From: Halapricum desulfuricans
GTDB lineage: Archaea; Halobacteriota; Halobacteria; Halobacteriales; Haloarculaceae
Length of the DNA stretch: 64,000 nt
Assembly: GCF_017094525.1 (NCBI RefSeq)
Contig: NZ_CP064788.1
Coordinates: 806,001 to 870,000 of the forward strand
Direction of reading: 5' to 3'
Positions 1 to 64,000 of this stretch are shown here, piece after piece. Position 1 is the first letter of the stretch; each line of letters begins with the position of its first letter. The notes under the pieces are model-generated. The model was not told where the DNA came from. It searched no databases and was given only the letters and a program-made list of their open reading frames with translations. A program made the translations under genes and the position numbers.

Positions 1-296
1 CCGGGGTAGGCTTTCGCCGGCCGGACGTTGGCATAGGAGCCGACGACTTCTCTGAGCGGGAGGATGATGTCGGCCGCGCGCTCGCCGGCCGCCCCGAACA
101 GCGTCGCGTCGGACTCCCGTGCGAGTTCGATCGTCGCTTCGGGCAGCGGGTCGCCGGTCTCCTCGGCGACGCGGTCGCCGGCTTCGCCCTCGCGGAACTC
201 GAAGTCGACCTCCAGAGCGTCTAGCACGTCGATCGCCGCGGGCGTCACTTCCTGGCCGATCCCGTCGCCGGGTATCACCGCGATCTGATGACTCAT
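1..296 (-). CDS. leuB: 3-isopropylmalate dehydrogenase, N-terminal part
   Basis: The first 98 residues are present; the gene runs off the left edge of the window. The start ATG at 296-294 is followed by the isopropylmalate/isocitrate dehydrogenase signature [13 protein letters not shown] at residues 5-17, and further on by LFGAAGE and NVRPAKAYP, which fit LeuB (NAD-dependent oxidation and decarboxylation of 3-isopropylmalate in leucine synthesis) better than isocitrate dehydrogenase. A homologous beta-decarboxylating dehydrogenase cannot be excluded without the C-terminus. It lies 153 bp downstream of nuoI on the same strand, behind a terminator-like hairpin, so it probably has its own promoter. 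In many haloarchaea leuB follows leuC-leuD; here the gene before it is nuoI. Confidence 0.88.
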
Positions 297-400
297 ACCT
301 CGTGTTCGCGCGGGCGACAGAAAAGAGGATGTCGATCCACCGTTTTCCGCGTCGGGGTCGCGCCCGATGGTCGCGGCCCGCTCGCGCAAAAAGCTGGATC

Positions 401-428
401 AAAAAGCTCGACCTCGCTTCGTTCGAGG
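401..428 (-). terminator. Terminator-like hairpin after nuoI
   Basis: Read on the minus strand, 22 bp after the nuoI stop there is a 5-bp stem (CCTCG/CGAGG, 412-416 with 424-428) followed within a few bases by a run of five T (401-405 as A on the plus strand). A second T-run lies at 388-392. This suggests the nuo transcript ends here. Confidence 0.5.
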
Positions 429-449
429 GCAAACAACTGACTTTCGCCG

Positions 450-911
450 CTACTGATAGTCGACTTCGCCTTCGCCCTCGCCGATCCAGGCACCGCGGTC
501 CGGTTCGCGAGCGGCAAGCGGGTCGATGTCCTTGTACCACGGGACGTTCTTGAGCTGTTCCTTGTTGTAGGCGAGTTCGTCTTTCGTGTCGGCGGTGAAC
601 TCGAAGTTCTGGGTCAACAGGATCGCGTCGACGGGACAGACCTCCTCACAGAGCCGACAGTAGATGCATTGGCCGATGTGGAGGTTGTACTGCTCGCCGT
701 TGCGCTGGTCGTCCTGAACGATCTGGATCGTGTCGTTCGGACAGACGCTCTCACACTGGCGACACCAGATACACCGCTCCTGGCTGAACTTGTGGACCCC
801 GCGGAACCGGGGGCTCACTTCGGGTGTGTCTTCGGGATACTCGACGGTAAAGGTCTGGCCGTCGAGCGCGTGTTTCATCGTCGTTGCCATCGATTTGAGC
901 ATGCCGATCAT
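450..911 (-). CDS. nuoI: NADH dehydrogenase-like complex subunit I (NuoI), 2x[4Fe-4S] ferredoxin
   Basis: 153 residues, the small iron-sulfur subunit that passes electrons to cluster N2 in complex I-type enzymes. Two complete CxxCxxCxxxCP motifs are visible: C47, C50, C53, C57 and C82, C85, C88, C92. The length suits archaeal NuoI. It is the last gene of nuoA-B-CD-H-I, starting 28 bp after the nuoH stop. In haloarchaea the complex lacks the NADH-binding NuoEFG module, so the electron donor is probably not NADH directly (family knowledge). In most haloarchaeal genomes nuoJ, K, L, M and N follow at once; here a terminator-like hairpin and leuB follow instead. Confidence 0.95.
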   Translation of the reverse strand: MIGMLKSMATTMKHALDGQTFTVEYPEDTPEVSPRFRGVHKFSQERCIWCRQCESVCPNDTIQIVQDDQRNGEQYNLHIGQCIYCRLCEEVCPVDAILLTQNFEFTADTKDELAYNKEQLKNVPWYKDIDPLAAREPDRGAWIGEGEGEVDYQ

Positions 912-939
912 TGGGTATCACCGTGGGTTAGCCGCGCCG

Positions 940-1998
940 TCATACGCCGACCACCCCGACGATGACGGCCGTCAGAATCAGATTGGCGAAGCTCAACACG
1001 AGCAGTCCTTTCCAGCCGATCTCGATGAGCTGGTCGATGCGCACGCGCGGGAGCGCCGAGCGCGCCCACTGCGTGAACAGGAACACGGCCCAGATCTTGA
1101 TCGTGAACCAGACGATTCCCGGAAGTACCGGGCCGGCCGGCCCGCCGAGGAACAGCGTGGCGATGAGCGCGCCGCCGAGGAAGATGTGGATGAACTCCCC
1201 CAAATAAAAGAGGACGAAGTAGACGCTCGAGTACTCGGTCTGGTAGCCGGCGACAATCTCCGTCGGGGCTTCCGGGATGTCGAAGGGGTTGCGCCCGACC
1301 TCCGCGAGGTTCGCGACGACGAACAGCGCGAAGGCGAAGGGGTTGAGAACAGCGAACCACGCCGGGATCGCGACCGGGCCGAGCTGGAGCAGCGTCTCCT
1401 GCTGGGCAGCGACGATCTCGCTCATCTGGAGCGAACCAGCAAAGAGGACGACCGACGCGCCGGTCAGCACCAGCGGGATCTCGTAGGCGAGGTTCTGTGC
1501 GACCGCGCGCAGCCCGCCCAGAAACGAGTACTTGTTGTTCGAGGAGTAGCCGGCCATCACCAGCCCCAGCGAGGCGATCGAGGCCACGGCGAAGACGTAG
1601 GCGAGTCCGACCTCGGGGTCGGCGACCTGAATGCCGTTGCCCATCGGGATGACGGCGAAGCCGAGCAGCGCCGATCCGGCGAGCACGAGCGGCGCGAGAT
1701 CGTACGCCGGCCGATCAGCGCCTTCGGGAATGATCAACTCCTTGCTGAGCAGGCGCACCGAGTCGACGATAATCGTTCCCAGGCCCCACGGGCCGACTCG
1801 ATTGACCGAGATCCGGTCGGTGAACGACGCCGTGATCTTCCGCTTGGCCCACGGCCCGGCGACGGCCGTGTTCAACAGCACGAAGGTTCCCACCAGACCT
1901 GCGGCGAGCAACCCGGCGAGGAACTCCCCGGCGACGCCGAACCCCTCGAGGCCGAGCAGTTCCGAGAACGTCTCGGGCAGGGGTGCCGACTCGACCAT
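940..1998 (-). CDS. nuoH: NADH dehydrogenase-like complex subunit H (NuoH)
   Basis: 352 residues with about eight hydrophobic segments and the conserved NuoH blocks, including ITASFTDRISVNRVGPWG near the first matrix-side loop, LAYEIPL in the middle, and NPFDIPEAPTEIVAGYQTEY with its acidic residues. NuoH is the membrane subunit that links the quinone-binding peripheral arm to the proton pumps. Its start overlaps the nuoCD stop (TGATG at 2000-1996), which indicates translational coupling in the nuo operon. An unusually complete set of family blocks makes the call secure. Confidence 0.95.
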   Translation of the reverse strand: MVESAPLPETFSELLGLEGFGVAGEFLAGLLAAGLVGTFVLLNTAVAGPWAKRKITASFTDRISVNRVGPWGLGTIIVDSVRLLSKELIIPEGADRPAYDLAPLVLAGSALLGFAVIPMGNGIQVADPEVGLAYVFAVASIASLGLVMAGYSSNNKYSFLGGLRAVAQNLAYEIPLVLTGASVVLFAGSLQMSEIVAAQQETLLQLGPVAIPAWFAVLNPFAFALFVVANLAEVGRNPFDIPEAPTEIVAGYQTEYSSVYFVLFYLGEFIHIFLGGALIATLFLGGPAGPVLPGIVWFTIKIWAVFLFTQWARSALPRVRIDQLIEIGWKGLLVLSFANLILTAVIVGVVGV

Positions 1999-3676
1999 CA
2001 GCGATCCACCTCCCCGAGCACGATGTCGAGGCTACCCAGCGAGGCGACCATGTCAGGGATGTATTCGCCTTCGCTCATCTCGGGCAGCGTCTGGAGGTTC
2101 GAGAAACACGGCGACCGGATCTTGAAGCGCGCGGGCTTGTCCGTCCCGTCGCTTCGCATGTAGATCCCGAGTTCGCCTTTCGCCCCCTCGACGGCCTCGT
2201 AGACCTCCTTTCCGGCCTCGGGGCGCAGCGTCCGTGGCACGTTGGCCTGGATCTCGCGGTCGTCTTCCGGCCAGTCCTCCAGCAGATCGACACACTGGCG
2301 GATGATCTTCGCCGACTCCTCGACCTCCCGCATGCGAACGAGCACGCGCGAGTAGTTGTCACAGCCGTCCTCGGTGACGACGTCCCAGTCGAGTTCGTCG
2401 TAGTAGCCGTAGGGGTCGTCCCGGCGCAGGTCGTAATCGACGCCAGACCCGCGGAGGACGGGCCCGGTCGCGCCGTAGTTCTTCGCGACTTCCGGCGGGA
2501 GGACGCCGGTGTCGATACACCGCAACTGGAAGATCTCGTTTTCCGTGATGAGGTTGTGGTACTCCTCGATGTATTCGGGGAGTCCGTCGAGGAACTCGCG
2601 GGTCTTCTCGAAGAACTCCTCGCGCGGTTCGGGGATGTCCCAGGCGACCCCACCGAGCCGGAAGTAGTTGAACATCAGTCGCTGGCCGGTCAGGTCCTCG
2701 AGGATGTTCTGGACGGCCTCCCGATCCCGGACCGCGTACATGAAGATCGCGTTGAAGTCGCCGTAGACGTCCAGCCCGAATGTCCCCAGCGCGAGCATGT
2801 GCGCGGCGATGCGGGTCAGTTCGGCGCTCATCGTCCGCAGGACCTGCGCGTACTCGGGCACCTCGATGTCGGCCATCGACTCCGCCGCGCGAGCGTAGGC
2901 CCACTCGTTGAGGATGCCGCCCGGCGTGTAGTCCCACCGATCGGGATAGGGCATGATCTGGTGGCGGTAGGTCGACTGCTCGCACATCTGCTCTTCGTTG
3001 CGGTGCAGATACCCGATGTCCGGATCGAGGTCGACGATCTGTTCGCCGTCGAGGACGGTCTTGACGTGGAGGACACCGTGGGTCGCGGGATGGTGTGGAC
3101 CGATGTTGACGAACATCGTGTCCGAGTCCTCGCCCGCGCTGTGGTCCTCTGCGAGGGGATTGACGTGCTCGCGCAGCGTGACGACCTGTGGCTGGTTCTG
3201 GTTGTAATCTTTCCCCATCGGATGGCCCTGCCAGGTCTCCGGCAGCAGGATTCGACGCAGGTCGGGGTGGTCGTCGTACTCGATACCGACGAGGTCGTAT
3301 GCTTCGCGCTCGTGCCAGTCGGCCGTCCGGAAGACCGGTTCGGCGCTTTCGGAGACCGGTTCGTCCTTGCTGGTCGGCACGACGACGCTCAGCTGCTGGG
3401 TCGGATCGTCGAACTTCTTGAGGTGGTAGATCGACTCGTAGCGGTCCTCGTACTCCTGGGCCGTGACGGCCGAACAGTGATCGAACCCGGCCTCCTCTTT
3501 CAGCGCGGAGAGGGTGTCCTGAACCGCGTCGGGCCGAATCACCAGCGCCTCGGCGTTGACGTGACTCTCGCGGTCGATGACGTGCTCGGAGACCAACGCC
3601 TCCAGCGCGTCGTAATCGAGCCCGTCCTCGGTGACACCGACTTCGTCGGCCGTTGGGGGTTCCGGCTCTTCCAGGC

Positions 3677-3680
<4 letters not shown>
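1998..3680 (-). CDS. nuoCD: Fused NADH dehydrogenase-like subunits C and D (NuoCD)
   Basis: 560 residues. The N-terminal ~200 residues match NuoC (ending in the block HEREAYDLVGIEYDDHPDLRRIL) and the rest matches the 49-kDa subunit NuoD, beginning near FVNIGPHHPATHGVL and containing GYLHRNEEQMCE and the C-terminal KARFKIRSP-like block. The C-D fusion is usual in haloarchaea. NuoD forms the quinone site with NuoB. The ATG at 3680 overlaps the nuoB stop (ATGA), and this start was chosen because the reading frame upstream is Arg-rich shadow sequence of nuoB. Operon position 3 of 5. Confidence 0.95.
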
Positions 3681-4375
<695 letters not shown>

Positions 4376-4377
4376 GG

Positions 4378-4785
4378 TTACCGTTCGACCTTCTGACGCT
4401 GTGCCCGCGGGCTACGAACCCACCGGACTGCGCCGTTGCGCCACGCCCACGCGAGACCGACGACGAGGACCCCGACGAACACGAGCATCGGGACGAGCGC
4501 TCGCGTCATTCCGACGGCCTCGACGGCGTCGCTGTAGATGACGGTCCAGGGAAAGATCAGGACCGTCTCGATGTCGAAGATCACGAACAGCAGCGCAACC
4601 ATGTAATACTGGATGTTGAACCGGATGCGCGTGCTGCCCGTCGGGACCTCCCCGCTCTCGTAGGTGGCGCGTTTACTCAGTTCTGGGACGCGCGGCCGAA
4701 GCAGTGCCGAGACGACGATCATCGCTACCGGGATGAGAATCGCCACGACCGCCAGCGCGCCGATCGCGATCCACGGATTGCTCAT
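4378..4785 (-). CDS. nuoA: NADH dehydrogenase-like complex subunit A (NuoA)
   Basis: 135 residues with three hydrophobic segments; the loop after the first carries KRATYESGEVPTGS, the family block around the conserved Glu-Ser-Gly, and the middle segment contains the conserved acidic FDIETV. First gene of the operon. ATG at 4785 was preferred over a GTG at 4800 because the TATA element at 4817-4824 lies about 35 bp upstream, giving a very short leader. Confidence 0.93.
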   Translation of the reverse strand: MSNPWIAIGALAVVAILIPVAMIVVSALLRPRVPELSKRATYESGEVPTGSTRIRFNIQYYMVALLFVIFDIETVLIFPWTVIYSDAVEAVGMTRALVPMLVFVGVLVVGLAWAWRNGAVRWVRSPRAQRQKVER

Positions 4786-4816
4786 AAGACTCCTGACCAC
4801 CGCTTGGAGGCGGTCG

Positions 4817-4824
4817 CATATAAG
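4817..4824 (-). promoter_or_regulatory. TATA box of the nuo operon
   Basis: TTATAT on the minus strand about 35 bp before the nuoA ATG, the usual spacing for a haloarchaeal promoter with a short or absent leader. Confidence 0.6.
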
Positions 4825-4832
4825 GATTCAGT

Positions 4833-4850
4833 GTTGCCGTTTTCGGCAAC
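4833..4850 (-). terminator. Perfect 7-bp hairpin between purE and nuoA
   Basis: GTTGCCG, four T, CGGCAAC forms a perfect stem. It lies 28 bp after the purE stop and just upstream of the nuo TATA box. It could end purE transcription or bind a regulator of nuo; no clear T-run follows on the minus strand, so the terminator call is weak. Confidence 0.35.
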
Positions 4851-4877
4851 GCTGACCGTCTCTCGCTTCGCTCGCGG

Positions 4878-5531
4878 TCACTCCTCCCAGTATTTGTCCT
4901 TGAAGCCGGGCGTCCCCAGTTCGTGAAGGTCCCGGGAGACCTCGCCGACATCCTGCTGGAGGTCACGGTGATAGTCGGCGAGTCGCTCGCGGAGTTCGGG
5001 ATACTGTCGCGAGAGAATCTGGACAGCGCTCAGCGCGGCGTTGAACGACTTGCCCGCGTCGACGGCGGTGATCGGCGCGCCCTGCGGCATCCCGATGACG
5101 CTGTCGACGGACTTCTCCTGGACTGGCACGCCGATCACGGGCAACGGATAAGCGATCGAGGCGGTCATGTTCGGCAGGTCGGCCGACTTGCCGCCCGCGC
5201 CTGCGATAATCACGTCCAGCCCGCGGTCCTCGGCGGTCTCGGCGTAGGCGTACATCAGTTCGGGGGTGCGATGGGCCGAGACGACGAACGTCTCGAAGGT
5301 AAACCGTGCCCCGGGGGCGTCCGTGTAGTCGGTCTGCTCCTCGAAGCCGAGTTCTTCAGCGAGGGCGACGTACGCACCGGGCCGTTTGCCCTTGCCGCCG
5401 GCCATGGTCGGCAGGTCCGAATCGCTGCCCATCACGATGCCCACGTCGGGCGTCTCCTCGTTCGGCCGGTCCGTCTCGGCTTGCTCGCGTAGCTGGTCGA
5501 TCAGCGACTGGACGCGCTCGGGAGTCGTCAT
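4878..5531 (-). CDS. purE: N5-carboxyaminoimidazole ribonucleotide mutase / AIR carboxylase (PurE)
   Basis: 217 residues. Class I/II PurE blocks are present: VGIVMGSDSDLPTM, FVVSAHRTPELM with the active-site His, IIAGAGGKSADLPNM, and PVIGVPVQ. It carries out the carboxylation rearrangement step of purine synthesis. It is longer than bacterial PurE (~165 residues) because of an N-terminal ~35-residue polar extension, an insert after the first block (residues ~47-70), and a ~30-residue acidic C-terminal tail; all look like normal haloarchaeal variation. ATG at 5531 was chosen over one 7 codons upstream because a TATA element lies 28 bp away. Confidence 0.93.
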   Translation of the reverse strand: MTTPERVQSLIDQLREQAETDRPNEETPDVGIVMGSDSDLPTMAGGKGKRPGAYVALAEELGFEEQTDYTDAPGARFTFETFVVSAHRTPELMYAYAETAEDRGLDVIIAGAGGKSADLPNMTASIAYPLPVIGVPVQEKSVDSVIGMPQGAPITAVDAGKSFNAALSAVQILSRQYPELRERLADYHRDLQQDVGEVSRDLHELGTPGFKDKYWEE

Positions 5532-5555
5532 GTGCGAGGGTGGACGCGGCACCGA

Positions 5556-5563
5556 CTAATATG
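5556..5563 (-). promoter_or_regulatory. TATA box of purE
   Basis: CATATTAG on the minus strand, about 28 bp before the purE ATG at 5531; consistent with a leaderless mRNA. Confidence 0.5.
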
Positions 5564-5578
5564 GCGGGGATGTCCGGA

Positions 5579-6262
5579 CTACGCGCCGAGACGCTCGCGC
5601 ACGACCAGCAGGCCCGGCAACATCGTGACGACGGCGACGAACGCGAAGACGATCGCCAGCCCCGTCACGATCCCGAACCGCTGGAGCGGCGGCGAGAGCG
5701 CGAAGGCGAGCACGCCGAAGGCCGCCGCGGTCGTCGCGGCGCTGGCGAGGAGTGCCCCGCCGGTCCCGGTGATCGTCCGGGCGAGTGCGGATTCGAGCGT
5801 CTCGGCACGCTCGCGCTCGTCGACGAACCGCTCGCTGGCGTGGATGCTGTAGTCGACGCCGAGGCCGATCGCCAGGCTCGTGATCACCGCCGTCTCGCTG
5901 TTGAACGACACCCCGAGCAGCGACATCGCTCCGAGCAGCCACGCCAGCGCCACCACGACCGGCAGGACCGCCACGGGACCCAGCGACCACGAGCCGTACC
6001 GGACGCGGAACAGCGCTGTCAGGAACAGCAGGATGACCACGAGCGTCACCGCGACGGCCTCGATCAGCGTCTCCAGCAGCGCGTCCTGGATGACCGCCGT
6101 CGTGACGGTCGCGCCTGTCGCCACGGCCGAGACCGTGGCCGCGCCGTCGTCGGCAACGCCGCGATCGATCTGCGCCGCGAACGCGCTGGTGTCCCCGGCG
6201 ATCGTCTGGGCCGATTCGCTCAACCGGACCGAGAGCAGCAGCCGGGCCGACGCTGGATGGAA
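5579..6262 (-). pseudogene. 5'-truncated RND/MMPL-family exporter remnant
   Basis: The open stretch reads as the C-terminal ~225 residues of an RND-superfamily permease: several hydrophobic segments and the family core TSLAIGLGVDYSIHASERFVDE, then an ALARTITGTGGALLAS block and a last transmembrane pair. Intact haloarchaeal MMPL proteins have about 800 or more residues, so the N-terminal half, including the first transmembrane domain, is missing. The frame is closed upstream by a TAG at 6265-6263; the only start-like codon inside is TTG at 6223. The break lies directly beside an IS200/IS605-type right-end relic at 6269-6314, which suggests that a transposition event or deletion removed the 5' part. 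Confidence 0.8.
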
Positions 6263-6268
6263 CTATCT

Positions 6269-6314
6269 TGATTCAGCGGGAGAACCGCGCCGTTCACGGC
6301 GCAGAGGATGTCAC
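6269..6314 (+). mobile_element. Solitary IS200/IS605 (IS1341-type) right-end relic 1
   Basis: 46 bp with the layout of haloarchaeal IS1341-type right ends: TGATTC, a GAGAA segment, a perfect hairpin GCGCCG-TTCA-CGGCGC (6287-6302), then GAGGATGTCAC. A second copy at 57652-57698 matches it at about 41 of 47 aligned positions by eye. No tnpA or tnpB is present beside it. In intact elements this end encodes the 3' part of the guide RNA used by TnpB. Its end supplies the stop codon of the convergent gene at 6311-6874. Confidence 0.65.
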
Positions 6315-6874
6315 TCTTCGTCGTTCTCGCTGGCGTCTTCGACGGTGATCGTCACGGGTTCGTCGGCGTCCAACTCGCGCTCTTCGAGGTGAGAATCGAG
6401 ATTGAAGACCGTGTTGAGCTGTTCCTGTACGTCGTCGACGATCTCCGAGACGAGGTCGCTGGGGGCCATCGCGCTGTACTCGTAGGGGTTGTTGCCCGCG
6501 CCGTCGCTCTCGCGCTTGCGCCGCGTCACTTTGCCCTCCTCGTGGAGTTCCGCGAGCGCCTCCCGGACCGTGCTCGGGTACAGGCCGGTCTCCTCGGCGA
6601 TCTCATCGCTCGTGCTGTGGGGGTATTGGCGGAGATTGACGTATATCCGCGCGCGGGTCTCGGTATCGAGCACCCACGCGAGCAGGTCGACCAGTCGGTC
6701 GTCGAACTCCCCGACCGCCCGGTCGGCTTCCTCTTCGAGACGCTCGCGGACGCCCCCCTCGTCGTCGACCGTTACGCCGACTGGCTCGCCGCCGTCCTCG
6801 GCCTCGACGTCGATTGATTCTCCGCCCCCTGCTACGTCAGTCCGGTCCTCGTCTGTGGTGTCGTCTGGCGACAT
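6311..6874 (-). CDS. Winged helix-turn-helix transcriptional regulator
   Basis: 187 residues. After an acidic ~45-residue N-terminus there is a helical segment (FDDRLVDLLAWVLDTETRARIY) and a winged-helix domain at about residues 75-120, with the recognition-helix region GLYPSTVREALAEL and the basic wing KVTRRKRESDGAG. The C-terminus (residues ~130-187) is acidic and helical and may mediate oligomerisation. The target is unknown. It stands alone between gshA (same strand, upstream) and the RND remnant. The TGA stop lies inside the right-end relic, so the last few residues may differ from those of relatives. Confidence 0.8.
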   Translation of the reverse strand: MSPDDTTDEDRTDVAGGGESIDVEAEDGGEPVGVTVDDEGGVRERLEEEADRAVGEFDDRLVDLLAWVLDTETRARIYVNLRQYPHSTSDEIAEETGLYPSTVREALAELHEEGKVTRRKRESDGAGNNPYEYSAMAPSDLVSEIVDDVQEQLNTVFNLDSHLEERELDADEPVTITVEDASENDEE

Positions 6875-6945
6875 GCGTCGTTTCTACGAGGACAAAAGCG
6901 ACTCCCGAATAAAAAGCCTTGGCTGGCACGCGGCGCGAATGCCGC

Positions 6946-8049
6946 TCACATTCGACGAGAGGCGGCCTGCTGCACCCGCAGCTGGAGCGCGTCACAGAGC
7001 GCGTCGACGCCCGCCTCATCACGGAGACGGCGCTGCCGTTGTGATCCGCTCTCGCCCTCGTAGATCTCGCGGATGCCGTCGACGCCGAGTCGGTCGGCGT
7101 CCCGGTAGACGACCTCCTCGAGGTCGACCGTTCCGTCGCCGTCGCGGGCGATAAAGGAGGCGTCGTGGCCGTGACGGGTCGCCCGCCACTTGTTCTCGTC
7201 GAGCAGTTCGCGCCGCATCTCCGTTTTGGATTCGCCGTCCTCGTAGCGTTCGGCCAGATCGAGCACGAGCGCGTGGGCGTACTCGACGAACGCCATCGTC
7301 CGGTCGGGGTCGGCCTGTCCGTCCGGCGCGCGGATCTCGACGGTGCCGTACTCGGTGTGCGGTCGCACGTCGAACCACAGCTCCCCGCGGTCGCTGATCG
7401 AATCCGTCTCCAGCATCTGCGCTTCGAACCCGCGGTACTCCTCGATCGATTCGAACGCCGTCGGCATGCCCGTGTTGGGCAGTCCCTCGAAGATCTTCGC
7501 CCGGGCGGACGCCAGCCCCGTGTCGTAGCCGTTCCAGTACGGCGAGTTGGCCGACAGCGCCAGCATGATCGGGAGGTGCCACCGGATCTCGTTGGCGATC
7601 CACATGGCCTTCTCGCCGTCGTCGACGCCGACGTGGACGTGGACGCCGGCGGTCGTGTTGCGGTGCTGCGGGTACTGGATGCGGTCCAGTTGCGCCCGGT
7701 AGCGCGGCTTCTCGGCGCGTTCGAGTTCGCGCCACTTCGCCAGCGGGTGCAGCCCCGCTGCTGCGACCTCGAACCCGTGCTCGCGGGCGTGTTCGACGAG
7801 CGCGTTGCGCACCTCGAGAACGGCCTCGCGGGCGTGTTCCGGGTCCTCGATCAGTCGGGTCCGGGTTTCGATGACAGTCTTGAACAGTTCGTGGTCGATT
7901 CGATCGTCGAGCACGGGAGGGAGGTCGGACTCGTAGACCAGTTCGTCCGATCCGGCAGTCGGCCGGCCCGCGTCGTCGACGACGTAGAACTCTTCCTCGA
8001 CACCCAGCGTTCCGAGGCGGGTGAACGGCGACTCCGTGCCCGTATCCAT
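6946..8049 (-). CDS. gshA: Glutamate--cysteine ligase (GshA-type)
   Basis: 367 residues. Reads as the carboxylate-amine ligase / GCS2 family: [10 protein letters not shown] at the N-terminus, [16 protein letters not shown] in the middle, [10 protein letters not shown], and [18 protein letters not shown], which together form the ATP/Mg and substrate site. Haloarchaea make gamma-glutamylcysteine, their main thiol, rather than glutathione, and this enzyme is responsible (family knowledge). ATG at 8049 was preferred to a GTG three codons upstream. It is a single gene; its start is 52 bp from the flpA stop on the same strand. Confidence 0.9.
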
Positions 8050-8101
8050 CGCTACCACGCGTTTGGTTTCGGCCCGATAAAACCTTCCCGTTACTGCGGG
8101 G

Positions 8102-8731
8102 TTATTGCCGCGGTGTGGCGACGACGCCCAGGTGATCGCCGTGGTACGGTTCCAGCCGCGCCCGATCGAGGATCTCGTAGCCGGATTCGAGAGTCGCGCT
8201 GACCTCCTCGAAGACCGTTTCGGGATCGGCGGTCACGTCCTCGCTGCGGGCTTTGATCGCCAGCAGCAGCCGACCGTCAGGTTCGAGGAACTGTCGGTTC
8301 GCGAGCGCGACCTCGGCCTGCCCGCGCGTCGCGACGTCCTGGACCAGGACCTCGACCGGCTCGACGACGTGGGCGTAGGTCTCGGGCTTGCGCGCGTCTT
8401 TCAACAGCGGGAACAACCGCTCGCGATCGGCGGCGACCTCGATCAGGTCGCGGGTCGGCCGCGGGGCGAACTCGACGGCGTAGGTCGGCCCGGCGAAATC
8501 GGCGACGTGGCTGACTGTCGTCCCGCTTGCGGCCCCGAGATAGAGCACGCGCTCGCCGCCGGCGAGGCCGTGATCCAGCCCGCGTTCGAACATCGCCGCG
8601 ACCTTCGAGCGGCCGGGGTCCCAGCGGCGCCACCCGTCGACGACCGCCTCCTCGGAGACCTGTGGCCCGCGGGTCGCAAGCGACTCGCGGCCGTCGAACG
8701 TTCGGCGCTGGATGCCCTCGGGGAGGCTCAT
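8102..8731 (-). CDS. flpA: Fibrillarin-like rRNA/tRNA 2'-O-methyltransferase (FlpA)
   Basis: 209 residues. The SAM-binding motif [18 protein letters not shown], and [24 protein letters not shown] and VDVLVQDVA-like blocks, are those of archaeal fibrillarin, the catalytic subunit of the C/D-box RNP that methylates ribose 2'-OH groups in rRNA and tRNA. Its ATG overlaps the nop5 TGA by 4 bp (ATGA, 8731-8728), so the two subunits are translationally coupled. Confidence 0.95.
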
Positions 8732-9564
8732 TCGCCGTCACCCCGCGCGCGGATCGTCTCGATGCGGTCGTCCAGTTCGGCCTGGAGTTCGGGTCGGCGC
8801 TCGCCGCTGTAGTGGTCGACGCGAGCGGCGAGCGTCAGTTTGCCCGCGAGCGCCCGGGCGGCCGAGCCGCGGTGTTCGGGGTCGGTCCCGCGGACGTACT
8901 CGTGGGTGTAGATGACCCCGTGCTTCGGCGAGGGGGCGTTCCCCCGCAGGTGGGCAAAAAGTGCGTCTTCGGCTCCCAGGACCTGGACCGTTCCGCTGGC
9001 CGAGCGCGCCAGCTGTTTCAGCCCGCCCGAGAGCGCGATCAGCCGCGCCGCGAGCACCGGCCCGGCCATCGCCGCGAGGTTCGGCGCGACCTCGGGCGCG
9101 AGCCGCTCGATCGACGCCCGGAGTTCGGCGGCCCGCTCGTCGAGGTCGACCACCTGCTCGGCGAGCGCGCGCAGTTGCTCGTCGAGGTCGCCCCCCGGTT
9201 CGCGCTCGGCGATCTCGCGGGTGAATGAGACGCCACCACCGGACTCGCCGATCCGACTGCCGCCCCACTCGGCGACACGCTCGGCCAGTTCGTTTGCAGT
9301 GCGTTCACAGTCGTCCATCGCGCGAACGGCGTGGACGAGCTGCTGGTCATCGGCGCGCTCGCGTTCGGCGACGGCCTCGCGGGCGGTTTCGATGGTCGCT
9401 TCGCGCAGTTTGTCGTAGTAGTCGTCTTCGTCAGCGGCGAATCCAGACTCGACCGCTCGAGCCGGCCAGTCCGCCGGCGATTCGGCGGTCCCGTTCTCGA
9501 TCGCACCGCGCGCGTCGAGGTCGTCGGGATCGACGCCCTCGAACCAGCCTGTGTCCGTGGTCAT
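8728..9564 (-). CDS. nop5: C/D-box RNP core protein Nop5 (Nop56/58-like)
   Basis: 278 residues. The C-terminal Nop domain is clear: LAPEVAPNLAAMAGPVLAARLI, the GxxQVLGAEDALFAHL block, and SPKHGVIYTHEYVRGTDPEHRG, which bind the box C/D RNA with L7Ae; a coiled-coil lies before it (residues ~130-165). The N-terminal fibrillarin-binding part is short and divergent, as is usual in haloarchaea, and the lysine-rich eukaryotic tail is absent. Upstream gene of the nop5-flpA operon. Confidence 0.93.
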   Translation of the reverse strand: MTTDTGWFEGVDPDDLDARGAIENGTAESPADWPARAVESGFAADEDDYYDKLREATIETAREAVAERERADDQQLVHAVRAMDDCERTANELAERVAEWGGSRIGESGGGVSFTREIAEREPGGDLDEQLRALAEQVVDLDERAAELRASIERLAPEVAPNLAAMAGPVLAARLIALSGGLKQLARSASGTVQVLGAEDALFAHLRGNAPSPKHGVIYTHEYVRGTDPEHRGSAARALAGKLTLAARVDHYSGERRPELQAELDDRIETIRARGDGE

Positions 9565-9588
9565 TGTCGGTGTGTATACGTTCCCCTC

Positions 9589-9596
9589 GTATATCG
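9589..9596 (-). promoter_or_regulatory. TATA box of nop5-flpA
   Basis: CGATATAC on the minus strand, 28 bp before the nop5 ATG. Confidence 0.5.
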
Positions 9597-9674
9597 GTTC
9601 CCGAGTCGGTTTTCGATCGACGAGTCAGACAATCGTCACTTCGCTCTTCGAATCCTCGATTGCCCCTTTCATTG

Positions 9675-9685
9675 TTATTATTCAT
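9675..9685 (+). promoter_or_regulatory. TATA-like element of the acyl-CoA synthetase gene
   Basis: AT-rich TTATTATTCAT centred about 27 bp before the ATG at 9707. Confidence 0.5.
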
Positions 9686-9706
9686 AAAGGAATAGAACAG
9701 CCGACT

Positions 9707-11659
9707 ATGGCCACGGCGAGGTGGCGCGAGGCGGAGCGCGAGCACACGGACGCGGTGATCGGGCGGGACACGCTGGCGGAGATGTTCGAAGGGGCGGCCC
9801 AACGCAACGCCGAGCGGGACGCACAGCTGTACAAGACGGACTGTTACGAGCGGACGCTGCCGGCGGTCGAGACGCCGGGCACCGAATCGGGGCGGTACCG
9901 GACGCTGACCTACGCGGAGATGCGCGAGAGCGTCCGTCATCTGGCGGCCGGGTTCCGCGAACTCGGGACGAGCGCGGACGATCGGGTCGGAATCTTCGCG
10001 AACACGCGCATGGAGTGGGCCCAGACCGACTTCGCGCTGCTCGCAGCGGGCGGTGTCGTCACGACAGTCTACACGGAATCCTCGCCACAGCAGGTCCGAT
10101 ACCTGCTGGGCGATCCCGACGCCGTCGGCGTCGTCGTCGAGAACGGCGACCTGCTCGATCGCGTCCTGGAGGTCGAAGACGACCTCGATCTGGAGTTCAT
10201 CGTCGCCATGGACGAGGTCTACGGCCACGGCAACCGCGAGGACATCTACACGCTCGGTGAGGTCGCACGCCTCGGTGCGGCGGCGTTCGAGGAGTCGGCC
10301 TACCGGGAGTGGCTCGAGGCGCGCGACCCCGACGACCTGGCGACGCTGATCTACACCTCGGGGACGACGGGCAAGCCCAAGGGCGTGAAACTCACCCACT
10401 GGAACCTCCGGTCGAACGTCAACCAGACGCGCAAGCGGATCGGGCCCCGCCCCGACAAGCCCGCGGACGTCCCCACTCTGGACAGCGGCACGCGGACGAT
10501 CTCGGTGCTCCCGCTGGCGCACGTCTTCGAGCGGACAGCCGGCCACTTCCTCATGTTCGCTTCGGGCGCGACCGTCGGGTACGCCGAGAGCCCGGACACG
10601 ATCCCGGAGGATATCAACAAGATCCGGCCACAGACGGGGACGAGCGTCCCGCGGATCTACGAGCGGATCTTCGACCGGATGCGCGATACAGCGGGCGAGA
10701 CAGCGACCAAACAGCGCGTGTTCGAGTGGTCGATCGACGTCGCTCGCTCCTATGCTCGGGCGGACTCGCCGGGACCGTTGCTCCGGGCTAAACACAGGCT
10801 GGCGGACTATCTGGTCTACGAGAGCGTCCGGAGTCGGCTCGGCGGCAACGTCGAGTTCATGGTCAGCGGCGGGGGGAGTCTCAGCCCGGAACTGGCCGAA
10901 CTGTTCCTCGGGATGGGGCTACCGATTCTGGAGGGGTACGGGCTGACCGAAACGTCGCCGGTCGTGTCCGTCAACCCGCCCGAGGACGTCCGGCCCGGAA
11001 CGCTCGGGCCGCCGGTCGCCGACGTGGAGACGCGGCTGGACACCGAACTGGTCACCGACGAGGAGTTCCCGGACGCCGAGGGCGAGGTCGGCGAGTTACA
11101 GGTCACGGGGCCGAACGTCTACCCCGGCTACTGGGAGCGGCCCGAGGACACCGACCGGGTGTTCACCGACGACGGCTGGTTCAGGACGGGCGACATCATC
11201 GAGCGAACCGACGACGGCTACCTGATCTATCGCGACCGGATGAAACAGATCCTCGTGCTCGATACGGGCAAGAACGTCGCGCCGGGCCGGATCGAAAACG
11301 AGTTCGCCACCAGCGACCGGATCGAGCAGATCATGGCCGTCGGCGACGGCCAGAAGTTCGTCAGCGCGCTCATCGCACCGAACTTCGAGCGCCTCGAAGC
11401 ATGGGCCGACCGTGAGGGGATCGACCTGCCGGCGGATCGCGAACGGCTCTGCGAGGACGAACGCGTCCGCGAGTGGATCGGCGAGGAGGTCGAGCGCGTC
11501 AACCGGCGGCTCGAACCAGTCGAACAGGTCAAGCAGTTCCGGCTCACGCCCGAGGAGTGGACGCCCCAGAACGAACTGCTCACGCCCTCGATGAAAAAGA
11601 AGCGCCGGACGATCCTCCAGCGGTTCAACGATCAGGTCGAGGATATCTACGAGGAGTAG
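9707..11659 (+). CDS. AMP-forming long-chain acyl-CoA synthetase
   Basis: 650 residues, typical for FadD15-like enzymes. The ANL-family motifs are complete: the AMP-binding loop LIYTSGTTGKPKGV, then GYGLTETSPVVSVN, GWFRTGDIIERTDDGYLIYRDR, and the C-terminal lysine region ending in the KKKRR segment. It activates fatty acids to acyl-CoA through an acyl-AMP. ATG at 9707 was chosen because a TATA-like element lies 27 bp upstream; the frame is open further upstream but without support. It is a single transcription unit, divergent from nop5. The exact chain-length preference cannot be read from the sequence. Confidence 0.92.
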   Translation: MATARWREAEREHTDAVIGRDTLAEMFEGAAQRNAERDAQLYKTDCYERTLPAVETPGTESGRYRTLTYAEMRESVRHLAAGFRELGTSADDRVGIFANTRMEWAQTDFALLAAGGVVTTVYTESSPQQVRYLLGDPDAVGVVVENGDLLDRVLEVEDDLDLEFIVAMDEVYGHGNREDIYTLGEVARLGAAAFEESAYREWLEARDPDDLATLIYTSGTTGKPKGVKLTHWNLRSNVNQTRKRIGPRPDKPADVPTLDSGTRTISVLPLAHVFERTAGHFLMFASGATVGYAESPDTIPEDINKIRPQTGTSVPRIYERIFDRMRDTAGETATKQRVFEWSIDVARSYARADSPGPLLRAKHRLADYLVYESVRSRLGGNVEFMVSGGGSLSPELAELFLGMGLPILEGYGLTETSPVVSVNPPEDVRPGTLGPPVADVETRLDTELVTDEEFPDAEGEVGELQVTGPNVYPGYWERPEDTDRVFTDDGWFRTGDIIERTDDGYLIYRDRMKQILVLDTGKNVAPGRIENEFATSDRIEQIMAVGDGQKFVSALIAPNFERLEAWADREGIDLPADRERLCEDERVREWIGEEVERVNRRLEPVEQVKQFRLTPEEWTPQNELLTPSMKKKRRTILQRFNDQVEDIYEE

Positions 11660-11675
11660 TCCCCCCCATCGAGAC

Positions 11676-13109
11676 CTACGACGAGGGGCTCTCGAAGTGG
11701 GCGGTCGGATCGACCATCGGTTGAGGGTAGTCGATACCCAGTTCGACGCCGTAGCGGGCCTGTTCGTCGGCGTCCATCCGCCAGGGCTCGTGCGCGTAGC
11801 GAGGGGGAAGGTCCACCAGTTCCGGGACCCATCGACGGACGTACTCGGCGTCGGGGTCGTAGTTGTGGGCCTGCCAGAGCACGTCGAACGCCCGGTCGCG
11901 TGAATCGGTCCCGACGCCGGCGATATACGCCCAGTTGCCGTAGTTCGAGGCGACGTCGTAATCTAGCAGGCGAGACTCGTAGCGGGCAGCTCCCCATCGC
12001 CAGTCGATCCGGAGCGTGTTCGCCAGAAACGACGCGGCGTTCTGGCGGGCGCGGTTGCTCTGATAGCCCGTCGCCGCCAGTTCCCGCATCGCCGCGTCGA
12101 CGAACGGGAAGCCGGTCTCGCCGTCGACCCACCGACGGAAGGCGGATCCGTCGCGGTTCCAGGCGATCTCGCGGTTCCGGATCCCGCCGGGCCGGAAGTA
12201 CGCCGCGCCGTGTTTCGCGAGCTGGAACTGGAAGAAGTCCCGCCAGCGCAGCTCGAAGACCAGCCAGTAGGTCGAGTCGTTGTCGACCCGCTCGCGCTCG
12301 TAGCGATCGACCGCCTGCGTGACTCGTCGCGGCGAGAGACAGCCCAGGGCGAGCCACGGCGAGAACTTCGAGGAGAAGTCCATCCCGAGCAGTCCGTTTC
12401 GCGTCTCGCGGTACTCCCGGAGGCGGTCGCGCTCGAAGACGTACGTCTCCAGCCGTTCCAGCGCGGCCGACTCGCCGCCGGAGACGGGCATTGGAGCGTC
12501 GCGCTCGTCGGCTGGCTCGCCCGCGTCATAGCCCAACTCGGACAGCGCCGGAATCGGACTGCCGTCGAGGTCGGGCGTCGGAACCGTCGCAGGCGGGTCG
12601 AGCGGATCCCGGACCCGGGAGCTCGCCTCGACGCTGTCCTTCCAGGGCGTGAACGTGTCCTGGACGTCGCTGACTGCCATCGGCAGGTCCTCGATCGCGT
12701 GGAGCGTGTGAGTCCAGTGGGTCGAAAGGTCGATCCCGCGGTCGACGATGGCGTCCTCGACGGTCGCTCGCTCTTCGGTGCCGGGGAGCCGCTGGGCGTG
12801 CACGACGTCGGCGTCGACGGATTCGGCGACGTCCGGCACGATCGATCGCGGATCGCCGCGGCGAACGAGCAACTCGCCGTCGCGTTCGCGGAGCCGGTCC
12901 CGCAGATCACGGACGCTCTCGCGGACGAACTGCGCTCGGAGAGGGCCGATTCTCGGTTCGTCGATCCATCGACTCGACTGTCCGAACCGCCGAGTGTCGA
13001 ATATATAGAGCGGAACGACCCGGTCGCTCCCGTCGATCGCCCGCCGGAGCGTCGGGTTGTCGTGGACGCGCAGGTCGCGCCGAAACCAGACGAGTGCCGT
13101 CTCTGTCAT
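11676..13109 (-). CDS. DASH-family cryptochrome / photolyase
   Basis: 477 residues. The N-terminal alpha/beta antenna domain starts ALVWFRRDLRVHDNPTL. The FAD domain contains LLGMDFSSKFSPWLALGCLSPRR, WRDFFQFQ, GETGFPFVDAAMREL, TGYQSNRARQNAASFL and DYDVASNYGNWAYIAGVG; the last two blocks are characteristic of the DASH subfamily, which repairs pyrimidine dimers mainly in single-stranded DNA (family knowledge). ATG at 13109 was chosen over a codon eight positions upstream. It stands alone, facing the acyl-CoA synthetase gene across 16 bp, and its promoter region borders the yjbQ pseudogene. Confidence 0.92.
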   Translation of the reverse strand: MTETALVWFRRDLRVHDNPTLRRAIDGSDRVVPLYIFDTRRFGQSSRWIDEPRIGPLRAQFVRESVRDLRDRLRERDGELLVRRGDPRSIVPDVAESVDADVVHAQRLPGTEERATVEDAIVDRGIDLSTHWTHTLHAIEDLPMAVSDVQDTFTPWKDSVEASSRVRDPLDPPATVPTPDLDGSPIPALSELGYDAGEPADERDAPMPVSGGESAALERLETYVFERDRLREYRETRNGLLGMDFSSKFSPWLALGCLSPRRVTQAVDRYERERVDNDSTYWLVFELRWRDFFQFQLAKHGAAYFRPGGIRNREIAWNRDGSAFRRWVDGETGFPFVDAAMRELAATGYQSNRARQNAASFLANTLRIDWRWGAARYESRLLDYDVASNYGNWAYIAGVGTDSRDRAFDVLWQAHNYDPDAEYVRRWVPELVDLPPRYAHEPWRMDADEQARYGVELGIDYPQPMVDPTAHFESPSS

Positions 13110-13203
13110 GGATATCCTGTGGGCTACGATCACTTTACGGCCACGCTCAGCGAGTCGGGCGGCGGGATGAAAGATGACCGTTCTCCCGGCTCTCTGTCCC
13201 TCG

Positions 13204-13370
13204 TCACGTGCCAGCTACTTCGACCTGTAGCGTCCGGGTGCGCGGCCCGTCACACGTCGAACGAACACCGTCGCGACGCCGTCGGCGTTGTCGGGAAGCG
13301 CCCGGGTGACTTCCTCGGTCACGTCCAGTCCCTCCGTTCGGTCGGTCGTCTCGATGGAAATCGTTGCCAT
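13204..13370 (-). pseudogene. Decayed yjbQ/UPF0047 gene with internal deletion
   Basis: From ATG 13370 the first ~37 residues read as the start of the YjbQ/UPF0047 family (ISIETTDRTEGLDVTEEV ... DGVATVFVR). A different frame then gives the family C-terminus DGPRTRTLQVEVAGT followed by TGA at 13206-13204. About 70 middle residues, including the HTTAG catalytic block expected right after VFVR, are missing and the frame is shifted. Read straight through, the frame gives a 51-residue product ending at a TAG at 13217-13215. Both ends of the gene are recognisable, so this is a deletion, not a 3' truncation. It lies 75 bp after spoVR on the same strand. Confidence 0.8.
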
Positions 13371-13445
13371 AGCAGGCTATTCGAGCCACGACTCGAAAAA
13401 ACCGGGTCTCCGGTCCGGACGACGCGGTGGCGGTCCCGACCGGAT

Positions 13446-15446
13446 CTAGTCGAGCCACTCCTCGGGTGTGGTATCGTAGTCGACGTCGGTCGCCGCGAGG
13501 TGTTCGACCATCTCCCAGGGGACCTCGTCGACCGTGACCTCCTGACCGTCGTATCGCAGTCGTCGCCCGACCTCGATCGGTTCGGGTTCGCGGTCCTGGC
13601 GGCGGGCGACCTCTATTTCGCTGTCGTCGTACTCCTTGTCGATGGTGAGCAGGTTCACGGGCCGACCCCACAGTTCGAACGCGCGTTCGAGCACGTCCGT
13701 CGCCTGCTCGATGTCCAGCACGATCCCGTTGTATCGATGGGCGAGCAACAGCTCGCCGGCGTTGTCGTAGTTGCCGTCCTCGACAACGACCGTCGGCTTG
13801 CCGAAGTTGGTGAACTGCAACAGCAGCTTCCGCTTGACGTCTCCGGGATCCGTCGAGGAAACCCGGAAGTCGTCGGTCTGCTGGGAGTGCTCGTAGGCGA
13901 AGTAGTCGTTTTCCTCGACGAACTCGTCGGTGAGGAACTCGTCGATGAACGTCACGTCGTTGTGGCTCTGGCGGATCTCGCGCATCCGGTCCCAGCCGCG
14001 GGCGTAGTCGACGTCCGAAAGCGCCGCCTCGACGCTGTCGTAACGGCTGTCGTCGAACAGGTACCGGCTGATCCGCTCCAGCTGTGGCTGTCCGATCCGG
14101 GATAGAAAGCCCCGGTTCTGGGGCTTCACCAGCGAGTAGTGACGCCGGACGAGCCCCTCGTAGGAGAGGACCGCCCACGGGTAGGTCTCGACATCGAGGT
14201 CGCCGTTCCGGGCGCGTTCGAGCGCGTCGGCATCGACGCGGGGATCGTCCGGGTCGATCTCCTCGAGGTGGCCGGGGACGTCCTCGATCCACGCCGGCGG
14301 CGCGAGCGCCGACTGCACCGCCTCGAAGTCGACGGCCTCCTGGAAGTTCCGCCAGGTGATCCCCTCGACCCGCAGGAGGCGTTCGACGACCTCCCGTCGG
14401 TTGGCGAGGTTCTCGACGTGCTGCCACAGCTCGAACCCGAGTTTGTACGGGTTGAGCCCGCCCGAGCCGAGCACTTTCGACATGTGGTCGGCGTAGGTGA
14501 CGAACTCCTCGGCGCTCGCGAACCCCTCCCCGACCATCATCAGCGACTCCCAGTAACTGGCCCACCCCTCGTTGAGCACCTTCGTCATCTTCTGGGGCGC
14601 GAAGTAGTACGCCTCCCGGCGGACGATCTCCAGTACGTCCTTTTGCCAGTCGGTCATCTCGACGGCCTTGCCCGCCGCCTCGTCGTACTGTCTGCCGTGC
14701 TCCCGGAGGAACGCGAGCACGTCTTTCTCGGGGGTCGCCGGGAACGAACGCGCCTCGTCTTCGACCTGTGCGTCGCGCCACTCGTCGTCGAAGACCTGCC
14801 GGGTGATGTCCTCCGAGAGGTCCAGTTCCTCGAGACGCTCGTCGGGATCGGCGGCGTCGAGATCCGTCTCGTCGTCGGTCACGGTCGGCGAGTACGGCCG
14901 GTGCTGGTCGATCGTGTCCGCCAGACAGAGGACGTGGTCGATCCACTGCTCGACCTCGTTGCGGTCGATCTCGGGGTCGCGCATGTACTCCCGGATCGTC
15001 TCGGCGTGGCGGGCGAGCATCTCGGCGGCCGCCGGGTCCTGCGACGACTCCTCGCCGTCGGTGAACAGCCCGAACCACTCGTTGTTGGCGAAGAAGTCGG
15101 CGTGGGCCTCGACGTGGGTGATCACCGCCTTCTGGTCGGCCAGCGAGTTCGACTCCTGAAGGAACGCGTGTGACGGGTTGTCGTTGTTGACGATCTCGAA
15201 GGCCTTCCCGCCGAGGAACTGGCTTTGCTTGCGCTGGCGGTCGTAGGCCATCCCCCACCGCCAGTGGGGATACCGCTCCTGGAACCCGCCGTAGGCGATG
15301 AGTTCGTTCATCTCGTCGTAGTCGACGATCCAGTAGTTGACCGGATAGGGCGTCAGCCCGAGTTTCCGCGCCAGTTCGCCCGCTCGGGCGACGGGTTCTT
15401 CCAGTTCGTCGGCGATCCGCTGTGCTTCGATTCGGTCGTCGATCAT
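13446..15446 (-). CDS. spoVR: SpoVR family protein
   Basis: 666 residues, somewhat longer than bacterial SpoVR/YcgB (~470-510). Family blocks are clear: [69 protein letters not shown], and HSQQTDDF in the C-terminal half. The biochemical role is unknown, although bacterial homologues act in spore cortex formation and in stress survival. The ATG overlaps the DUF444 gene stop (ATGA, 15446-15443). It is the last complete gene of the PrkA operon, and a yjbQ relic follows. Confidence 0.92.
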
Positions 15447-16750
15447 GATTCGTCCTCCGTGCTGAGCACCTCGTAGATGGCGTCGACGACGTCGTCGGGA
15501 CTGGTGACGTAGGCGACGGCCACGTCGTCGCTGTTCCGGAAGTGGCGCTCGACCTCCTCGGCGTGTGTGGCGTTGATCGCGTTGCCCGAGGGCTGAGTCT
15601 CGACGTACGCGTGGAGGTTCGCCGGGATCTCCTCCATCAGCGGGATCACCTGCTGTTCGGTGTCGTTGCTGGAGTTCTCGCTGTCGCCTGCGGCGAAGAC
15701 GTAGCGGTTCCACTCGCTGTAGGGATACTCCTGCTCGAGGACCGCCGCGGCGAGTTCGTAGGCGCTTGAGATGCGCGTCCCGCCGCCGGACCGGATGCCG
15801 AAGAACTCCTCGCGGTCGACCTCCCAGGCCTCGGCGTCGTGGGCGATGTAGACGAACTCGGCGTTGTCGTATTTCCCCTGGAGATACCAGTCCAGCGGCG
15901 TGAACGTCCGCTCGACCAGTTCGCGCTTCTGCTGGCGCATGCTCCCGGAGACGTCGCGGATGTTGACCACGACGACGTTTCGCTCGGGGGTCTCGACGAC
16001 TTCGGGGTATCGGTAGCGTTCGTCCTCGCTGCGGAAGGGGATCTCCTCCAGTCCCTCCCGGCGGATCCGCTGGGCCGTCGTCTCGTGTTCGACGCTCGCC
16101 TCCATCTCCTCGACGGAGGCCCAGCGGTCGCGTTCGTCGGCCGGCAGGTCCTCGTAGGCGTTCTCGATCCAGGCCCGCGAGACGGGGATGTGCTCGCTGC
16201 GCGCCCACTCGTAGACCGTCGCCGGTCCCCAGCCGTCGACGCGCAGCGCCTCCCTGACGTACTCCTCGTCGAAGTCCATCGCCATCTTGCGCTTCAGCCC
16301 CTCCTTGAACAGCCGCTCGAAGTCAAGCGTCGAGGACGGACCGGTGCGGGTGATGTCGGTGAAATCGCCCTCGGTCTCCTCGACGACCTTCTTGCCTTTC
16401 GGCTCGAGGTCCAGTCCGAGCCGTTCGTCGAGTTCCTGTGCGAACTCCTCGGGGTCCATCTCGTAGTACTCGTGGTCGCCGCCCTCCTCGCCGGGATCGC
16501 CGTCTTCGTCGCCGTCGCCCGGCTGTGGCTGGCCGACGGGATCGCCCTCCTCGGCACCGTCGCCCTGCCCGACTCCGCCCATGTCGCGGCGGTCGTAGAC
16601 GAACTCGGGGAGGTCGACGATCTTGATCGGGATCCGGACGGCGTCGCGCCGCGAGTTCCCCAGATCGCCGTACTGGATGAACGCCGCCAGATCCTGGCGG
16701 CGCTTCTCGCCCACCTCCCGGTAGCGCTCGAGGTCGTCTCTCAGTCCCAT
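15443..16750 (-). CDS. yeaH: YeaH/YhbH family protein (DUF444, UPF0229)
   Basis: 435 residues. The N-terminal half has an acidic, glycine-rich low-complexity stretch (about residues 57-95). The C-terminal half is a von Willebrand A-like domain with the metal-site motif DVSGS at 266-270, then [28 protein letters not shown] and [14 protein letters not shown]. Homologues are always found with PrkA and SpoVR and are linked to stress responses. It overlaps the prkA2 stop by 10 bp and the spoVR start by 4 bp, so the operon is tightly coupled. Confidence 0.92.
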
Positions 16751-19014
16751 CGGTAACTCACCTGTCCCATGACGTGACGGCTCGTGAGTTCGGCCGCGGC
16801 CTCGCTGTAGCCGAACTGCTCGGCCATCGTCTCGATCGTCCGCGCCTTGATCCGGGCCGTCTCGGTGTCTTCCGGGGGATCATCCCACTGTCGCGGGTCG
16901 AAGTCCTCAAAGGCCCGCCTGACGTCCGTCCAGTCGTGGCTGCCTAGCACCGACTCGATGACCGGGATCTCGGTCAGCGTCACGTCCTCGACCCGGAACT
17001 GGTCGTCGCGGTTGTGCCAGGCGTGGCGGTTCAGCGCGGTGATGACCTTCTCCGTTCGGAACGCAGTGACCTCGTCGGTCGGCTCGTTGCCGCGGTAGTC
17101 GCTCTCGGTGAACCGACCGAGGTGCTCGATCTCGAAGACCCTCATCTTCAGCGGGTCGGGGGCGACGGACTCCCCGCGGTCGTTCTCGATGCGCTCGCTG
17201 GTCGCCCAGGCGTAGACGTGTTCGACGTACTCCTCGACGGTCTCGTCGGTGACGCCGCTCTCGTACATGATCGCTGCCAGGACGTCCGACTCCTGTCTGT
17301 CGAAGACCCGGCTCTTGACCGGGACGACTCGCTCCTCGAACTCGGCCGTCTCGGACGGCGAGAAGACCGGAGCCGTCCGGAGTCTCTGGACCATCGCGTT
17401 CAGGACGTCCCGCGGCATGAGCACGTCCTCGACCGGCAACTCGGCGTGGTGGCGGTCGGTCTCCTCCTGGAGGAGATCGGCGATCACGTCGCGCGTGTAG
17501 GTCACGGGGATTCCGTGCTCGCCGTCGGCAGCGCTCTCGTCGAACGCGAAGGCCTCGGCCCCGCGGCGCTCGTCGCCGTCCTGGAGATAGCCGCGATCGA
17601 ACAGCAGCGCCTTCTCGACGAGTCCGAGGTCAGCAGGGAGGTCGCTATCGTCTAGTCGCGAGACGACGTCGTACAGCGCGGCCGCCTCTAGTGCGTGTGG
17701 CGCGAGTTCGCGCTCGCGGACGCCGTCGCCGCGATCGACCTCGACAGCGATCGCACTCCTGATGCGCTCGTCCAGTGCCGACCAGGAATCGGCCGTCCAG
17801 ACGGCCGTCTCGGTAGTCAGTTCCCGGCGAAGGAGCTGGGCCTCCAGCGAGAGGTTCGTCAGGTAGGTGAACTCGTGTCTGGTCAGCCGCCGCTTAAGGG
17901 CTTTCAGCGGGTCCTCGCCCCCGCGATCGGCGTGCTGGTCGAGCGTCGCCTCCAGATCGGGGTTGGAGATGACGACCAGTTGCGTGTCGACGTCCATGCC
18001 GATCCCCTTGTCGAGTTTGACGGCTGCTTCGTCGGGGACGTTCAGCAGTCGCTGGAGGAGGTCGGCGTGCTGGGCGGCGTCCTCGACGATCGTCAGCAGG
18101 CCGTTGCCCTGACTGAGCACGCCGTCGTAGGAGAACGCCTGCGGGTTCTTCCGGCCACGCGAGTCCAGCTCGCGCAACATGCCGGCCATCCACGACCCGA
18201 CGAGTCGCTCCTTGGGGCTGCCCTCGTCTTCGCTGTGCAGGACGCCGATCCCCTGACCGAGGTCGACGACGTAGTTGGTCACGCGCAGGTGGTCGGGGTC
18301 GGTCACCGCCGAGAACAGGTCCTCGACGCCCTGTCGACGGTACTGCTCGGTCAGGTGATCGTAGGCTTCCCGCGAGAACGGGTCCAGATCGGCGTCGACG
18401 TGGATCGTCGTGTGGTCGAGCCGGTCGTTGACGGCGTCGAGGACCTCCTCGCGGACCGATTCCGGGAAGACCGAGAGCGGGTGCGTCTGGACCGGGCTCT
18501 CGTACCAGTCGTCCTCGTTCTCGCGGTGGCTGGCACCGTAGGTGAGCCCGCTCGTCTCGCCCGCGCCGCTGACGTTCCACTCGAGGGTGTATCGACGGCC
18601 CTCGTCGGTCTTCGAGTACGCCCGGAGTCCGTTGATCAGACAGCGTTTCAGTTCGGACTTGCCGGTCGCGGTCGGGCCGGTGAACCAGATGATCGTCTCG
18701 TCGTTGCCCCGCCGGGCCGCGATCGATCGCAGGTCGTCGACGAAGGCGTTCAGCACGTCGGTGTTGCCGAGGATCGCGTGCTCGCCGTCGTTGTACGGGT
18801 CGTCGAAGAACCGGTAGCGCTCGGTCTGTTCGCCCTCCTCGATCACGGTTCGGGTTCCGGCCGCCTCGATGGCGTCGAGCAGGTACTGCGAGGCGTGGGC
18901 GGCGACCGCCGGCCGTTCGAGGATCAGATCGACGTACTCCGGCAGCGACAGCGGCTCCCGGTAGGCCCGGTCGAGGGTCCGATCGGCCGCATCGATGAAG
19001 TCAGTGCCGTCCAT
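16741..19014 (-). CDS. PrkA-like AAA+/serine kinase, second paralogue
   Basis: 757 residues. Domain order resembles PrkA: an AAA+ domain with the Walker A GPTATGKS at residues 113-120, [21 protein letters not shown] and [16 protein letters not shown]-like sensor regions, and a C-terminal PrkA kinase-like half. Sequence is far from that of its upstream neighbour, so this is an old duplication rather than a recent copy. The ATG at 19014 overlaps the prkA stop (TGATG); a GTG one codon upstream is an alternative. In bacteria PrkA works with YeaH and SpoVR, and the two paralogues may form a hetero-complex (inference). Confidence 0.88.
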
Positions 19015-21080
19015 CACTCTTCCATCTCGCTTTTGGCGACCTCTGCGCCGGCGAACTCCAGCACCTCCCTGGCACCGTCGCGACTGTAGCCCTGATCGAT
19101 CAGCGCTTCGATCCAGGCGCTGCGTTCGTCCTCGCTCATCTCGCCGGAGGCGACCAGCGCCGAGAAGTTGATGTTGTGTTTCTTGTCCTCCCAGAGTTTG
19201 CGCTCCAGAGCCCGACGCAGGCGGTCGTTGTCCTGCGGATCGAAACTCTCGCCCTCGCGGGCGCGCCGTGAGACCCAGTTCGCGACCTCCTGGCGGAAGT
19301 CGTCCTTGCGGTCGCGGGGCAGCTCGAGCTTCTCCTCGACGCTGCGGAGGAACGTCTCGTCGGGTTCCTGCTCGCGGCCGGTAATCTCGTCTTCGACGGT
19401 GTCGTCGTCGATGTAGGCCATCACGTGATCCATGTACTTCTCGCCCTGGCGGCGGATCTCCTCGACGTCGTAGGCCAGCGCGTGGCGGACGTCCTCGATC
19501 GCCCGTTCGCGGTACTCCTCGCGGACGAGTTCGAGGTACCGGTAGTAGGTGTCGAAGCGGTCTTCGGGAATCGACCCGTGGTTTTCGAGGTTCTCCTCGA
19601 GGTGGGTGAACGTCGCGAGCGGCGAGAGGAACGCCCGATCGCGGTGCATCGAGTCCATGATCGCCTCGGCGATCTCGTCGCCGATGAACCGCGGACTGAC
19701 GCCGTCCATGCCCTCGCTGATCTCGGCGGCGGCGTCGCCCTCCTCGCGGAGTTTCCTGACGTCGACCTCGTCGCTCTCGCTCTCGCCGTTGTAGGCTTTG
19801 GCCTTCTGGAGCAAGTCGACGTTGCTGGCATCGGGTTCCTCGACCCGGGTCAGGACGCCGAACAGCCCCGCCATCTCCAGGGTGTGCGGTTCGACGGAGA
19901 TGTCCGGCAGGTCGGCGTTTCGCAGCATCTTCCGGTAGATCATCGCCTCGTCCTCGTAGCTCAACACGTAGGGGAAGTCGATACGCTTGGTGCGGTCGTT
20001 GAACGCCTCCATCTTCTCGTCGCCCTTCTTGTCCCTGTATTCGGGCATGTTCGTCCGGCCGACGATCACCTGGTCGATGTCGATCCGGGGGTTGTTCTTG
20101 GGCTTGATCGTCTGTTCCTGAGTGGCGTGCAGGAAGTCATAGAGGAACTCCCGCTGGAGTTTCAGCAGTTCCTCGCCGGAGAACAGCCCGCGGTTGGCGT
20201 TGCAGAAGGCTCCCGAGTAGTCGAACGCCCGCGGGTCCGACTCGCCGTAGATCGCGATCTTGCTGTAGTTGACGTCGCCGGTCAACTCGGTCTCGTCCTG
20301 GTTTTTCTTGTCTTTGGGTTCGAAGGTCTCGACGGCCTGGCGCATGTTCTCGTCGGCGACGAGTCGGACGATCTCGACGTGGTTCTCCAGGACAGTCTCC
20401 AGATCGTCGTCGTAGTACGCCAGCAGCCGGTCCATGTAGAACTCGCTGGCCGGGTCGAGGCTCTGCTCGTTGCGGATCGTGTACGGTGCGTCGAGGATCT
20501 CGTTGACGTCGTCCAGGATCGTCCGGCGCTGACCTTCCGGCACCAGCACGAGCGGGTCCTGGTTCATCGGCGACCGGACGGTGTCGTCGGCGGGGTCCTG
20601 ATCGGGGATGACGTCACAGAGGTTCGTCCACCGGAAGGTGTACATCCGGCCCGCCTCGCGGCGGGTGTAATCCTCGAAGTAGCGTCTGACCTGCCGGTCG
20701 AAGTCGGACTTGCCCGAACCGACCGGGCCCAGCAAGAGCTTGATCCGCTTTTGCGGCCCGAGTCCGCGGGCGCCGCTTTTGACCTTGTTGACGAACTCGT
20801 GGATCGACTCGTGGATGACCCGGCCGTAGAAGGTGTTCTCGCCGTCGGCGACGGGGTCTTCGGAGGCCAGTTTGTACTCGACGAGACCGGCGTCCTCGTC
20901 GTACTCGGTGCCGTAGTAGTCGAACATGTCCGCGACCCGCTGGTGTGCGCTGCGAGCGATCCGCGGCTCGTCGTAGAGCTGTTCGAGATACCACGTGAAG
21001 TCGTGGTGATCCCGCAGATCGGACGGGATCGACGCGCGGTACTCGTCGCTCAGCTCCGAGAGCGACTCCGGTTCACTCAT
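19014..21080 (-). CDS. prkA: PrkA family serine protein kinase (AAA+ type)
   Basis: 688 residues, close to the usual ~640-690. The Walker A is GPVGSGKS at 118-125; further PrkA blocks are GRMYTFRWTNLCDVIP, DYSGAFCNANRGLFSGEELLK, VIVGRTNMPEYRDK and IDFPYVLSYEDEA, with the kinase-like C-terminal domain after them. It heads the four-gene operon prkA-prkA2-yeaH-spoVR, whose genes all overlap or abut. Bacterial PrkA is a stress- or starvation-linked kinase, recently argued in some species to be an AAA+ protease-like factor (literature knowledge); the substrate in haloarchaea is unknown. Confidence 0.93.
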   Translation of the reverse strand: MSEPESLSELSDEYRASIPSDLRDHHDFTWYLEQLYDEPRIARSAHQRVADMFDYYGTEYDEDAGLVEYKLASEDPVADGENTFYGRVIHESIHEFVNKVKSGARGLGPQKRIKLLLGPVGSGKSDFDRQVRRYFEDYTRREAGRMYTFRWTNLCDVIPDQDPADDTVRSPMNQDPLVLVPEGQRRTILDDVNEILDAPYTIRNEQSLDPASEFYMDRLLAYYDDDLETVLENHVEIVRLVADENMRQAVETFEPKDKKNQDETELTGDVNYSKIAIYGESDPRAFDYSGAFCNANRGLFSGEELLKLQREFLYDFLHATQEQTIKPKNNPRIDIDQVIVGRTNMPEYRDKKGDEKMEAFNDRTKRIDFPYVLSYEDEAMIYRKMLRNADLPDISVEPHTLEMAGLFGVLTRVEEPDASNVDLLQKAKAYNGESESDEVDVRKLREEGDAAAEISEGMDGVSPRFIGDEIAEAIMDSMHRDRAFLSPLATFTHLEENLENHGSIPEDRFDTYYRYLELVREEYRERAIEDVRHALAYDVEEIRRQGEKYMDHVMAYIDDDTVEDEITGREQEPDETFLRSVEEKLELPRDRKDDFRQEVANWVSRRAREGESFDPQDNDRLRRALERKLWEDKKHNINFSALVASGEMSEDERSAWIEALIDQGYSRDGAREVLEFAGAEVAKSEMEE

Positions 21081-21454
21081 GGTATCACGCGTGGCGTTGC
21101 CCGCGTCCAGTCTCCGCGTGACTGGCCGTACGGGGCGGCAGGCCCGGACGCTGTTTCGGAGGGGTCGAACGTTGCTGGTCGCGCCCGGCGGTGGGGACCG
21201 GACCCGGGCGACCGTGTCGTGTCGTATGGTATCGTGTGTCGCATTTTCCGATACTGTAATACCTAAGGGGACCTCATTTACTTAAACCCTCGCTTTATCC
21301 GGGGTGTGAGTAACACGCACGGGTGGCGAAGAACGCAATCTGAAAGCGCCACGAAACCAGATCTGGTTATCTCCGTCCGGCCGCCTCTGCAACCATTTAT
21401 AAACCCATCGCTCCCGACCGGGAGGTTCTTTTCCATCGCGGCGGTGAGGCGACT
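21081..21454. other. Divergent intergenic region between prkA and the DUF5820-like gene
   Basis: 374 bp with no gene that I can support. On the minus strand an AT-rich element (TTTAAGTAAAT, about 21279-21289) could be the prkA TATA box; it would give a leader of about 170 nt, unusually long for this genome. On the plus strand TTTATAAA at 21396-21403 fits the gene at 21455 with a ~30-nt leader. Around 21210-21242 there is a run of short GTGTCGT/GTATGGTATCGTGTGTCG near-repeats whose meaning is unclear. Confidence 0.5.
21396..21403 (+). promoter_or_regulatory. TATA box of the DUF5820-like gene
   Basis: TTTATAAA, 52 bp before the ATG at 21455; the expected leader of ~30 nt contains GGTGAGG just ahead of the start, which could act as a Shine-Dalgarno site. 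Confidence 0.5.
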
Positions 21455-21856
21455 ATGGAACTGGCGAGTGCGCTGCCCGACGGGTGGTCGGTCTGGAGCG
21501 AGGAGGCGGGGCGGGCCGTGGTCGTCTACCGGCCGGGCGTCTTCGATAGCGAGGCGTTCCCGCCGCCGTGTCTGCCGACGCTGTATCTCACGAAGGGGTC
21601 GCGTGGTCGCCGTCCAGGCAGACCCGAACCGGCTCCGGACGATCCCTGGTACGTGACGCTGTCGCTGGAGCCGGACGTGACGGCCGATCGCCGGCGGTTC
21701 GACGACCGCAAGGTAGCGGTCGAGGAAACGGTCGAACTGGCGAAAGCCTTCGCCGACGGCGAGTTCGACTACCGGTCGCTGTATCAGGTCCCGCGCGAGC
21801 GATACCTCGATAAACTCGACGAGCTGACGGGACGTGGGACAAATTCGACGGGCTGA
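21455..21856 (+). CDS. Small conserved haloarchaeal protein (DUF5820-like)
   Basis: 133 residues, cytosolic, no signal or membrane segment. The pattern LPDGWSVWSEE, VVVYRPGVFDSEAFPPPCLPTLY and DDPWYVTLSLEPDV resembles a haloarchaeal family that I recall as DUF5820; the assignment is from memory and moderate. No function is known. A C-terminal segment (YRSLYQVPRERYLDKLDEL) is likely helical. It is followed 70 bp later by a UPF0179 gene on the same strand, which has its own AT-rich start region, so an operon is possible but not shown. Confidence 0.65.
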   Translation: MELASALPDGWSVWSEEAGRAVVVYRPGVFDSEAFPPPCLPTLYLTKGSRGRRPGRPEPAPDDPWYVTLSLEPDVTADRRRFDDRKVAVEETVELAKAFADGEFDYRSLYQVPRERYLDKLDELTGRGTNSTG

Positions 21857-21926
21857 CCGGCGGGGGCAGACTCGACGAGGTGGCCGGGCGAGAAACTTAA
21901 TCGGCTCGGGGGTGTACTGACGGTCG

Positions 21927-22379
21927 ATGGCTCAGCTCACGCTCGTCGGCACGCGCCTGGCGGAGGTCGGTCAGACGTTCGTCTATCAGGGGCCTGCCGA
22001 GGCCTGTGAGGGGTGTCCCTACCGCGATCAGTGTCTCAACCTCACCGCGGGCCGCAAGTACGAGATCGTCACAGTCAGAGAGAACGCCAGCGTGCTCGAC
22101 TGTGGCGTCCACGACACCGGCGTGCAGGCCGTCGAGGTCGAACCCGCTTCGATCCGGGCGAACGTCGCCTCGAAGGGCGCTTACGCCGGGAGCAAGTCCC
22201 AGCTCGAAGGGCCCTGCCCGTACACGGACTGCCCCAGCCACGAGTACTGCGAGCCCGCCGGTGCCGAGTTCGACGAGCAGTACACGATCGACGAGGTGTT
22301 CGGCGAGCCGCCACACGACTACTGTATGCTGGATCGGGACCTGACGCTCGTCGAGTTCGCGCCCCCTGACGACGCTTGA
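21927..22379 (+). CDS. UPF0179 family protein
   Basis: 150 residues with at least ten cysteines in conserved groups: CEGCPYRDQC near residue 28, LDCGVHDTGVQAVEV, a CPYTDCPSHEYC cluster, and C-terminal HDYCMLDRDL. These are hallmarks of archaeal UPF0179, probably a metal-binding protein; no activity is known. The start at 21927 follows the sequence AACTTAATCGGCTCGGG, which may hold its promoter. Confidence 0.88.
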   Translation: MAQLTLVGTRLAEVGQTFVYQGPAEACEGCPYRDQCLNLTAGRKYEIVTVRENASVLDCGVHDTGVQAVEVEPASIRANVASKGAYAGSKSQLEGPCPYTDCPSHEYCEPAGAEFDEQYTIDEVFGEPPHDYCMLDRDLTLVEFAPPDDA

Positions 22380-22413
22380 CCGGGCCACCGACCGCACACC
22401 GTCACGTTTCCTG

Positions 22414-23202
22414 CTAGGCGGAACTGTCCCGCTTTTTCGCCGTGTACCCGAAGACGTCCTCGTAGCCGTACGCAGACAGCAACACGGGGTAGAACGGTTC
22501 GTCGGCGACGACGCGCTCGCCGTCGGCCGCGGCGAAGGCGTCGCCGGCCTCGACGCGCTCGAAGTTCGAGACGCAGACCTCGTATTTCTCTGCCTCTCGT
22601 TTCGGGACGACGTCGTCGAGCCTGTAGACGTCTTTCTCGTGCGGTTCGAGCGGCGGTTGGTCAGCCAGCACGCCGGTCGCCCGCAGGAACTCCCGGACGA
22701 TCCGGGTGGCGTTGTCCGCGGCGACCGTCGACCCCTGATAGCCGGCCTCGACCTCGACGAGCGTCTCGACAGACTGGAACAGTCGCCCGTCGTCGAACGG
22801 GCCGGTCTCGACGATCGCATCGACCGGCAGCCGACGCGCCAGTTCCTCCGACCGGCCGCCCGCCTGTTCGACGATCGCGAACGGCTCCTCGTAGGACTGC
22901 GTCGAGTGCAGCGCCAGCGTCGTACAGCCGTCGAGCTCGGCCGTCAGCTCGGCCGCGAGCCGAGACTCGTGTGTCGAACCGTCGGGATCGCCCGGAAACG
23001 TCCGGTTGAGGTCCTCCTCGCAGTAGCGCTGTTCGGCCGCCAGCGCTCGCTCGTTCGCGACGATCAACTTTACCGGTCGCTCGATGGGAGGGTCAGACGC
23101 CAGGAGGCGATCGATCGCCGTCACGCCACAGGGCTCGTCACCGTGGATGGCCCCGACGACGGCGACGGCCGGTTCGCCGGTGCCGAGCTGTTCTATCCGC
23201 AT
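22414..23202 (-). CDS. Succinylglutamate desuccinylase/aspartoacylase-family deacylase
   Basis: 262 residues. Zinc-carboxypeptidase fold of the AspA/AstE group: VVGAIHGDEPCG carries the metal ligands H20 and E23, EEDLNRTFPG is the substrate-binding Asn-Arg block, and LHSTQSYEEPF supplies the third ligand His. The ETLVEVEAGYQGS block holds the likely catalytic Glu. The true substrate cannot be told from the sequence. A TATA box lies 30 bp upstream, and the gene is divergent from the chemoreceptor-like gene. Confidence 0.85.
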   Translation of the reverse strand: MRIEQLGTGEPAVAVVGAIHGDEPCGVTAIDRLLASDPPIERPVKLIVANERALAAEQRYCEEDLNRTFPGDPDGSTHESRLAAELTAELDGCTTLALHSTQSYEEPFAIVEQAGGRSEELARRLPVDAIVETGPFDDGRLFQSVETLVEVEAGYQGSTVAADNATRIVREFLRATGVLADQPPLEPHEKDVYRLDDVVPKREAEKYEVCVSNFERVEAGDAFAAADGERVVADEPFYPVLLSAYGYEDVFGYTAKKRDSSA

Positions 23203-23227
23203 TCGTCATCGGATTGGGCAGTCGGTC

Positions 23228-23236
23228 ATTTATATT
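23228..23236 (-). promoter_or_regulatory. TATA box of the deacylase gene
   Basis: AATATAAAT on the minus strand, 30 bp before the ATG at 23202. Confidence 0.5.
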
Positions 23237-23328
23237 GCTCGACTGGACTCCGGGCGGAGCCGACAGACGTCACGGATAAACGCCAACGCGGATCGCTCGA
23301 CGAACTGCCCAATCAATTGGCTGTTAGC

Positions 23329-23337
23329 TTTTTATAT
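23329..23337 (+). promoter_or_regulatory. TATA box of the chemoreceptor-like gene
   Basis: TTTTTATAT centred 27 bp before the ATG at 23360; leaderless spacing. Confidence 0.55.
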
Positions 23338-23359
23338 CTGCGCCAGGAAATATGGGTAG

Positions 23360-24325
23360 ATGTCTGAATCAAATATCGATCGAGACATCGACCGGGATAT
23401 CGACGAACTCAAGGAGAATATCGACCGGAGCGCGGGATACGACCACGAGGCCGCGAGCGAGATCCAGACTTCGGTTGCGAAATTGGAAGACTCCTCGGTC
23501 GAGATCGCCGAACAGGCGGACTACATCAAGGAACTCACCGCCGAACAGTATCGGGGGATCGACAAGGTCTCCGACGAGATATCGAATCTCAGTGCGGCCG
23601 TCGAAGAGGTGGCCTCCTCGACGCAGCAGGTCTCGTCGTCCAGTCAGGAGGCCGAGCGGCTCGCCGAACGGGGGCAAGGCGTCGCCGACGAGACGATCGA
23701 CGTGATGGAATCGATCAGAGAGGCGTCCGAGAGCGTCAGCGAAGACGTCCGAACGATCCAGGAAAGCGTCGAAGAAATCGATGAGGTCGTCGAAATTATC
23801 AACGATATCGCCGACCAGACGAACATGCTGGCACTGAACGCCTCGATCGAGGCTGCTCGTGCGGGTGAGGCCGGTGAGGGGTTCGGCGTCGTCGCTGACG
23901 AGGTGAAATCGCTGGCCGAGCAGGCCCAACAGGAGGCTACCAGGATAGAAGAGATGGTCGCGGACATCCAGGGCGATACCGAGAACGCCGTCGCCAGTCT
24001 CGAAGAGAACAACGAGGAGATCGAACGCGGACTCGACAGCGTCGGCGAGGCCGTCGACATCCTCGAAGAGCTCGGCGAGGCGGTTCAGGAAATCAACGCC
24101 GGGATCCAGGAGGTCGCTGATGCCACCGACGAGCAGGCCGCCTCGGCCGAGGAGATCGCCAGTATGGTCGATCAGTCGACGACTAACGCCGAGGAGATCG
24201 CAGACGAGGTCGAGCGGATCGTCGTCGAGATCGACGACCAGACCGGACAGATCGTCGATATCAATCAGGCTGTCGACGACCTCGTCGAGGATCTCGCCCG
24301 CAACACTGCCACAGCCGACGACTAG
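23360..24325 (+). CDS. Soluble methyl-accepting chemotaxis-type signalling protein
   Basis: 321 residues, almost all one long antiparallel coiled coil. The CheA/CheW-binding hairpin tip is complete ([21 protein letters not shown], near residues 152-172, followed by [15 protein letters not shown]). There is no transmembrane segment, no HAMP domain and no recognisable sensor domain; the N-terminus is only ~25 charged residues, with a [15 protein letters not shown] stretch. It may be a cytosolic transducer that works with a separate sensor. Its TAG stop overlaps the convergent ahcY TAG in a shared CTAG. Confidence 0.85.
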
Positions 24326-25602
24326 GTCCCGTGCTGCCAGGAGTCCATGTACTCGCGCTGTTCCGGGGTTAGCTCGTCGATCTCGATGCCTTCCGCGTCC
24401 AGTTTGATCTCCGCAACCTCGCGGTCGAGTCGGTCGGGAATCTCGTGGACGCCGGCGTCGTACTGGTCGCCATTGGTCGCCATCTCCCGGGCGGCGACCG
24501 CCTGGATCCCGAAGCTCTGGTCCATCACTTCGACCGGGTGGCCCTCGGCTTTCGGCGCGGCGAGGTTGACCAGCCGTCCCTCCGCGAGGACGTTGAGCTG
24601 GCGACCGTCGGGCATGACGTAGCCGGTGACTCCGTCGCGCGCCTCGACAACCTCTTCAGCCATCGATTCGAGGTGCTCGAGGTTGATCTCGACGTCGAAG
24701 TGGCCGGCGTTGGCCAGCAACACACCGTCCTGCATGACCTCGAAGTGCTGTTCGGTGATGACGTCGCGGTTGCCGGTCGTCGTCACGAAGATGTCGCCGT
24801 CCCGTGCGGCCTCGTCCATCGTCGTGACCTCGAAGCCCTCCATGTGGGCTTCCAGTGCCTGGCGCGGGTCGATTTCAGTGACGATCACGTCGGCGTTCAT
24901 ACCCGAGGCCTTCTTGGCGACGCCCTTGCCACACTGGCCGTAGCCGCCGACGACGACGGTCTTGCCGGCGATCGAGAGGTTCGTCGTGAGCTCGATCGCG
25001 ACCATCGAGGCCTCGCCGGTCCCGTGGACGTTGTCGAACAGTCGCTTCATCGGCGTGTCGTTGACGGCGAACATCGGATACTCGAGCGCGCCGTCATCGT
25101 CCATCGCCCGCAGGCGGTGGACGCCCGTGGTCGTCTCCTCACAGCCGCCGATGATCGAGTCGATCAACTCGGGATACTCCTCGTGGACGAGAAAGACCAG
25201 GTCTGCCCCGTCGTCGACGGTGATGGTCGGGTCGTGGTCGATCACGCTGTGCATCGCGTCGTAGTAGGCCTCGTCGTCGACGCCGCGCTTGGCGTAGGAG
25301 GTGATGTTCTCGTGTGCGTCAAGCGCCGCGCTCACGTCGTCGTGAGTCGACAGCGGGTTACACCCCGTGATCGCGACCTCCGCCCCCGCGGCCGCCAGTG
25401 CCTCCGTCAGGACGGCCGTTGTGGCCTCGACGTGCATCGCCATTGCGACCGTCTCGCCGGCCAGTGGCTGGTCGGCCTCGAAGTCCTCGCGAAGCGACTC
25501 GACGATTGACATGTGCTGGCGGGCCCAGTCGATCTTCTTGCGCCCTGATTCGACTGCTGACTCGACGTCTTCGAGCTGCTCGGAGATAGACGCTCCTGTC
25601 AT
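24322..25602 (-). CDS. ahcY: Adenosylhomocysteinase
   Basis: 426 residues. S-adenosylhomocysteine hydrolase blocks are clear: [55 protein letters not shown], and the NAD-binding [16 protein letters not shown]. It breaks S-adenosylhomocysteine into adenosine and homocysteine and so recycles the product of methyl transfer. It lacks the long C-terminal insertion of some bacterial forms, as do other archaeal enzymes. ATG at 25602 was chosen; an ATG nine codons upstream is less likely. Confidence 0.95.
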
Positions 25603-25692
25603 GGTCCGAACAACGGACACCGGTGGCAAAACCCTACCGAAGCGCAGTCGCTAGTTTCGAGAGGGCGACCCGATCGCTCACAGGGCGACATA

Positions 25693-27432
25693 CTACGACG
25701 ACTCCGCGCGTGGAAGTGACACCGTGAATATCGACCCCCGTGGCTCGTTGTCTTCGACGCTCACTGAACCGCCGTACCGTTCGACGAGCGTCCTGACGAG
25801 GTAGAGTCCGATGCCGGTCCCCTCGCTGTCGAGGCCGGTTTCTCCTTTCGAAAATAACTGCTCTTTGTGGACGTCTGGAATGCCGGGCCCGTTGTCGGCG
25901 ATCGAAACACGAACCCGATCGTCTCGTTCGGTCGCCGAGACGACTACCTCGGGCTGTTCCGTATCGTTGTGCTGAACGGCGTTTTTCAGTAGATTGCGAA
26001 ACACGGATCCCAGCATCTCGTCTCCCGTGACCGATACGTTTGGGATCGACCCCTCAGCTGCGATCGATACACTGTCGAACGAATCGCTAACTTTCTCGAT
26101 TTCGTCAGTGAGTACGGCTCTCACGTTCACCGGCTCGAACTCCGACTCGGGTTCGAGCATCACGGTGGCGAGTTCCCGGGCCGATTTCGTCAGGTCGACC
26201 GCGTGGTCAGCGTTTTCAGTTATCATCTCCAGATATCGGGCTTCGTCATCCGTCATTTCCGCCTTCGTTGCCAGAAGGTCGGCTCCACCCAACACGCTCT
26301 GGAGGTGATTTCTGATGTCGTGTCGGACCATCTGATCCAGCACCGCGATATTGTCTCGCTGTCGCTTGACTTGTTCTTGGGCCCGTTTGCGCGCAGTGAT
26401 CTCGCGGACGACGAACAGCGTACCGAGGGTCTGTTCGCTGCTCGTAGTGAACTTCGAGGTCGAGACTTCCAGCGTTCTCGTGTCGCCATCGGGACCGTCA
26501 ACTGCTACTTCGAACGGTGGCGCATCGTCACCTGCTTCGAGGGCCTGTCCATCAGGCTCAGCGAACAGCTCTGATATTTTCGTGCCGACGAGTGCGGTCT
26601 CGGCGTCGAGCAACGACCGAGCGCGTGCGTTGACGTCGATGATCTCCCCGCCGGTGTCGACGAGCAAATACCCCTCTCGCATCGTTTCGATCGCGCGAGA
26701 ACGGGCCAGCGCTTTCGTATCGAAGGTCTCGTACCGGAACGCCGCATAGCCCACACCTGCCATCCCGATCGAAAACGACGCCGGCGTCAGGATCGTGCCC
26801 GGTGTCTCGAACGGGAGGATATCGAACGTCTGGACGACGGACAACAGCATCGGCGCAAAGATAGCTGGGACCAGAACCGCAGTCTGCCTCCGGCTGAGAC
26901 TCGAGTCGGTCCATGTCCGATACACGATATACGAGAGTCCGGCCGTCGCGACGATATAAAACGCCGAGAGGTACGCGACGTAGATTGGACTCTCACCGTG
27001 GCTGATCACGGAGAACGCTCCGAACGAGACCAGCTGTGGGTCCTCGAACAGGACAGGTACGGGATCGGTAAACAGCAAGACGAACACCGGCAACAACCCC
27101 ACGCCGATGACGGACACCGTCTTTCGATTCACCCATCGACGCGCGTTCCCCATCGAGAGCGCATAGAGCAACACCGCAGGCGCAGTCGTGAACGACCCGA
27201 AGTGAAGCAACTTGTACGCCCAGTAGGACAGTCTGTAGGTCGTCGCAGTAAGTTGCAACAGCGCGAAGAACACCCAGACGGTGATCGCCGCCGCCAGAGC
27301 CGTGAAGGTCGTCACCTGCTTGGTCCGTCCAAACTTGTCGATATAATACAGTCCGTAGGCCGTCGTCAGTAGTCCGACCTCAGTCGCCAGTAGAACGAGA
27401 ATCAACGGGAGATGGAGCTGGAAAGACTGCAC
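25693..27432 (-). CDS. Membrane histidine kinase with 7TM sensor and PAS domain
   Basis: 579 residues. Residues ~8-230 hold seven hydrophobic segments of the 7TM histidine-kinase N-terminal type, followed by a PAS domain (~245-345), a dimerisation domain with H-box VRHDIRNHLQSVLGG (H371), and an ATPase domain with N box FRNLLKNAVQHND, G1 DNGPGIP and G2 GTGIGLYLV. GTG at 27432 was chosen because a strong TATA box lies 27 bp upstream. No response regulator is next to it, so the partner is elsewhere. Confidence 0.9.
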   Translation of the reverse strand: MQSFQLHLPLILVLLATEVGLLTTAYGLYYIDKFGRTKQVTTFTALAAAITVWVFFALLQLTATTYRLSYWAYKLLHFGSFTTAPAVLLYALSMGNARRWVNRKTVSVIGVGLLPVFVLLFTDPVPVLFEDPQLVSFGAFSVISHGESPIYVAYLSAFYIVATAGLSYIVYRTWTDSSLSRRQTAVLVPAIFAPMLLSVVQTFDILPFETPGTILTPASFSIGMAGVGYAAFRYETFDTKALARSRAIETMREGYLLVDTGGEIIDVNARARSLLDAETALVGTKISELFAEPDGQALEAGDDAPPFEVAVDGPDGDTRTLEVSTSKFTTSSEQTLGTLFVVREITARKRAQEQVKRQRDNIAVLDQMVRHDIRNHLQSVLGGADLLATKAEMTDDEARYLEMITENADHAVDLTKSARELATVMLEPESEFEPVNVRAVLTDEIEKVSDSFDSVSIAAEGSIPNVSVTGDEMLGSVFRNLLKNAVQHNDTEQPEVVVSATERDDRVRVSIADNGPGIPDVHKEQLFSKGETGLDSEGTGIGLYLVRTLVERYGGSVSVEDNEPRGSIFTVSLPRAESS

Positions 27433-27451
27433 ACTATATGTCAGTGTGAGC

Positions 27452-27465
27452 GATTATATAAAATC
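27452..27465 (-). promoter_or_regulatory. TATA box of the 7TM histidine kinase gene
   Basis: GATTTTATATAATC on the minus strand, a very good box, about 27 bp before the GTG at 27432. Confidence 0.6.
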
Positions 27466-27506
27466 TTACCTGTCCACAGCGGGACAGCGCTTCAGCGGTG
27501 AGTTGC

Positions 27507-28784
27507 TCACTCTGCGAGATACGCCTCAGTGAGGAACGGCTCGGTTTCGCCCTCGACCGCGAGCACGTCCAGCGCGGTCACGACAGCCCCGACACCGAGC
27601 AAGCCCGACAGGCTGGGTTCGGTCCGGCCGTCGTCGCCGGAGACGAGTTCCTTCACGTAGAGGCCCCCCTCGCCGTCGAGTTCGATCGTCGCGTGGGTCT
27701 CGTCCTCGAGGTCGCCCTTGATGTCGTATACCTCCCGCGTCCGGTCGATGTCGGCCCGGCGGTGATCGACCCGCTGGGGCGTCCGCTGGGTGATCGTCGC
27801 ACCGCGGAGGTCGTCCAGGGCCGCCTGCAGGTCCGCGTCGGCCACGGGCCCGTCGAACTCGACGGCCATCCGGTAGGTCTTGGACGCCTCGTGTTCCTTG
27901 ACCCGTTCGACCATCTCGTAGGTCGGGATCGCCAGATCGGTCACCTCGACCTTCCCCTCGGCGTAGTCGTTGATCGCCGCTTCGAGCGCTTCGGGATCGA
28001 CCTCGCGAGTGTGGGGATCTTCGACTTCGATGACGAACGGCCGGCCCGTCCCGAGCATGAGCGCGTCGACGTCCTCGCGGCCCGCCCCGTGGAAGGTCGC
28101 GGACTCGCCCTCGTAGGCCTCGACGACCGGCGGCGCTGTCAGCTGTTCGACGCTCTCGTCGTACCGGAAGCCGGTCCCGTCACAGCCCGGACACTCCGCC
28201 CCGCGTTTCAGGCCGGTCCCGCCACACTCGTTGCAGGGCCACTTCGTCTGGGGAATGTCCCGTTCGAGTTTCCTGTAGCGACCGTAGACGAACGCGGAGT
28301 TGACCTGCAGCTCGACCTCGTCGGTGCCGAGATCGAGCAACAGCTGGACGTCCGGTCGCTCGAAGTCGACCTCGGCGTCGACCTCCCGGCCGAAGCGCTT
28401 GCCGACTTCCCGGTTGAGTTCGGCCTTCAGCGGCTCGCCGGCGTCCTCGGGCAAGCCCACGTCGTCCCGGAGGAGGGTGTCGTTTTCCTCGAGCATCGGC
28501 GGGACGCGCGTCCCGACCTGGTAGGTGTCGAACGCGTAGTCGGCGACGGCCCGGACCGCGCGATCGACCCACGTCCCGATCCGGTCCGACTCGCCCTCAC
28601 AGACCCAGCAGTCGTCGGGTTCCTCGTAGGGTTCGTCGTCTTCGAGCGCGACGGTCGTGCGAAGCGCGCGCCCGCGCTCGGCGTTGGTCAGCCCGAAACT
28701 CCGGTCGGCGACCAGCCGGCCCAGACAGGCGTCACAGACGGGACCGGTCGCCAGCGCGTCGCGTGCGATCTCCAGGACGGTCAT
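27507..28784 (-). CDS. pus10: tRNA pseudouridine(54/55) synthase Pus10
   Basis: 425 residues. The N-terminal THUMP-like half has zinc cysteines (VCDACLGRL at residues ~16-24 and CWVCEGE near 59). A further CNECGGTG...CPGCDGTGF pair of knuckles lies in the middle. The C-terminal catalytic half has FHGAGREDVDALMLGTGRPF, which contains the catalytic Asp, and KTYRMAVEFDGPV, and ends with the TALDVLAVEGE block. It makes pseudouridine at positions 54 and 55 of archaeal tRNA. Single gene. Confidence 0.93.
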   Translation of the reverse strand: MTVLEIARDALATGPVCDACLGRLVADRSFGLTNAERGRALRTTVALEDDEPYEEPDDCWVCEGESDRIGTWVDRAVRAVADYAFDTYQVGTRVPPMLEENDTLLRDDVGLPEDAGEPLKAELNREVGKRFGREVDAEVDFERPDVQLLLDLGTDEVELQVNSAFVYGRYRKLERDIPQTKWPCNECGGTGLKRGAECPGCDGTGFRYDESVEQLTAPPVVEAYEGESATFHGAGREDVDALMLGTGRPFVIEVEDPHTREVDPEALEAAINDYAEGKVEVTDLAIPTYEMVERVKEHEASKTYRMAVEFDGPVADADLQAALDDLRGATITQRTPQRVDHRRADIDRTREVYDIKGDLEDETHATIELDGEGGLYVKELVSGDDGRTEPSLSGLLGVGAVVTALDVLAVEGETEPFLTEAYLAE

Positions 28785-28936
28785 CGATCCCGTATCGCCG
28801 TCCGAAACGTAATTCCCTTTCGAGTCGTCGCCGACGGCCTCTCTGCCCTGTCACCGCTACCAGCAAGACGATCCGATGACGGGGACGTCACCGAAATCGC
28901 GGTTCGGCTGGGAGCGCCCTTACCTCTCCTGTCTCG

Positions 28937-28970
28937 CGTCTCTGTCGGCCGAAATCGGCGTACAGAGACG
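28937..28970. promoter_or_regulatory. 34-bp palindrome upstream of the ABC importer operon
   Basis: Arms CGTCTCTGT (28937-28945) and ACAGAGACG (28962-28970) are perfectly complementary; inside them GCCGA and TCGGC (28948-28952, 28955-28959) form a second perfect arm pair around AA, with a 2-nt mismatch on each side between the arms. It lies about 26 bp upstream of the TATA element. It could be an operator for a dimeric regulator of the operon. Confidence 0.5.
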
Positions 28971-28995
28971 GTGCAGCCGTTGCCAGCAACTGTCT

Positions 28996-29003
28996 CGATA
29001 AAC
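28996..29003 (+). promoter_or_regulatory. TATA-like element of the ABC operon
   Basis: CGATAAAC, 28 bp before the ATG at 29028. Confidence 0.45.
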
Positions 29004-29027
29004 GACCCCGGCCCGTCGTATCCGGTA

Positions 29028-30041
29028 ATGGCAAACCGAGAGACGCGGATTTCGAGGCGCACGTATCTCGCAGGCACGGCGGCAGCGACGACTGGCCTCG
29101 CTGGCTGTTCCGTTCTGGGCGGCAGCACCGGCGAACTGACGGTCGCGTACATGCCGATCTTCCCCGACCTGCAGTACTTCGTGATGGACGAACAGGGATA
29201 CTTCGACGATATCGACCGAAAGGTCGTCGGCGAGGAGTTTACCGATGGCCCATCGATCGTCAAGGCCTACGGCGGCGGGGAGATCGACATTGCGATGTTC
29301 GGTGTGGTCCCGGCGATGATCCTCGTCGATCGGGGGCTCCCGGCGAAAGTGACGGCGGCCAACATCAAGGAACCGATGGCGATCCTCGCACACGAGGAAC
29401 TCGGGCCGCTGTGGGACGAACACGGTAGTGACGCCTTCGACGTCTGGCAGGAAGAGCGCGGCGAGCCGTTCCGGTTCGGGACCTTCCCGCAGGGATCCGT
29501 CCCTGACATCCTGCTGCGTTACTGGCTCGAGCAGGAGGGGATCGAGCCCGGGGGCGACGTCGATATCATCGAGATCGGCGGCGCGAACGCCGTCTGGCAG
29601 GCCCTCGCGAACGACGAGATCGACGGCACGTCGATCATGGAGCCAGTCCCGACCCGCGTCCAGTCGGAGTCAGTTCCCTACGAGACATTCAGAACGGCCG
29701 CCCGGATCATGCCCGGTCAGCCGGCGGCCGTGACGCTGATGAGCGACGCCGTCCGGGACAGCGAGGTCGCGACACAGTTCCTCGACGCTCACGTCCGGGC
29801 GAACGAGTACATTCAGGACAACCCCGAACCGACGGCCGAGATCGTCGAGGACGGTATCGGGCTGGATTCGGATCTGGCGCTGTCGGCCCTGCAGGGGCCG
29901 CTGTCGAACTTCGTCACCGATCCCCGCGAGATCGAAAACGGGACGGCGATCTTCTCGGAGTTCGCCGCCCGGACCGGCAAGCTCGACGATCCGCTCTCGC
30001 CGGACGAGATCTTCGATTACAGCGTCTACGAGGGGATCTAA
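29028..30041 (+). CDS. ABC transporter substrate-binding lipoprotein, NMT1/SsuA/TauA type
   Basis: 337 residues. A Tat-type signal with the twin Arg in ISRRTYLAG and a lipobox LAGC (Cys about residue 24) shows export by Tat and lipid anchoring. The mature part follows the NMT1/SsuA pattern: LTVAYMPIFPDLQYFVMDEQG, then EIDIAMFGVVPAMI. The ligand is unknown; relatives bind sulfonates, nitrate, riboflavin or thiamine precursors. First gene of a three-gene importer operon; the permease start is 2 bp after its stop. Confidence 0.88.
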   Translation: MANRETRISRRTYLAGTAAATTGLAGCSVLGGSTGELTVAYMPIFPDLQYFVMDEQGYFDDIDRKVVGEEFTDGPSIVKAYGGGEIDIAMFGVVPAMILVDRGLPAKVTAANIKEPMAILAHEELGPLWDEHGSDAFDVWQEERGEPFRFGTFPQGSVPDILLRYWLEQEGIEPGGDVDIIEIGGANAVWQALANDEIDGTSIMEPVPTRVQSESVPYETFRTAARIMPGQPAAVTLMSDAVRDSEVATQFLDAHVRANEYIQDNPEPTAEIVEDGIGLDSDLALSALQGPLSNFVTDPREIENGTAIFSEFAARTGKLDDPLSPDEIFDYSVYEGI

Positions 30042-30043
30042 CC

Positions 30044-30847
30044 GTGGCGACGGACGTCAGCAACGAACTCGACCGGACCGACGACCTCGGGCGGCTCGTG
30101 GACGCGTTCGACCCGCGTCGACTGGTGCTGGGCGCGGTCGGGCTCGCCGGATTCGTCGGCCTGTGGTGGGCTGGTTCGGCCGTCCAGCCGGCGTACGTCC
30201 TCCCGTCGCCGCTCGCTGTCGCCGTGACCGTCCAGTCCGAACTCGCGGCGGGCACGATGCAGGCGGCGCTGTTGGACAGCGTCCGCCACTGGCTGCCGGG
30301 CACGGTCGTCGGGACGACGCTGGGGATCGCCGCCGGCGTCGCGCTGGGCTGGAGTCGATTGCTCGACGAGACGCTGACTCCGGTCGTCCGGGTGCTCCGC
30401 CCCGTCCCCCCGCTGGCGCTGATCGGCTTCGCGATCGCGTGGTTCGGGATCGGTCACGCCGGGGCGGCGTTCATCATCGCGATCGGCGCGTTCTGGATCA
30501 ACTTCTACGCCGCGTACGGCGGCGTCGAGGGCGTCTCCGAGGATCTGCTTGACGTGGCGCGCAGCCTCGGAGTGGGGCGGCAACTCGGCCTGATCAGGAC
30601 GGTCGTTCTCCCGGCCTCGCTGCCCGAGATCACGACCGGGATCCGGACCGGGATCGGCCGGTGCTGGATGCTTGTCGTCGCGGCGGAGATCTTCGGCGCA
30701 CCGGGGATCGGCCGCCAGATATTCCGCGCGGCGAACTCGCTGCAGGTCGATCGCGTGATCGCGTACATCCTCGTGTTGAGTGCCATGTTCCTGCTGGTCG
30801 ACAGCGCGTTCCGGCTGCTCCAGCGGAGGGTTCTCGCATGGCGATAG
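30044..30847 (+). CDS. ABC transporter permease, SsuC/TauC type
   Basis: 267 residues, about six hydrophobic segments. The EAA loop is SEDLLDVARSLGVGRQLGL, followed by the family block VVLPASLPEITTGIRTGIGRCW. It forms the membrane channel for the adjacent binding protein. It starts with GTG 2 bp after the binding-protein stop, and its stop overlaps the ATPase start by 10 bp. Confidence 0.9.
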   Translation: MATDVSNELDRTDDLGRLVDAFDPRRLVLGAVGLAGFVGLWWAGSAVQPAYVLPSPLAVAVTVQSELAAGTMQAALLDSVRHWLPGTVVGTTLGIAAGVALGWSRLLDETLTPVVRVLRPVPPLALIGFAIAWFGIGHAGAAFIIAIGAFWINFYAAYGGVEGVSEDLLDVARSLGVGRQLGLIRTVVLPASLPEITTGIRTGIGRCWMLVVAAEIFGAPGIGRQIFRAANSLQVDRVIAYILVLSAMFLLVDSAFRLLQRRVLAWR

Positions 30848-31599
30848 AAACCACTGCGGATCGCGTCGCGATCGACGACGTGTCGATGGTCTACGACGGC
30901 TCGAACGGTCCCGTCGAGGCGCTTCGAGAGGTGTCCTTCGCGGTCGATCCCGGCGAGTTCGTCACGATCGTCGGTCCCTCTGGCTGTGGCAAGACGACGC
31001 TGTTCCGGATCATTGCCGGGCTGCAGACGCCCACCGAAGGCGAGGTGCGACTGGACGGCGACGTGATCGACGGACCGGGCCCGGATCTGGGGATCGTCTT
31101 CCAGGAGTACCACCTCTTCCCCTGGCGGACGGTCTCGGGCAACGTCGGGTTCGGGCTGGAGCAGGACGGCACGCCGGCGCCCGAGCGTCGTGAGCGCGTC
31201 GAACAACTGCTGGAGACGGTCGGACTCGACGGGTTCGGGGACACCCACCCGAAGGACCTCTCGGGCGGGATGAAACAGCGCGTCGCGCTCGCTCGCGCGC
31301 TGGCTCCCGACCCCGATCTGCTGTTGATGGACGAACCGTTCGGAGCGGTCGACGCACAGACGAAGGCGAAGCTGCAGGAAGAGTTGCTCGACGTCTGGAC
31401 GGAGACGGGCAAGACCGTGCTGTTCGTCACTCACGACATCGAGGAGGCGATCAAACTCGGCGATCGAGTCGTCGTGATGGATCGAGAGCCGGGACGCGTC
31501 CAGGAAATCGTCGACATCGATCTCGAGCGGCCGCGCTCGCGCTCGGATCGCGCCTTCGGCAGCTACTACGAGGAACTCCTCGGACTGATCGAATACTGA
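30838..31599 (+). CDS. ABC transporter ATP-binding protein, SsuB/TauB type
   Basis: 253 residues. The Walker A is GPSGCGKTT (46-54), the Q-loop VFQEYHLFPW, the signature LSGGMKQRVALARAL, the Walker B LLLMDEPF, and the H-loop VTHDIEEAI. This is the subgroup of nitrate/sulfonate/taurine importers. It completes the operon; the next 180 bp hold the 41-bp direct repeats and then mcm. Confidence 0.92.
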   Translation: MAIETTADRVAIDDVSMVYDGSNGPVEALREVSFAVDPGEFVTIVGPSGCGKTTLFRIIAGLQTPTEGEVRLDGDVIDGPGPDLGIVFQEYHLFPWRTVSGNVGFGLEQDGTPAPERRERVEQLLETVGLDGFGDTHPKDLSGGMKQRVALARALAPDPDLLLMDEPFGAVDAQTKAKLQEELLDVWTETGKTVLFVTHDIEEAIKLGDRVVVMDREPGRVQEIVDIDLERPRSRSDRAFGSYYEELLGLIEY

Positions 31600-31604
31600 A
31601 CGGA

Positions 31605-31645
31605 GCACCCCACCCACTCACTTTCGCCGTGCTTTGCCAACCTTC
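31605..31645. repeat. 41-bp direct repeat, copy 1
   Basis: Identical to 31706-31746, beginning GCACCCCACCCACTCAC and ending GCTTTGCCAACCTTC. It starts 5 bp after the ABC operon stop. Confidence 0.9.
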
Positions 31646-31650
31646 AGTTG

Positions 31651-31692
31651 CCACTTTTTCCGCTCGCTCCCGCTGGTCGCTCGCGCAAAAAC
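31651..31692. terminator. Bidirectional terminator-like element between ABC operon and mcm
   Basis: ACTTTTTCC, a GCTCGC-rich core with two near-complementary halves, then GCTCGCGCAAAAAC. T-rich runs flank the core on both strands. The GCTCGCGCAAAAA core also occurs after nuoI (about 380-392), so this is likely a dispersed haloarchaeal intergenic sequence. Confidence 0.4.
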
Positions 31693-31705
31693 TTGGGGAA
31701 AAACC

Positions 31706-31746
31706 GCACCCCACCCACTCACTTTCGCCGTGCTTTGCCAACCTTC
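31706..31746. repeat. 41-bp direct repeat, copy 2
   Basis: Perfect second copy, 101 bp downstream of copy 1 and 33 bp before the mcm start. The repeated segment may carry a promoter or reflect a local duplication around the terminator-like element. Confidence 0.9.
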
Positions 31747-31779
31747 TTGAGTGAGTACGCCCAACTCTGGTTTCACTGA

Positions 31780-33876
31780 ATGGCCACCGCGGACAACACC
31801 GAACTCATCGATCGCTTCGAGGAGTTCTACCGGGATTACTACCGCAACGAGATCGGCGAACTCGCACAGAAGTACCCCTCCGAACAGAAGTCGCTGTTCG
31901 TCGACTGGCAGGACCTCTATCGGTTCGACCCGGATCTGGCCGAGGACGTTCGCAACCAGCCCGAGCAGCTACAAGAGTACGCCGAAGAGGCGCTGCGACT
32001 GTACGACCTCCCTGTCGACGTCAAACTCGGGCAGGCCCACGTCCGGATCGAGAACCTGCCCGAGACGACGGGCATCCGGGACATCCGGGCTGATCACCGC
32101 GGACAACTCATCAGCGTTCAGGGGATCGTCCGTAAGGCCACGGAAGTCCGTCCCAAGGTGACCGACGCGGCCTTCGAGTGTCAGCGTTGCGGGACGCTGA
32201 CCCGCATTCCACAGACGACCGGCGACTTCCAGGAGCCCCACGAGTGCCAGGGCTGTGAACGGCAGGGGCCGTTCCGGATCAACTTCGACCAGTCGGAGTT
32301 CATCGACGCCCAGAAGATCCGCGTTCAGGAATCCCCCGAGGGACTGCGCGGCGGCGAGACGCCCCAGTCGATCGACATCAATATCGAGGACGACATCACT
32401 GGCAACGTCACCGCGGGCGATCACGTCCGCGTGACCGGCGTCCTCAAACTCGACCAGCGCGAGAGCGGCAACGAGAAGACCCCCATGTTCGACACGTACA
32501 TGGACGGGATGACCGTCGAGATCGAGGACGAGCAGTTCGAGGAGATGGACATCACCGACGAGGACAAAAAGGAGATCGTCGAGCTCTCGAACGAACCCGA
32601 CATCTACGAGCAGATGGTCGGCGCGATCGCCCCCTCGATCTACGGCTACGAGCAGGAGAAGCTTTCGATGATCCTCCAGCTGTTCTCGGGCGTCTCGAAG
32701 GACCTCCCCGACGGCTCTCGGATCCGTGGGGACCTGCATATGCTCTTGATCGGTGACCCCGGAACTGGCAAATCGCAGATGTTATCATATATACAAAATA
32801 TCGCCCCGAGATCCGTCTATACATCGGGGAAAGGTAGCAGTGCTGCAGGCCTTACTGCTGCGGCTGTTAGAGACGACTTCGGAGACGGCCAGCAGTGGAC
32901 TTTAGAGGCTGGAGCGCTCGTTCTCGCCGATCAAGGGATCGCGGCAGTCGACGAACTCGACAAGATGGCCGCGGACGATCGATCGGCAATGCACGAAGCA
33001 CTCGAGCAACAGTCAATTAGCGTAAGTAAAGCCGGAATTAACGCGACACTGAAAAGTCGCTGTTCGTTGCTCGGCGCGGCAAACCCCAAGTACGGGCGAT
33101 TCGATCAGTACGAGCCGATCGGCGAGCAGATCGATCTGGAGCCCGCCCTCATTTCGCGGTTCGATCTGATCTTTACGGTCACGGACAAGCCCGACGAGGA
33201 GAAGGATCGAAAGCTGGCCCAGCACATCCTGACGACCAATTACGCGGGCGAGTTGCACACCCACCGTCAGGAGAACGCGACGCCGGACTTCTCGGCGGAG
33301 GAAGTCGAGACTGTCACCGAGGAGGTCGACCCAACAATCGAGCCCGAACTCCTGCGGAAGTACATCGCCTACGCCAAGCGCAACTGCTTCCCGACGATGA
33401 CCGAGGAGGCCAAAGACGAGATCGAGTCGTTCTACGTCGACCTGCGCTCGAAAGGCCAGGACGAGGACGCCGCAGTCCCCGTCACCGCCCGGAAGATCGA
33501 GGCGCTCATCCGGCTGGCGGAATCCTCTGCCCGAGTTCGTCTTTCGGACACTGTCGAGCAACGCGACGCCGAGCGAGTGATCGAGATCGTCCGCTCGTCG
33601 CTGCAGGACATCGGCGTCGACCCCGAGACCGGCGAACTCGACGCCGACGTCGTCGAGACGGGGACCTCGAAGAGCCAGCGCGACCGCATCCAGAATATCA
33701 AGGGGATCATCGCCGACATCCAGGACGAGTACGACGACGGCGCGCCGGTCGAGGTCGTGATCGAGCGCGCCGAGGAAGTCGGGATCGACGAGTCGAAGGC
33801 CGAACACGAGATCGAGAAACTCAAACAGCAAGGCGAGATCTACGAGCCGACCAACGGTAATCTGCGGACGACGTGA
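31780..33876 (+). CDS. mcm: Replicative DNA helicase MCM
   Basis: 698 residues, full length, no intein. The N-terminal domain has the zinc site C134, C137, C156, C159. The AAA+ domain has the Walker A GDPGTGKS (325-332), Walker B LADQGIAAVDELDKM, sensor 1 AANPKYGRF and the arginine finger SRFDLIF; a winged helix ends the protein. It unwinds DNA at the replication fork. Codon use between residues ~335 and ~426 (32782-33060) is unlike the rest: TTA, ATA, AGA, AGT, ATT and GTA codons are common there and nearly absent elsewhere, and GC falls to about 54% over 32761-33060 against about 65% in the line before. This is over the block where MCM inteins are known to insert. Confidence 0.96.
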   Translation: MATADNTELIDRFEEFYRDYYRNEIGELAQKYPSEQKSLFVDWQDLYRFDPDLAEDVRNQPEQLQEYAEEALRLYDLPVDVKLGQAHVRIENLPETTGIRDIRADHRGQLISVQGIVRKATEVRPKVTDAAFECQRCGTLTRIPQTTGDFQEPHECQGCERQGPFRINFDQSEFIDAQKIRVQESPEGLRGGETPQSIDINIEDDITGNVTAGDHVRVTGVLKLDQRESGNEKTPMFDTYMDGMTVEIEDEQFEEMDITDEDKKEIVELSNEPDIYEQMVGAIAPSIYGYEQEKLSMILQLFSGVSKDLPDGSRIRGDLHMLLIGDPGTGKSQMLSYIQNIAPRSVYTSGKGSSAAGLTAAAVRDDFGDGQQWTLEAGALVLADQGIAAVDELDKMAADDRSAMHEALEQQSISVSKAGINATLKSRCSLLGAANPKYGRFDQYEPIGEQIDLEPALISRFDLIFTVTDKPDEEKDRKLAQHILTTNYAGELHTHRQENATPDFSAEEVETVTEEVDPTIEPELLRKYIAYAKRNCFPTMTEEAKDEIESFYVDLRSKGQDEDAAVPVTARKIEALIRLAESSARVRLSDTVEQRDAERVIEIVRSSLQDIGVDPETGELDADVVETGTSKSQRDRIQNIKGIIADIQDEYDDGAPVEVVIERAEEVGIDESKAEHEIEKLKQQGEIYEPTNGNLRTT

Positions 33877-33891
33877 TCGTTTGGCACGCGA

Positions 33892-34830
33892 TCAGCGGTC
33901 GAACTCGCCGTCTTCGGAGACAGCATCGAGTGCTGTCGCCGCGTGCGCGAGCAACAACTCAAGCAGTTGCACGTCCTCGTCGTTGAACTCGAGGTCGTCG
34001 GTCAGCGCCAGTAATACCGCGGACGCGCCGTCGAGGTCAGTGATCCGTAGCGTGATCGCGCCGTCGGCACGCTCTTCGAGCGAGTCGGGGATCGATTCGT
34101 GGATCACGACGGTCGTGGGCTCCTGTTCTCGTGACCGGCTGGCCAGTTCGACGAGCCCCTCGTCGGAGACGCCGACCACCGTGCTATCTACGATCCGAGA
34201 GTCCTCGCCACCGACGACGACGAAGGCCGCCTCGGTCAGACCGAGCAGTCCCTGCAGTGCCTGGATGCACAGCGCGCTCACCGCGTCGATAGAGTCGCTG
34301 CGGGTGAGCTCCCGGCCGTAGGTGTTGACGTCCATCGCCTTGTTGGCGAACTGTTCGATGCGGTCGCGTTCGGTTTCGAGCGCGCGCTGGTGTGCCAGCC
34401 CCCGGGCGTCGTAGAGTCCGACGAGGACGCCGACAACGGCACCGACGGTGACGTGGTTGATCGCGATCGCGGGAGCCAGTCCGAGAACGTCAACTGTCGG
34501 CCTGGCCTGCTGGCTGAAGACGACCAGCGCCGAGACCGACGCGAACAGTACCGCGCTGGCGACGCCCCATCCTGCGATCCGCGGAAGTTCCTGTTCGTAT
34601 TCCGACTGGTCGGTTAACCAGTAGCCGATGTAGACGAGCGCACCGGCCACGAACAGGAACGGGACTGTCTCGACGGCGAAGACGACGGCACCTGTCTGTC
34701 CTTCGAACCCGTCCAGTTGCTGGATCCCCTGTACGAACTGGACGAGCACGAGGATCGCTCCCGCGAATGCGATCGCCCCGCCGAACAGCTCTCGTCGTTG
34801 CATTGCCCGTAGCATCTGTCCCCATCGCAT
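33892..34830 (-). CDS. Membrane protein with C-terminal GAF domain
   Basis: 312 residues. Four hydrophobic segments lie within residues ~15-140, followed by a helical linker (ALETERDRIEQFANKAMDV) and a GAF-like domain from ~175 to 300. There is no histidine-kinase, HAMP or other output domain, so it may sense a ligand for a partner. ATG at 34830 is used; ATGs at 34815 and 34803 are possible, the last giving MQRRELFGG. It is convergent with mcm and divergent from the helicase gene. Confidence 0.75.
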   Translation of the reverse strand: MRWGQMLRAMQRRELFGGAIAFAGAILVLVQFVQGIQQLDGFEGQTGAVVFAVETVPFLFVAGALVYIGYWLTDQSEYEQELPRIAGWGVASAVLFASVSALVVFSQQARPTVDVLGLAPAIAINHVTVGAVVGVLVGLYDARGLAHQRALETERDRIEQFANKAMDVNTYGRELTRSDSIDAVSALCIQALQGLLGLTEAAFVVVGGEDSRIVDSTVVGVSDEGLVELASRSREQEPTTVVIHESIPDSLEERADGAITLRITDLDGASAVLLALTDDLEFNDEDVQLLELLLAHAATALDAVSEDGEFDR

Positions 34831-34928
34831 TCAAACTATCCCGGCGTCGGGCACGATCGCACTCTTTCGATGTCCACTTTCACTCCGGTGGGCGAACGTT
34901 TTTGCCTGCGAGCGATGAACACAGTCGT

Positions 34929-37148
34929 GTGGCAACAGAGCCGTCGTATCTCCGGTTTTTCCCCTACGAGCAGCCCTACGACCACCAGCGAGAGGCGATG
35001 GGGCGGATCTACGACGCGCTCGGAGACGGTCGGGACGTGCTCTTTGAAGGGGCCTGCGGGACGGGCAAGACGCTTGCGTCGCTGACGCCGGCACTGGAGT
35101 ACGCCCGCGAGACCGACAAGACCGTCGTCATCACGACGAACGTCCACCAGCAGACCCGTCAGTTCATCGAGGAGGCCAGCGCGATCGCACAGACCGAGGA
35201 CCTGCGTGCGGTCGTCTTCCGCGGGAAGGCCTCGATGTGTCACATCGACGTCGGTTACGAGGAGTGTCAGGCCCTGCGGGACACGACCCGCGAACAGGTC
35301 GAACTCGAACGCGAACGGGCCGAACTCGAGCGCCGCCAGCGGGAACTGCTCGACGCGAGCCAAGCCGGCGAGGGCGAGGCCGCGGAGGCACGGTCGGCCG
35401 TGATGGATGACCTTGAGTCGATCGAGGACGACCTCTCGGCGTTCGAGGACCGGGCGACCTGCGAGCACTACTACCGGAACCTGACCGCCGACATCGACGA
35501 GTTCTACGCGTGGCTGTACGACGACGTTCGCACGCCCGACGACATCTACGCATACGCCGACCGGCAGGGCCTGTGTGGGTACGAACTCCTCAAGGAGGGG
35601 ATGGACGGGGTCGATCTGGTGATCGCGAACTATCATCACCTGCTGGATCCGATGATCCGCGAGCAGTTCTTCCGGTGGCTGGGTCGCGACCCCGGGGACG
35701 TCATCGCGGTCTTCGACGAGGCGCACAACGTCGAGGACGCCGCTCGCGAGCACGCCCGGCGGACGCTCACTGAGACCACACTCGGGCAGGCGCTGGAGGA
35801 ACTCGAGGAGACCGACGACCCCCGCGTCGAGGCTGCCCGAAACGTCATCGAGACTTACCGGGACGCTCTCGCGGCGACCTACAGGGAGACGATGGGTCCC
35901 GACACGGTTCGGGAAGCGGAGGTCGACGATCAGTGGACGGACCTGTCGATCGCCAACGAGGACCGCAAGGACGACCTGACGCTGTCGTTCCTGCGCTCCT
36001 ACACCGGTCCCGGCTACCGTGAGGAACTGGAGCGCGCGCTGGAACTCGGTCGGGAACTCGACCAGCGCTACGAGGAGGCCTACAAGGACGGCGAGACCAC
36101 CGTTCGCAAGGAGTGTCAGACGCTGCAGGCGGCGACGTTCCTCGAAGCGTGGTTCGACGAGGGTGACAGTCAGGGGATGTATCCCGTCATAAGCGTTCGT
36201 AAGCAGACTGACGACGGACAGAACGGCCTCGGTGACGACTCGGCTGGGGAAATATATGGTCGCGCCGAGTTGTACACGTGTATCCCCGAGCGCGTCACTC
36301 GGTCGCTGTTCGACGACCTCCACGCGGGAGTGTTGATGAGCGCGACGCTGCGACCGTTCGAGGTGACTGAGGATGTACTCGGCCTGACTGACGCAGAGAC
36401 GATGGCCTACGGTGCGCAGTTCCCAGCGGAACGTCGGCGGACCTACGCCGTGCAAGCGCCCGCGCTGTTCGCCAGCGAGCGTGACGATCCGGCCACTCAG
36501 GACACCGTCACGAGGGTGCTGGAGGACGCGGTCGAGTTCACGCCGGGGAACACGCTCGCCTTCTTCCCGAGTTACGCCGAGGCCGAACGGTACTACCACC
36601 GGGTCGAGACCGACGCGGAGCGATATCTCGACGAACCAGCCACGCCGGCCAACGAGTTGCGCGAGGAGTTCACCGGCAGCGACGACGGCGTGCTCTTCTC
36701 GTCGCTGTGGGGGACGCTCACCGAGGGCGTCAGTTACGACGGCGACGACGCCCGGACGGTCGTGGTGGTCGGCGTACCCTATCCGCATCTCGACGATCGG
36801 ATGGACGCCGTCCAGCAGGCCTATCAGGTCGCCTTCGGCGGCGAGGGACCCGATGGAGACGACGAAGCTGGCTGGCGGTATGCCGTCGAGATCCCCACGG
36901 TTCGAAAGACCCGGCAGGCGCTGGGGCGGGTCGTGCGCTCGCCGACGGATTTCGGGGCGCGGATTCTCGTCGACAAACGCTACACCCGCGACGCCGAGAT
37001 CGAGATGCGCGACTACGCCGTCCGCAAGACTTTCCCGCCGGAGGAGCGCGCGGAGATGATCGATGTCGAACCGGAGAAGTTGAAGTTCGGGCTGTTGAAC
37101 TTCTACAACGATCTGGACGCCTACGATGGGGATCCGCCGAAGCCGTGA
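34929..37148 (+). CDS. XPD/Rad3-family ATP-dependent DNA helicase with Fe-S site
   Basis: 739 residues. Superfamily 2 motifs are seen: Walker A GACGTGKT (41-48) and the DEAH box (263-266), with C-terminal blocks SATLRPFE, LFSSLWGTLTEGVSYDGD and QALGRVVRSPTDFG. Four cysteines at 104, 113, 178 and 216 match the [4Fe-4S] ligands of XPD. The spacer between them carries a Glu/Arg-rich coiled coil (~122-175), longer than in standard XPD. The GTG at 34929 was chosen because family homology starts there and the upstream frame overlaps the divergent gene. Confidence 0.9.
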   Translation: MATEPSYLRFFPYEQPYDHQREAMGRIYDALGDGRDVLFEGACGTGKTLASLTPALEYARETDKTVVITTNVHQQTRQFIEEASAIAQTEDLRAVVFRGKASMCHIDVGYEECQALRDTTREQVELERERAELERRQRELLDASQAGEGEAAEARSAVMDDLESIEDDLSAFEDRATCEHYYRNLTADIDEFYAWLYDDVRTPDDIYAYADRQGLCGYELLKEGMDGVDLVIANYHHLLDPMIREQFFRWLGRDPGDVIAVFDEAHNVEDAAREHARRTLTETTLGQALEELEETDDPRVEAARNVIETYRDALAATYRETMGPDTVREAEVDDQWTDLSIANEDRKDDLTLSFLRSYTGPGYREELERALELGRELDQRYEEAYKDGETTVRKECQTLQAATFLEAWFDEGDSQGMYPVISVRKQTDDGQNGLGDDSAGEIYGRAELYTCIPERVTRSLFDDLHAGVLMSATLRPFEVTEDVLGLTDAETMAYGAQFPAERRRTYAVQAPALFASERDDPATQDTVTRVLEDAVEFTPGNTLAFFPSYAEAERYYHRVETDAERYLDEPATPANELREEFTGSDDGVLFSSLWGTLTEGVSYDGDDARTVVVVGVPYPHLDDRMDAVQQAYQVAFGGEGPDGDDEAGWRYAVEIPTVRKTRQALGRVVRSPTDFGARILVDKRYTRDAEIEMRDYAVRKTFPPEERAEMIDVEPEKLKFGLLNFYNDLDAYDGDPPKP

Positions 37149-37152
37149 GAAG

Positions 37153-37181
37153 CGAGGCTCTGATCGGAGCGAAGAGCCTCG
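37153..37181 (+). terminator. Hairpin directly after the helicase stop
   Basis: Perfect 9-bp arms CGAGGCTCT and AGAGCCTCG around an 11-nt loop, 4 bp after the stop. No T-run follows. The second arm runs into the first unit of the 62-bp tandem repeat. Confidence 0.4.
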
Positions 37182-37414
37182 AAATAGTCGAGCGGGGAGC
37201 AGAGCGACCCGCGAGCAGCGAGGACGACCGCAGGGAGTCCTCGAAATAGTCGAGCGGGGAGCAGAGCGACCCGCGAGCAGCGAGGACGACCGCAGGGAGT
37301 CCTCGAAATAGTCGAGCGGGGAGCAGAGCGACCCGCGAGCAGCGAGGACGACCGCAGGGAGTCCTCGAAATAGTCGAGCGGGGAGCAGAGCGACCCGCGA
37401 GCAGCGAGGACGAC
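37176..37414. repeat. 62-bp tandem repeat, almost four units
   Basis: Units begin at 37176, 37238, 37300 and 37362; the last stops after 53 bp at 37414. Units are practically identical, apart from the first base. Each contains an imperfect dyad CTCGAAATAGTCGAG and the purine-rich stretch GGGGAGCAGAGCGACC. 62 is not a multiple of three and no gene covers the array. There are no unique spacers, so it is not a CRISPR. The gap from 37149 to 37542 (394 bp) also holds an AT-richer part (37430-37480) before the next promoter. Confidence 0.95.
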
Positions 37415-37510
37415 AGCGGATCCTGACGATAAATCGTATCATTTCGTCTATCGACTCAAATCATCTTAAAATGCTATGGTGAGATTCGCGTCTTGGGAAA
37501 CAGTCGTCCG

Positions 37511-37518
37511 GTTATATC
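37511..37518 (+). promoter_or_regulatory. TATA box of the zinc dehydrogenase gene
   Basis: GTTATATC, 28 bp before the ATG at 37543. Confidence 0.55.
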
Positions 37519-37542
37519 GACGCGGGTTCGATCTCAGTGTGC

Positions 37543-38607
37543 ATGGACGCAGCCAGATATTACGGACAGGAGGACATCCGCGTCGAGGACATTGAACCGG
37601 ACGAAGTCGGACCCGAAGAAGTTCGGATCGACGTCGAGGCCTGCGGGATCTGTGGGTCGGATCTCCACGAGTACACCGCCGGGCCGATTTTCGTTCCCGG
37701 GGACGCGCCCCACCCTGTTTCGGGTGTACAGGCACCCCTCACGATGGGTCACGAATTCAGCGGCACGATCTCGGAGGTTGGATCGGATGTCACTGACCTC
37801 TCAGAGGGGGACGCCGTCGCCGTCAACCCGATTATCTACTGTGGGGAGTGTCCTCGCTGTGAGGCCGGCGAGTATCACCGCTGTGAGTCGCTCGGGTTCA
37901 CTGGACTGGCCTCCAACGGCGGGTTCGCCGAGAATGTCGTCGTCGACGCTGAACAGGCTGTTCTGCTCGGAGACATGCCCGTCGAACACGGCGCACTCGT
38001 CGAACCGCTGGCGGTCGCGCTGCACGCCGCGCGCGTCGCCGACGTCTCCCCCGGCGATTCGGTCGCCGTGTTCGGGAGCGGCCCGATCGGACTCTGCCAG
38101 ATTCAGGCTCTGCGAGTCGCGGGTGCCGGACCGATCATCGTCTCGGAGCCGCGCGACCGGCGACGCGAGCGCGCCGAGGCGTGCGGCGCGGATGTGCTGA
38201 TCGACCCGACCGAGGAAGACGCCCTCGAGGCGATCCGCGCCGAGACCGGCGAGGGCGTGGACATCGCATTCGACGTCGCTGGCGTCGAGGCGACCTACAA
38301 CCAGGCGATAAACAGCACGCGCCCCGGCGGGCGCGTCGCGGAAGTCAGCATCTTCGAGGAGGGCGTCGAGACACAGCCGAACGACCTGGTCATCCCCGAG
38401 CGCGAACTCGTCGGTTCGATCGCCTATCAGGGCGGTCCCCGCTCGGCCGAGGAGTTCGGCATGGTCATCGACATGCTCGAGGACGGCCGGTTCGATCCCG
38501 ACCCGCTCATCACTGACCGGATCGACCTTGACGACATCACCGACGAGGGCTTCGAGCGTCTCATCGATCCCGACAGCGATCAGGTAAAGATCCTCGTGAA
38601 ACCGTAG
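37543..38607 (+). CDS. Zinc-dependent medium-chain alcohol dehydrogenase, butanediol-dehydrogenase-like
   Basis: 354 residues. Catalytic zinc ligands are C37 (GICGSD), H70 and E71 (GHE); the structural zinc has C100, C103, C106 and C114. The dinucleotide site is VAVFGSGPIGL; an acidic residue after beta-2 (SEPRDRRRE) favours NAD. The insertion DAPHPVSGVQAPLTMGHE and overall pattern resemble (R,R)-2,3-butanediol and related sugar-alcohol dehydrogenases. Substrate is not proven. Single gene between the tandem repeat and the convergent mutS-like gene. Confidence 0.85.
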   Translation: MDAARYYGQEDIRVEDIEPDEVGPEEVRIDVEACGICGSDLHEYTAGPIFVPGDAPHPVSGVQAPLTMGHEFSGTISEVGSDVTDLSEGDAVAVNPIIYCGECPRCEAGEYHRCESLGFTGLASNGGFAENVVVDAEQAVLLGDMPVEHGALVEPLAVALHAARVADVSPGDSVAVFGSGPIGLCQIQALRVAGAGPIIVSEPRDRRRERAEACGADVLIDPTEEDALEAIRAETGEGVDIAFDVAGVEATYNQAINSTRPGGRVAEVSIFEEGVETQPNDLVIPERELVGSIAYQGGPRSAEEFGMVIDMLEDGRFDPDPLITDRIDLDDITDEGFERLIDPDSDQVKILVKP

Positions 38608-38637
38608 CGGTCGGCGTCTGTCGATGCCCGAATCGGA

Positions 38638-40671
38638 CTAGTCTTCGAATTTCTCCAGTAACCGCTCGTAGAAGCCGTCGCCGTCCGCGGCCAGTTTCTC
38701 GACGATCAGTTCGGGCGTCGAGCGGGCCAGCGTCCCTTTCACCGGCGAGCGATCGACGAGCAACTCGCCGTCGTCCAGCCCGATCGCTTCGATCCCGTCG
38801 ACGGCGATGTCGATGCTAGCGACGTCCCGGATCTCGCCCGCGAGATGTGAGACGAACACTGCGGTCGCGCCGCGCGCCGAGAGCGCTTCGAGGATCCCGG
38901 CCATGATGTTCGCGCTCGCGCCGGGCTCGGTGATACTCTCCAGTTCGTCCACGAGGACGAGCGTCTCGCGGTCCTCGGCGACGCCGGTCACCAGATCGCC
39001 GAACTCTCGGAGCGTCGACTCGAAGGCTCCTGCGTCTAGCGTCCCCTGCGTTTTGGCGTAATAGTGCAGCTCGTCGATCCGCGTCACGCGGGCGGCCTCG
39101 GCCGGCACGGGTAACCCCATGTGTGCCAGCACGACCACCAGTGCGATGAGATCGAGCGTCGAGGTCTTGCCGCCGCTGTTGACGCCCGAGAGGAGCGCGA
39201 CCCCGGAGACGTGATAATCGACCGGCTCGACCGCCTCGAAGGGGACGTCCAGCAGCGGCGATCGCCCGCCCTCGATCGCGACGCCACCGTCTCCCGGAAC
39301 GTCCGGTTCCGGCGGGGGGCTCGCGTTCTCGGGCGTGTCGAGCGCGTCGATCGCCGGCAGGGTGCAGTCGAAGTCGTCGGCGAATCGGGCGACGGCGAGT
39401 TCCACGTCGAGGTCGAGCGCGGCGTCGACGAGGTCGTCGGCGGCCGACCGGAACGCCGCCAGATCGCTCGCCAGCTCGCGCTTGAGCCGGGTCGCACGCC
39501 GATCGCGGGCGGTCGTCAACTCCTCGCGTAGCCGAGAGACGACCTCTTCGGTGTGTTCGACGGGGTAGGTCGGTTCGTCGGGGAACGCTCTGCGGGCGAT
39601 CGATTCGGTGTCTGTGAGTTCGAGGGCATCGATCAGGTGCTCGCGTGCGGCCGCGACCGCCGCGTCGTACTCGTCGGCCAGTTCCCGTGAGAGCAGCGAG
39701 TCGACGCCGGCACCGCGCTCGACCAGCGACAGCAGGTCCGTGCCCTCGATGGTCACGTCCCGTTCCTCGATCGCCTCCCGGAGGTGGTCGTTGGCGACGG
39801 ATTCGGCGGTCGAGACGGCGGCGTCCAGATCGTCGACAGCGGTCGCGAGCCTGTCGAGTTCGCCGTCCCCGCGTGGCGTGCCGTCCTCGTCGAGCATCGC
39901 GAGCGCCGACTCGAGCGGCTCCAGCTCGCAGGGCGGTTCCAGATCCGCGGCCCGGTGGACGGCGATCGCGGCCTGCAAGGGCTCGCGGTTCGCGGCGAAA
40001 AACGACAGCGTGCGCTCCGGGACGACCGCCTCGGGTCGGTCGAGCGCGTCCGGCTGGACCCGCACGTCACCCTCGACGTCGACCCCGGCGAACTCCTCGT
40101 CGAGGACGATCACCGTCGCGTAGCTGCGGGCGAGTTCGGCGAGCTGGCGGGTGTCCTCGACGACCTCGACGCTGACTTCGGGGATCGCCTCGCGCGCCTG
40201 TGCGTAGCGCTCGGCGTCCCCGGTGACGAGACACCGGTCCCGGACCCGAACGTCGCCGGGGGATTCGAGCGGTTCGACGCCATCGAGTGCGTCGAGCACG
40301 GCCGGATCGGGATCGCGTGACAGCGCCTCACGGGTGAACGCCCGGACCTCGCGGATCCGGCTCTCGGCGGCGCTGGGATAGAGCGTCCGCAGGCGGGCCG
40401 CGGCGTCGTCGGTGACAGTCCGGTCCTGCAGGTGGCCGAGTATCTCGCGGTAGATCTCGCGGGTGCGGTCGGTCGCGAGGAAGTCGCCGTGGTCGTCGTG
40501 GCGCGTCTGTATCGCGGCACGGGCGATTCTGGCCGCTCGCCCCTCGCTGATTCCCGGTGCCCGGGCCAGCGTCGCCACGTCGCCCTCTGTGAGTGCTCGC
40601 TCGGCGTCGTCGAGACTCCCAAGCGCTTCAGCGGTCTTGGCACCGACGCCGGGGACCGACTCCAGTTCCAT
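38638..40671 (-). CDS. Helix-hairpin-helix MutS-family ATPase (archaeal MutS5-like)
   Basis: 677 residues. The N-terminus has a helix-hairpin-helix (VPGVGAKTAEALGSL and ISEGRAARIARAAI). The C-terminus is a MutS ATPase: Walker A SGVNSGGKTSTLD, the HYYAKTQGTLDAGAFESTLREF block, Walker B TLVLVDELESITEPG and the trans block TAVFVSHLAGEI. There is no MutS mismatch-recognition domain and no Smr domain, which separates it from MutS1 and MutS2. It may act in recombination or junction processing (inference). ATG at 40671 was chosen, matching where HhH homology begins. Confidence 0.85.
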   Translation of the reverse strand: MELESVPGVGAKTAEALGSLDDAERALTEGDVATLARAPGISEGRAARIARAAIQTRHDDHGDFLATDRTREIYREILGHLQDRTVTDDAAARLRTLYPSAAESRIREVRAFTREALSRDPDPAVLDALDGVEPLESPGDVRVRDRCLVTGDAERYAQAREAIPEVSVEVVEDTRQLAELARSYATVIVLDEEFAGVDVEGDVRVQPDALDRPEAVVPERTLSFFAANREPLQAAIAVHRAADLEPPCELEPLESALAMLDEDGTPRGDGELDRLATAVDDLDAAVSTAESVANDHLREAIEERDVTIEGTDLLSLVERGAGVDSLLSRELADEYDAAVAAAREHLIDALELTDTESIARRAFPDEPTYPVEHTEEVVSRLREELTTARDRRATRLKRELASDLAAFRSAADDLVDAALDLDVELAVARFADDFDCTLPAIDALDTPENASPPPEPDVPGDGGVAIEGGRSPLLDVPFEAVEPVDYHVSGVALLSGVNSGGKTSTLDLIALVVVLAHMGLPVPAEAARVTRIDELHYYAKTQGTLDAGAFESTLREFGDLVTGVAEDRETLVLVDELESITEPGASANIMAGILEALSARGATAVFVSHLAGEIRDVASIDIAVDGIEAIGLDDGELLVDRSPVKGTLARSTPELIVEKLAADGDGFYERLLEKFED

Positions 40672-40708
40672 CGTCACTCGCGTACGCGTTCCCCCGGCAA
40701 ACAATTTT

Positions 40709-41794
40709 CTAGAAGATGCTGGCCTGCTGGTAGACGTCGATGCCGTCGAGCGTGATGTCGTAGGGCTTGGTCGCCCGGGAGTGGTTGGCGTTGCGGATCT
40801 TCTGTATTTCGACGGCCAGTCGCGTCTCCTGGGTGTCGCCACGGACGTACTGGAGGACGAAGACGGCGTCGGTCAGGTACTCGATGATGCCGTGTCTGGA
40901 GGCGTAGGGGTTGTCCTCGCTGGCCTCGCTCGTGAGCATCGTGGTGACGCCGGCCTGCTTGAGTGATCGTGTGAAATCGAACACTTCAGTTCGGCGTTTG
41001 GCCTGATCGTCGTACATCATCTCCAGCAGCGACACCGAGTCGAGAACGAGTCGCTCGGCGTCGAACTCCCGGATCAGCTGCGGGAGCTCGCCGCGGATGT
41101 TGTCGAGGCTGTTCGCCATCTCGACTGGATCCAGATCGACGATAGCCAGGTCGTCTTCGGCCTCGTAGCGGTCGAACTCCCAGCCGCGTTCGTTGGCGGT
41201 GTCGAGAATCGCCTGCCTGCTCTGTTCGAGCGTGATGAACACGGCGCTGTCGCCCTGTTGAAGTCCGTGATAGAGGAACTGTAACCCGAAGGTCGTCTTC
41301 CCAGACCCGGGTGCGCCGACCACGACCATGAGGTGTCGCTCCGGGACGCCGCCCTGAATCATCTCGTCCAGCCCGGAGATGCCGAGGTCGATCCGCGGGA
41401 TCTCCGATTCGAACGCCGCCTCGTCGAAGTCTTCGCCGGCCTCGTCGCCGCCCGGTCCGGCGCTCTGCATCGCGCTCGCGAAGTCGTCGTCGAACAGCGA
41501 TCCCCCGGCACCGGACTCCTCGGAGGCGAACGGATCGTCGTCACTTCCGAATGGGTCGTCGTCCGCGGGAACGTCCTCATCCGTGTCGGCGTCGGCGAAC
41601 GCATCCGTACTGTCGGCCACCGCTTCGTCCGGCCGGTCTGCTCCGAACGCGTCCTGCGTCGTGCTATCCTCGAACGCGTCCGCTGTGGTGTCGATGTCTT
41701 CCGAGAAATCGGCGGATGCGTCTCCGTCCTCGGAGGCGCTCCCGGTGGCGTCCTCGTCCTCGAAGGCGCTCTCGAACCAGTCGTCGTCGCTCAT
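40709..41794 (-). CDS. KaiC-like RecA-superfamily ATPase with acidic N-terminal extension
   Basis: 361 residues. Residues 1-~130 are a low-complexity acidic region with loose DAF/DD repeats, probably disordered. The single ATPase domain has the Walker [16 protein letters not shown], the paired Glu-like ITLEQSR, Walker B-like [14 protein letters not shown] and a C-terminal [16 protein letters not shown] block. KaiC/RadA-like single-domain proteins are common in haloarchaea and usually linked to signal transduction. It is divergent from NAD kinase; the stop region TAG forms a CTAG. Confidence 0.85.
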
Positions 41795-41913
41795 CTGCGG
41801 ACACCACGGCCGATAGCCATGTCTCTGTATTATCTCTCGATGAATTAAATGTGTCTGTGCGACGGCCGCGGTTCGCCTGGCTTTATTGGTTGGGGAGATC
41901 AACCTCCGGGAGT

Positions 41914-42783
41914 ATGCAACTCGGGATCGTCGGTCAGAAGGGAAACCCGCGCGCACAGTCGCTCGTCGAGGCAATCGGCCGCAGTTTCCGGGACGACGTG
42001 GACGTGCTGGTCGATTCGGTAACGGCCGAGGCGCTCTCGGAGGAACGGGATCGAGGCTACGGACCGAGCGGCAGCGAGCGCTTCGAACCCGATGCAATCG
42101 CGATAGACGACCTGAACACCTGTGATCTGGTTCTGGCCATCGGCGGCGACGGGACGTTCCTCTTTGCGGCCCGCGGCGTCGAGGACACGCCGATCATGGG
42201 TGTCAACCTCGGTGAAGTCGGCTTTCTGAATGGGGTCGCACCGGACGACGCGATCGAGGCGGTCCACGACGTCATCGATGATCTCCGCGAGGACGGTCGG
42301 ACGCCGACCAGAGCGCTCTCGCGCGTTCGAGCCACCGGCGAGGACTGGACGCTCCCGCCGTCGCTCAACGAGGTCGTCATTCAGGGGCCACAGCGCGGCC
42401 ACGGCAACGGCGTCGACGTCACCGTCCGCGTCGACGGCTCGCTGTACACCAGCGGTCACGCGGACGGAGTCCTCGTCGCGACACCGACCGGCAGCACCGC
42501 GTACAACCTCAGCGAAGCCGGGCCGCTCGTCCATCCGAGCGTCGATGCCCTGGTCGTGACCGAGATGGCGGCGGAACTGGCGATGCCGCCGCTGGTCGTC
42601 GACGAGGACAGCGAACTCACGATCCACGTCGAAAGCGACGGCGGCGCGACCGTCGTCAGTGACGGCCGCGTCTCACGGGACATCGAAACCCCGACGCGAG
42701 TCACGCTTCGGCGGGCCGAAGAGAGCGTTCACGTCGCCGGTCCGCCGCTGGATTTCTTCGCTGCACTCGGCAAACTCGAGTGA
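41914..42783 (+). CDS. nadK: NAD kinase
   Basis: 289 residues. The family motif [13 protein letters not shown] is at residues 75-87 (GGDG at 77-80), followed by [12 protein letters not shown], the [21 protein letters not shown] block and a C-terminal [14 protein letters not shown]. It phosphorylates NAD to NADP. The ATG at 41914 follows the sequence GGGAGT. It is divergent from the KaiC-like gene and upstream of mobA by 44 bp. Confidence 0.94.
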
Positions 42784-42827
42784 TCTGTCGGAGCGAACGC
42801 CTATCAGGACGGGACGCGAACGACGGA

Positions 42828-43424
42828 ATGTCCGTGCATTCGCGTGCTGGAATCGTCCTCGCCGGCGGGTTCGCGCGTCGGTTCGGCGACCGCGACAAGA
42901 CACTCGCCGAGTTCCGCGGCCGACCGCTGATCGTCCACGCGGTCGAACCGCTTCGGGCGGTCGTCGAACGAGTCGTCGTGAGCTGCCGGCGCGAGCAACG
43001 TCCGGCGTTCGAGCCCGTGCTGTCGGACGTCGAGTACCGGCCCGATCCGACGCCCGACGCGGGGCCGCTTGCGGGGCTGGACGCCGCACTCGAGGGGCTC
43101 GAAGCCGAGACTGTCGCCGTCACAAGCGCCGACCGGCCGCTGGTCCCCGCGGGACTGTATCGATCGCTGCTTGACTCGCTGTCGAAAGAGGGAGTCGTGA
43201 TCCGCGCCGACGGCATCGATCAGCCCGTCCCTGCAGTCTTCGAGACGCGAGCGCTCCGGCGGGCGGTCACCGAACAGCGATCGAACGGGACGCGACGGCT
43301 CCGCGCGGTGCTCGACGCGCTCGACTGTACCACGCTCGACGGCGAAACCATCACGCGACAGTGGGGCGAGGACGTGCTCGCAGACGTGAACACGCAAGCG
43401 GATCTGGATCGTCTGGAAGAGTGA
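42828..43424 (+). CDS. mobA: Molybdenum cofactor guanylyltransferase-like protein (MobA)
   Basis: 198 residues. The nucleotidyltransferase signature AGIVLAGGFARRFGDRDKTLAEFRG is split across residues 7-31, with PDAGPLAGLDAAL and the metal-site TSADRPLVPAGL. It couples GMP to molybdopterin; the related MobA-like enzymes that use other nucleotides are an alternative. ATG at 42828 was preferred to a start overlapping the nadK stop. It probably forms a transcription unit with nadK. Confidence 0.88.
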   Translation: MSVHSRAGIVLAGGFARRFGDRDKTLAEFRGRPLIVHAVEPLRAVVERVVVSCRREQRPAFEPVLSDVEYRPDPTPDAGPLAGLDAALEGLEAETVAVTSADRPLVPAGLYRSLLDSLSKEGVVIRADGIDQPVPAVFETRALRRAVTEQRSNGTRRLRAVLDALDCTTLDGETITRQWGEDVLADVNTQADLDRLEE

Positions 43425-43469
43425 CCCCGTTCTCGGAACGCCGATAGTTGCGCTCCGGCGCGGCGGATC

Positions 43470-43955
43470 TCACTCGTCGAGGCTCTCGGCGTACTCGTAG
43501 TCTACGCTCGTCGCACGAGGGTGGGCTCCATCCAGCGGGATTCGCCAGCCATCGAGGGCGGTCGGATTCGCGAGGGCGTTCGTCAGCGCGGTTCGAACGT
43601 CGAGGACATCGACGCCGTAGTAGTCGTTCGGGACGCCGTGGAGATACTGGAGGGCGGTCTCGAAGAGACTCGCCATGCCGTCGTCGTTCTCGAAATCGAA
43701 GTGCTTGTACGCGCCGGCGGCGACCTGCACCATCCCGTGGGCGAAGGCGCTCTCGGTCGTGCCGCGACCGTAGTTGTACCACTCGGCCTCGAAACAGTCG
43801 TGCGATTCGTGGAACGCGCCGTCGTTGTACAGTCGAACGCCGGTCGCAGTCGCCCGCCGGAGCGTCGCGTGTTCCCACGTCCGAGTCGTCGGATCCCACC
43901 CTGTCGGAGAGCCGTCCGGCGGTGGCACGCTGTCGTCGCGGGTGTGCTCGTCCAT
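43470..43955 (-). CDS. DUF309 domain protein
   Basis: 161 residues. The family helix-turn pattern [19 protein letters not shown] is at about residues 42-60, then [11 protein letters not shown]-like and [24 protein letters not shown]309 proteins are all-helical and of unknown function. ATG at 43955 (MDEHTRDD) was chosen; the frame is open upstream but without homology. It stands between the convergent mobA and the ffh gene on the same strand. Confidence 0.85.
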
Positions 43956-44074
43956 GCGTCCGGTTGGGTGTACCGACGGGAAAGCCCGTCGCTCGGGTGC
44001 GATAACCTCTATCCGTTCCGGATCGACGGCCGCTGTAGTGCGGTCGTACCGACACATCGACGCGAGAATCCGTA

Positions 44075-45481
44075 TCAGTCACCGAACGGTCCGCCGGGAC
44101 CGCCGCCCATGCCACCCATCCCGCCACCGCCGCCGCCCTGCTGTTGCATCTGCTTCATCATCCGTTCCATGTCGGCGTCGCCCATGCCCTGGAACTGCTT
44201 GAGCGTCTGGGACATCATCTTGTGCTGTTCGAGCAGTTCGCGGATGCGGTCCTCGGGCTTGCCCGACCCGCGGGCGATTCGCTCGATGCGTGACTTCCCG
44301 ACGATACGGGGGTTTTCCATCTCGCCCTCGGTCATCGAATCCATGATGACCTGAAAGTCGCGCATGCGCTCTTCGGTGACGTCCATGGCGTCGTCGGGGA
44401 GCTGATCCATGAGTCCGCCGCCCATTCCGGGGATCATATCGAGCACCTGATCGAGCGGCCCCATGTTGTTCATCGCCTCCATCTGCTTTTGCATGTCATA
44501 GAGGGTGAACTCCCCCTCCATCATGTCCTCGGGGTCCCAGTCCTCGTCTTCGTCCTGGGTCTGCTCCATCGCGCGCTCGACGCGGTCGGTCAGTTGCTTG
44601 AGATCGCCCATCCCGAGCAGCCGGGAGATGAACCCCGACGGCTCGAAGCGCTCGATGTCCTGAACGGTCTCGCCGGTCCCGAGGAACGCGATCGTCGAGT
44701 CGGTTTCGTCGACCGCCGCAAGCGCGCCGCCGCCTTTCGCGGTCCCGTCGAGTTTAGTGATGACCACGCCGTCGATGCCGATCGCTTCCTGGAAGTCGGC
44801 GGCCTGGCTCTTGGCGCTCTGACCCATCGCGGCGTCAAGCACCAGCAGGTTGCGGTCGGGGTTGACCTCGCGCTCGATGCGCTCTATCTGTTCGATCAGT
44901 TCCTCGTTGAGGCCGTCCCGGCCGGCGGTGTCGACGATCCGGACGTCGGCGGTCCGGGTTTCTTCGAGCCCCTCGCGGGCGATCGTGACGGGATCGTCCT
45001 CGTCGGGATCGCCGTAGAAGTCGACCTCGGCGCGCTCGGCCATCTGCTCGGCCTGGTCGTAGGCCCCGGGGCGGTCGGTGTCGGTCTGGATGATCGCCGG
45101 TCGAAGCCCCTTCGTCGAGAACCACCACGCCATCTTCGCCGCGGTCGTGGTCTTGCCGGACCCGTAGAGGCCGGCGAGCATGATCGTCTGCGACTCCAGC
45201 GGCAGTTCGGTCGATTCGCCGACCAGCTCGACCAGTTCCTCGTAGACGATCCGCAACACCCAGTCCCGTGCGGAGGTGCCGGCGGGTGGCTCCTCATCGA
45301 GCGCGCGAGATTTGATGCGATCGGACAGATCCATCACGAGGTCGACATCGACGTCGGCCTGCAGGAGCGACCGCTGGATCTCCTTGACAACGGCGTCTAC
45401 GTCCTCCTCGTCGATGCGGGACTTGCCCCGGAGGTCGTCGAGGGCTCCGCGAAGGGAGGAACCGAGATCGTCGAGTACCAT
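44075..45481 (-). CDS. srp54: Signal recognition particle protein SRP54
   Basis: 468 residues. N-domain helices, then the G-domain with G1 [15 protein letters not shown]2 [11 protein letters not shown]3 [12 protein letters not shown]4 [12 protein letters not shown]; then the methionine-rich M domain with the helix block [21 protein letters not shown]. It binds the signal sequence and 7S RNA in co-translational targeting. The C-terminus ends in a Gly/Met-rich tail with a run of six Gly. A TATA-like AAAAAGGCTTTA lies ~33 bp upstream. Confidence 0.97.
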
Positions 45482-45608
45482 TTGCGTCCCGATAGGCGAC
45501 TGGGCCGGTAAAGCCTTTTTGTCGGCGCTCGGCGATGTTCTCCGCGACGAGTACCGATCGTGGACCGCGTATCGCTGTCACCTGGCGACTGTCACTGGAG
45601 CCGGCCTG

Positions 45609-46022
45609 TCACCGGACGACAGTTACGGGAGCCGGCGAGTGACGGAACACTTGCTGTGCGACATCGCCGACGAACAGGCGGTCGGCCAGCGAACCGCCGT
45701 GGCTGCCGATCACGACGGCGTCGAACGACTCGGCCCGGTTGACGATCACCTTCGAGGGATTGCCCCACGCGACGTCGGTCGAAACCTCCCTGTCGCCGGC
45801 GATCTCGCGAGCCCGGTCGAAGATCTCCGACGCGTGTTCTTCGGCTGCTTCCTCGATATCGTCGGCCAGCGCGAGGCTCGTCGCCTTCCCCATCATCCCC
45901 GAGGGCTCTCCGACGACGTGAAGCACCGTGATCTCCGCGGCGGGGTACATCTCGAGCGCGTGTTCGAGCGCGTGTTCGGCCATATCCGAATCGTCCATTG
46001 CGACGAGAATGCGGGTGGGCAT
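45609..46022 (-). CDS. Universal stress protein (UspA family)
   Basis: 137 residues. Starts ILVAMDDSDMAEHALEHAL, and ends with the ATP-binding loop VIGSHGGSLADRLFVGDVAQQVFRHSPAPVTVVR, a G-x2-G-x9-G-like pattern characteristic of UspA, although the first Gly-Ser pair is modified (SHGGS). ATG at 46022 was chosen over one 11 codons upstream. Single gene. Confidence 0.85.
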   Translation of the reverse strand: MPTRILVAMDDSDMAEHALEHALEMYPAAEITVLHVVGEPSGMMGKATSLALADDIEEAAEEHASEIFDRAREIAGDREVSTDVAWGNPSKVIVNRAESFDAVVIGSHGGSLADRLFVGDVAQQVFRHSPAPVTVVR

Positions 46023-46113
46023 ACTGATACTACGCCAACGACTGGGATAAGTCATCGGGACATCAACCCGGTCAACCTGCTGTGCGGTCCCTGTCGGCCG
46101 CTTTGCAACCGGA

Positions 46114-46121
46114 ACATATAG
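46114..46121 (+). promoter_or_regulatory. TATA box of the phosphate transporter gene
   Basis: ACATATAG, 28 bp before the ATG at 46146. Confidence 0.55.
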
Positions 46122-46145
46122 ACCGAACCCACCGAATGTGAGATC

Positions 46146-47321
46146 ATGGTCGCGATACTCCTTGCCGTCGCGCTCGTAGCCGCGGTCTTCGTCGGATTCA
46201 ACATCGGCGGCTCCTCGACGGGCGTCGCGTGGGGCCCGCCTGTCGGGGCGGGGGTCGTCGGCAAGACCGGCGCTGCGGGATTGATGACGGTATTCGTCTT
46301 CCTGGGGGGCTGGACGGTCGGTCGCAACGTCATCGACACGCTAGGAGGCGACCTCGTCCCGCGATCGGCGTTTTCCGCCGAGGCAAGCGTCGTCGTCCTC
46401 GGATTCATCGGTCTGGGGATGCTCTTTGCCAACCTCTACGGTGTCCCCGTCTCGACGTCGATGACGGCTGTAGGAGCGATCTCCGGACTCGGTCTCGCGA
46501 CGGGACAGCTCGATTACGCCGTCGTCGGCTCGATCATGGTCTGGTGGGTCATCGCACCAGTCGTCGGGTTCTGGTTCGGTGCCGTCATCGGACGCTACCT
46601 CTATCCGCACCTCGACGATCGGTTCGCGCTCGAACAGTCCGACGGACCGCTGATCGTACTCGACCACTCCGGCGTCATTCCGACCCCGGAACTCGGCCCG
46701 GGAACGACACCGAAGGAAGTCCTTAGCACGAGTCTGGTGCTACTTATCGCCTGTTATATGGCGTTTAGCGCCGGTGCGAGCAACGTCGCGAACGCGGTCG
46801 CACCGCTGGTCGGGGGCGGTCTGGTCGGCCCGGACAGGGCCGTCGCGCTGGGCACGGCCGCGATCGGACTCGGCGCGTTCACGATCGCGCGCCGGACCAT
46901 GGAATCGGTCGGCAACGACCTGACTGATCTCCCGCTGCTGGCGGCGATGATCGTCATGATCGTCGCAGCAAGCATTACGACTGTTGCGTCGGCATTGGGC
47001 ATCCCGCTGAGTCTGGCCCTGGCGACAGTCATGTGTATCGTCGGACTCGGCTGGGGGCGGGCGACTCGTCCGACATCCGCAGGAGGCATGCTCAAAGGTG
47101 AATTTCAGACGGAGGTTTCCGTCGACGCAATCACCGCCGAAACCCCAAGCGATGTACCGAGTGCCGGCGAGGAAGACACGGAGTACGTGCAAGACGCGAC
47201 CGAACTGTTCGATCGATCTGCCGTGGTGCGGTTCGTCGCGTTCTGGATCATCGGCCCGTCGGTCGCCACCGGGATGTCGTACGTGACGTTTCTCGTCCTC
47301 CCTGTTGCGGGGACGGCCTGA
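46146..47321 (+). CDS. pit: Inorganic phosphate transporter, PiT family
   Basis: 391 residues with about ten hydrophobic segments in two related halves. The duplicated signature appears as GFNIGGSSTGVAWGP (~17-31) and SAGASNVANAVAPLVGG (~210-226), with GVPVSTSMTAVGAI in the first half. PiT proteins move phosphate with a cation. A hydrophilic acidic loop near residues 310-350 separates the last segments. Single gene behind its own TATA box. Confidence 0.92.
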   Translation: MVAILLAVALVAAVFVGFNIGGSSTGVAWGPPVGAGVVGKTGAAGLMTVFVFLGGWTVGRNVIDTLGGDLVPRSAFSAEASVVVLGFIGLGMLFANLYGVPVSTSMTAVGAISGLGLATGQLDYAVVGSIMVWWVIAPVVGFWFGAVIGRYLYPHLDDRFALEQSDGPLIVLDHSGVIPTPELGPGTTPKEVLSTSLVLLIACYMAFSAGASNVANAVAPLVGGGLVGPDRAVALGTAAIGLGAFTIARRTMESVGNDLTDLPLLAAMIVMIVAASITTVASALGIPLSLALATVMCIVGLGWGRATRPTSAGGMLKGEFQTEVSVDAITAETPSDVPSAGEEDTEYVQDATELFDRSAVVRFVAFWIIGPSVATGMSYVTFLVLPVAGTA

Positions 47322-47592
47322 CGCCGGAGTGTCCGCTCGTCGAAAAATCACTGATGACAGCGATATTGAAAACCCTCCGAAAGCGCGCTCGGATAGAATG
47401 CCCCGAGCATGCGATGGAGACCACGTCAACGCGACGACGTGACGACGCCCGAGACGGCCAAAATCGGGAGCGCCACGACGCGGTGTGAATCGAAACGAAT
47501 GGTGGAGATCTACCCCGAAAAATCAAAACTATCGACAATGATTATTGTGCTGTTTCCAAACGATTAAGCCTCGCGGTCACTGTCGGTCAGAT

Positions 47593-49014
47593 ATGAGTAC
47601 CCACGTCGCAATCATCGGTGCGTACGGTAGCGCCGGCGGTGCGGTCGCGAAACAGCTCGCCGACGACCCGGAGATCGAACTCACGCTGATCGACGACGGC
47701 GACCCCGGCGGCGGGCTGTGTATCCTCCGCGGTTGCATGCCCTCGAAAGAGGTCATCTCGGCCGCGAAACACCGATTCGCGGCCCGGCGAGACGACCGGC
47801 TCGTCGGTGACCTCCCCGACGTCGATCTCGAACGGACGGTCGAACGCAAGAACGAGCACACCTCTGGATGGGCCGGACACCGGCGCAGCGGAATCGAGTC
47901 GCTCGCCGAGCGCGAGGACGTCGAACTCCTCCGGGAGACGGCGACGTTCGTCGACGACCGCGTGATCGAGGTCGGCGACCGGACGATCGAACTCGACTAC
48001 GTCGTGATCGCGACGGGATCGACGCCGAGCGTCCCGCCGATTCCAGGTATCGAAGACGTGGATGTCAACACGAGCGCCGACGTGCTCGACGCGACGGCGT
48101 TCGAGGACTCGGCGGTCGTGCTCGGGCTGGGATACATCGGGCTCGAACTCGCGCCCTATCTCAGCGAGGCCGGCGGCATGGACGTGACCGCGATCGACGT
48201 CCTTCCGGAGCTGTTGCCCGAGGCCGACGACGGGTTCGGCGAGGAACTGGCCGACTACTATCGCGAGGAGTTCGACATGGACGTGCTTCTGGACGCCCAG
48301 GCTAGTCAGATCGAGGCGACCGAGGACGGCGGCGTGCGCGTAACCGTCGACGACGGGGCCGAGGTCGTCGAGGCGGACCAGCTGTTCTCGTTTACCGGCC
48401 GCGAGCCGGCGCTCGACGGACTCGGTATCGAGAACACGTCGCTGTCGCCCGGCGAGAACTGGGTCGGTGCCACGATGCAGGCCGGAAACGACGAGCGCGT
48501 GTTCGTCGTGGGCGACGCCAACGGCCGCGAGCCGATCCTGCACATCTCGAAAGAGCAGGCCGCGACGGCCGCGACGAACATCCAGGCACACCGCGAAGGT
48601 GGCGATCTCACCGAACACGACTCCACGCATCACCACGTCATGTTCTCCGGACTCGCGCGGCTGCCGTTCGTCCGCGTCGGCCACTCCGCCGACTCCGCCG
48701 AGGAGGCCGGACTCGACTACGTCGCCGTCGACTCCCGCGCCGAGGACGACGGCGTGTTCAAGGCCAAAGACGCCTCCGAGGGCTGGGCCCGGCTGGTCGT
48801 CGCGCCGGACGGGACCGTGCTGGGCTATCAGGGGCTGCACTACCACGCCGACGCGATGGCCAAGACGATGCAACTCGCCGTCGAGATGGAACTGGATGTC
48901 CGCGAGATCCCCAACCGGGCGTATCACCCCACCACGCCGGAGATCCTCGACGCGCTGTTCCGGAAGGCCACCGAGAAACTGGCCGAGCGCGACGCGGCGA
49001 CTGCGACGCAATAA
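47593..49014 (+). CDS. FAD-dependent pyridine nucleotide-disulfide oxidoreductase (DLD/MerA-like)
   Basis: 473 residues. The FAD motif VAIIGAYGSAGGAVA begins at residue 5; the redox disulfide is C43-x4-C48 in GGLCILRGCMPSK; ATGSTPSVPPIPG, the NAD(P) motif LGLGYIGLELAPYL and VFVVGDANGREPILH follow; the C-terminal HPTTPEILDAL gives the His that works with the neighbouring subunit. This is the lipoamide dehydrogenase/mercuric reductase/glutathione reductase fold. CILRGC instead of the usual CLNVGC, and no metal-binding N-terminus, leave the substrate open; a thiol such as gamma-glutamylcysteine disulfide is possible (inference). Confidence 0.85.
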   Translation: MSTHVAIIGAYGSAGGAVAKQLADDPEIELTLIDDGDPGGGLCILRGCMPSKEVISAAKHRFAARRDDRLVGDLPDVDLERTVERKNEHTSGWAGHRRSGIESLAEREDVELLRETATFVDDRVIEVGDRTIELDYVVIATGSTPSVPPIPGIEDVDVNTSADVLDATAFEDSAVVLGLGYIGLELAPYLSEAGGMDVTAIDVLPELLPEADDGFGEELADYYREEFDMDVLLDAQASQIEATEDGGVRVTVDDGAEVVEADQLFSFTGREPALDGLGIENTSLSPGENWVGATMQAGNDERVFVVGDANGREPILHISKEQAATAATNIQAHREGGDLTEHDSTHHHVMFSGLARLPFVRVGHSADSAEEAGLDYVAVDSRAEDDGVFKAKDASEGWARLVVAPDGTVLGYQGLHYHADAMAKTMQLAVEMELDVREIPNRAYHPTTPEILDALFRKATEKLAERDAATATQ

Positions 49015-49084
49015 CGCCCGCGCAATATTCTCGACGGAAGCGCGAACCAGAACCTACTAGCGACTGGTCTACCCAGAGAGAGAT

Positions 49085-50461
49085 ATGCCAGCCGAACTGA
49101 CGATCTACGAGGACCGGCTCGCCCGTCAGATGGACGCGGGCGAGTTCGTCCTCGCGGTCGTGACGGCGACGAAGCCCGACTTCTACAAGCAGGCCCCGGT
49201 CGTGACGGCCGCCCGGGAGGCGGGCGTTCCGACGTTCGTCCTCCACACCGGCCAGCACTACGACGACGTGCTCGGCCACGGCCTCGCCGAGTACGGCATC
49301 GAGGACCGCGTCGCGGTCGATCTGGCGATCCGCGGATCGCTCTCGGAGAAGACCGCACAGGTCCACCGGCGGATCGACGAACTCACCGATACCCTCGAAC
49401 AGCGATGGCCCGACACGACGGTCCTGCCGATCGTCCACGGGGACACCCACGCCGCCGGGATCGTCCCGCAGGCGTGGCTGTTCGCCACCAACCAGGCCGT
49501 CGCCCACAACGAGGCCGGACTGCGCGGGATGTCGCCCGATTTTGAGGGCTACGAGGACGTTCCCGCGTTCGTCGACGCCCAATGGACCGGCGAGTGGTCG
49601 ATCAACCGCGCCGAACCGTTCCCCGAACAGTACGACACCTTCGTCGGGTCGGCGGGTTCGATCTATCACTTCGCGCCGGTCGAACTCAACCGCGAGCACC
49701 TCCAGCGCGAGGGATACCCGGCCGCAGTCGAGGACGACGAGCGGATCCCCGTGGTCGGCAACAGCGTCGTCGACGCAATCGATCTGAAACGCGACGCCGA
49801 CCTCGAGGAGAGCGTCTTCGACATCTATCCCGTGCTGGAGGAACGCGACGACTGGATCCGCGTCGACATCCACCGGCGGGCGAACCTCCTGCCCGACCGT
49901 TTCCGGGCCATCGTCGAGGGCGTGATCGGGCTGGTCGAAGACGGCTACAACGTCAACTTCGTCGAGTTGACCGCGACCCGGAAGGCACTGGAACACTACG
50001 GCTATCGCGACCGACTGCTCGAACTCGACCAGCAGCGCGAGAACTTCCTGTTTACCGGGCTCTGGAAGAAACACGCCCACGTCTACGAGTTTCTCACCTC
50101 CGGGCAGTGTTTCGCCGAGTTCACTGACTCGGGGAGCATGCAGGAGGAACTCAATTACATCGACGAGGCGATCAGCCTGACGGCCCGGTTCAACACCGAC
50201 CGTCCGGAGACGGTCTTCGAGGCCGGGACGAACCTGCTGGTCCCGCCGGTCGACGGCGAATACGTCCGCGAGATGGTCGAGTACGTCGCCGAGACCGACG
50301 CCGTCCGCGAGGAGATCCAGACCGGACCGAACCTCTACGGCGAGAACGTCGGTGAGTCGATCGTCGAGTTCCTACAGGAGAAACGCGAGGCGACGCCCTT
50401 CGACTGGGCCCACGAGCGCGTCGGCTTCGAGACAGGCGAGCAGGACTTCGAGTATCTCTAG
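49085..50461 (+). CDS. UDP-N-acetylglucosamine 2-epimerase-like enzyme
   Basis: 458 residues, longer than typical WecB (~370). VTATKPDFYKQAPVV, LHTGQHYDDVL, VLPIVHGDTHAAGIVPQAWLF, HNEAGLRGMSPD and VGNSVVDAI correspond to the WecB/MnaA blocks for nucleotide-sugar binding and the catalytic acids. The C-terminal ~90 residues (from about 365) are an extra region with DRPETVFEAGTNLLVPP. It would convert UDP-GlcNAc to UDP-ManNAc. No other glycan genes are nearby, so the pathway it serves is unclear. Its stop shares CTAG with the convergent MATE gene. Confidence 0.85.
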   Translation: MPAELTIYEDRLARQMDAGEFVLAVVTATKPDFYKQAPVVTAAREAGVPTFVLHTGQHYDDVLGHGLAEYGIEDRVAVDLAIRGSLSEKTAQVHRRIDELTDTLEQRWPDTTVLPIVHGDTHAAGIVPQAWLFATNQAVAHNEAGLRGMSPDFEGYEDVPAFVDAQWTGEWSINRAEPFPEQYDTFVGSAGSIYHFAPVELNREHLQREGYPAAVEDDERIPVVGNSVVDAIDLKRDADLEESVFDIYPVLEERDDWIRVDIHRRANLLPDRFRAIVEGVIGLVEDGYNVNFVELTATRKALEHYGYRDRLLELDQQRENFLFTGLWKKHAHVYEFLTSGQCFAEFTDSGSMQEELNYIDEAISLTARFNTDRPETVFEAGTNLLVPPVDGEYVREMVEYVAETDAVREEIQTGPNLYGENVGESIVEFLQEKREATPFDWAHERVGFETGEQDFEYL

Positions 50462-51954
50462 TCGTTCGCGGGCGCAGCGTCGGGCCGGTACTCGCGGCTG
50501 ATCGCGCGCCACTTGCCGGTCGCGAAGCGGTAGTAGTTGATCACGGCCGGAATCCCGCTCTCGGCCAAAAAGGCCAGATACAGTCCCCAGACGCCGAGCG
50601 GCGTCGTCGCGCCGAGATACGCAAGCGGGATCGCGCCGGCGAACATTCCCAGCGCCTGACTGTAAAACGGCCAGCGAGTGTCGCCGGTCGCGTCGAGCGC
50701 TCCTGCGATGGTCGCCTTGACCGCCTGGGGGAGAATGGCGATGCTCGCGGCGTAGATCAGCCCGACCGCGATCGCCGTGCCGTCAGACTGGACGCCGAAC
50801 AGTTGGACGAGCTGGGTCGCGAAAACCGCCGTCAGCGCTGCGCCGAGCGCGTAGACGGCCACGGCCAGTCGCGTGATCTCGATCCCGTAGGATTCGGCGG
50901 TGTCCTCGTTTTCCGCGCCGAGTTCCTGTCCGACAAGACTCGAGGCGGCCAGCCCGAAGCCCCAGCCGGGCGTGTTCATCAGCCCCCAGATGCGTCGGAC
51001 GACGATGTACGCCGCGAGCACCGTCGGCCCGATCATGCCGACGATCGCCAGCATCGGGAAGCGCGCGACCGTCCAGACGCTGTTTCGCCCGGCGACCGGC
51101 AGCCCGATGGTCACCAGATCAGACAGCGTCTCCCGATCGAAATAGCGACTGACGAGAGCGACCTCGGCCGGGAACGCTCTGGTCGCGGGCAGCCGACCGA
51201 CGACGAGACTTCCGGCGAAGACGGTCGTGACGACGGCGTTCGAGACGACCGTCCCGATGGCCGCCCCGACGACGCCCATGTTCAGCCCGAATATCAGCAC
51301 GGCGTTGATCGCGATGTTCGCCAGGGCACCGCCGGCGCGGACGACCATCGGCGTCCAGGCGTCGTCGACGCCGATGTAGACCCGGCTGCCGATGAGGTTC
51401 AGCCCCGCGAAGGGCACGCCCAGCCCGAGGATTTTGAGGTAGTCGCTCCCGTATTCGATCGTTCTGGGATCGCCGGTCAGCAGGCTGATCAACTCCGTCG
51501 GGAACAGCCAGAACAGCGCCGTCACCGGCAGCGTCAGGACGACGACGAGCGCGGCGCTGGAGCGGATCGCCTGCCCCATCTGGTCGTAGCGCTCGGCGCC
51601 GTACCGCTGGGAGACCAGCGCGACCGTCCCGGCGGCGACTCCGCCGCCCAGCGAGAACGCCAACCCCCAGAACGGACCCGCGAGCCCGACGCCGTTGATG
51701 GCGAACTGCCCGAGGGCGGCCCCGACCATCGCCACGTCGACGGCGTTTTTCGACATCCGGGCGATTCCCGTGACGATCCGCGGCCACGCCAGGTCCGCCG
51801 TCCGGCGCGTGCGCTCACAGTCGACGAGTCCGAAGCGATTCAGCACGAGCCCGGCCGCGACGATGATCGCCCTGATCGGATTGCGCGCGAAGCGAGCCAC
51901 AGCCGGGACTATCCGTCGCACGACCGACGCCAGACGACTGGACGGAGGGGACAC
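50458..51954 (-). CDS. MATE-family multidrug/cation antiporter
   Basis: 498 residues, twelve hydrophobic segments in two MATE halves. Typical blocks are KNAVDVAMVGAALGQFAINGVGLAG, LVSQRYGAERYDQMGQAI and VGQELGAENEDTAESYG. An N-terminal ~45-residue extension with Arg-rich and hydrophobic parts precedes the first MATE helix. It would expel organic cations or drugs with Na+ or H+. The start at 51954 is a GTG; an internal start nearer residue 65 would remove the extension. The 126 bp upstream hold AT-rich promoter-like DNA. Confidence 0.9.
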   Translation of the reverse strand: MSPPSSRLASVVRRIVPAVARFARNPIRAIIVAAGLVLNRFGLVDCERTRRTADLAWPRIVTGIARMSKNAVDVAMVGAALGQFAINGVGLAGPFWGLAFSLGGGVAAGTVALVSQRYGAERYDQMGQAIRSSAALVVVLTLPVTALFWLFPTELISLLTGDPRTIEYGSDYLKILGLGVPFAGLNLIGSRVYIGVDDAWTPMVVRAGGALANIAINAVLIFGLNMGVVGAAIGTVVSNAVVTTVFAGSLVVGRLPATRAFPAEVALVSRYFDRETLSDLVTIGLPVAGRNSVWTVARFPMLAIVGMIGPTVLAAYIVVRRIWGLMNTPGWGFGLAASSLVGQELGAENEDTAESYGIEITRLAVAVYALGAALTAVFATQLVQLFGVQSDGTAIAVGLIYAASIAILPQAVKATIAGALDATGDTRWPFYSQALGMFAGAIPLAYLGATTPLGVWGLYLAFLAESGIPAVINYYRFATGKWRAISREYRPDAAPAND

Positions 51955-52080
51955 AGGACTGTTTCAGTCTAGTGATTCCGTGGGTTAATCGGTTTTCATC
52001 TGCGATCCGTCCGACAACGACTATCACATCTGAAACCAGTACAACAACTGTCGCATGAATTGAATAAATGTCCGACACAG

Positions 52081-52830
52081 TCACAGCCGCCGATACGGCC
52101 CGAGTCGCGTGCCGTCAAGCAGGTACGCTTGCCCGTTGTCCAGTCCCTCGGGCAGGAACGGCGAGAGGAAGTCCCGTCCCTCGACGTTGACCCACGTCCC
52201 GCCGGAGCGATCGTTGAACGCGGGGAAGACGACCAGTTCGGCCGAGACCGCGCCCAGTCGATCGCCGTACTGGTCGCGAAACGGGGTCAGGTCGAGGCCC
52301 CCTCGAAGCCAGACGCGCTCGACGCGAGCGCCGCCGACCTCGTCTTCCAGTCGGACGACCGGGTGTTCGTGAGCGACACACACCGTGTCGGCCTCGAGCA
52401 CGGCCGGCGCGGGCCAGGTGTGCCCGTGTGCGAACCCGACCGCGCCGATCCGCGTGCCGTCGCCGTCGGTTACCGTCACGTCGGGCCGGTCGCCGACGAC
52501 GGACTCGATCTCGCCGTCGTGGTTGCCCTTGACGATCGTGATCGGGACGGCGACGGAATCGAGCAACGCCTCGATCTCGGTGCGTTCCTCGCCGGTCGGC
52601 TCGCCGATCGTGGTCGCCAGATCGCCGAGCACGACGAGCCGGTCGGAGTCAGTCTCCGCAAGCAGTGCCAGCAGTCGCTCGCGGCGCTGGCGATCGGCGG
52701 GGTCGAGTTCGACGCCCTCACGCCGGAGATGGACCTCCAGCCCGGCGTGGTAGTCCGCGACGACGAGCGCGCGTCGCTGGCCGGTGTCGGCGACCGCGGC
52801 GGGCGCGTCGGGGATCGGCTCGACGGCCAT
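52081..52830 (-). CDS. Metallophosphoesterase, RPA operon partner
   Basis: 249 residues. Two-metal phosphoesterase motifs: VADYHAGLE, VVLGDLATTIGE, VKGNHDG, FAHGHTWP. This is the calcineurin-like family that closes the rpa-rpap operon in haloarchaea. The ATG at 52830 overlaps the rpap stop (TGATG), which settles the start. The substrate is unknown; its link with RPA suggests a nucleic-acid-related role. Confidence 0.88.
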   Translation of the reverse strand: MAVEPIPDAPAAVADTGQRRALVVADYHAGLEVHLRREGVELDPADRQRRERLLALLAETDSDRLVVLGDLATTIGEPTGEERTEIEALLDSVAVPITIVKGNHDGEIESVVGDRPDVTVTDGDGTRIGAVGFAHGHTWPAPAVLEADTVCVAHEHPVVRLEDEVGGARVERVWLRGGLDLTPFRDQYGDRLGAVSAELVVFPAFNDRSGGTWVNVEGRDFLSPFLPEGLDNGQAYLLDGTRLGPYRRL

Positions 52831-54305
52831 CAGATCGGCTTGAGCGTCTCGTCGTCGGGCTCGTAACACCGGCCGTTCATCAGCGCGTCCTGCACCGCGT
52901 CCTCGACGGCCCCGGGGTCGGCCCCCTGCTCGTCGACGACGGCGGCGATCACCTGCTCGCGGTCCGCGCCGCCGCCGTCGTCCAGCTCCGTCATCGCGTC
53001 CATGACCGCGTCTTCCAGATCCAGTTCGGCGGCTTCGTCCGCATCTGTGCTTTCCTCGACGGTCGACTCGGATCCGGCAGCCGGCTCGTCTGCGCGCGCC
53101 CCGGCCGCCGGTTCGCTCTCGGCGAGGTCTTCCGGATCGGGCTTCTCGATGTCCGCCTGCCCGGGCTCGTCGACTTCCGTCCCGCTCTGGAAGTCGGTGC
53201 CGTACTCCGAGCGGACCTCCTCGCGGGTCTCCTCGTCGAGGTCGAACTCGCCCGGCTCGAAATCACCGAGATCGTCTTCTTCGACACCGGCGTCCTCTTC
53301 TTCGGTGCCCGCGGTCGACTCGGGAGTCGCCGCCTCTGATCCTGATGTCCCGGCTTCAGATCCGCCCGTCTCAGCCTCGCCACCTGCCTCGGCCGTCCGC
53401 GATTCGGTGCCTTCAGCCGGGACGGCTGGCTCCTCGATCTCCCCGGGTGCTTCGGGCTCGTCGGGCATGTCCTCGGCCGTGCTCGCCTCGCTGGCGGCCT
53501 CTCCTGCTGTCCCGGCCCGGGAGTCCGCCGTCGCTGTGCCCGGTTCGGGTTCCTCAACCGTCTCGGGGGACGACAGTTCGAGGTCGGCGAGACGCGACAG
53601 ATCGGCTTCGCCGCTCGCATCGGGCGTGACTGACTGGTCAGTGACTTCCTCGCGTTCGCCAGCGACCACTTCCAGCGCCTCCAGGGCGGTCCGGCGGAGC
53701 GCGTCGAGATAGGGGCCGCCGGTCCCGTAGTGGTCGACCGCTAGCGGGATCCCGGCCGCCAGCCCCTCGGGAACGCCCTGCTCGGCCAGCCGTTCCCGTA
53801 ACTCCTCACCGTCGACGTCGCTGTCCAGTGCTCCGGCCATCGTCCCGACCCGTTCGAGCGTGCGCTCGGCGGTCCGCACCGTCCACCGATCGCGCGTCTC
53901 GGCGTCGACCTCGTTGACGCTCTCGGGCCGGACCGAGGTGTAGATCACGTCGCTATCCTCGGGCTGGAAGGTGCGGGCTTTACCGGCGACGGCGACGAAC
54001 GCCGGCGGTTCGGCGCGTTCGAGGAACGTCTGGGCGTCGGGCTGGTACTGACCGGCGTAGACGACGAACGCCCCGGTCGGGTCGACGACTCGCGCGCGCA
54101 GGACGTCGTCGCTGACCGGCTGGACCTCCGTCAGGACGCCGACGACGAACAGCCGGTTGACCCGCGCGCCCGTCGGCGTGATCACGTAGTTCGGCGCGCG
54201 TTCCTCGTCGCTCTCGGCGTACGAGAAATCGCTGTCTTCGAATTCGCTGGCGAACAGCCGGTAGGCGACCTCCCGGCGGTTGACTGTCTCCTCGTCGGCG
54301 CTCAT
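52830..54305 (-). CDS. rpap: RPA-associated protein (Rpap)
   Basis: 491 residues. The N-terminal ~200 residues hold an OB-like fold (EVAYRLFASEFEDSDFSY, PTGARVNRLFVVGVLTEV, VDPTGAFVVYAGQYQPDA). Residues ~235-420 are a very acidic Glu/Ala/Thr/Ser-rich low-complexity region, and the last ~60 form a small helical domain ending in GRCYEPDDETLKPI. Haloarchaeal Rpap proteins work with RPA in single-strand DNA binding and repair (literature on Haloferax). The ATG overlaps the rpa stop. Confidence 0.88.
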   Translation of the reverse strand: MSADEETVNRREVAYRLFASEFEDSDFSYAESDEERAPNYVITPTGARVNRLFVVGVLTEVQPVSDDVLRARVVDPTGAFVVYAGQYQPDAQTFLERAEPPAFVAVAGKARTFQPEDSDVIYTSVRPESVNEVDAETRDRWTVRTAERTLERVGTMAGALDSDVDGEELRERLAEQGVPEGLAAGIPLAVDHYGTGGPYLDALRRTALEALEVVAGEREEVTDQSVTPDASGEADLSRLADLELSSPETVEEPEPGTATADSRAGTAGEAASEASTAEDMPDEPEAPGEIEEPAVPAEGTESRTAEAGGEAETGGSEAGTSGSEAATPESTAGTEEEDAGVEEDDLGDFEPGEFDLDEETREEVRSEYGTDFQSGTEVDEPGQADIEKPDPEDLAESEPAAGARADEPAAGSESTVEESTDADEAAELDLEDAVMDAMTELDDGGGADREQVIAAVVDEQGADPGAVEDAVQDALMNGRCYEPDDETLKPI

Positions 54306-55576
54306 GGGTTCACCTCAGCGAGCAGCGCGGTCGCGCGATCGGCCGGATCGTCGGCCACCTCAGCGAAGGCCGTGGCGTTCAGGTTCGCTCCGTACTCGTC
54401 GATGCTCAGCGTGCCGCGAACGCGGAACGAGCGACCGACGATCGCCTCCCGGATGGTATCTGCGACGACTTCCTTGTCCATCGCGTCGCGGGCGTGTTCG
54501 CGGGCGTCCTCGACGTCGCCGCCGTAGATCTCGGCGGTGAGTTCGTCGTCGAGGATTGCCGTGACCGTACCGGTCCCGTCGTCGAGGATGGCCTTCGTCC
54601 GAAGGTCCTCGACGGGTTCGACCTGTCCGTGGGTGCGACACTGCCCGTTCTGGACGATCCGCCCGCACTCGGGACAGCGCTCGATCAACCCCGATCCGTC
54701 GCGGACGGCGATGACGTCGCCGCGGACCTCGACGTCGAACATCCCACCGGAGTCGAGCGCCTCCCGGATCGACAGTTCCGGCGCCGACTCGGCGGCCTCG
54801 ACCGTCCGATCGAGCACCTCGACGGTCGAGAACTCCGAGACGTTGATCGACGGCGCGCCGCGGAACTCCCGGACGTAGGTGTTCTCGATCCGGACCGACG
54901 CACCCTCCTCGATCTCGGGGTGGGGATCCCAGTCGGTGAATGGCAGCCGCGCCGTCTCGTCGGCGAGCACGCCGCTGAGGATCTCCGTCTCGCCGTCCCG
55001 GCCGTCGATCATCTTGCGCTCGCACTCGAGGACGGTCACCTCGACGGCGGCCCCGCGGTCGCCGGCCTCGAGGTCGATCAGTGCCGCGCCGCCCCCGATC
55101 TCGTAGGGGACCGACAGCGACTGTTCGCGTTTCTCGACGCTGGTGGACTCGCCGAGGTTCAACTCGGCGTTTCCCTCCCATTCCCGGACGCCGGCGTTGC
55201 CCGCACGGATCGTGTCACCGGGCTCGAGATCGAAGTCCTCCCAGGCGGTGTAGGACAGCGTTCCCGTCTGGTCGGCGATCTCGCCCTCGTAGATCGTGTG
55301 ATCCGCTCCCTGATAGCGGATCGATCGCTTGCCGACTGTGAGGACCCGTCCGGTGACGGTGACGTTCGAGTCTTCGGGCGTGACATCGGCCAGATCCTTG
55401 CTCTCGGGTTCCGAACCGGAGCTGTCGTCGCTGTCGCCGTACTTCCGGCGGAGACTCTGTTTGGCTTCCTCCAGCGGGACGCTGTAGGACACCAGGTTCT
55501 CCAGGTCGCGTTTGACCTCCGTCTTGTCTGCGCCGAGGGCGGAGGCGAGCTCCTCGGCCTCGCTGTCGAGATTCAT
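54302..55576 (-). CDS. rpa: Replication protein A with zinc finger
   Basis: 424 residues. An N-terminal helical segment precedes several OB folds (VTVTGRVLTVGKR; GTLSYTAWEDFDLEPGDTIR; VRIENTYVREFRGAPSINV) and a zinc finger CPECGRIVQNGQCRTHG near residue 300, followed by a last OB fold (DDGTGTVTAILDDE). It protects single-stranded DNA in replication and repair. ATG at 55576 is used because homology begins MNLDSEAEELA. First gene of the three-gene operon rpa-rpap-phosphoesterase, all overlapping. Confidence 0.92.
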   Translation of the reverse strand: MNLDSEAEELASALGADKTEVKRDLENLVSYSVPLEEAKQSLRRKYGDSDDSSGSEPESKDLADVTPEDSNVTVTGRVLTVGKRSIRYQGADHTIYEGEIADQTGTLSYTAWEDFDLEPGDTIRAGNAGVREWEGNAELNLGESTSVEKREQSLSVPYEIGGGAALIDLEAGDRGAAVEVTVLECERKMIDGRDGETEILSGVLADETARLPFTDWDPHPEIEEGASVRIENTYVREFRGAPSINVSEFSTVEVLDRTVEAAESAPELSIREALDSGGMFDVEVRGDVIAVRDGSGLIERCPECGRIVQNGQCRTHGQVEPVEDLRTKAILDDGTGTVTAILDDELTAEIYGGDVEDAREHARDAMDKEVVADTIREAIVGRSFRVRGTLSIDEYGANLNATAFAEVADDPADRATALLAEVNP

Positions 55577-55723
55577 CACCGGACGTTCGGCTGGCCACCA
55601 CAAAAAAGGTCCGTCGGCCCGGGACCGACACAGTGTATCTGACCCGTTACAACAGCCGTTATATGTGTGACAACGCTGAACAAATACTATGCTCCCGGGC
55701 GTTGTATTCGTAGTCGAAGGGCC

Positions 55724-55885
55724 ATGACACTCGGGACCGAGGTCGAACAGGCGATGCGTCGAACCGAACCGGACGATCCCGAGTTGCTGGTCTACGAGTG
55801 TGCGGACTGTGGACGGGCGTTCGCGCGCGAGCACGGAGCGTGTCCGGCTTGCGATGGGGCCGTGGTGGAAGTCCTGCTCCGATAG
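55724..55885 (+). CDS. Small zinc-ribbon protein
   Basis: 53 residues. Two CxxC knuckles, YECADCGRAFA and GACPACDG, form a rubredoxin-like zinc ribbon. A helical N-terminus precedes them. ATG at 55724 was chosen; an ATG at 55667 would add 19 residues without family support. It is divergent from rpa, with a TATA-like AAATACTAT about 38 bp upstream. Function unknown. Confidence 0.75.
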   Translation: MTLGTEVEQAMRRTEPDDPELLVYECADCGRAFAREHGACPACDGAVVEVLLR

Positions 55886-55911
55886 GCTTGTTTCCGGGAC
55901 CGTCGGGTACA

Positions 55912-55919
55912 GTTATGAC
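55912..55919 (+). promoter_or_regulatory. TATA-like element of the second usp gene
   Basis: GTTATGAC, about 26 bp before the ATG at 55942. Confidence 0.45.
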
Positions 55920-55941
55920 AGTTCCGACACGAGTGTAGCGT

Positions 55942-56373
55942 ATGTACGATCGGATACTCCTGCCGACGGACGGCTCGGAGGAGATCGAGCCAGTCATCGA
56001 ACACGCGGTCGAGCTGGCCGCCCACCACGACGCGACGCTGCACGCGCTGTACGTGCTCGATACGGCCTCGCTCAACAGTCTCCCGATGGAGACGTCCTGG
56101 GACACGATCTCGTCGATCCTCGAAGAGGAGGGGGCGGCCGCGCTCGACGTGATCGACGAGTACGCCGACGACGTGGTAATCGAACGGAAGATCGTCGAGG
56201 GATCGCCGAGCCGCCGGATCGTCCAGTACGCCGAAGACGAGGGGATGGTCCTCATCGTCATGGGCACCCACGGCCGCGGCGGGATCGATCGCCTGTTGCT
56301 GGGCAGCGTCGCCGAACGCGTCGTGCGAACCTCGTCAGTGCCCGTTCTGACCGTTCGTGTCGGCAGTGAGTGA
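55942..56373 (+). CDS. Universal stress protein (UspA family)
   Basis: 143 residues. ILLPTDGSEEIEPVIEHAV at the N-terminus and the complete ATP-binding loop MGTHGRGGIDRLLLGSVAERVVRTSSVPVL at the C-terminus (G-x2-G-x9-G-S/T). Compared with the usp at 45609 it keeps the canonical loop. Single gene, convergent with the MinD-like gene. Confidence 0.92.
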   Translation: MYDRILLPTDGSEEIEPVIEHAVELAAHHDATLHALYVLDTASLNSLPMETSWDTISSILEEEGAAALDVIDEYADDVVIERKIVEGSPSRRIVQYAEDEGMVLIVMGTHGRGGIDRLLLGSVAERVVRTSSVPVLTVRVGSE

Positions 56374-56432
56374 CATTGCATCCGTTGCAAATCCGTTCGG
56401 GATCGACCGTCCGCAGTCGGGTGGTCGAATCG

Positions 56433-57509
56433 TCATAGCCCGACGAGCGACCGAAACCGGTCCGCGAGCGATCGCTGTCCGGCGGCGTCGGAGTCGTACC
56501 CGTCGTCGGCCGCCTGTCCCCCCTCGCCATCCGCCGTTCGATCGGCGTCCGCTTTCTGTTCGTCGTCGGGAACTGCCAGTCCGCCGGTGCCGCTCCCGCC
56601 TCGTGTCGAGACGCGGTCAGTCGTTTCCGTTAGCGGGTCCGCTGTCGTTTCCGGTCGCGTGTGGTCCATCCGACGGCGGTCGTCGGAGGTAGACTGCGTC
56701 CCCTCCGTCGTGATTGCTGTGCCGTCGTCAGTCTCGTCTATCGCCACCTGGTGGAGTTCCGTGTCAGTCGTAGCTGCACGCTTCGTCTCAACCTCGTCCG
56801 TTGCTCCGAGTTTCCGGGCGATCTTGCGATACGCGATGGCCGCTCCGCTCCGGGGTGCGTTGCGGACGACGGGTTCCCCTCGGTCCTGGGCATGGGGCAC
56901 CGCTTCGTCCTCCGGGACGTGACCGAGCAAATCGACGTCCAGAAACTCGGCGATACGCGTCGCACCCGGTGATGCGCCCGTCCCGGACTTGGAGAGTACG
57001 AGTCCAAACACGTCAGTCTCAGTCCGTCTGGCCAGCTGGATCGTGTTCTGTGCGTTCCGTACCGACGATATCCGCGGTGTCGAGACGATGATCGCCAGGT
57101 CGCTGAGCTGCATCGGGCGAATCGTCTCCTCGCTCAGACCTGCAGGTGTGTCGAGCAGTACCACATCGTACTCCCAGCGAAGCTGTTCGATTATGGCCGG
57201 GAGGCGTTCGAGGTCGGTGTCCGCGTACCTGTCCAGATCTGTTCCGCTCGGGACGGCCGTCAATCCCCCGTCGGTTTCGTATGTCGCCGCTTCAAGTTCG
57301 GCACGCCCCGCAAGTACGTCGTGTAACGTGGTCGCCGTCTCGAAATCGACGTCGAAATCGATGAAATCCACGAGGTTCGCCATGGCGAGGTCCAGCTCTA
57401 CCGTGACGACTCGCTGGTCGAGGTCAGCTAGTACGGTCCCGAGGTTGATGCTCGTCGTGGTCTTCCCGACGCCACCTTTCGCACCCGCGACGGCGCAGAC
57501 CTCGGTCAT
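56433..57509 (-). CDS. MinD/ParA-family ATPase with disordered tail and terminal amphipathic helix
   Basis: 358 residues. A deviant Walker A KGGVGKTTT at 11-19, the ELDLAMANLVDF switch I region and DVVLLDTPAGLSEE switch II are MinD-like. Residues ~240-345 are polar, acidic and low in complexity. The end, SLADRFRSLVGL (347-358), could be an amphipathic membrane-targeting helix like that of bacterial MinD. In haloarchaea MinD proteins position polar structures such as archaella and chemoreceptor arrays (literature); the cargo here is unknown. Confidence 0.88.
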   Translation of the reverse strand: MTEVCAVAGAKGGVGKTTTSINLGTVLADLDQRVVTVELDLAMANLVDFIDFDVDFETATTLHDVLAGRAELEAATYETDGGLTAVPSGTDLDRYADTDLERLPAIIEQLRWEYDVVLLDTPAGLSEETIRPMQLSDLAIIVSTPRISSVRNAQNTIQLARRTETDVFGLVLSKSGTGASPGATRIAEFLDVDLLGHVPEDEAVPHAQDRGEPVVRNAPRSGAAIAYRKIARKLGATDEVETKRAATTDTELHQVAIDETDDGTAITTEGTQSTSDDRRRMDHTRPETTADPLTETTDRVSTRGGSGTGGLAVPDDEQKADADRTADGEGGQAADDGYDSDAAGQRSLADRFRSLVGL

Positions 57510-57537
57510 GGATACACATCACTCAAAAATCCAGTAC

Positions 57538-57548
57538 TAAATATATTT
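57538..57548 (-). promoter_or_regulatory. TATA box of the MinD-like gene
   Basis: AAATATATTTA on the minus strand, centred 34 bp before the ATG at 57509. Confidence 0.55.
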
Positions 57549-57583
57549 GTGGGCCCGATTATCGGTTCTGAAAGCGGTTCAGA

Positions 57584-57604
57584 GCCTGAAACAGGCAATT
57601 TTTT
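57584..57604 (+). terminator. Orphan terminator-like hairpin
   Basis: GCCTG-AAA-CAGGC followed by AA and six T on the plus strand. No plus-strand gene ends here; the neighbours are both on the minus strand. It could end transcripts leaking from the divergent MinD promoter, or be what remains of a lost gene. Confidence 0.45.
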
Positions 57605-57651
57605 CTGAAAGGGTACTGACTCATAGGGTAGCACACGGAACGAGCCGATCA

Positions 57652-57698
57652 TGATTCGGCGAGAGAATCCCCGCCGTTCACGGCGCGGAGGATGTCAC
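57652..57698 (+). mobile_element. Solitary IS200/IS605 (IS1341-type) right-end relic 2
   Basis: 47 bp like relic 1 at 6269-6314: TGATTC, GAGAA, a GCCG-TTCA-CGGC-centred hairpin with one imperfection further down the stem, then GAGGATGTCAC. No transposase or tnpB sequence is visible beside it. Its GTCAC end contains the stop codon of rbcL on the other strand (57697-57695). Confidence 0.65.
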
Positions 57699-58942
57699 CG
57701 CGTCCCCTCTCGTCCCCACGTTTCGAGTGCCGTCGCGAGTTCGGGCGTCTCCTCGGCGGCAGCGTCGAGCGAGCGCCCCTCGACGGCGGCGTCGACGGCG
57801 GCTCTGAACGCTTTCGCGCCCGCATGACTGCCCTCTGGGTGGCCGTGGATGCCGCCGCCGACCTGCACCGCGAGGTTCGTCCCGAGCGCATCGAGCAACT
57901 CCGGTACGAGTCCGGGATGGAGCCCGCCCGACGCGACCGGCAACACGTCAGCGAGGCCGTGCAGGTCCGACCGAAGCCACTCGTTGATCCCCTTCGTGTC
58001 CTCGTTTTCGAGTTTGCCCAGCCCCGCGGTCCCGGTGTGCAGTTGATCGACGCCGACGAGTCGAGCGACCTGTGCGAGCACGCGCATCGAGACGCCGTGT
58101 TCCGGAACGCGATCGAACGCCGCGTGCATCGCCCGGTGAGCGTGGATCGCCAGCCCGAGGTCCGCCGCCCGCTCGCGGACCTGCTGGACGCTGCTCCAGC
58201 CCGCCGTCACTACGTCGACCATCACGTACTCACAGCCGTGTTCGGCCGCCAGATCGACCCGTTCGAGCATCTCCGGCCCCGGCGCGGTCACGTTCACCAG
58301 ATAGCTCTTGGGCTCGCCGGTCTCCTCCTCGGCGCGGTCCCGCATCGCCAGACTCTCGGTCAGCCGTTCCTCGAAGGGGTTGAACGACTGGTCGGTGAGG
58401 TTCTCGTCGTCTTTGAGCAGGTCCACGCCGCCCGTCCAGATCTCGTAGCCGATCTGTGCGTGCTGGGCGGTCGAGAGCCCGACTTTCGGCTTCGGCACGC
58501 TGGCGGTGATCGGCCGGTCTTCGACGCCGAAAATCTCCGCCCGAACTGCCGACCCGTACTGCGGACCGGGAAAGCTGCTCGCCAGCGACTCGGGCCACTC
58601 ACAGTCCAGCAGGCGGATCCGCTCGACGGCCTTCATCCCCATGATGTTGCCCGTGATACACGACAGCACCTGCGCCATGTTCCCGTGCTCGAACAGCGTG
58701 TCGGGGTAAGCGACGCTGACACGCCCGTCCTCGATCTCGAACGCGCGTGCGCTCAGGTCAGTGATCGACCCTTCCACCTGCAGTCGTGCCCACGTCCCGT
58801 TTGAACTCTCCGAGGCGACCCGGCCCGCGACGGCCTCCGGATCCAGTCCCTCGGCCGGCCGGACCGCGAACCGACAGACGAGGTCGTCATCGCGCGGTTC
58901 GTAGTCCCGATCCAGGAAGTCCTCGTAGCTGATGCCAGCCAT
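57695..58942 (-). CDS. rbcL: Type III ribulose-bisphosphate carboxylase
   Basis: 415 residues, normal for archaeal form III. Catalytic residues are visible: K151 in VPKPKVGLS, the carbamylated lysine K177 with D179 and E180 in GGVDLLKDDE, H269 in AIHAHRAMH, and the phosphate-binding GTAGLGKLE, SGGLHPG and VQVGGGIHGHP blocks. Form III enzymes act in the AMP/nucleoside salvage route to 3-phosphoglycerate; the partner enzymes AMP phosphorylase and ribose-1,5-bisphosphate isomerase are not in this window. ATG at 58942 was chosen. The stop codon is supplied by the right-end relic. Confidence 0.95.
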   Translation of the reverse strand: MAGISYEDFLDRDYEPRDDDLVCRFAVRPAEGLDPEAVAGRVASESSNGTWARLQVEGSITDLSARAFEIEDGRVSVAYPDTLFEHGNMAQVLSCITGNIMGMKAVERIRLLDCEWPESLASSFPGPQYGSAVRAEIFGVEDRPITASVPKPKVGLSTAQHAQIGYEIWTGGVDLLKDDENLTDQSFNPFEERLTESLAMRDRAEEETGEPKSYLVNVTAPGPEMLERVDLAAEHGCEYVMVDVVTAGWSSVQQVRERAADLGLAIHAHRAMHAAFDRVPEHGVSMRVLAQVARLVGVDQLHTGTAGLGKLENEDTKGINEWLRSDLHGLADVLPVASGGLHPGLVPELLDALGTNLAVQVGGGIHGHPEGSHAGAKAFRAAVDAAVEGRSLDAAAEETPELATALETWGREGTR

Positions 58943-58982
58943 GCCCGTAGTATGACCGCCCATGCCAAAAATTCACAGGGCC

Positions 58983-59528
58983 CTAGCCGAACACGCGAGC
59001 CCAGGCACGCAGTGCCAGCGGCAGGACGACGATCGCGGTGACGCCGCCGGTACCGCTGAGTGTCGTCAACAGTGACTCGTGGACGTCTCCCTGCTCGTCG
59101 TACTCGTCGATGAACCGGTGGACGACGTGGACCGAGTAGGCGACGCCCAGTCCGATCGTGATCGCCAGGATCGTCGCAGTCAGGGCGTTGAACGCGATCC
59201 CGGGGACCGGCATCGATCCCACGAGCATGACGACGGCGACGACGATCGTGTCGCCGGTCGCCTCCGCGTCGAAGTTGACGATCCCCTCGCCACTGACCGG
59301 GATGTCGTGGTACGTTTTTCGGCGTCCCCCCCCCACGCTTCCGGAGTTGGCGGCGCTCGCTATGCCAGTGGAGACAGTCACGGCACCGGCGATCGAACCC
59401 GCAACTACGAGCGTGGTCAGCGCCAGTGCGAGGAGTCGCTCACCGGGCGAACTCGTCGACCGTTCGCTCATGCATGGTCGCCCCCCGGTCCGACCGCGAC
59501 AGTCCATTGAGTGCGAATGCTTCGCCAC
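58983..59528 (-). pseudogene. Internally deleted RND/MMPL exporter remnant
   Basis: Pieces of one RND gene are joined: an N-terminal transmembrane start (RLLALALTTLVVAGSIAGAV), a short polar part, then the second membrane domain FNALTATILAITIGLGVAYSVHVVHRFIDEY, and, right after LLTTLSGTGG, the last residues VVLPLALRAWARVFG. In intact relatives some 50 residues with two helices separate the last two blocks, and several hundred residues separate the first two. About 160-180 residues remain of ~800 or more, so it is a relic. It may still be read as a small protein from ATG 59471 (MSERST). Confidence 0.8.
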
Positions 59529-59693
59529 CGATCCGGGCCATCACTCGCGGCGTGAATCGTTCTCTACGTGTAGTTCTGTATTGCTCTCGCATAAGCGTTT
59601 AACAACTTGACATAAGTTTATAATTTATTACCTGCCGATGGCAGCAGCTGGCCAGTTCACGCGTTGACTTCGGAGACAAGTCCGTCTGGTCAG

Positions 59694-60659
59694 CTAATCG
59701 TCGGCTTCGGCCTGCGTTTCTTCCTGCTCGGCGAGGAACTCGCCGAGACCGTCGACCGGTCGATCGGGATTGAGTTCGTCGAGCTTTTCGGGTGCGCCCA
59801 ACTGTGCGTCAGTTTCCTCGGGGTCGCGCAGTGTCGTCCGGCCGCGGTGGACGGAGACTTCCTGATCGAGATGCAGTTTGATCGCCTCCAGCAACGCTTC
59901 TGCCTCAAGCGGCTGACCGATCCGCTGGAGTTCTTCCTCGGTGGCGTCGTCGGGGACGTTGAACGCGCGCTGGGTGATAATCGGTCCCTGATCGAGGTCG
60001 GTCGTCACGTAGTGGGCGGTCACGCCGGCGATGCGGACGCCCTCTTCGATAGCCTGCATGTACGCCGACGCGCCGGGGAACGCGGGCAGCAGGCTCGGAT
60101 GGACGTTGATGATCTGGTTCTCGTAGCGGAAGACGACGTCCGGGCTGAGAATGCGCATGTATCGGGCCAGTACGATCAGATCCGAGTCGTACTCCTCGAG
60201 CAGATCGAGCAGTTCCGCCTCGTCGGGCGTGCCCTTCTCGTCGCCGATGTCGTGGAACGGGACCTCGTACTTCTCGGCGAGGGGCTCCAGGTCGGAGTGG
60301 TTGCCGATCACCACGTCGATGTCCGCGCCGAGCTCGCCGCTGGCCCAGGCCTCGAAGATCGCCTCCAGACAGTGCGATTCCTTCGTCACGAGGACGGCGA
60401 TCGACTGGGTCTCACGGTCCTTGGGGAACCGGACCTTGATGTCGACATCGAGTTCCTCGCCCAGGTTCTGAAGGTCAGCACGTAGTTTCGACTCCGTGCA
60501 GACCATCTCCGCGGTGTCGACGTGCATCGTCATCCGGAAGAGGCCCTCTCGGACGGCTTGATCGAGGTCCTCGATGTTGATACCGCGCTCGAACAGCAGC
60601 GACGTGACGTTGGCGATCAGTCCGGTGTCGTCCTCGCCGACGACAGTGATTTCGGTCAT
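59694..60659 (-). CDS. purU: Formyltetrahydrofolate deformylase (PurU)
   Basis: 321 residues. An N-terminal ACT domain (ITVVGEDDTGLIANVTSLLFERG) is followed by a formyltransferase-like domain with VLVTKESHCLEAI, IGNHSDLEPLAEKYEVPF, RYMRILSPDVV, INVHPSLLPAFPG with the catalytic Asn-His, and TTDLDQGPII with the Asp. It releases formate from 10-formyltetrahydrofolate to feed purine synthesis. The C-terminal ~45 residues are an acidic extension beyond bacterial PurU. ATG at 60659 was chosen. Confidence 0.92.
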   Translation of the reverse strand: MTEITVVGEDDTGLIANVTSLLFERGINIEDLDQAVREGLFRMTMHVDTAEMVCTESKLRADLQNLGEELDVDIKVRFPKDRETQSIAVLVTKESHCLEAIFEAWASGELGADIDVVIGNHSDLEPLAEKYEVPFHDIGDEKGTPDEAELLDLLEEYDSDLIVLARYMRILSPDVVFRYENQIINVHPSLLPAFPGASAYMQAIEEGVRIAGVTAHYVTTDLDQGPIITQRAFNVPDDATEEELQRIGQPLEAEALLEAIKLHLDQEVSVHRGRTTLRDPEETDAQLGAPEKLDELNPDRPVDGLGEFLAEQEETQAEADD

Positions 60660-60779
60660 CTCGCTGGTCACGGGAGACACCTCCGATACGCATTCACAGT
60701 CATTGGTGTGTTGGAATCAGTCTGCGGGCAAAAGCGCTTCGCGTTCTCGCTGGCCGATACCGATCTGGAAACGGCAATA

Positions 60780-60865
60780 TCGAACGTGTACGAGAGCGTC
60801 CCATGATAATCATGTCGAACGTGCACGAGAGCGTCCTATGGGAATCATGTCGAACGCGCACGAGG
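60780..60865. repeat. 35-bp tandem repeat upstream of the KaiC-like gene
   Basis: Units begin at 60780, 60815 and 60850 with TCGAACGTG(T/C)ACGAG (third unit TCGAACGCGCACGAG); two are near-complete and the third is cut after about 16 bp. The first unit ends with a perfect 13-bp dyad CATGATAATCATG (60802-60814), degraded in the second. It lies 60-150 bp before the KaiC-like gene and could hold regulator sites. Confidence 0.8.
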
Positions 60866-60926
60866 TTATCCCGGGGACAGCCGTGGCGGGAGAGTTATCA
60901 CGATTGGAAACGATGAGGAAACATCT

Positions 60927-61640
60927 ATGGCGCGAGGTCACGCTGTGTCAGGCATGCGCATCTCGAGTGGCGTCCAGGGGTTCGACGAACTCGTCGATGG
61001 CGGGCTGTTGCCGCGGCGACTGTACGTCGTCAGCGGCCCGCCCGGCAGCGGGAAGACGACGTTCTCCTCGCAGTTCATCACGCAGGGCGCAAAGCAGGGC
61101 GAGAACTGCCTGTACGTGACGATGCACGAGACGAAGGAGGAGCTGATGCAGGACATGTCCGGGTTCGACTTCGGGTTCGACAAGGCCATGCAGTCCGACG
61201 CCGTCCAGTTCCTCAATCTCGTGACCGAGAGCGGCAAGCGCACGATCACGCAGTTCGGCCACGAGGGCGGACTGACCAACCGACTGGTCGCCTATCTCGA
61301 CTCCAACGACATCGATCGCGCGGTAATCGACTCGACGATGCTGCTCCAGCACTTCTTCTCGGACGCCAACCAGGAGATCACTGGCTTCCTCTCGGCGCTG
61401 AAACAGACCGACGCGACGATCATCCTCATCTCGGAGATGACCGACCCGAGCGCCTACTCCGACGAACACTACCTCGCTCACGGGGTCATCTTCTTCCACA
61501 ACTACCTGGAGTCGGGCGGCATGACCCGCGGCGTGCAGGTCATCAAGATGCGCGGGACGCCGATCGACTGTGACATCCGCCGGATCTCGTTCAGCGACCG
61601 CGGACTGGCGGTCCACTCCGAGGAGAAACTCCAGGGATAG
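60927..61640 (+). CDS. KaiC-like single-domain RecA-superfamily ATPase
   Basis: 237 residues (ATG 60927; an ATG at 60954, MRISSGVQGFDEL, is an alternative). Walker [16 protein letters not shown], the CLYVTMHETKEEL region, Walker B-like IDRAVIDSTMLLQHFF and the ESGGMTRGVQVIKMRG block are those of archaeal KaiC-like/RAD55-like signalling ATPases. It forms an operon with the next gene, whose ATG lies 2 bp after its stop. Tandem repeats with a dyad lie upstream. Its distinct acidic-extension relative is at 40709. Confidence 0.85.
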   Translation: MARGHAVSGMRISSGVQGFDELVDGGLLPRRLYVVSGPPGSGKTTFSSQFITQGAKQGENCLYVTMHETKEELMQDMSGFDFGFDKAMQSDAVQFLNLVTESGKRTITQFGHEGGLTNRLVAYLDSNDIDRAVIDSTMLLQHFFSDANQEITGFLSALKQTDATIILISEMTDPSAYSDEHYLAHGVIFFHNYLESGGMTRGVQVIKMRGTPIDCDIRRISFSDRGLAVHSEEKLQG

Positions 61641-61641
61641 G

Positions 61642-62049
61642 ATGTACGAACGGACCTACGACACCGACTGGGACGCTCTCGAGCGCGACGAGGCGATGAG
61701 CCGGGCGTTCGCGATCGGTGTCGCGGCCTCGCTGGGGCACGACTACAGCGACGAGTACGAGCGAATCGTCGCCGAGATGGACACGTCCTACGACCGCAGT
61801 ATCGTCGAGCTGGCGTTCGAGGAAGGCAAGAACAAGGCCAAGAAAGCTAGACACGAGGCCGACAACGGTGATGAGGACGACGTCTGGTCGGAACTGGTCG
61901 AGGGCGAGACGGTCACCGTCGACCGCGACGAGGTCCCTACTGGCGGACAGAACCGCCTGCCTGCGGCACTGGACAAGACCGAAATCCTCGATCGATCCGA
62001 TATCGACAGCCGCGACCGCGTCTCGAAACCGGACTTTCTCGACAAGTAG
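61642..62049 (+). CDS. Conserved small acidic protein, partner of the KaiC-like ATPase
   Basis: 135 residues, not recognised. The N-terminal ~60 residues look helical and folded (DWDALERDEAMSRAFAIGVA, YERIVAEMDTSYDRSIVEL); a basic stretch EGKNKAKKARHEA follows, then an acidic linker, and a C-terminal part with RLPAALDKTEIL. No membrane segment or signal. It starts 2 bp after the KaiC-like stop, so the two proteins probably act together. Confidence 0.75.
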   Translation: MYERTYDTDWDALERDEAMSRAFAIGVAASLGHDYSDEYERIVAEMDTSYDRSIVELAFEEGKNKAKKARHEADNGDEDDVWSELVEGETVTVDRDEVPTGGQNRLPAALDKTEILDRSDIDSRDRVSKPDFLDK

Positions 62050-62091
62050 CGGCCCGCGTAGCGAGTCCCGTTCCGGACGCGTGACCGGCGG

Positions 62092-62376
62092 TCACAGCGA
62101 GAGCGGGTCGGGGCCGTCCTCGCCGGGCGCGATCGGATCGCGGTCGCTGTAGTACTTGCGGCCGATCCCTTTGCTCGAAACCGCACAGTACGTCGCAGTG
62201 CGAGCATCGCCCGCCGTCTCGAACGTCTCGCTCTCGAACCGGCCGAGGACCTCCCCCAGCGTCTCGGTCCCGTTGGGCAACGTCAACTCGGTCTCGCCGT
62301 ACGCCTCGATCAACTCCTCCGTCGTCGCCGGGTAGGTGTGAGTCTCGAACTGTTCGACAGCTTTTGTGAGTTTCAT
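62092..62376 (-). CDS. Small haloarchaeal protein (DUF5789-like)
   Basis: 94 residues. KLTKAVEQFETHTYPATTEEL at the start and a C-terminal YYSDRDP segment recall a haloarchaeal family that I remember as DUF5789; the name is from memory. A middle segment, LGEVLGRFESETFETAGDARTATY, looks like a small alpha/beta domain. No function known. ATG at 62376 was chosen; it is convergent with the KaiC partner gene. Confidence 0.7.
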   Translation of the reverse strand: MKLTKAVEQFETHTYPATTEELIEAYGETELTLPNGTETLGEVLGRFESETFETAGDARTATYCAVSSKGIGRKYYSDRDPIAPGEDGPDPLSL

Positions 62377-62525
62377 ACAAGCGTCGAACCGGCGCGGAGG
62401 CATAAACCTTAACTATTAATCATACAGTTCTATCGAAGGTATCCGTATGTGTTTAAGGTTCGTCGAGAGCGCAATCGTCTCTGACGGATCGGAAAGTGCT
62501 TCCGGGAGGCCGGGTAACGGGGGAT

Positions 62526-63317
62526 ATGGTCCGCGCGGATCTGCACGTGCACACGACAGTCTCGGACGGCGAACTCGACCCCGAGGCGGTGCCGGCAGCC
62601 GCGCGCCAGGCCGGGCTGGACGCCGTCGCGATTACCGACCACGATCGGCTCCAGCCCGACCTGGACGACCCGGTCGTCCGCCGTGACGGCCTGACGGTCG
62701 TCCACGGGATCGAGCTCCGGGTCGACGCCGGGAGCCAGCGGGTCGATCTGCTCGGGTACGGGCTGGAGCCGACAGCCGACCTCGAGGCGGCCTGCGAGCG
62801 CATCCAGCGCGACCGGATCGAGCGGGCCCGGACGATCGTCGAGTGCGTCGAGGACCGGCTCGGCGCCGCGCTGGGGGTCGATTTCCATCCGGGCGTCGGG
62901 CGGCCACACGTCGCCCGCGCGATCGCCGAGAGCGACGCCGATCTCGGCTATCAGGAGGCCTTCGAGACGCTCATCGGCGACGACGACCCCTGTTTCGTCG
63001 CCCGGGAGATTCCCGACTTCGAGACCGGCCGGCGACTGCTTGAAGAGGCGGCCGCGTTCGTCGGGCTGGCTCACCCACTGCGCTACCGCGACCCCGACCA
63101 CGCCCTCGAGCTGACCGCCGAACTTGACGCCGTCGAGCTGGCCTATCCGTACGATCACGACGCCGATCTTGGCAGGGTTCGGCGGGCGATCGATCGCCAC
63201 GGGCTGCTGGCGACCGGCGGAAGCGACGCGCACGGACGGCGACTGGGGATCACTGGTCTCGACGCCGAGGCGTTCGAGCGGGTCCGAAAACGGCTTCCAC
63301 ACCCGGCCGTCGAGTGA
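62526..63317 (+). CDS. PHP-domain phosphoesterase
   Basis: 263 residues. DLHVHTTVSDGELDPE gives the metal ligands H7 and H9, with AITDHD, VVHGIELR, GVGRPHVARAI, VGLAHPLRY and TGGSDAHGR completing the trinuclear site. It resembles the TrpH/RNase AM group that acts on 3',5'-nucleoside bisphosphates or short RNAs; the substrate is inferred. The ATG at 62526 matches the family start. Single gene. Confidence 0.88.
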   Translation: MVRADLHVHTTVSDGELDPEAVPAAARQAGLDAVAITDHDRLQPDLDDPVVRRDGLTVVHGIELRVDAGSQRVDLLGYGLEPTADLEAACERIQRDRIERARTIVECVEDRLGAALGVDFHPGVGRPHVARAIAESDADLGYQEAFETLIGDDDPCFVAREIPDFETGRRLLEEAAAFVGLAHPLRYRDPDHALELTAELDAVELAYPYDHDADLGRVRRAIDRHGLLATGGSDAHGRRLGITGLDAEAFERVRKRLPHPAVE

Positions 63318-63394
63318 TCGTCCCGTCGAACCTGTCAGACGCACGCACGACGACAAACGCAGGGTTCAATGTGGTCGCGGCCGTACGGTAGACC

Positions 63395-63559
63395 ATGAAC
63401 TGCCACTACTGTGATCGTGACGCCGACGTCACCGTCGAGAAGGACGGGATCAAGGTCGGCGTCTGCAAGGAGCACTTCCGCGAGCGGATGGAAGAACTCG
63501 CGGACTCGGAGTGGCTCCAGGGCGTCGAAGAGGAGCTGGACATCGATCGCGCCGAGTGA
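63395..63559 (+). CDS. Small zinc-binding haloarchaeal protein (DUF6757-like)
   Basis: 54 residues. It starts MNCHYCDRDADVTVEK and continues GVCKEHFRERMEELADSEW, giving a CxxC...CxxH metal site, and ends EEELDIDRAE. It matches my memory of DUF6757, found across haloarchaea, of unknown function. It is short but has good haloarchaeal codon use and a clear metal site. Confidence 0.75.
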   Translation: MNCHYCDRDADVTVEKDGIKVGVCKEHFRERMEELADSEWLQGVEEELDIDRAE

Positions 63560-63628
63560 ACTGTCCCCCATATTTCTCCCGCGCCGGCTGTCACACGGCT
63601 TTTACGTGCGTACCGAGTACCAGCAGGT

Positions 63629-64000
63629 ATGACCGACGCTACGGATCGGATCGCAGTGCCGTGTCCGGCCTGCTCGCCCGAGTTCGAGACCGTCCACGAG
63701 GTGCTCTCGGAGGGCGGTCAGGCGACCGTCAGATGCACCGAGTGCGGACACGTCCACAAGACGAGTCTGCCCGAAGAGACCACGCTCCAGCGCGACGTCG
63801 TCGTCTCTCAGGACGGCGAGTCGTTCGCCGCGAGCACCGACGTGCCAGCCGAGGAGACGCTAGCTGTCGGCGAGGAGTTCCTGCTGGAGACCGACGAGGC
63901 GATCATGACCGTCCGGATCACCAGTCTCGAACTGGATGAGGATCGGGTCGAGCAGGCCCCGGCCGAAGCCGTCCGGACAATCTGGACCCGCGCAGTCGGC
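63629..64000 (+). CDS. HVO_0476-type zinc finger protein, N-terminal part
   Basis: The first 124 residues are present; the gene continues beyond the window. VPCPACSPEFETVHEVLSEG and VRCTECGHVHKT form a zinc ribbon at residues ~11-45, followed by a beta-rich domain (LQRDVVVSQDGESF, LAVGEEFLLETDEAIMTVRITSLEL). This is the layout of the haloarchaeal HVO_0476 family. Function unknown. Confidence 0.78.
   Translation, partial: MTDATDRIAVPCPACSPEFETVHEVLSEGGQATVRCTECGHVHKTSLPEETTLQRDVVVSQDGESFAASTDVPAEETLAVGEEFLLETDEAIMTVRITSLELDEDRVEQAPAEAVRTIWTRAVG

Follow-up and report, generated by a model that had tools for sequence, protein, structure and literature searches.

Known terminal-only elements and the two loci

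Short, transposase-less relatives of IS605-type elements have a precedent in Haloquadratum walsbyi, where near-terminal palindromes recombine to leave 52-bp terminal-only PATEs (Dyall-Smith et al., 2011; PMC3119063). In two strains of one species a shared site was seen to hold the full form in one and the short form in the other, and six strain-specific ISHwa23-related insertions were all of the 52-bp form; mobilisation of the short form was suggested to be possible (Dyall-Smith et al., 2011; PMC3119063). Two further systems lie close to the loci described here: ISH12 (ISH1.8), an IS200/IS605 element of Halobacterium and of the phages phiH1 and ChaoS9, which carries tnpA, tnpB and an RNA region and is annotated in both phages as starting after CTAT, and the sotRNA or omegaRNA of haloarchaeal tnpB (RF02656, RF02657; PMC12558985). 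Free-standing IS605 stem-loops at gene 3' ends have also been described in Borrelia.

Here we find that two loci in a 64-kb window (the whole stretch of DNA that was analysed) are very probably terminal-only IS200/IS605 elements with a deleted core, of the ISH12-like kind that bears tnpB. Like HqIRS46 and the ISHwa23 derivative of Haloquadratum, they are fused IS605-type ends with no transposase and a single near-terminal palindrome; unlike those 52-bp PATEs, they have ISH12-like ends and a CTATC target and occur in other genera, and no full/short pair was seen at one site. With ISH12 they share both the ends and the CTAT/CTATC target, but they lack tnpA, tnpB and the RNA region alike. The family consensus matches the ISH12 of phiH1 and ChaoS9 at 92% over the 36 nt of the left end and at 100% over the last 28 nt, the right end, which bears out an earlier sequence-only reading of copy 1 as an IS1341-type (IS200/IS605) terminal sequence. 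In the sotRNA/omegaRNA, the 3' end is the counterpart of the terminal hairpin and tail; the RNA body and any match to its families are missing here. The copies are, in short, scars of an ordinary kind, already described in haloarchaea.

Composition of the copies and of intact elements

The body of copy 1 (6268-6313, plus strand) is a hairpin set between a left-end arm and a right-end tail, and it follows a TAM-like CTATC target (6263..6267, plus strand), the same bases that precede most left ends and terminal-only copies. The left-end arm, TTGATTCAGCGGGAGAAC (6268..6285, plus strand), matches the left ends of the genome's intact tnpB elements; the near-terminal hairpin, CGCGCCGTTCACGGCGCA (6286..6303, plus strand), folds into the stem GCGCCG-TTCA-CGGCGC and is identical to right-end hairpins of intact elements; and the tail, GAGGATGTCA (6304..6313, plus strand), contains on its minus strand the TGA that stops a TrmB-like regulator gene. 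The hairpin and conserved 3' tail together read CGCCGTTCACGGCGCAGAGGATGTCA at 6288-6313, and the 5' half of the copy, CTATCTTGATTCAGCGGGAGAACC, is the left end seen at intact tnpB elements. Both copies hold one hairpin between unlike arms, a near-terminal palindrome without terminal inverted repeats. The 46-bp hairpin element that the sequence-only reading had proposed is real as to its right-end hairpin and tail, although its frame was one base off (6268-6313, not 6269-6314).

That reading had also pointed to a near copy some 51 kb away, and indeed the window has a single second occurrence of the hairpin and tail, at 57672-57697, against 0.00 matches expected from shuffles, which rules out a chance hairpin. 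Copy 2 (57651..57697, plus strand) consists of a left-end arm, the hybrid hairpin CCCCGCCGTTCACGGCGCGG and a right-end tail, and is one base longer than the usual fused form. To its left lies a decayed target, CGATC (57646..57650, plus strand), which reads CTATC at the unoccupied site in the relatives G001 and G002. No tnpA or tnpB lies beside either copy, as had been claimed for copy 1: PF01385 and PF01797 have no match in the 64-kb window, and tblastn of the window with nine TnpB queries gave no TnpB match. A tnpB remnant nearby can be dismissed, since the lone tblastn match, at 25.7-26.4 kb, is a histidine kinase.

The rest of the genome (2.89 Mb, one contig) contains 23 OrfB_IS605 and 2 Y1 transposase matches, all outside the window, and its intact tnpB elements start with CTATCTTGATTCAGCGAGAGAATCCC and finish with GGCGCGGAGGATGTCA. 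The 18-base stretch on the 5' side of the hairpin, TGATTCRGCGRGAGAAYC, has exact or near matches 0.7-1.4 kb upstream of tnpB genes, at left ends that each follow CTATCT (C1:499675(+), 1689272(+), 1513220(+) and 256308(-)); a further exact match lies at 2232132(-). The right ends of these elements finish in GGAGGATGTCA or near variants, so that tnpB genes with a matching 3' flank do exist elsewhere in the genome, as anticipated. Given the left-end matches upstream of tnpB together with the right-end tail, both loci therefore hold a left end joined to a right end, and the view of copy 1 as a solitary IS1341 right end falls, the left end being fused directly to the hairpin.

Several other ends occur in this genome and elsewhere. 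Two more right ends in the genome (2882362 and 2638133) have no detected TnpB match, and another at 2707580 is accompanied by TnpB C-terminal remnants. A Halorientalis marina plasmid (L154, 2501-3073) carries a longer element, of ~570 bp, that has both ends and encloses no annotated gene. In a further locus (L129, near 153, read on the minus strand), the right-end tail of one element is followed directly by a fused copy, head to tail.

Fixed length, hybrid stems and insertion sites

A search of 394 genomes of the order in which the two arms could lie 6-36 nt apart returned 19 strict matches, with a spacing of 16 nt in 18 of them and 15 nt in the other; at 37-67 nt apart there were just 2. One of these repeats the fusion but has a hairpin enlarged by an inner stem-loop, as intact right ends also show. 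At up to 3 mismatches the fused form occurs in 18 of the 394 genomes. Among GTDB contigs a free-gap pattern gave 11 matches, and all 8 haloarchaeal ones span 44 nt, GATTC to GTCA, almost every one being preceded by CTATC-like bases; the remaining 3 (35, 38 and 47 nt, with no CTATC-like flank) look like chance. Viral contigs gave one pattern match, of 53 nt, and no phage record covers 80% of the fused-form query. The fused form is ~51 bp including its target, a near-fixed length that random internal deletions would not produce with such uniformity.

The stems carry a further signature. In the intact elements examined, the left-end hairpin reads CCCGCCG..CGGCGGG as against CCGCGCCG..CGGCGCGG at the right end, and 13 of 32 distinct terminal-only loci, copy 2 among them, have a hairpin whose 5' arm is of the left type and whose 3' arm is of the right type, so that CCCGCC pairs with, for example, GGCGCGG or GGCGAGG and a bulge results. 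These hybrid stems fit the product that would be expected of recombination inside the shared core GCCGTTCACGGC. As a point against this, a right-end-like 5' arm is seen in copy 1 and in the G001 and G002 copies, which suggests that in these few the crossover lay further left and that the crossover point varies.

We propose that a full element of ~1.8 kb would insert 3' of CTATC, and that its two near-terminal palindromes, nearly the same in sequence and orientation, could then serve as a short direct repeat. Were they to recombine, or replication to slip from one to the other, tnpB, the guide-RNA body and one palindrome would be lost, leaving a left arm, one hairpin and a right arm, always ~51 bp once the target is counted; at copy 1 another 2.6 kb, beginning at the right end, would also have been deleted. 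Both ends, the fixed length, the many genera, the hybrid stems and the loss of intact coding sequence and RNA body are seen directly. The repeat-mediated deletion step we infer from this structure and from the Haloquadratum precedent, and the inertness of the copies is likewise inferred.

Copy 1 further lies at the edge of a deletion. Its left edge cuts an MMPL gene, of which a C-terminal fragment remains (5579..6262, minus strand) with an open frame of 227 aa, as against 868-901 aa in five of five genus relatives; on its right, the gene for a TrmB-like/winged-helix regulator (6311..6874, minus strand) ends inside the copy. In G001, a CTGTC stands inside the full-length MMPL gene at the place homologous to the CTATC of copy 1, and the sequence found to the right of copy 1 lies ~2.6 kb beyond that place, where the regulator gene has its stop codon. 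Copy 1 thus marks a ~2.6-kb deletion from the right end of the element, which removed most of the MMPL gene and the next gene. Recombination between two inserted elements was considered as an origin of copy 1 and set aside, as G001 has no CTATC at the right junction and a deletion adjacent to the right end is simpler. The MMPL gene has suffered a second deletion, of ~203 bp, between CCGGGCCGACG repeats.

Copy 2 supplies the stop codon of a RuBisCO large-chain gene (57695-58963, minus strand; 422 aa; Pfam RuBisCO_large and RuBisCO_large_N), and its site is unoccupied in G001 and G002, which have CTATC beside the RuBisCO stop codon. Its right junction lies 2 nt off the unoccupied site of G002, and its left flank has diverged. 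The CTATC at copy 1 and in the unoccupied relatives of copy 2 indicates a short 5' targeting oligonucleotide with no target duplication. The fused copy of G001 also sits at a rearranged junction, and at the sites of copy 1, copy 2 and the G001 copy the relatives are either unoccupied or rearranged, with no full-length and short pair found at one site. CRISPR-like repeats (GTCGCAGCAGGGAGAAAACCCACGACGGGATTGAAAC; L181, about 1350-1500) adjoin the stretch of G000 that is homologous to a flank of the fused copy in G001.

Alternative explanations and implications

Could the 51-bp form be mobile in its own right, as a miniature element moved in trans by the Y1 transposase TnpA, with one hairpin serving both ends and the left and right spacing kept? 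The genome does hold two intact-looking tnpA matches, one genome of the survey (G334) has two identical fused copies in separate places, both lying 3' of CTATC, and the six all-52-bp strain-specific insertions of Haloquadratum (PMC3119063) would agree with such movement, which would place the form among the smallest mobile elements known. We nevertheless consider it unlikely. Fused copies are few (1-2 per genome), those within one genome are mostly unlike in sequence, and hybrid hairpins are what deletion predicts. The known TnpA mechanism, that of IS608, moreover uses a hairpin at each end. Less probable still is that the element has come to act as a 3'-end hairpin, with a role in RNA stability or termination for the genes to which it has given stop codons. 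Each copy does lie where a minus-strand gene has its 3' end, and provides its TGA, and the Borrelia stem-loops offer a precedent; yet no T-run follows the hairpin, fold z-scores against shuffles are weak for the two copies (-1.1 and -0.4), and neither site is occupied in the relatives examined. The placement may be accounted for by the target alone, CTATC being GATAG, with a stop, on the other strand.

The least probable of the alternatives, to which we give hardly any credence, is one raised by the sequence-only reading, in which a guide RNA (reRNA/omegaRNA) would still be encoded by the solitary right end and could serve a TnpB made elsewhere in the genome. TnpB genes are indeed available there, the terminal hairpin and tail are retained, and HgcC (RF00062) matches the 3' part of both copies, on the last hairpin and tail, weakly and below threshold (window 6238-6326 and 57595-57711; E 0.011 and 3.6e-4). 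However, only this hairpin and tail are left of the scaffold: compared with intact elements, the place of the RNA body upstream of the hairpin is taken in both copies by left-end DNA, which makes use by TnpB in trans unlikely. An intact element of the genome (L109) matches sot0042 (RF02656) over 174 nt (E 2e-18, below the gathering score), whereas neither fused copy matches that family or RF02657, and an Rfam scan of the whole window at gathering score is empty. A sot family was matched in just one of eight intact loci, so a missing match is weak evidence by itself, and the direct sequence comparison is what chiefly decides. Furthermore, the G001 sequence that matches the would-be guide of copy 1 is preceded by CAGTTA, not by CTATC. 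A sub-threshold HgcC match also lies on an IS605 right end in another locus (L152, 4258-4368), and such matches at these right ends raise the possibility that HgcC is itself a TnpB guide RNA.

Taken as terminal-only, ISH12-like elements, the two copies add to the known picture an ISH12-like subtype, a wide distribution at near-fixed length, hybrid stems and the deletion that accompanies copy 1; through the near-fixed length, what was seen in Haloquadratum is extended to many genera of haloarchaea. The fused copies also mark insertion and deletion events, for example the loss of the MMPL transporter gene. What looks like a solo guide-RNA scaffold in a haloarchaeon can be a core-deleted transposon scar, and counts of orphan TnpB guide RNAs should therefore check for a fused left end before anything else.
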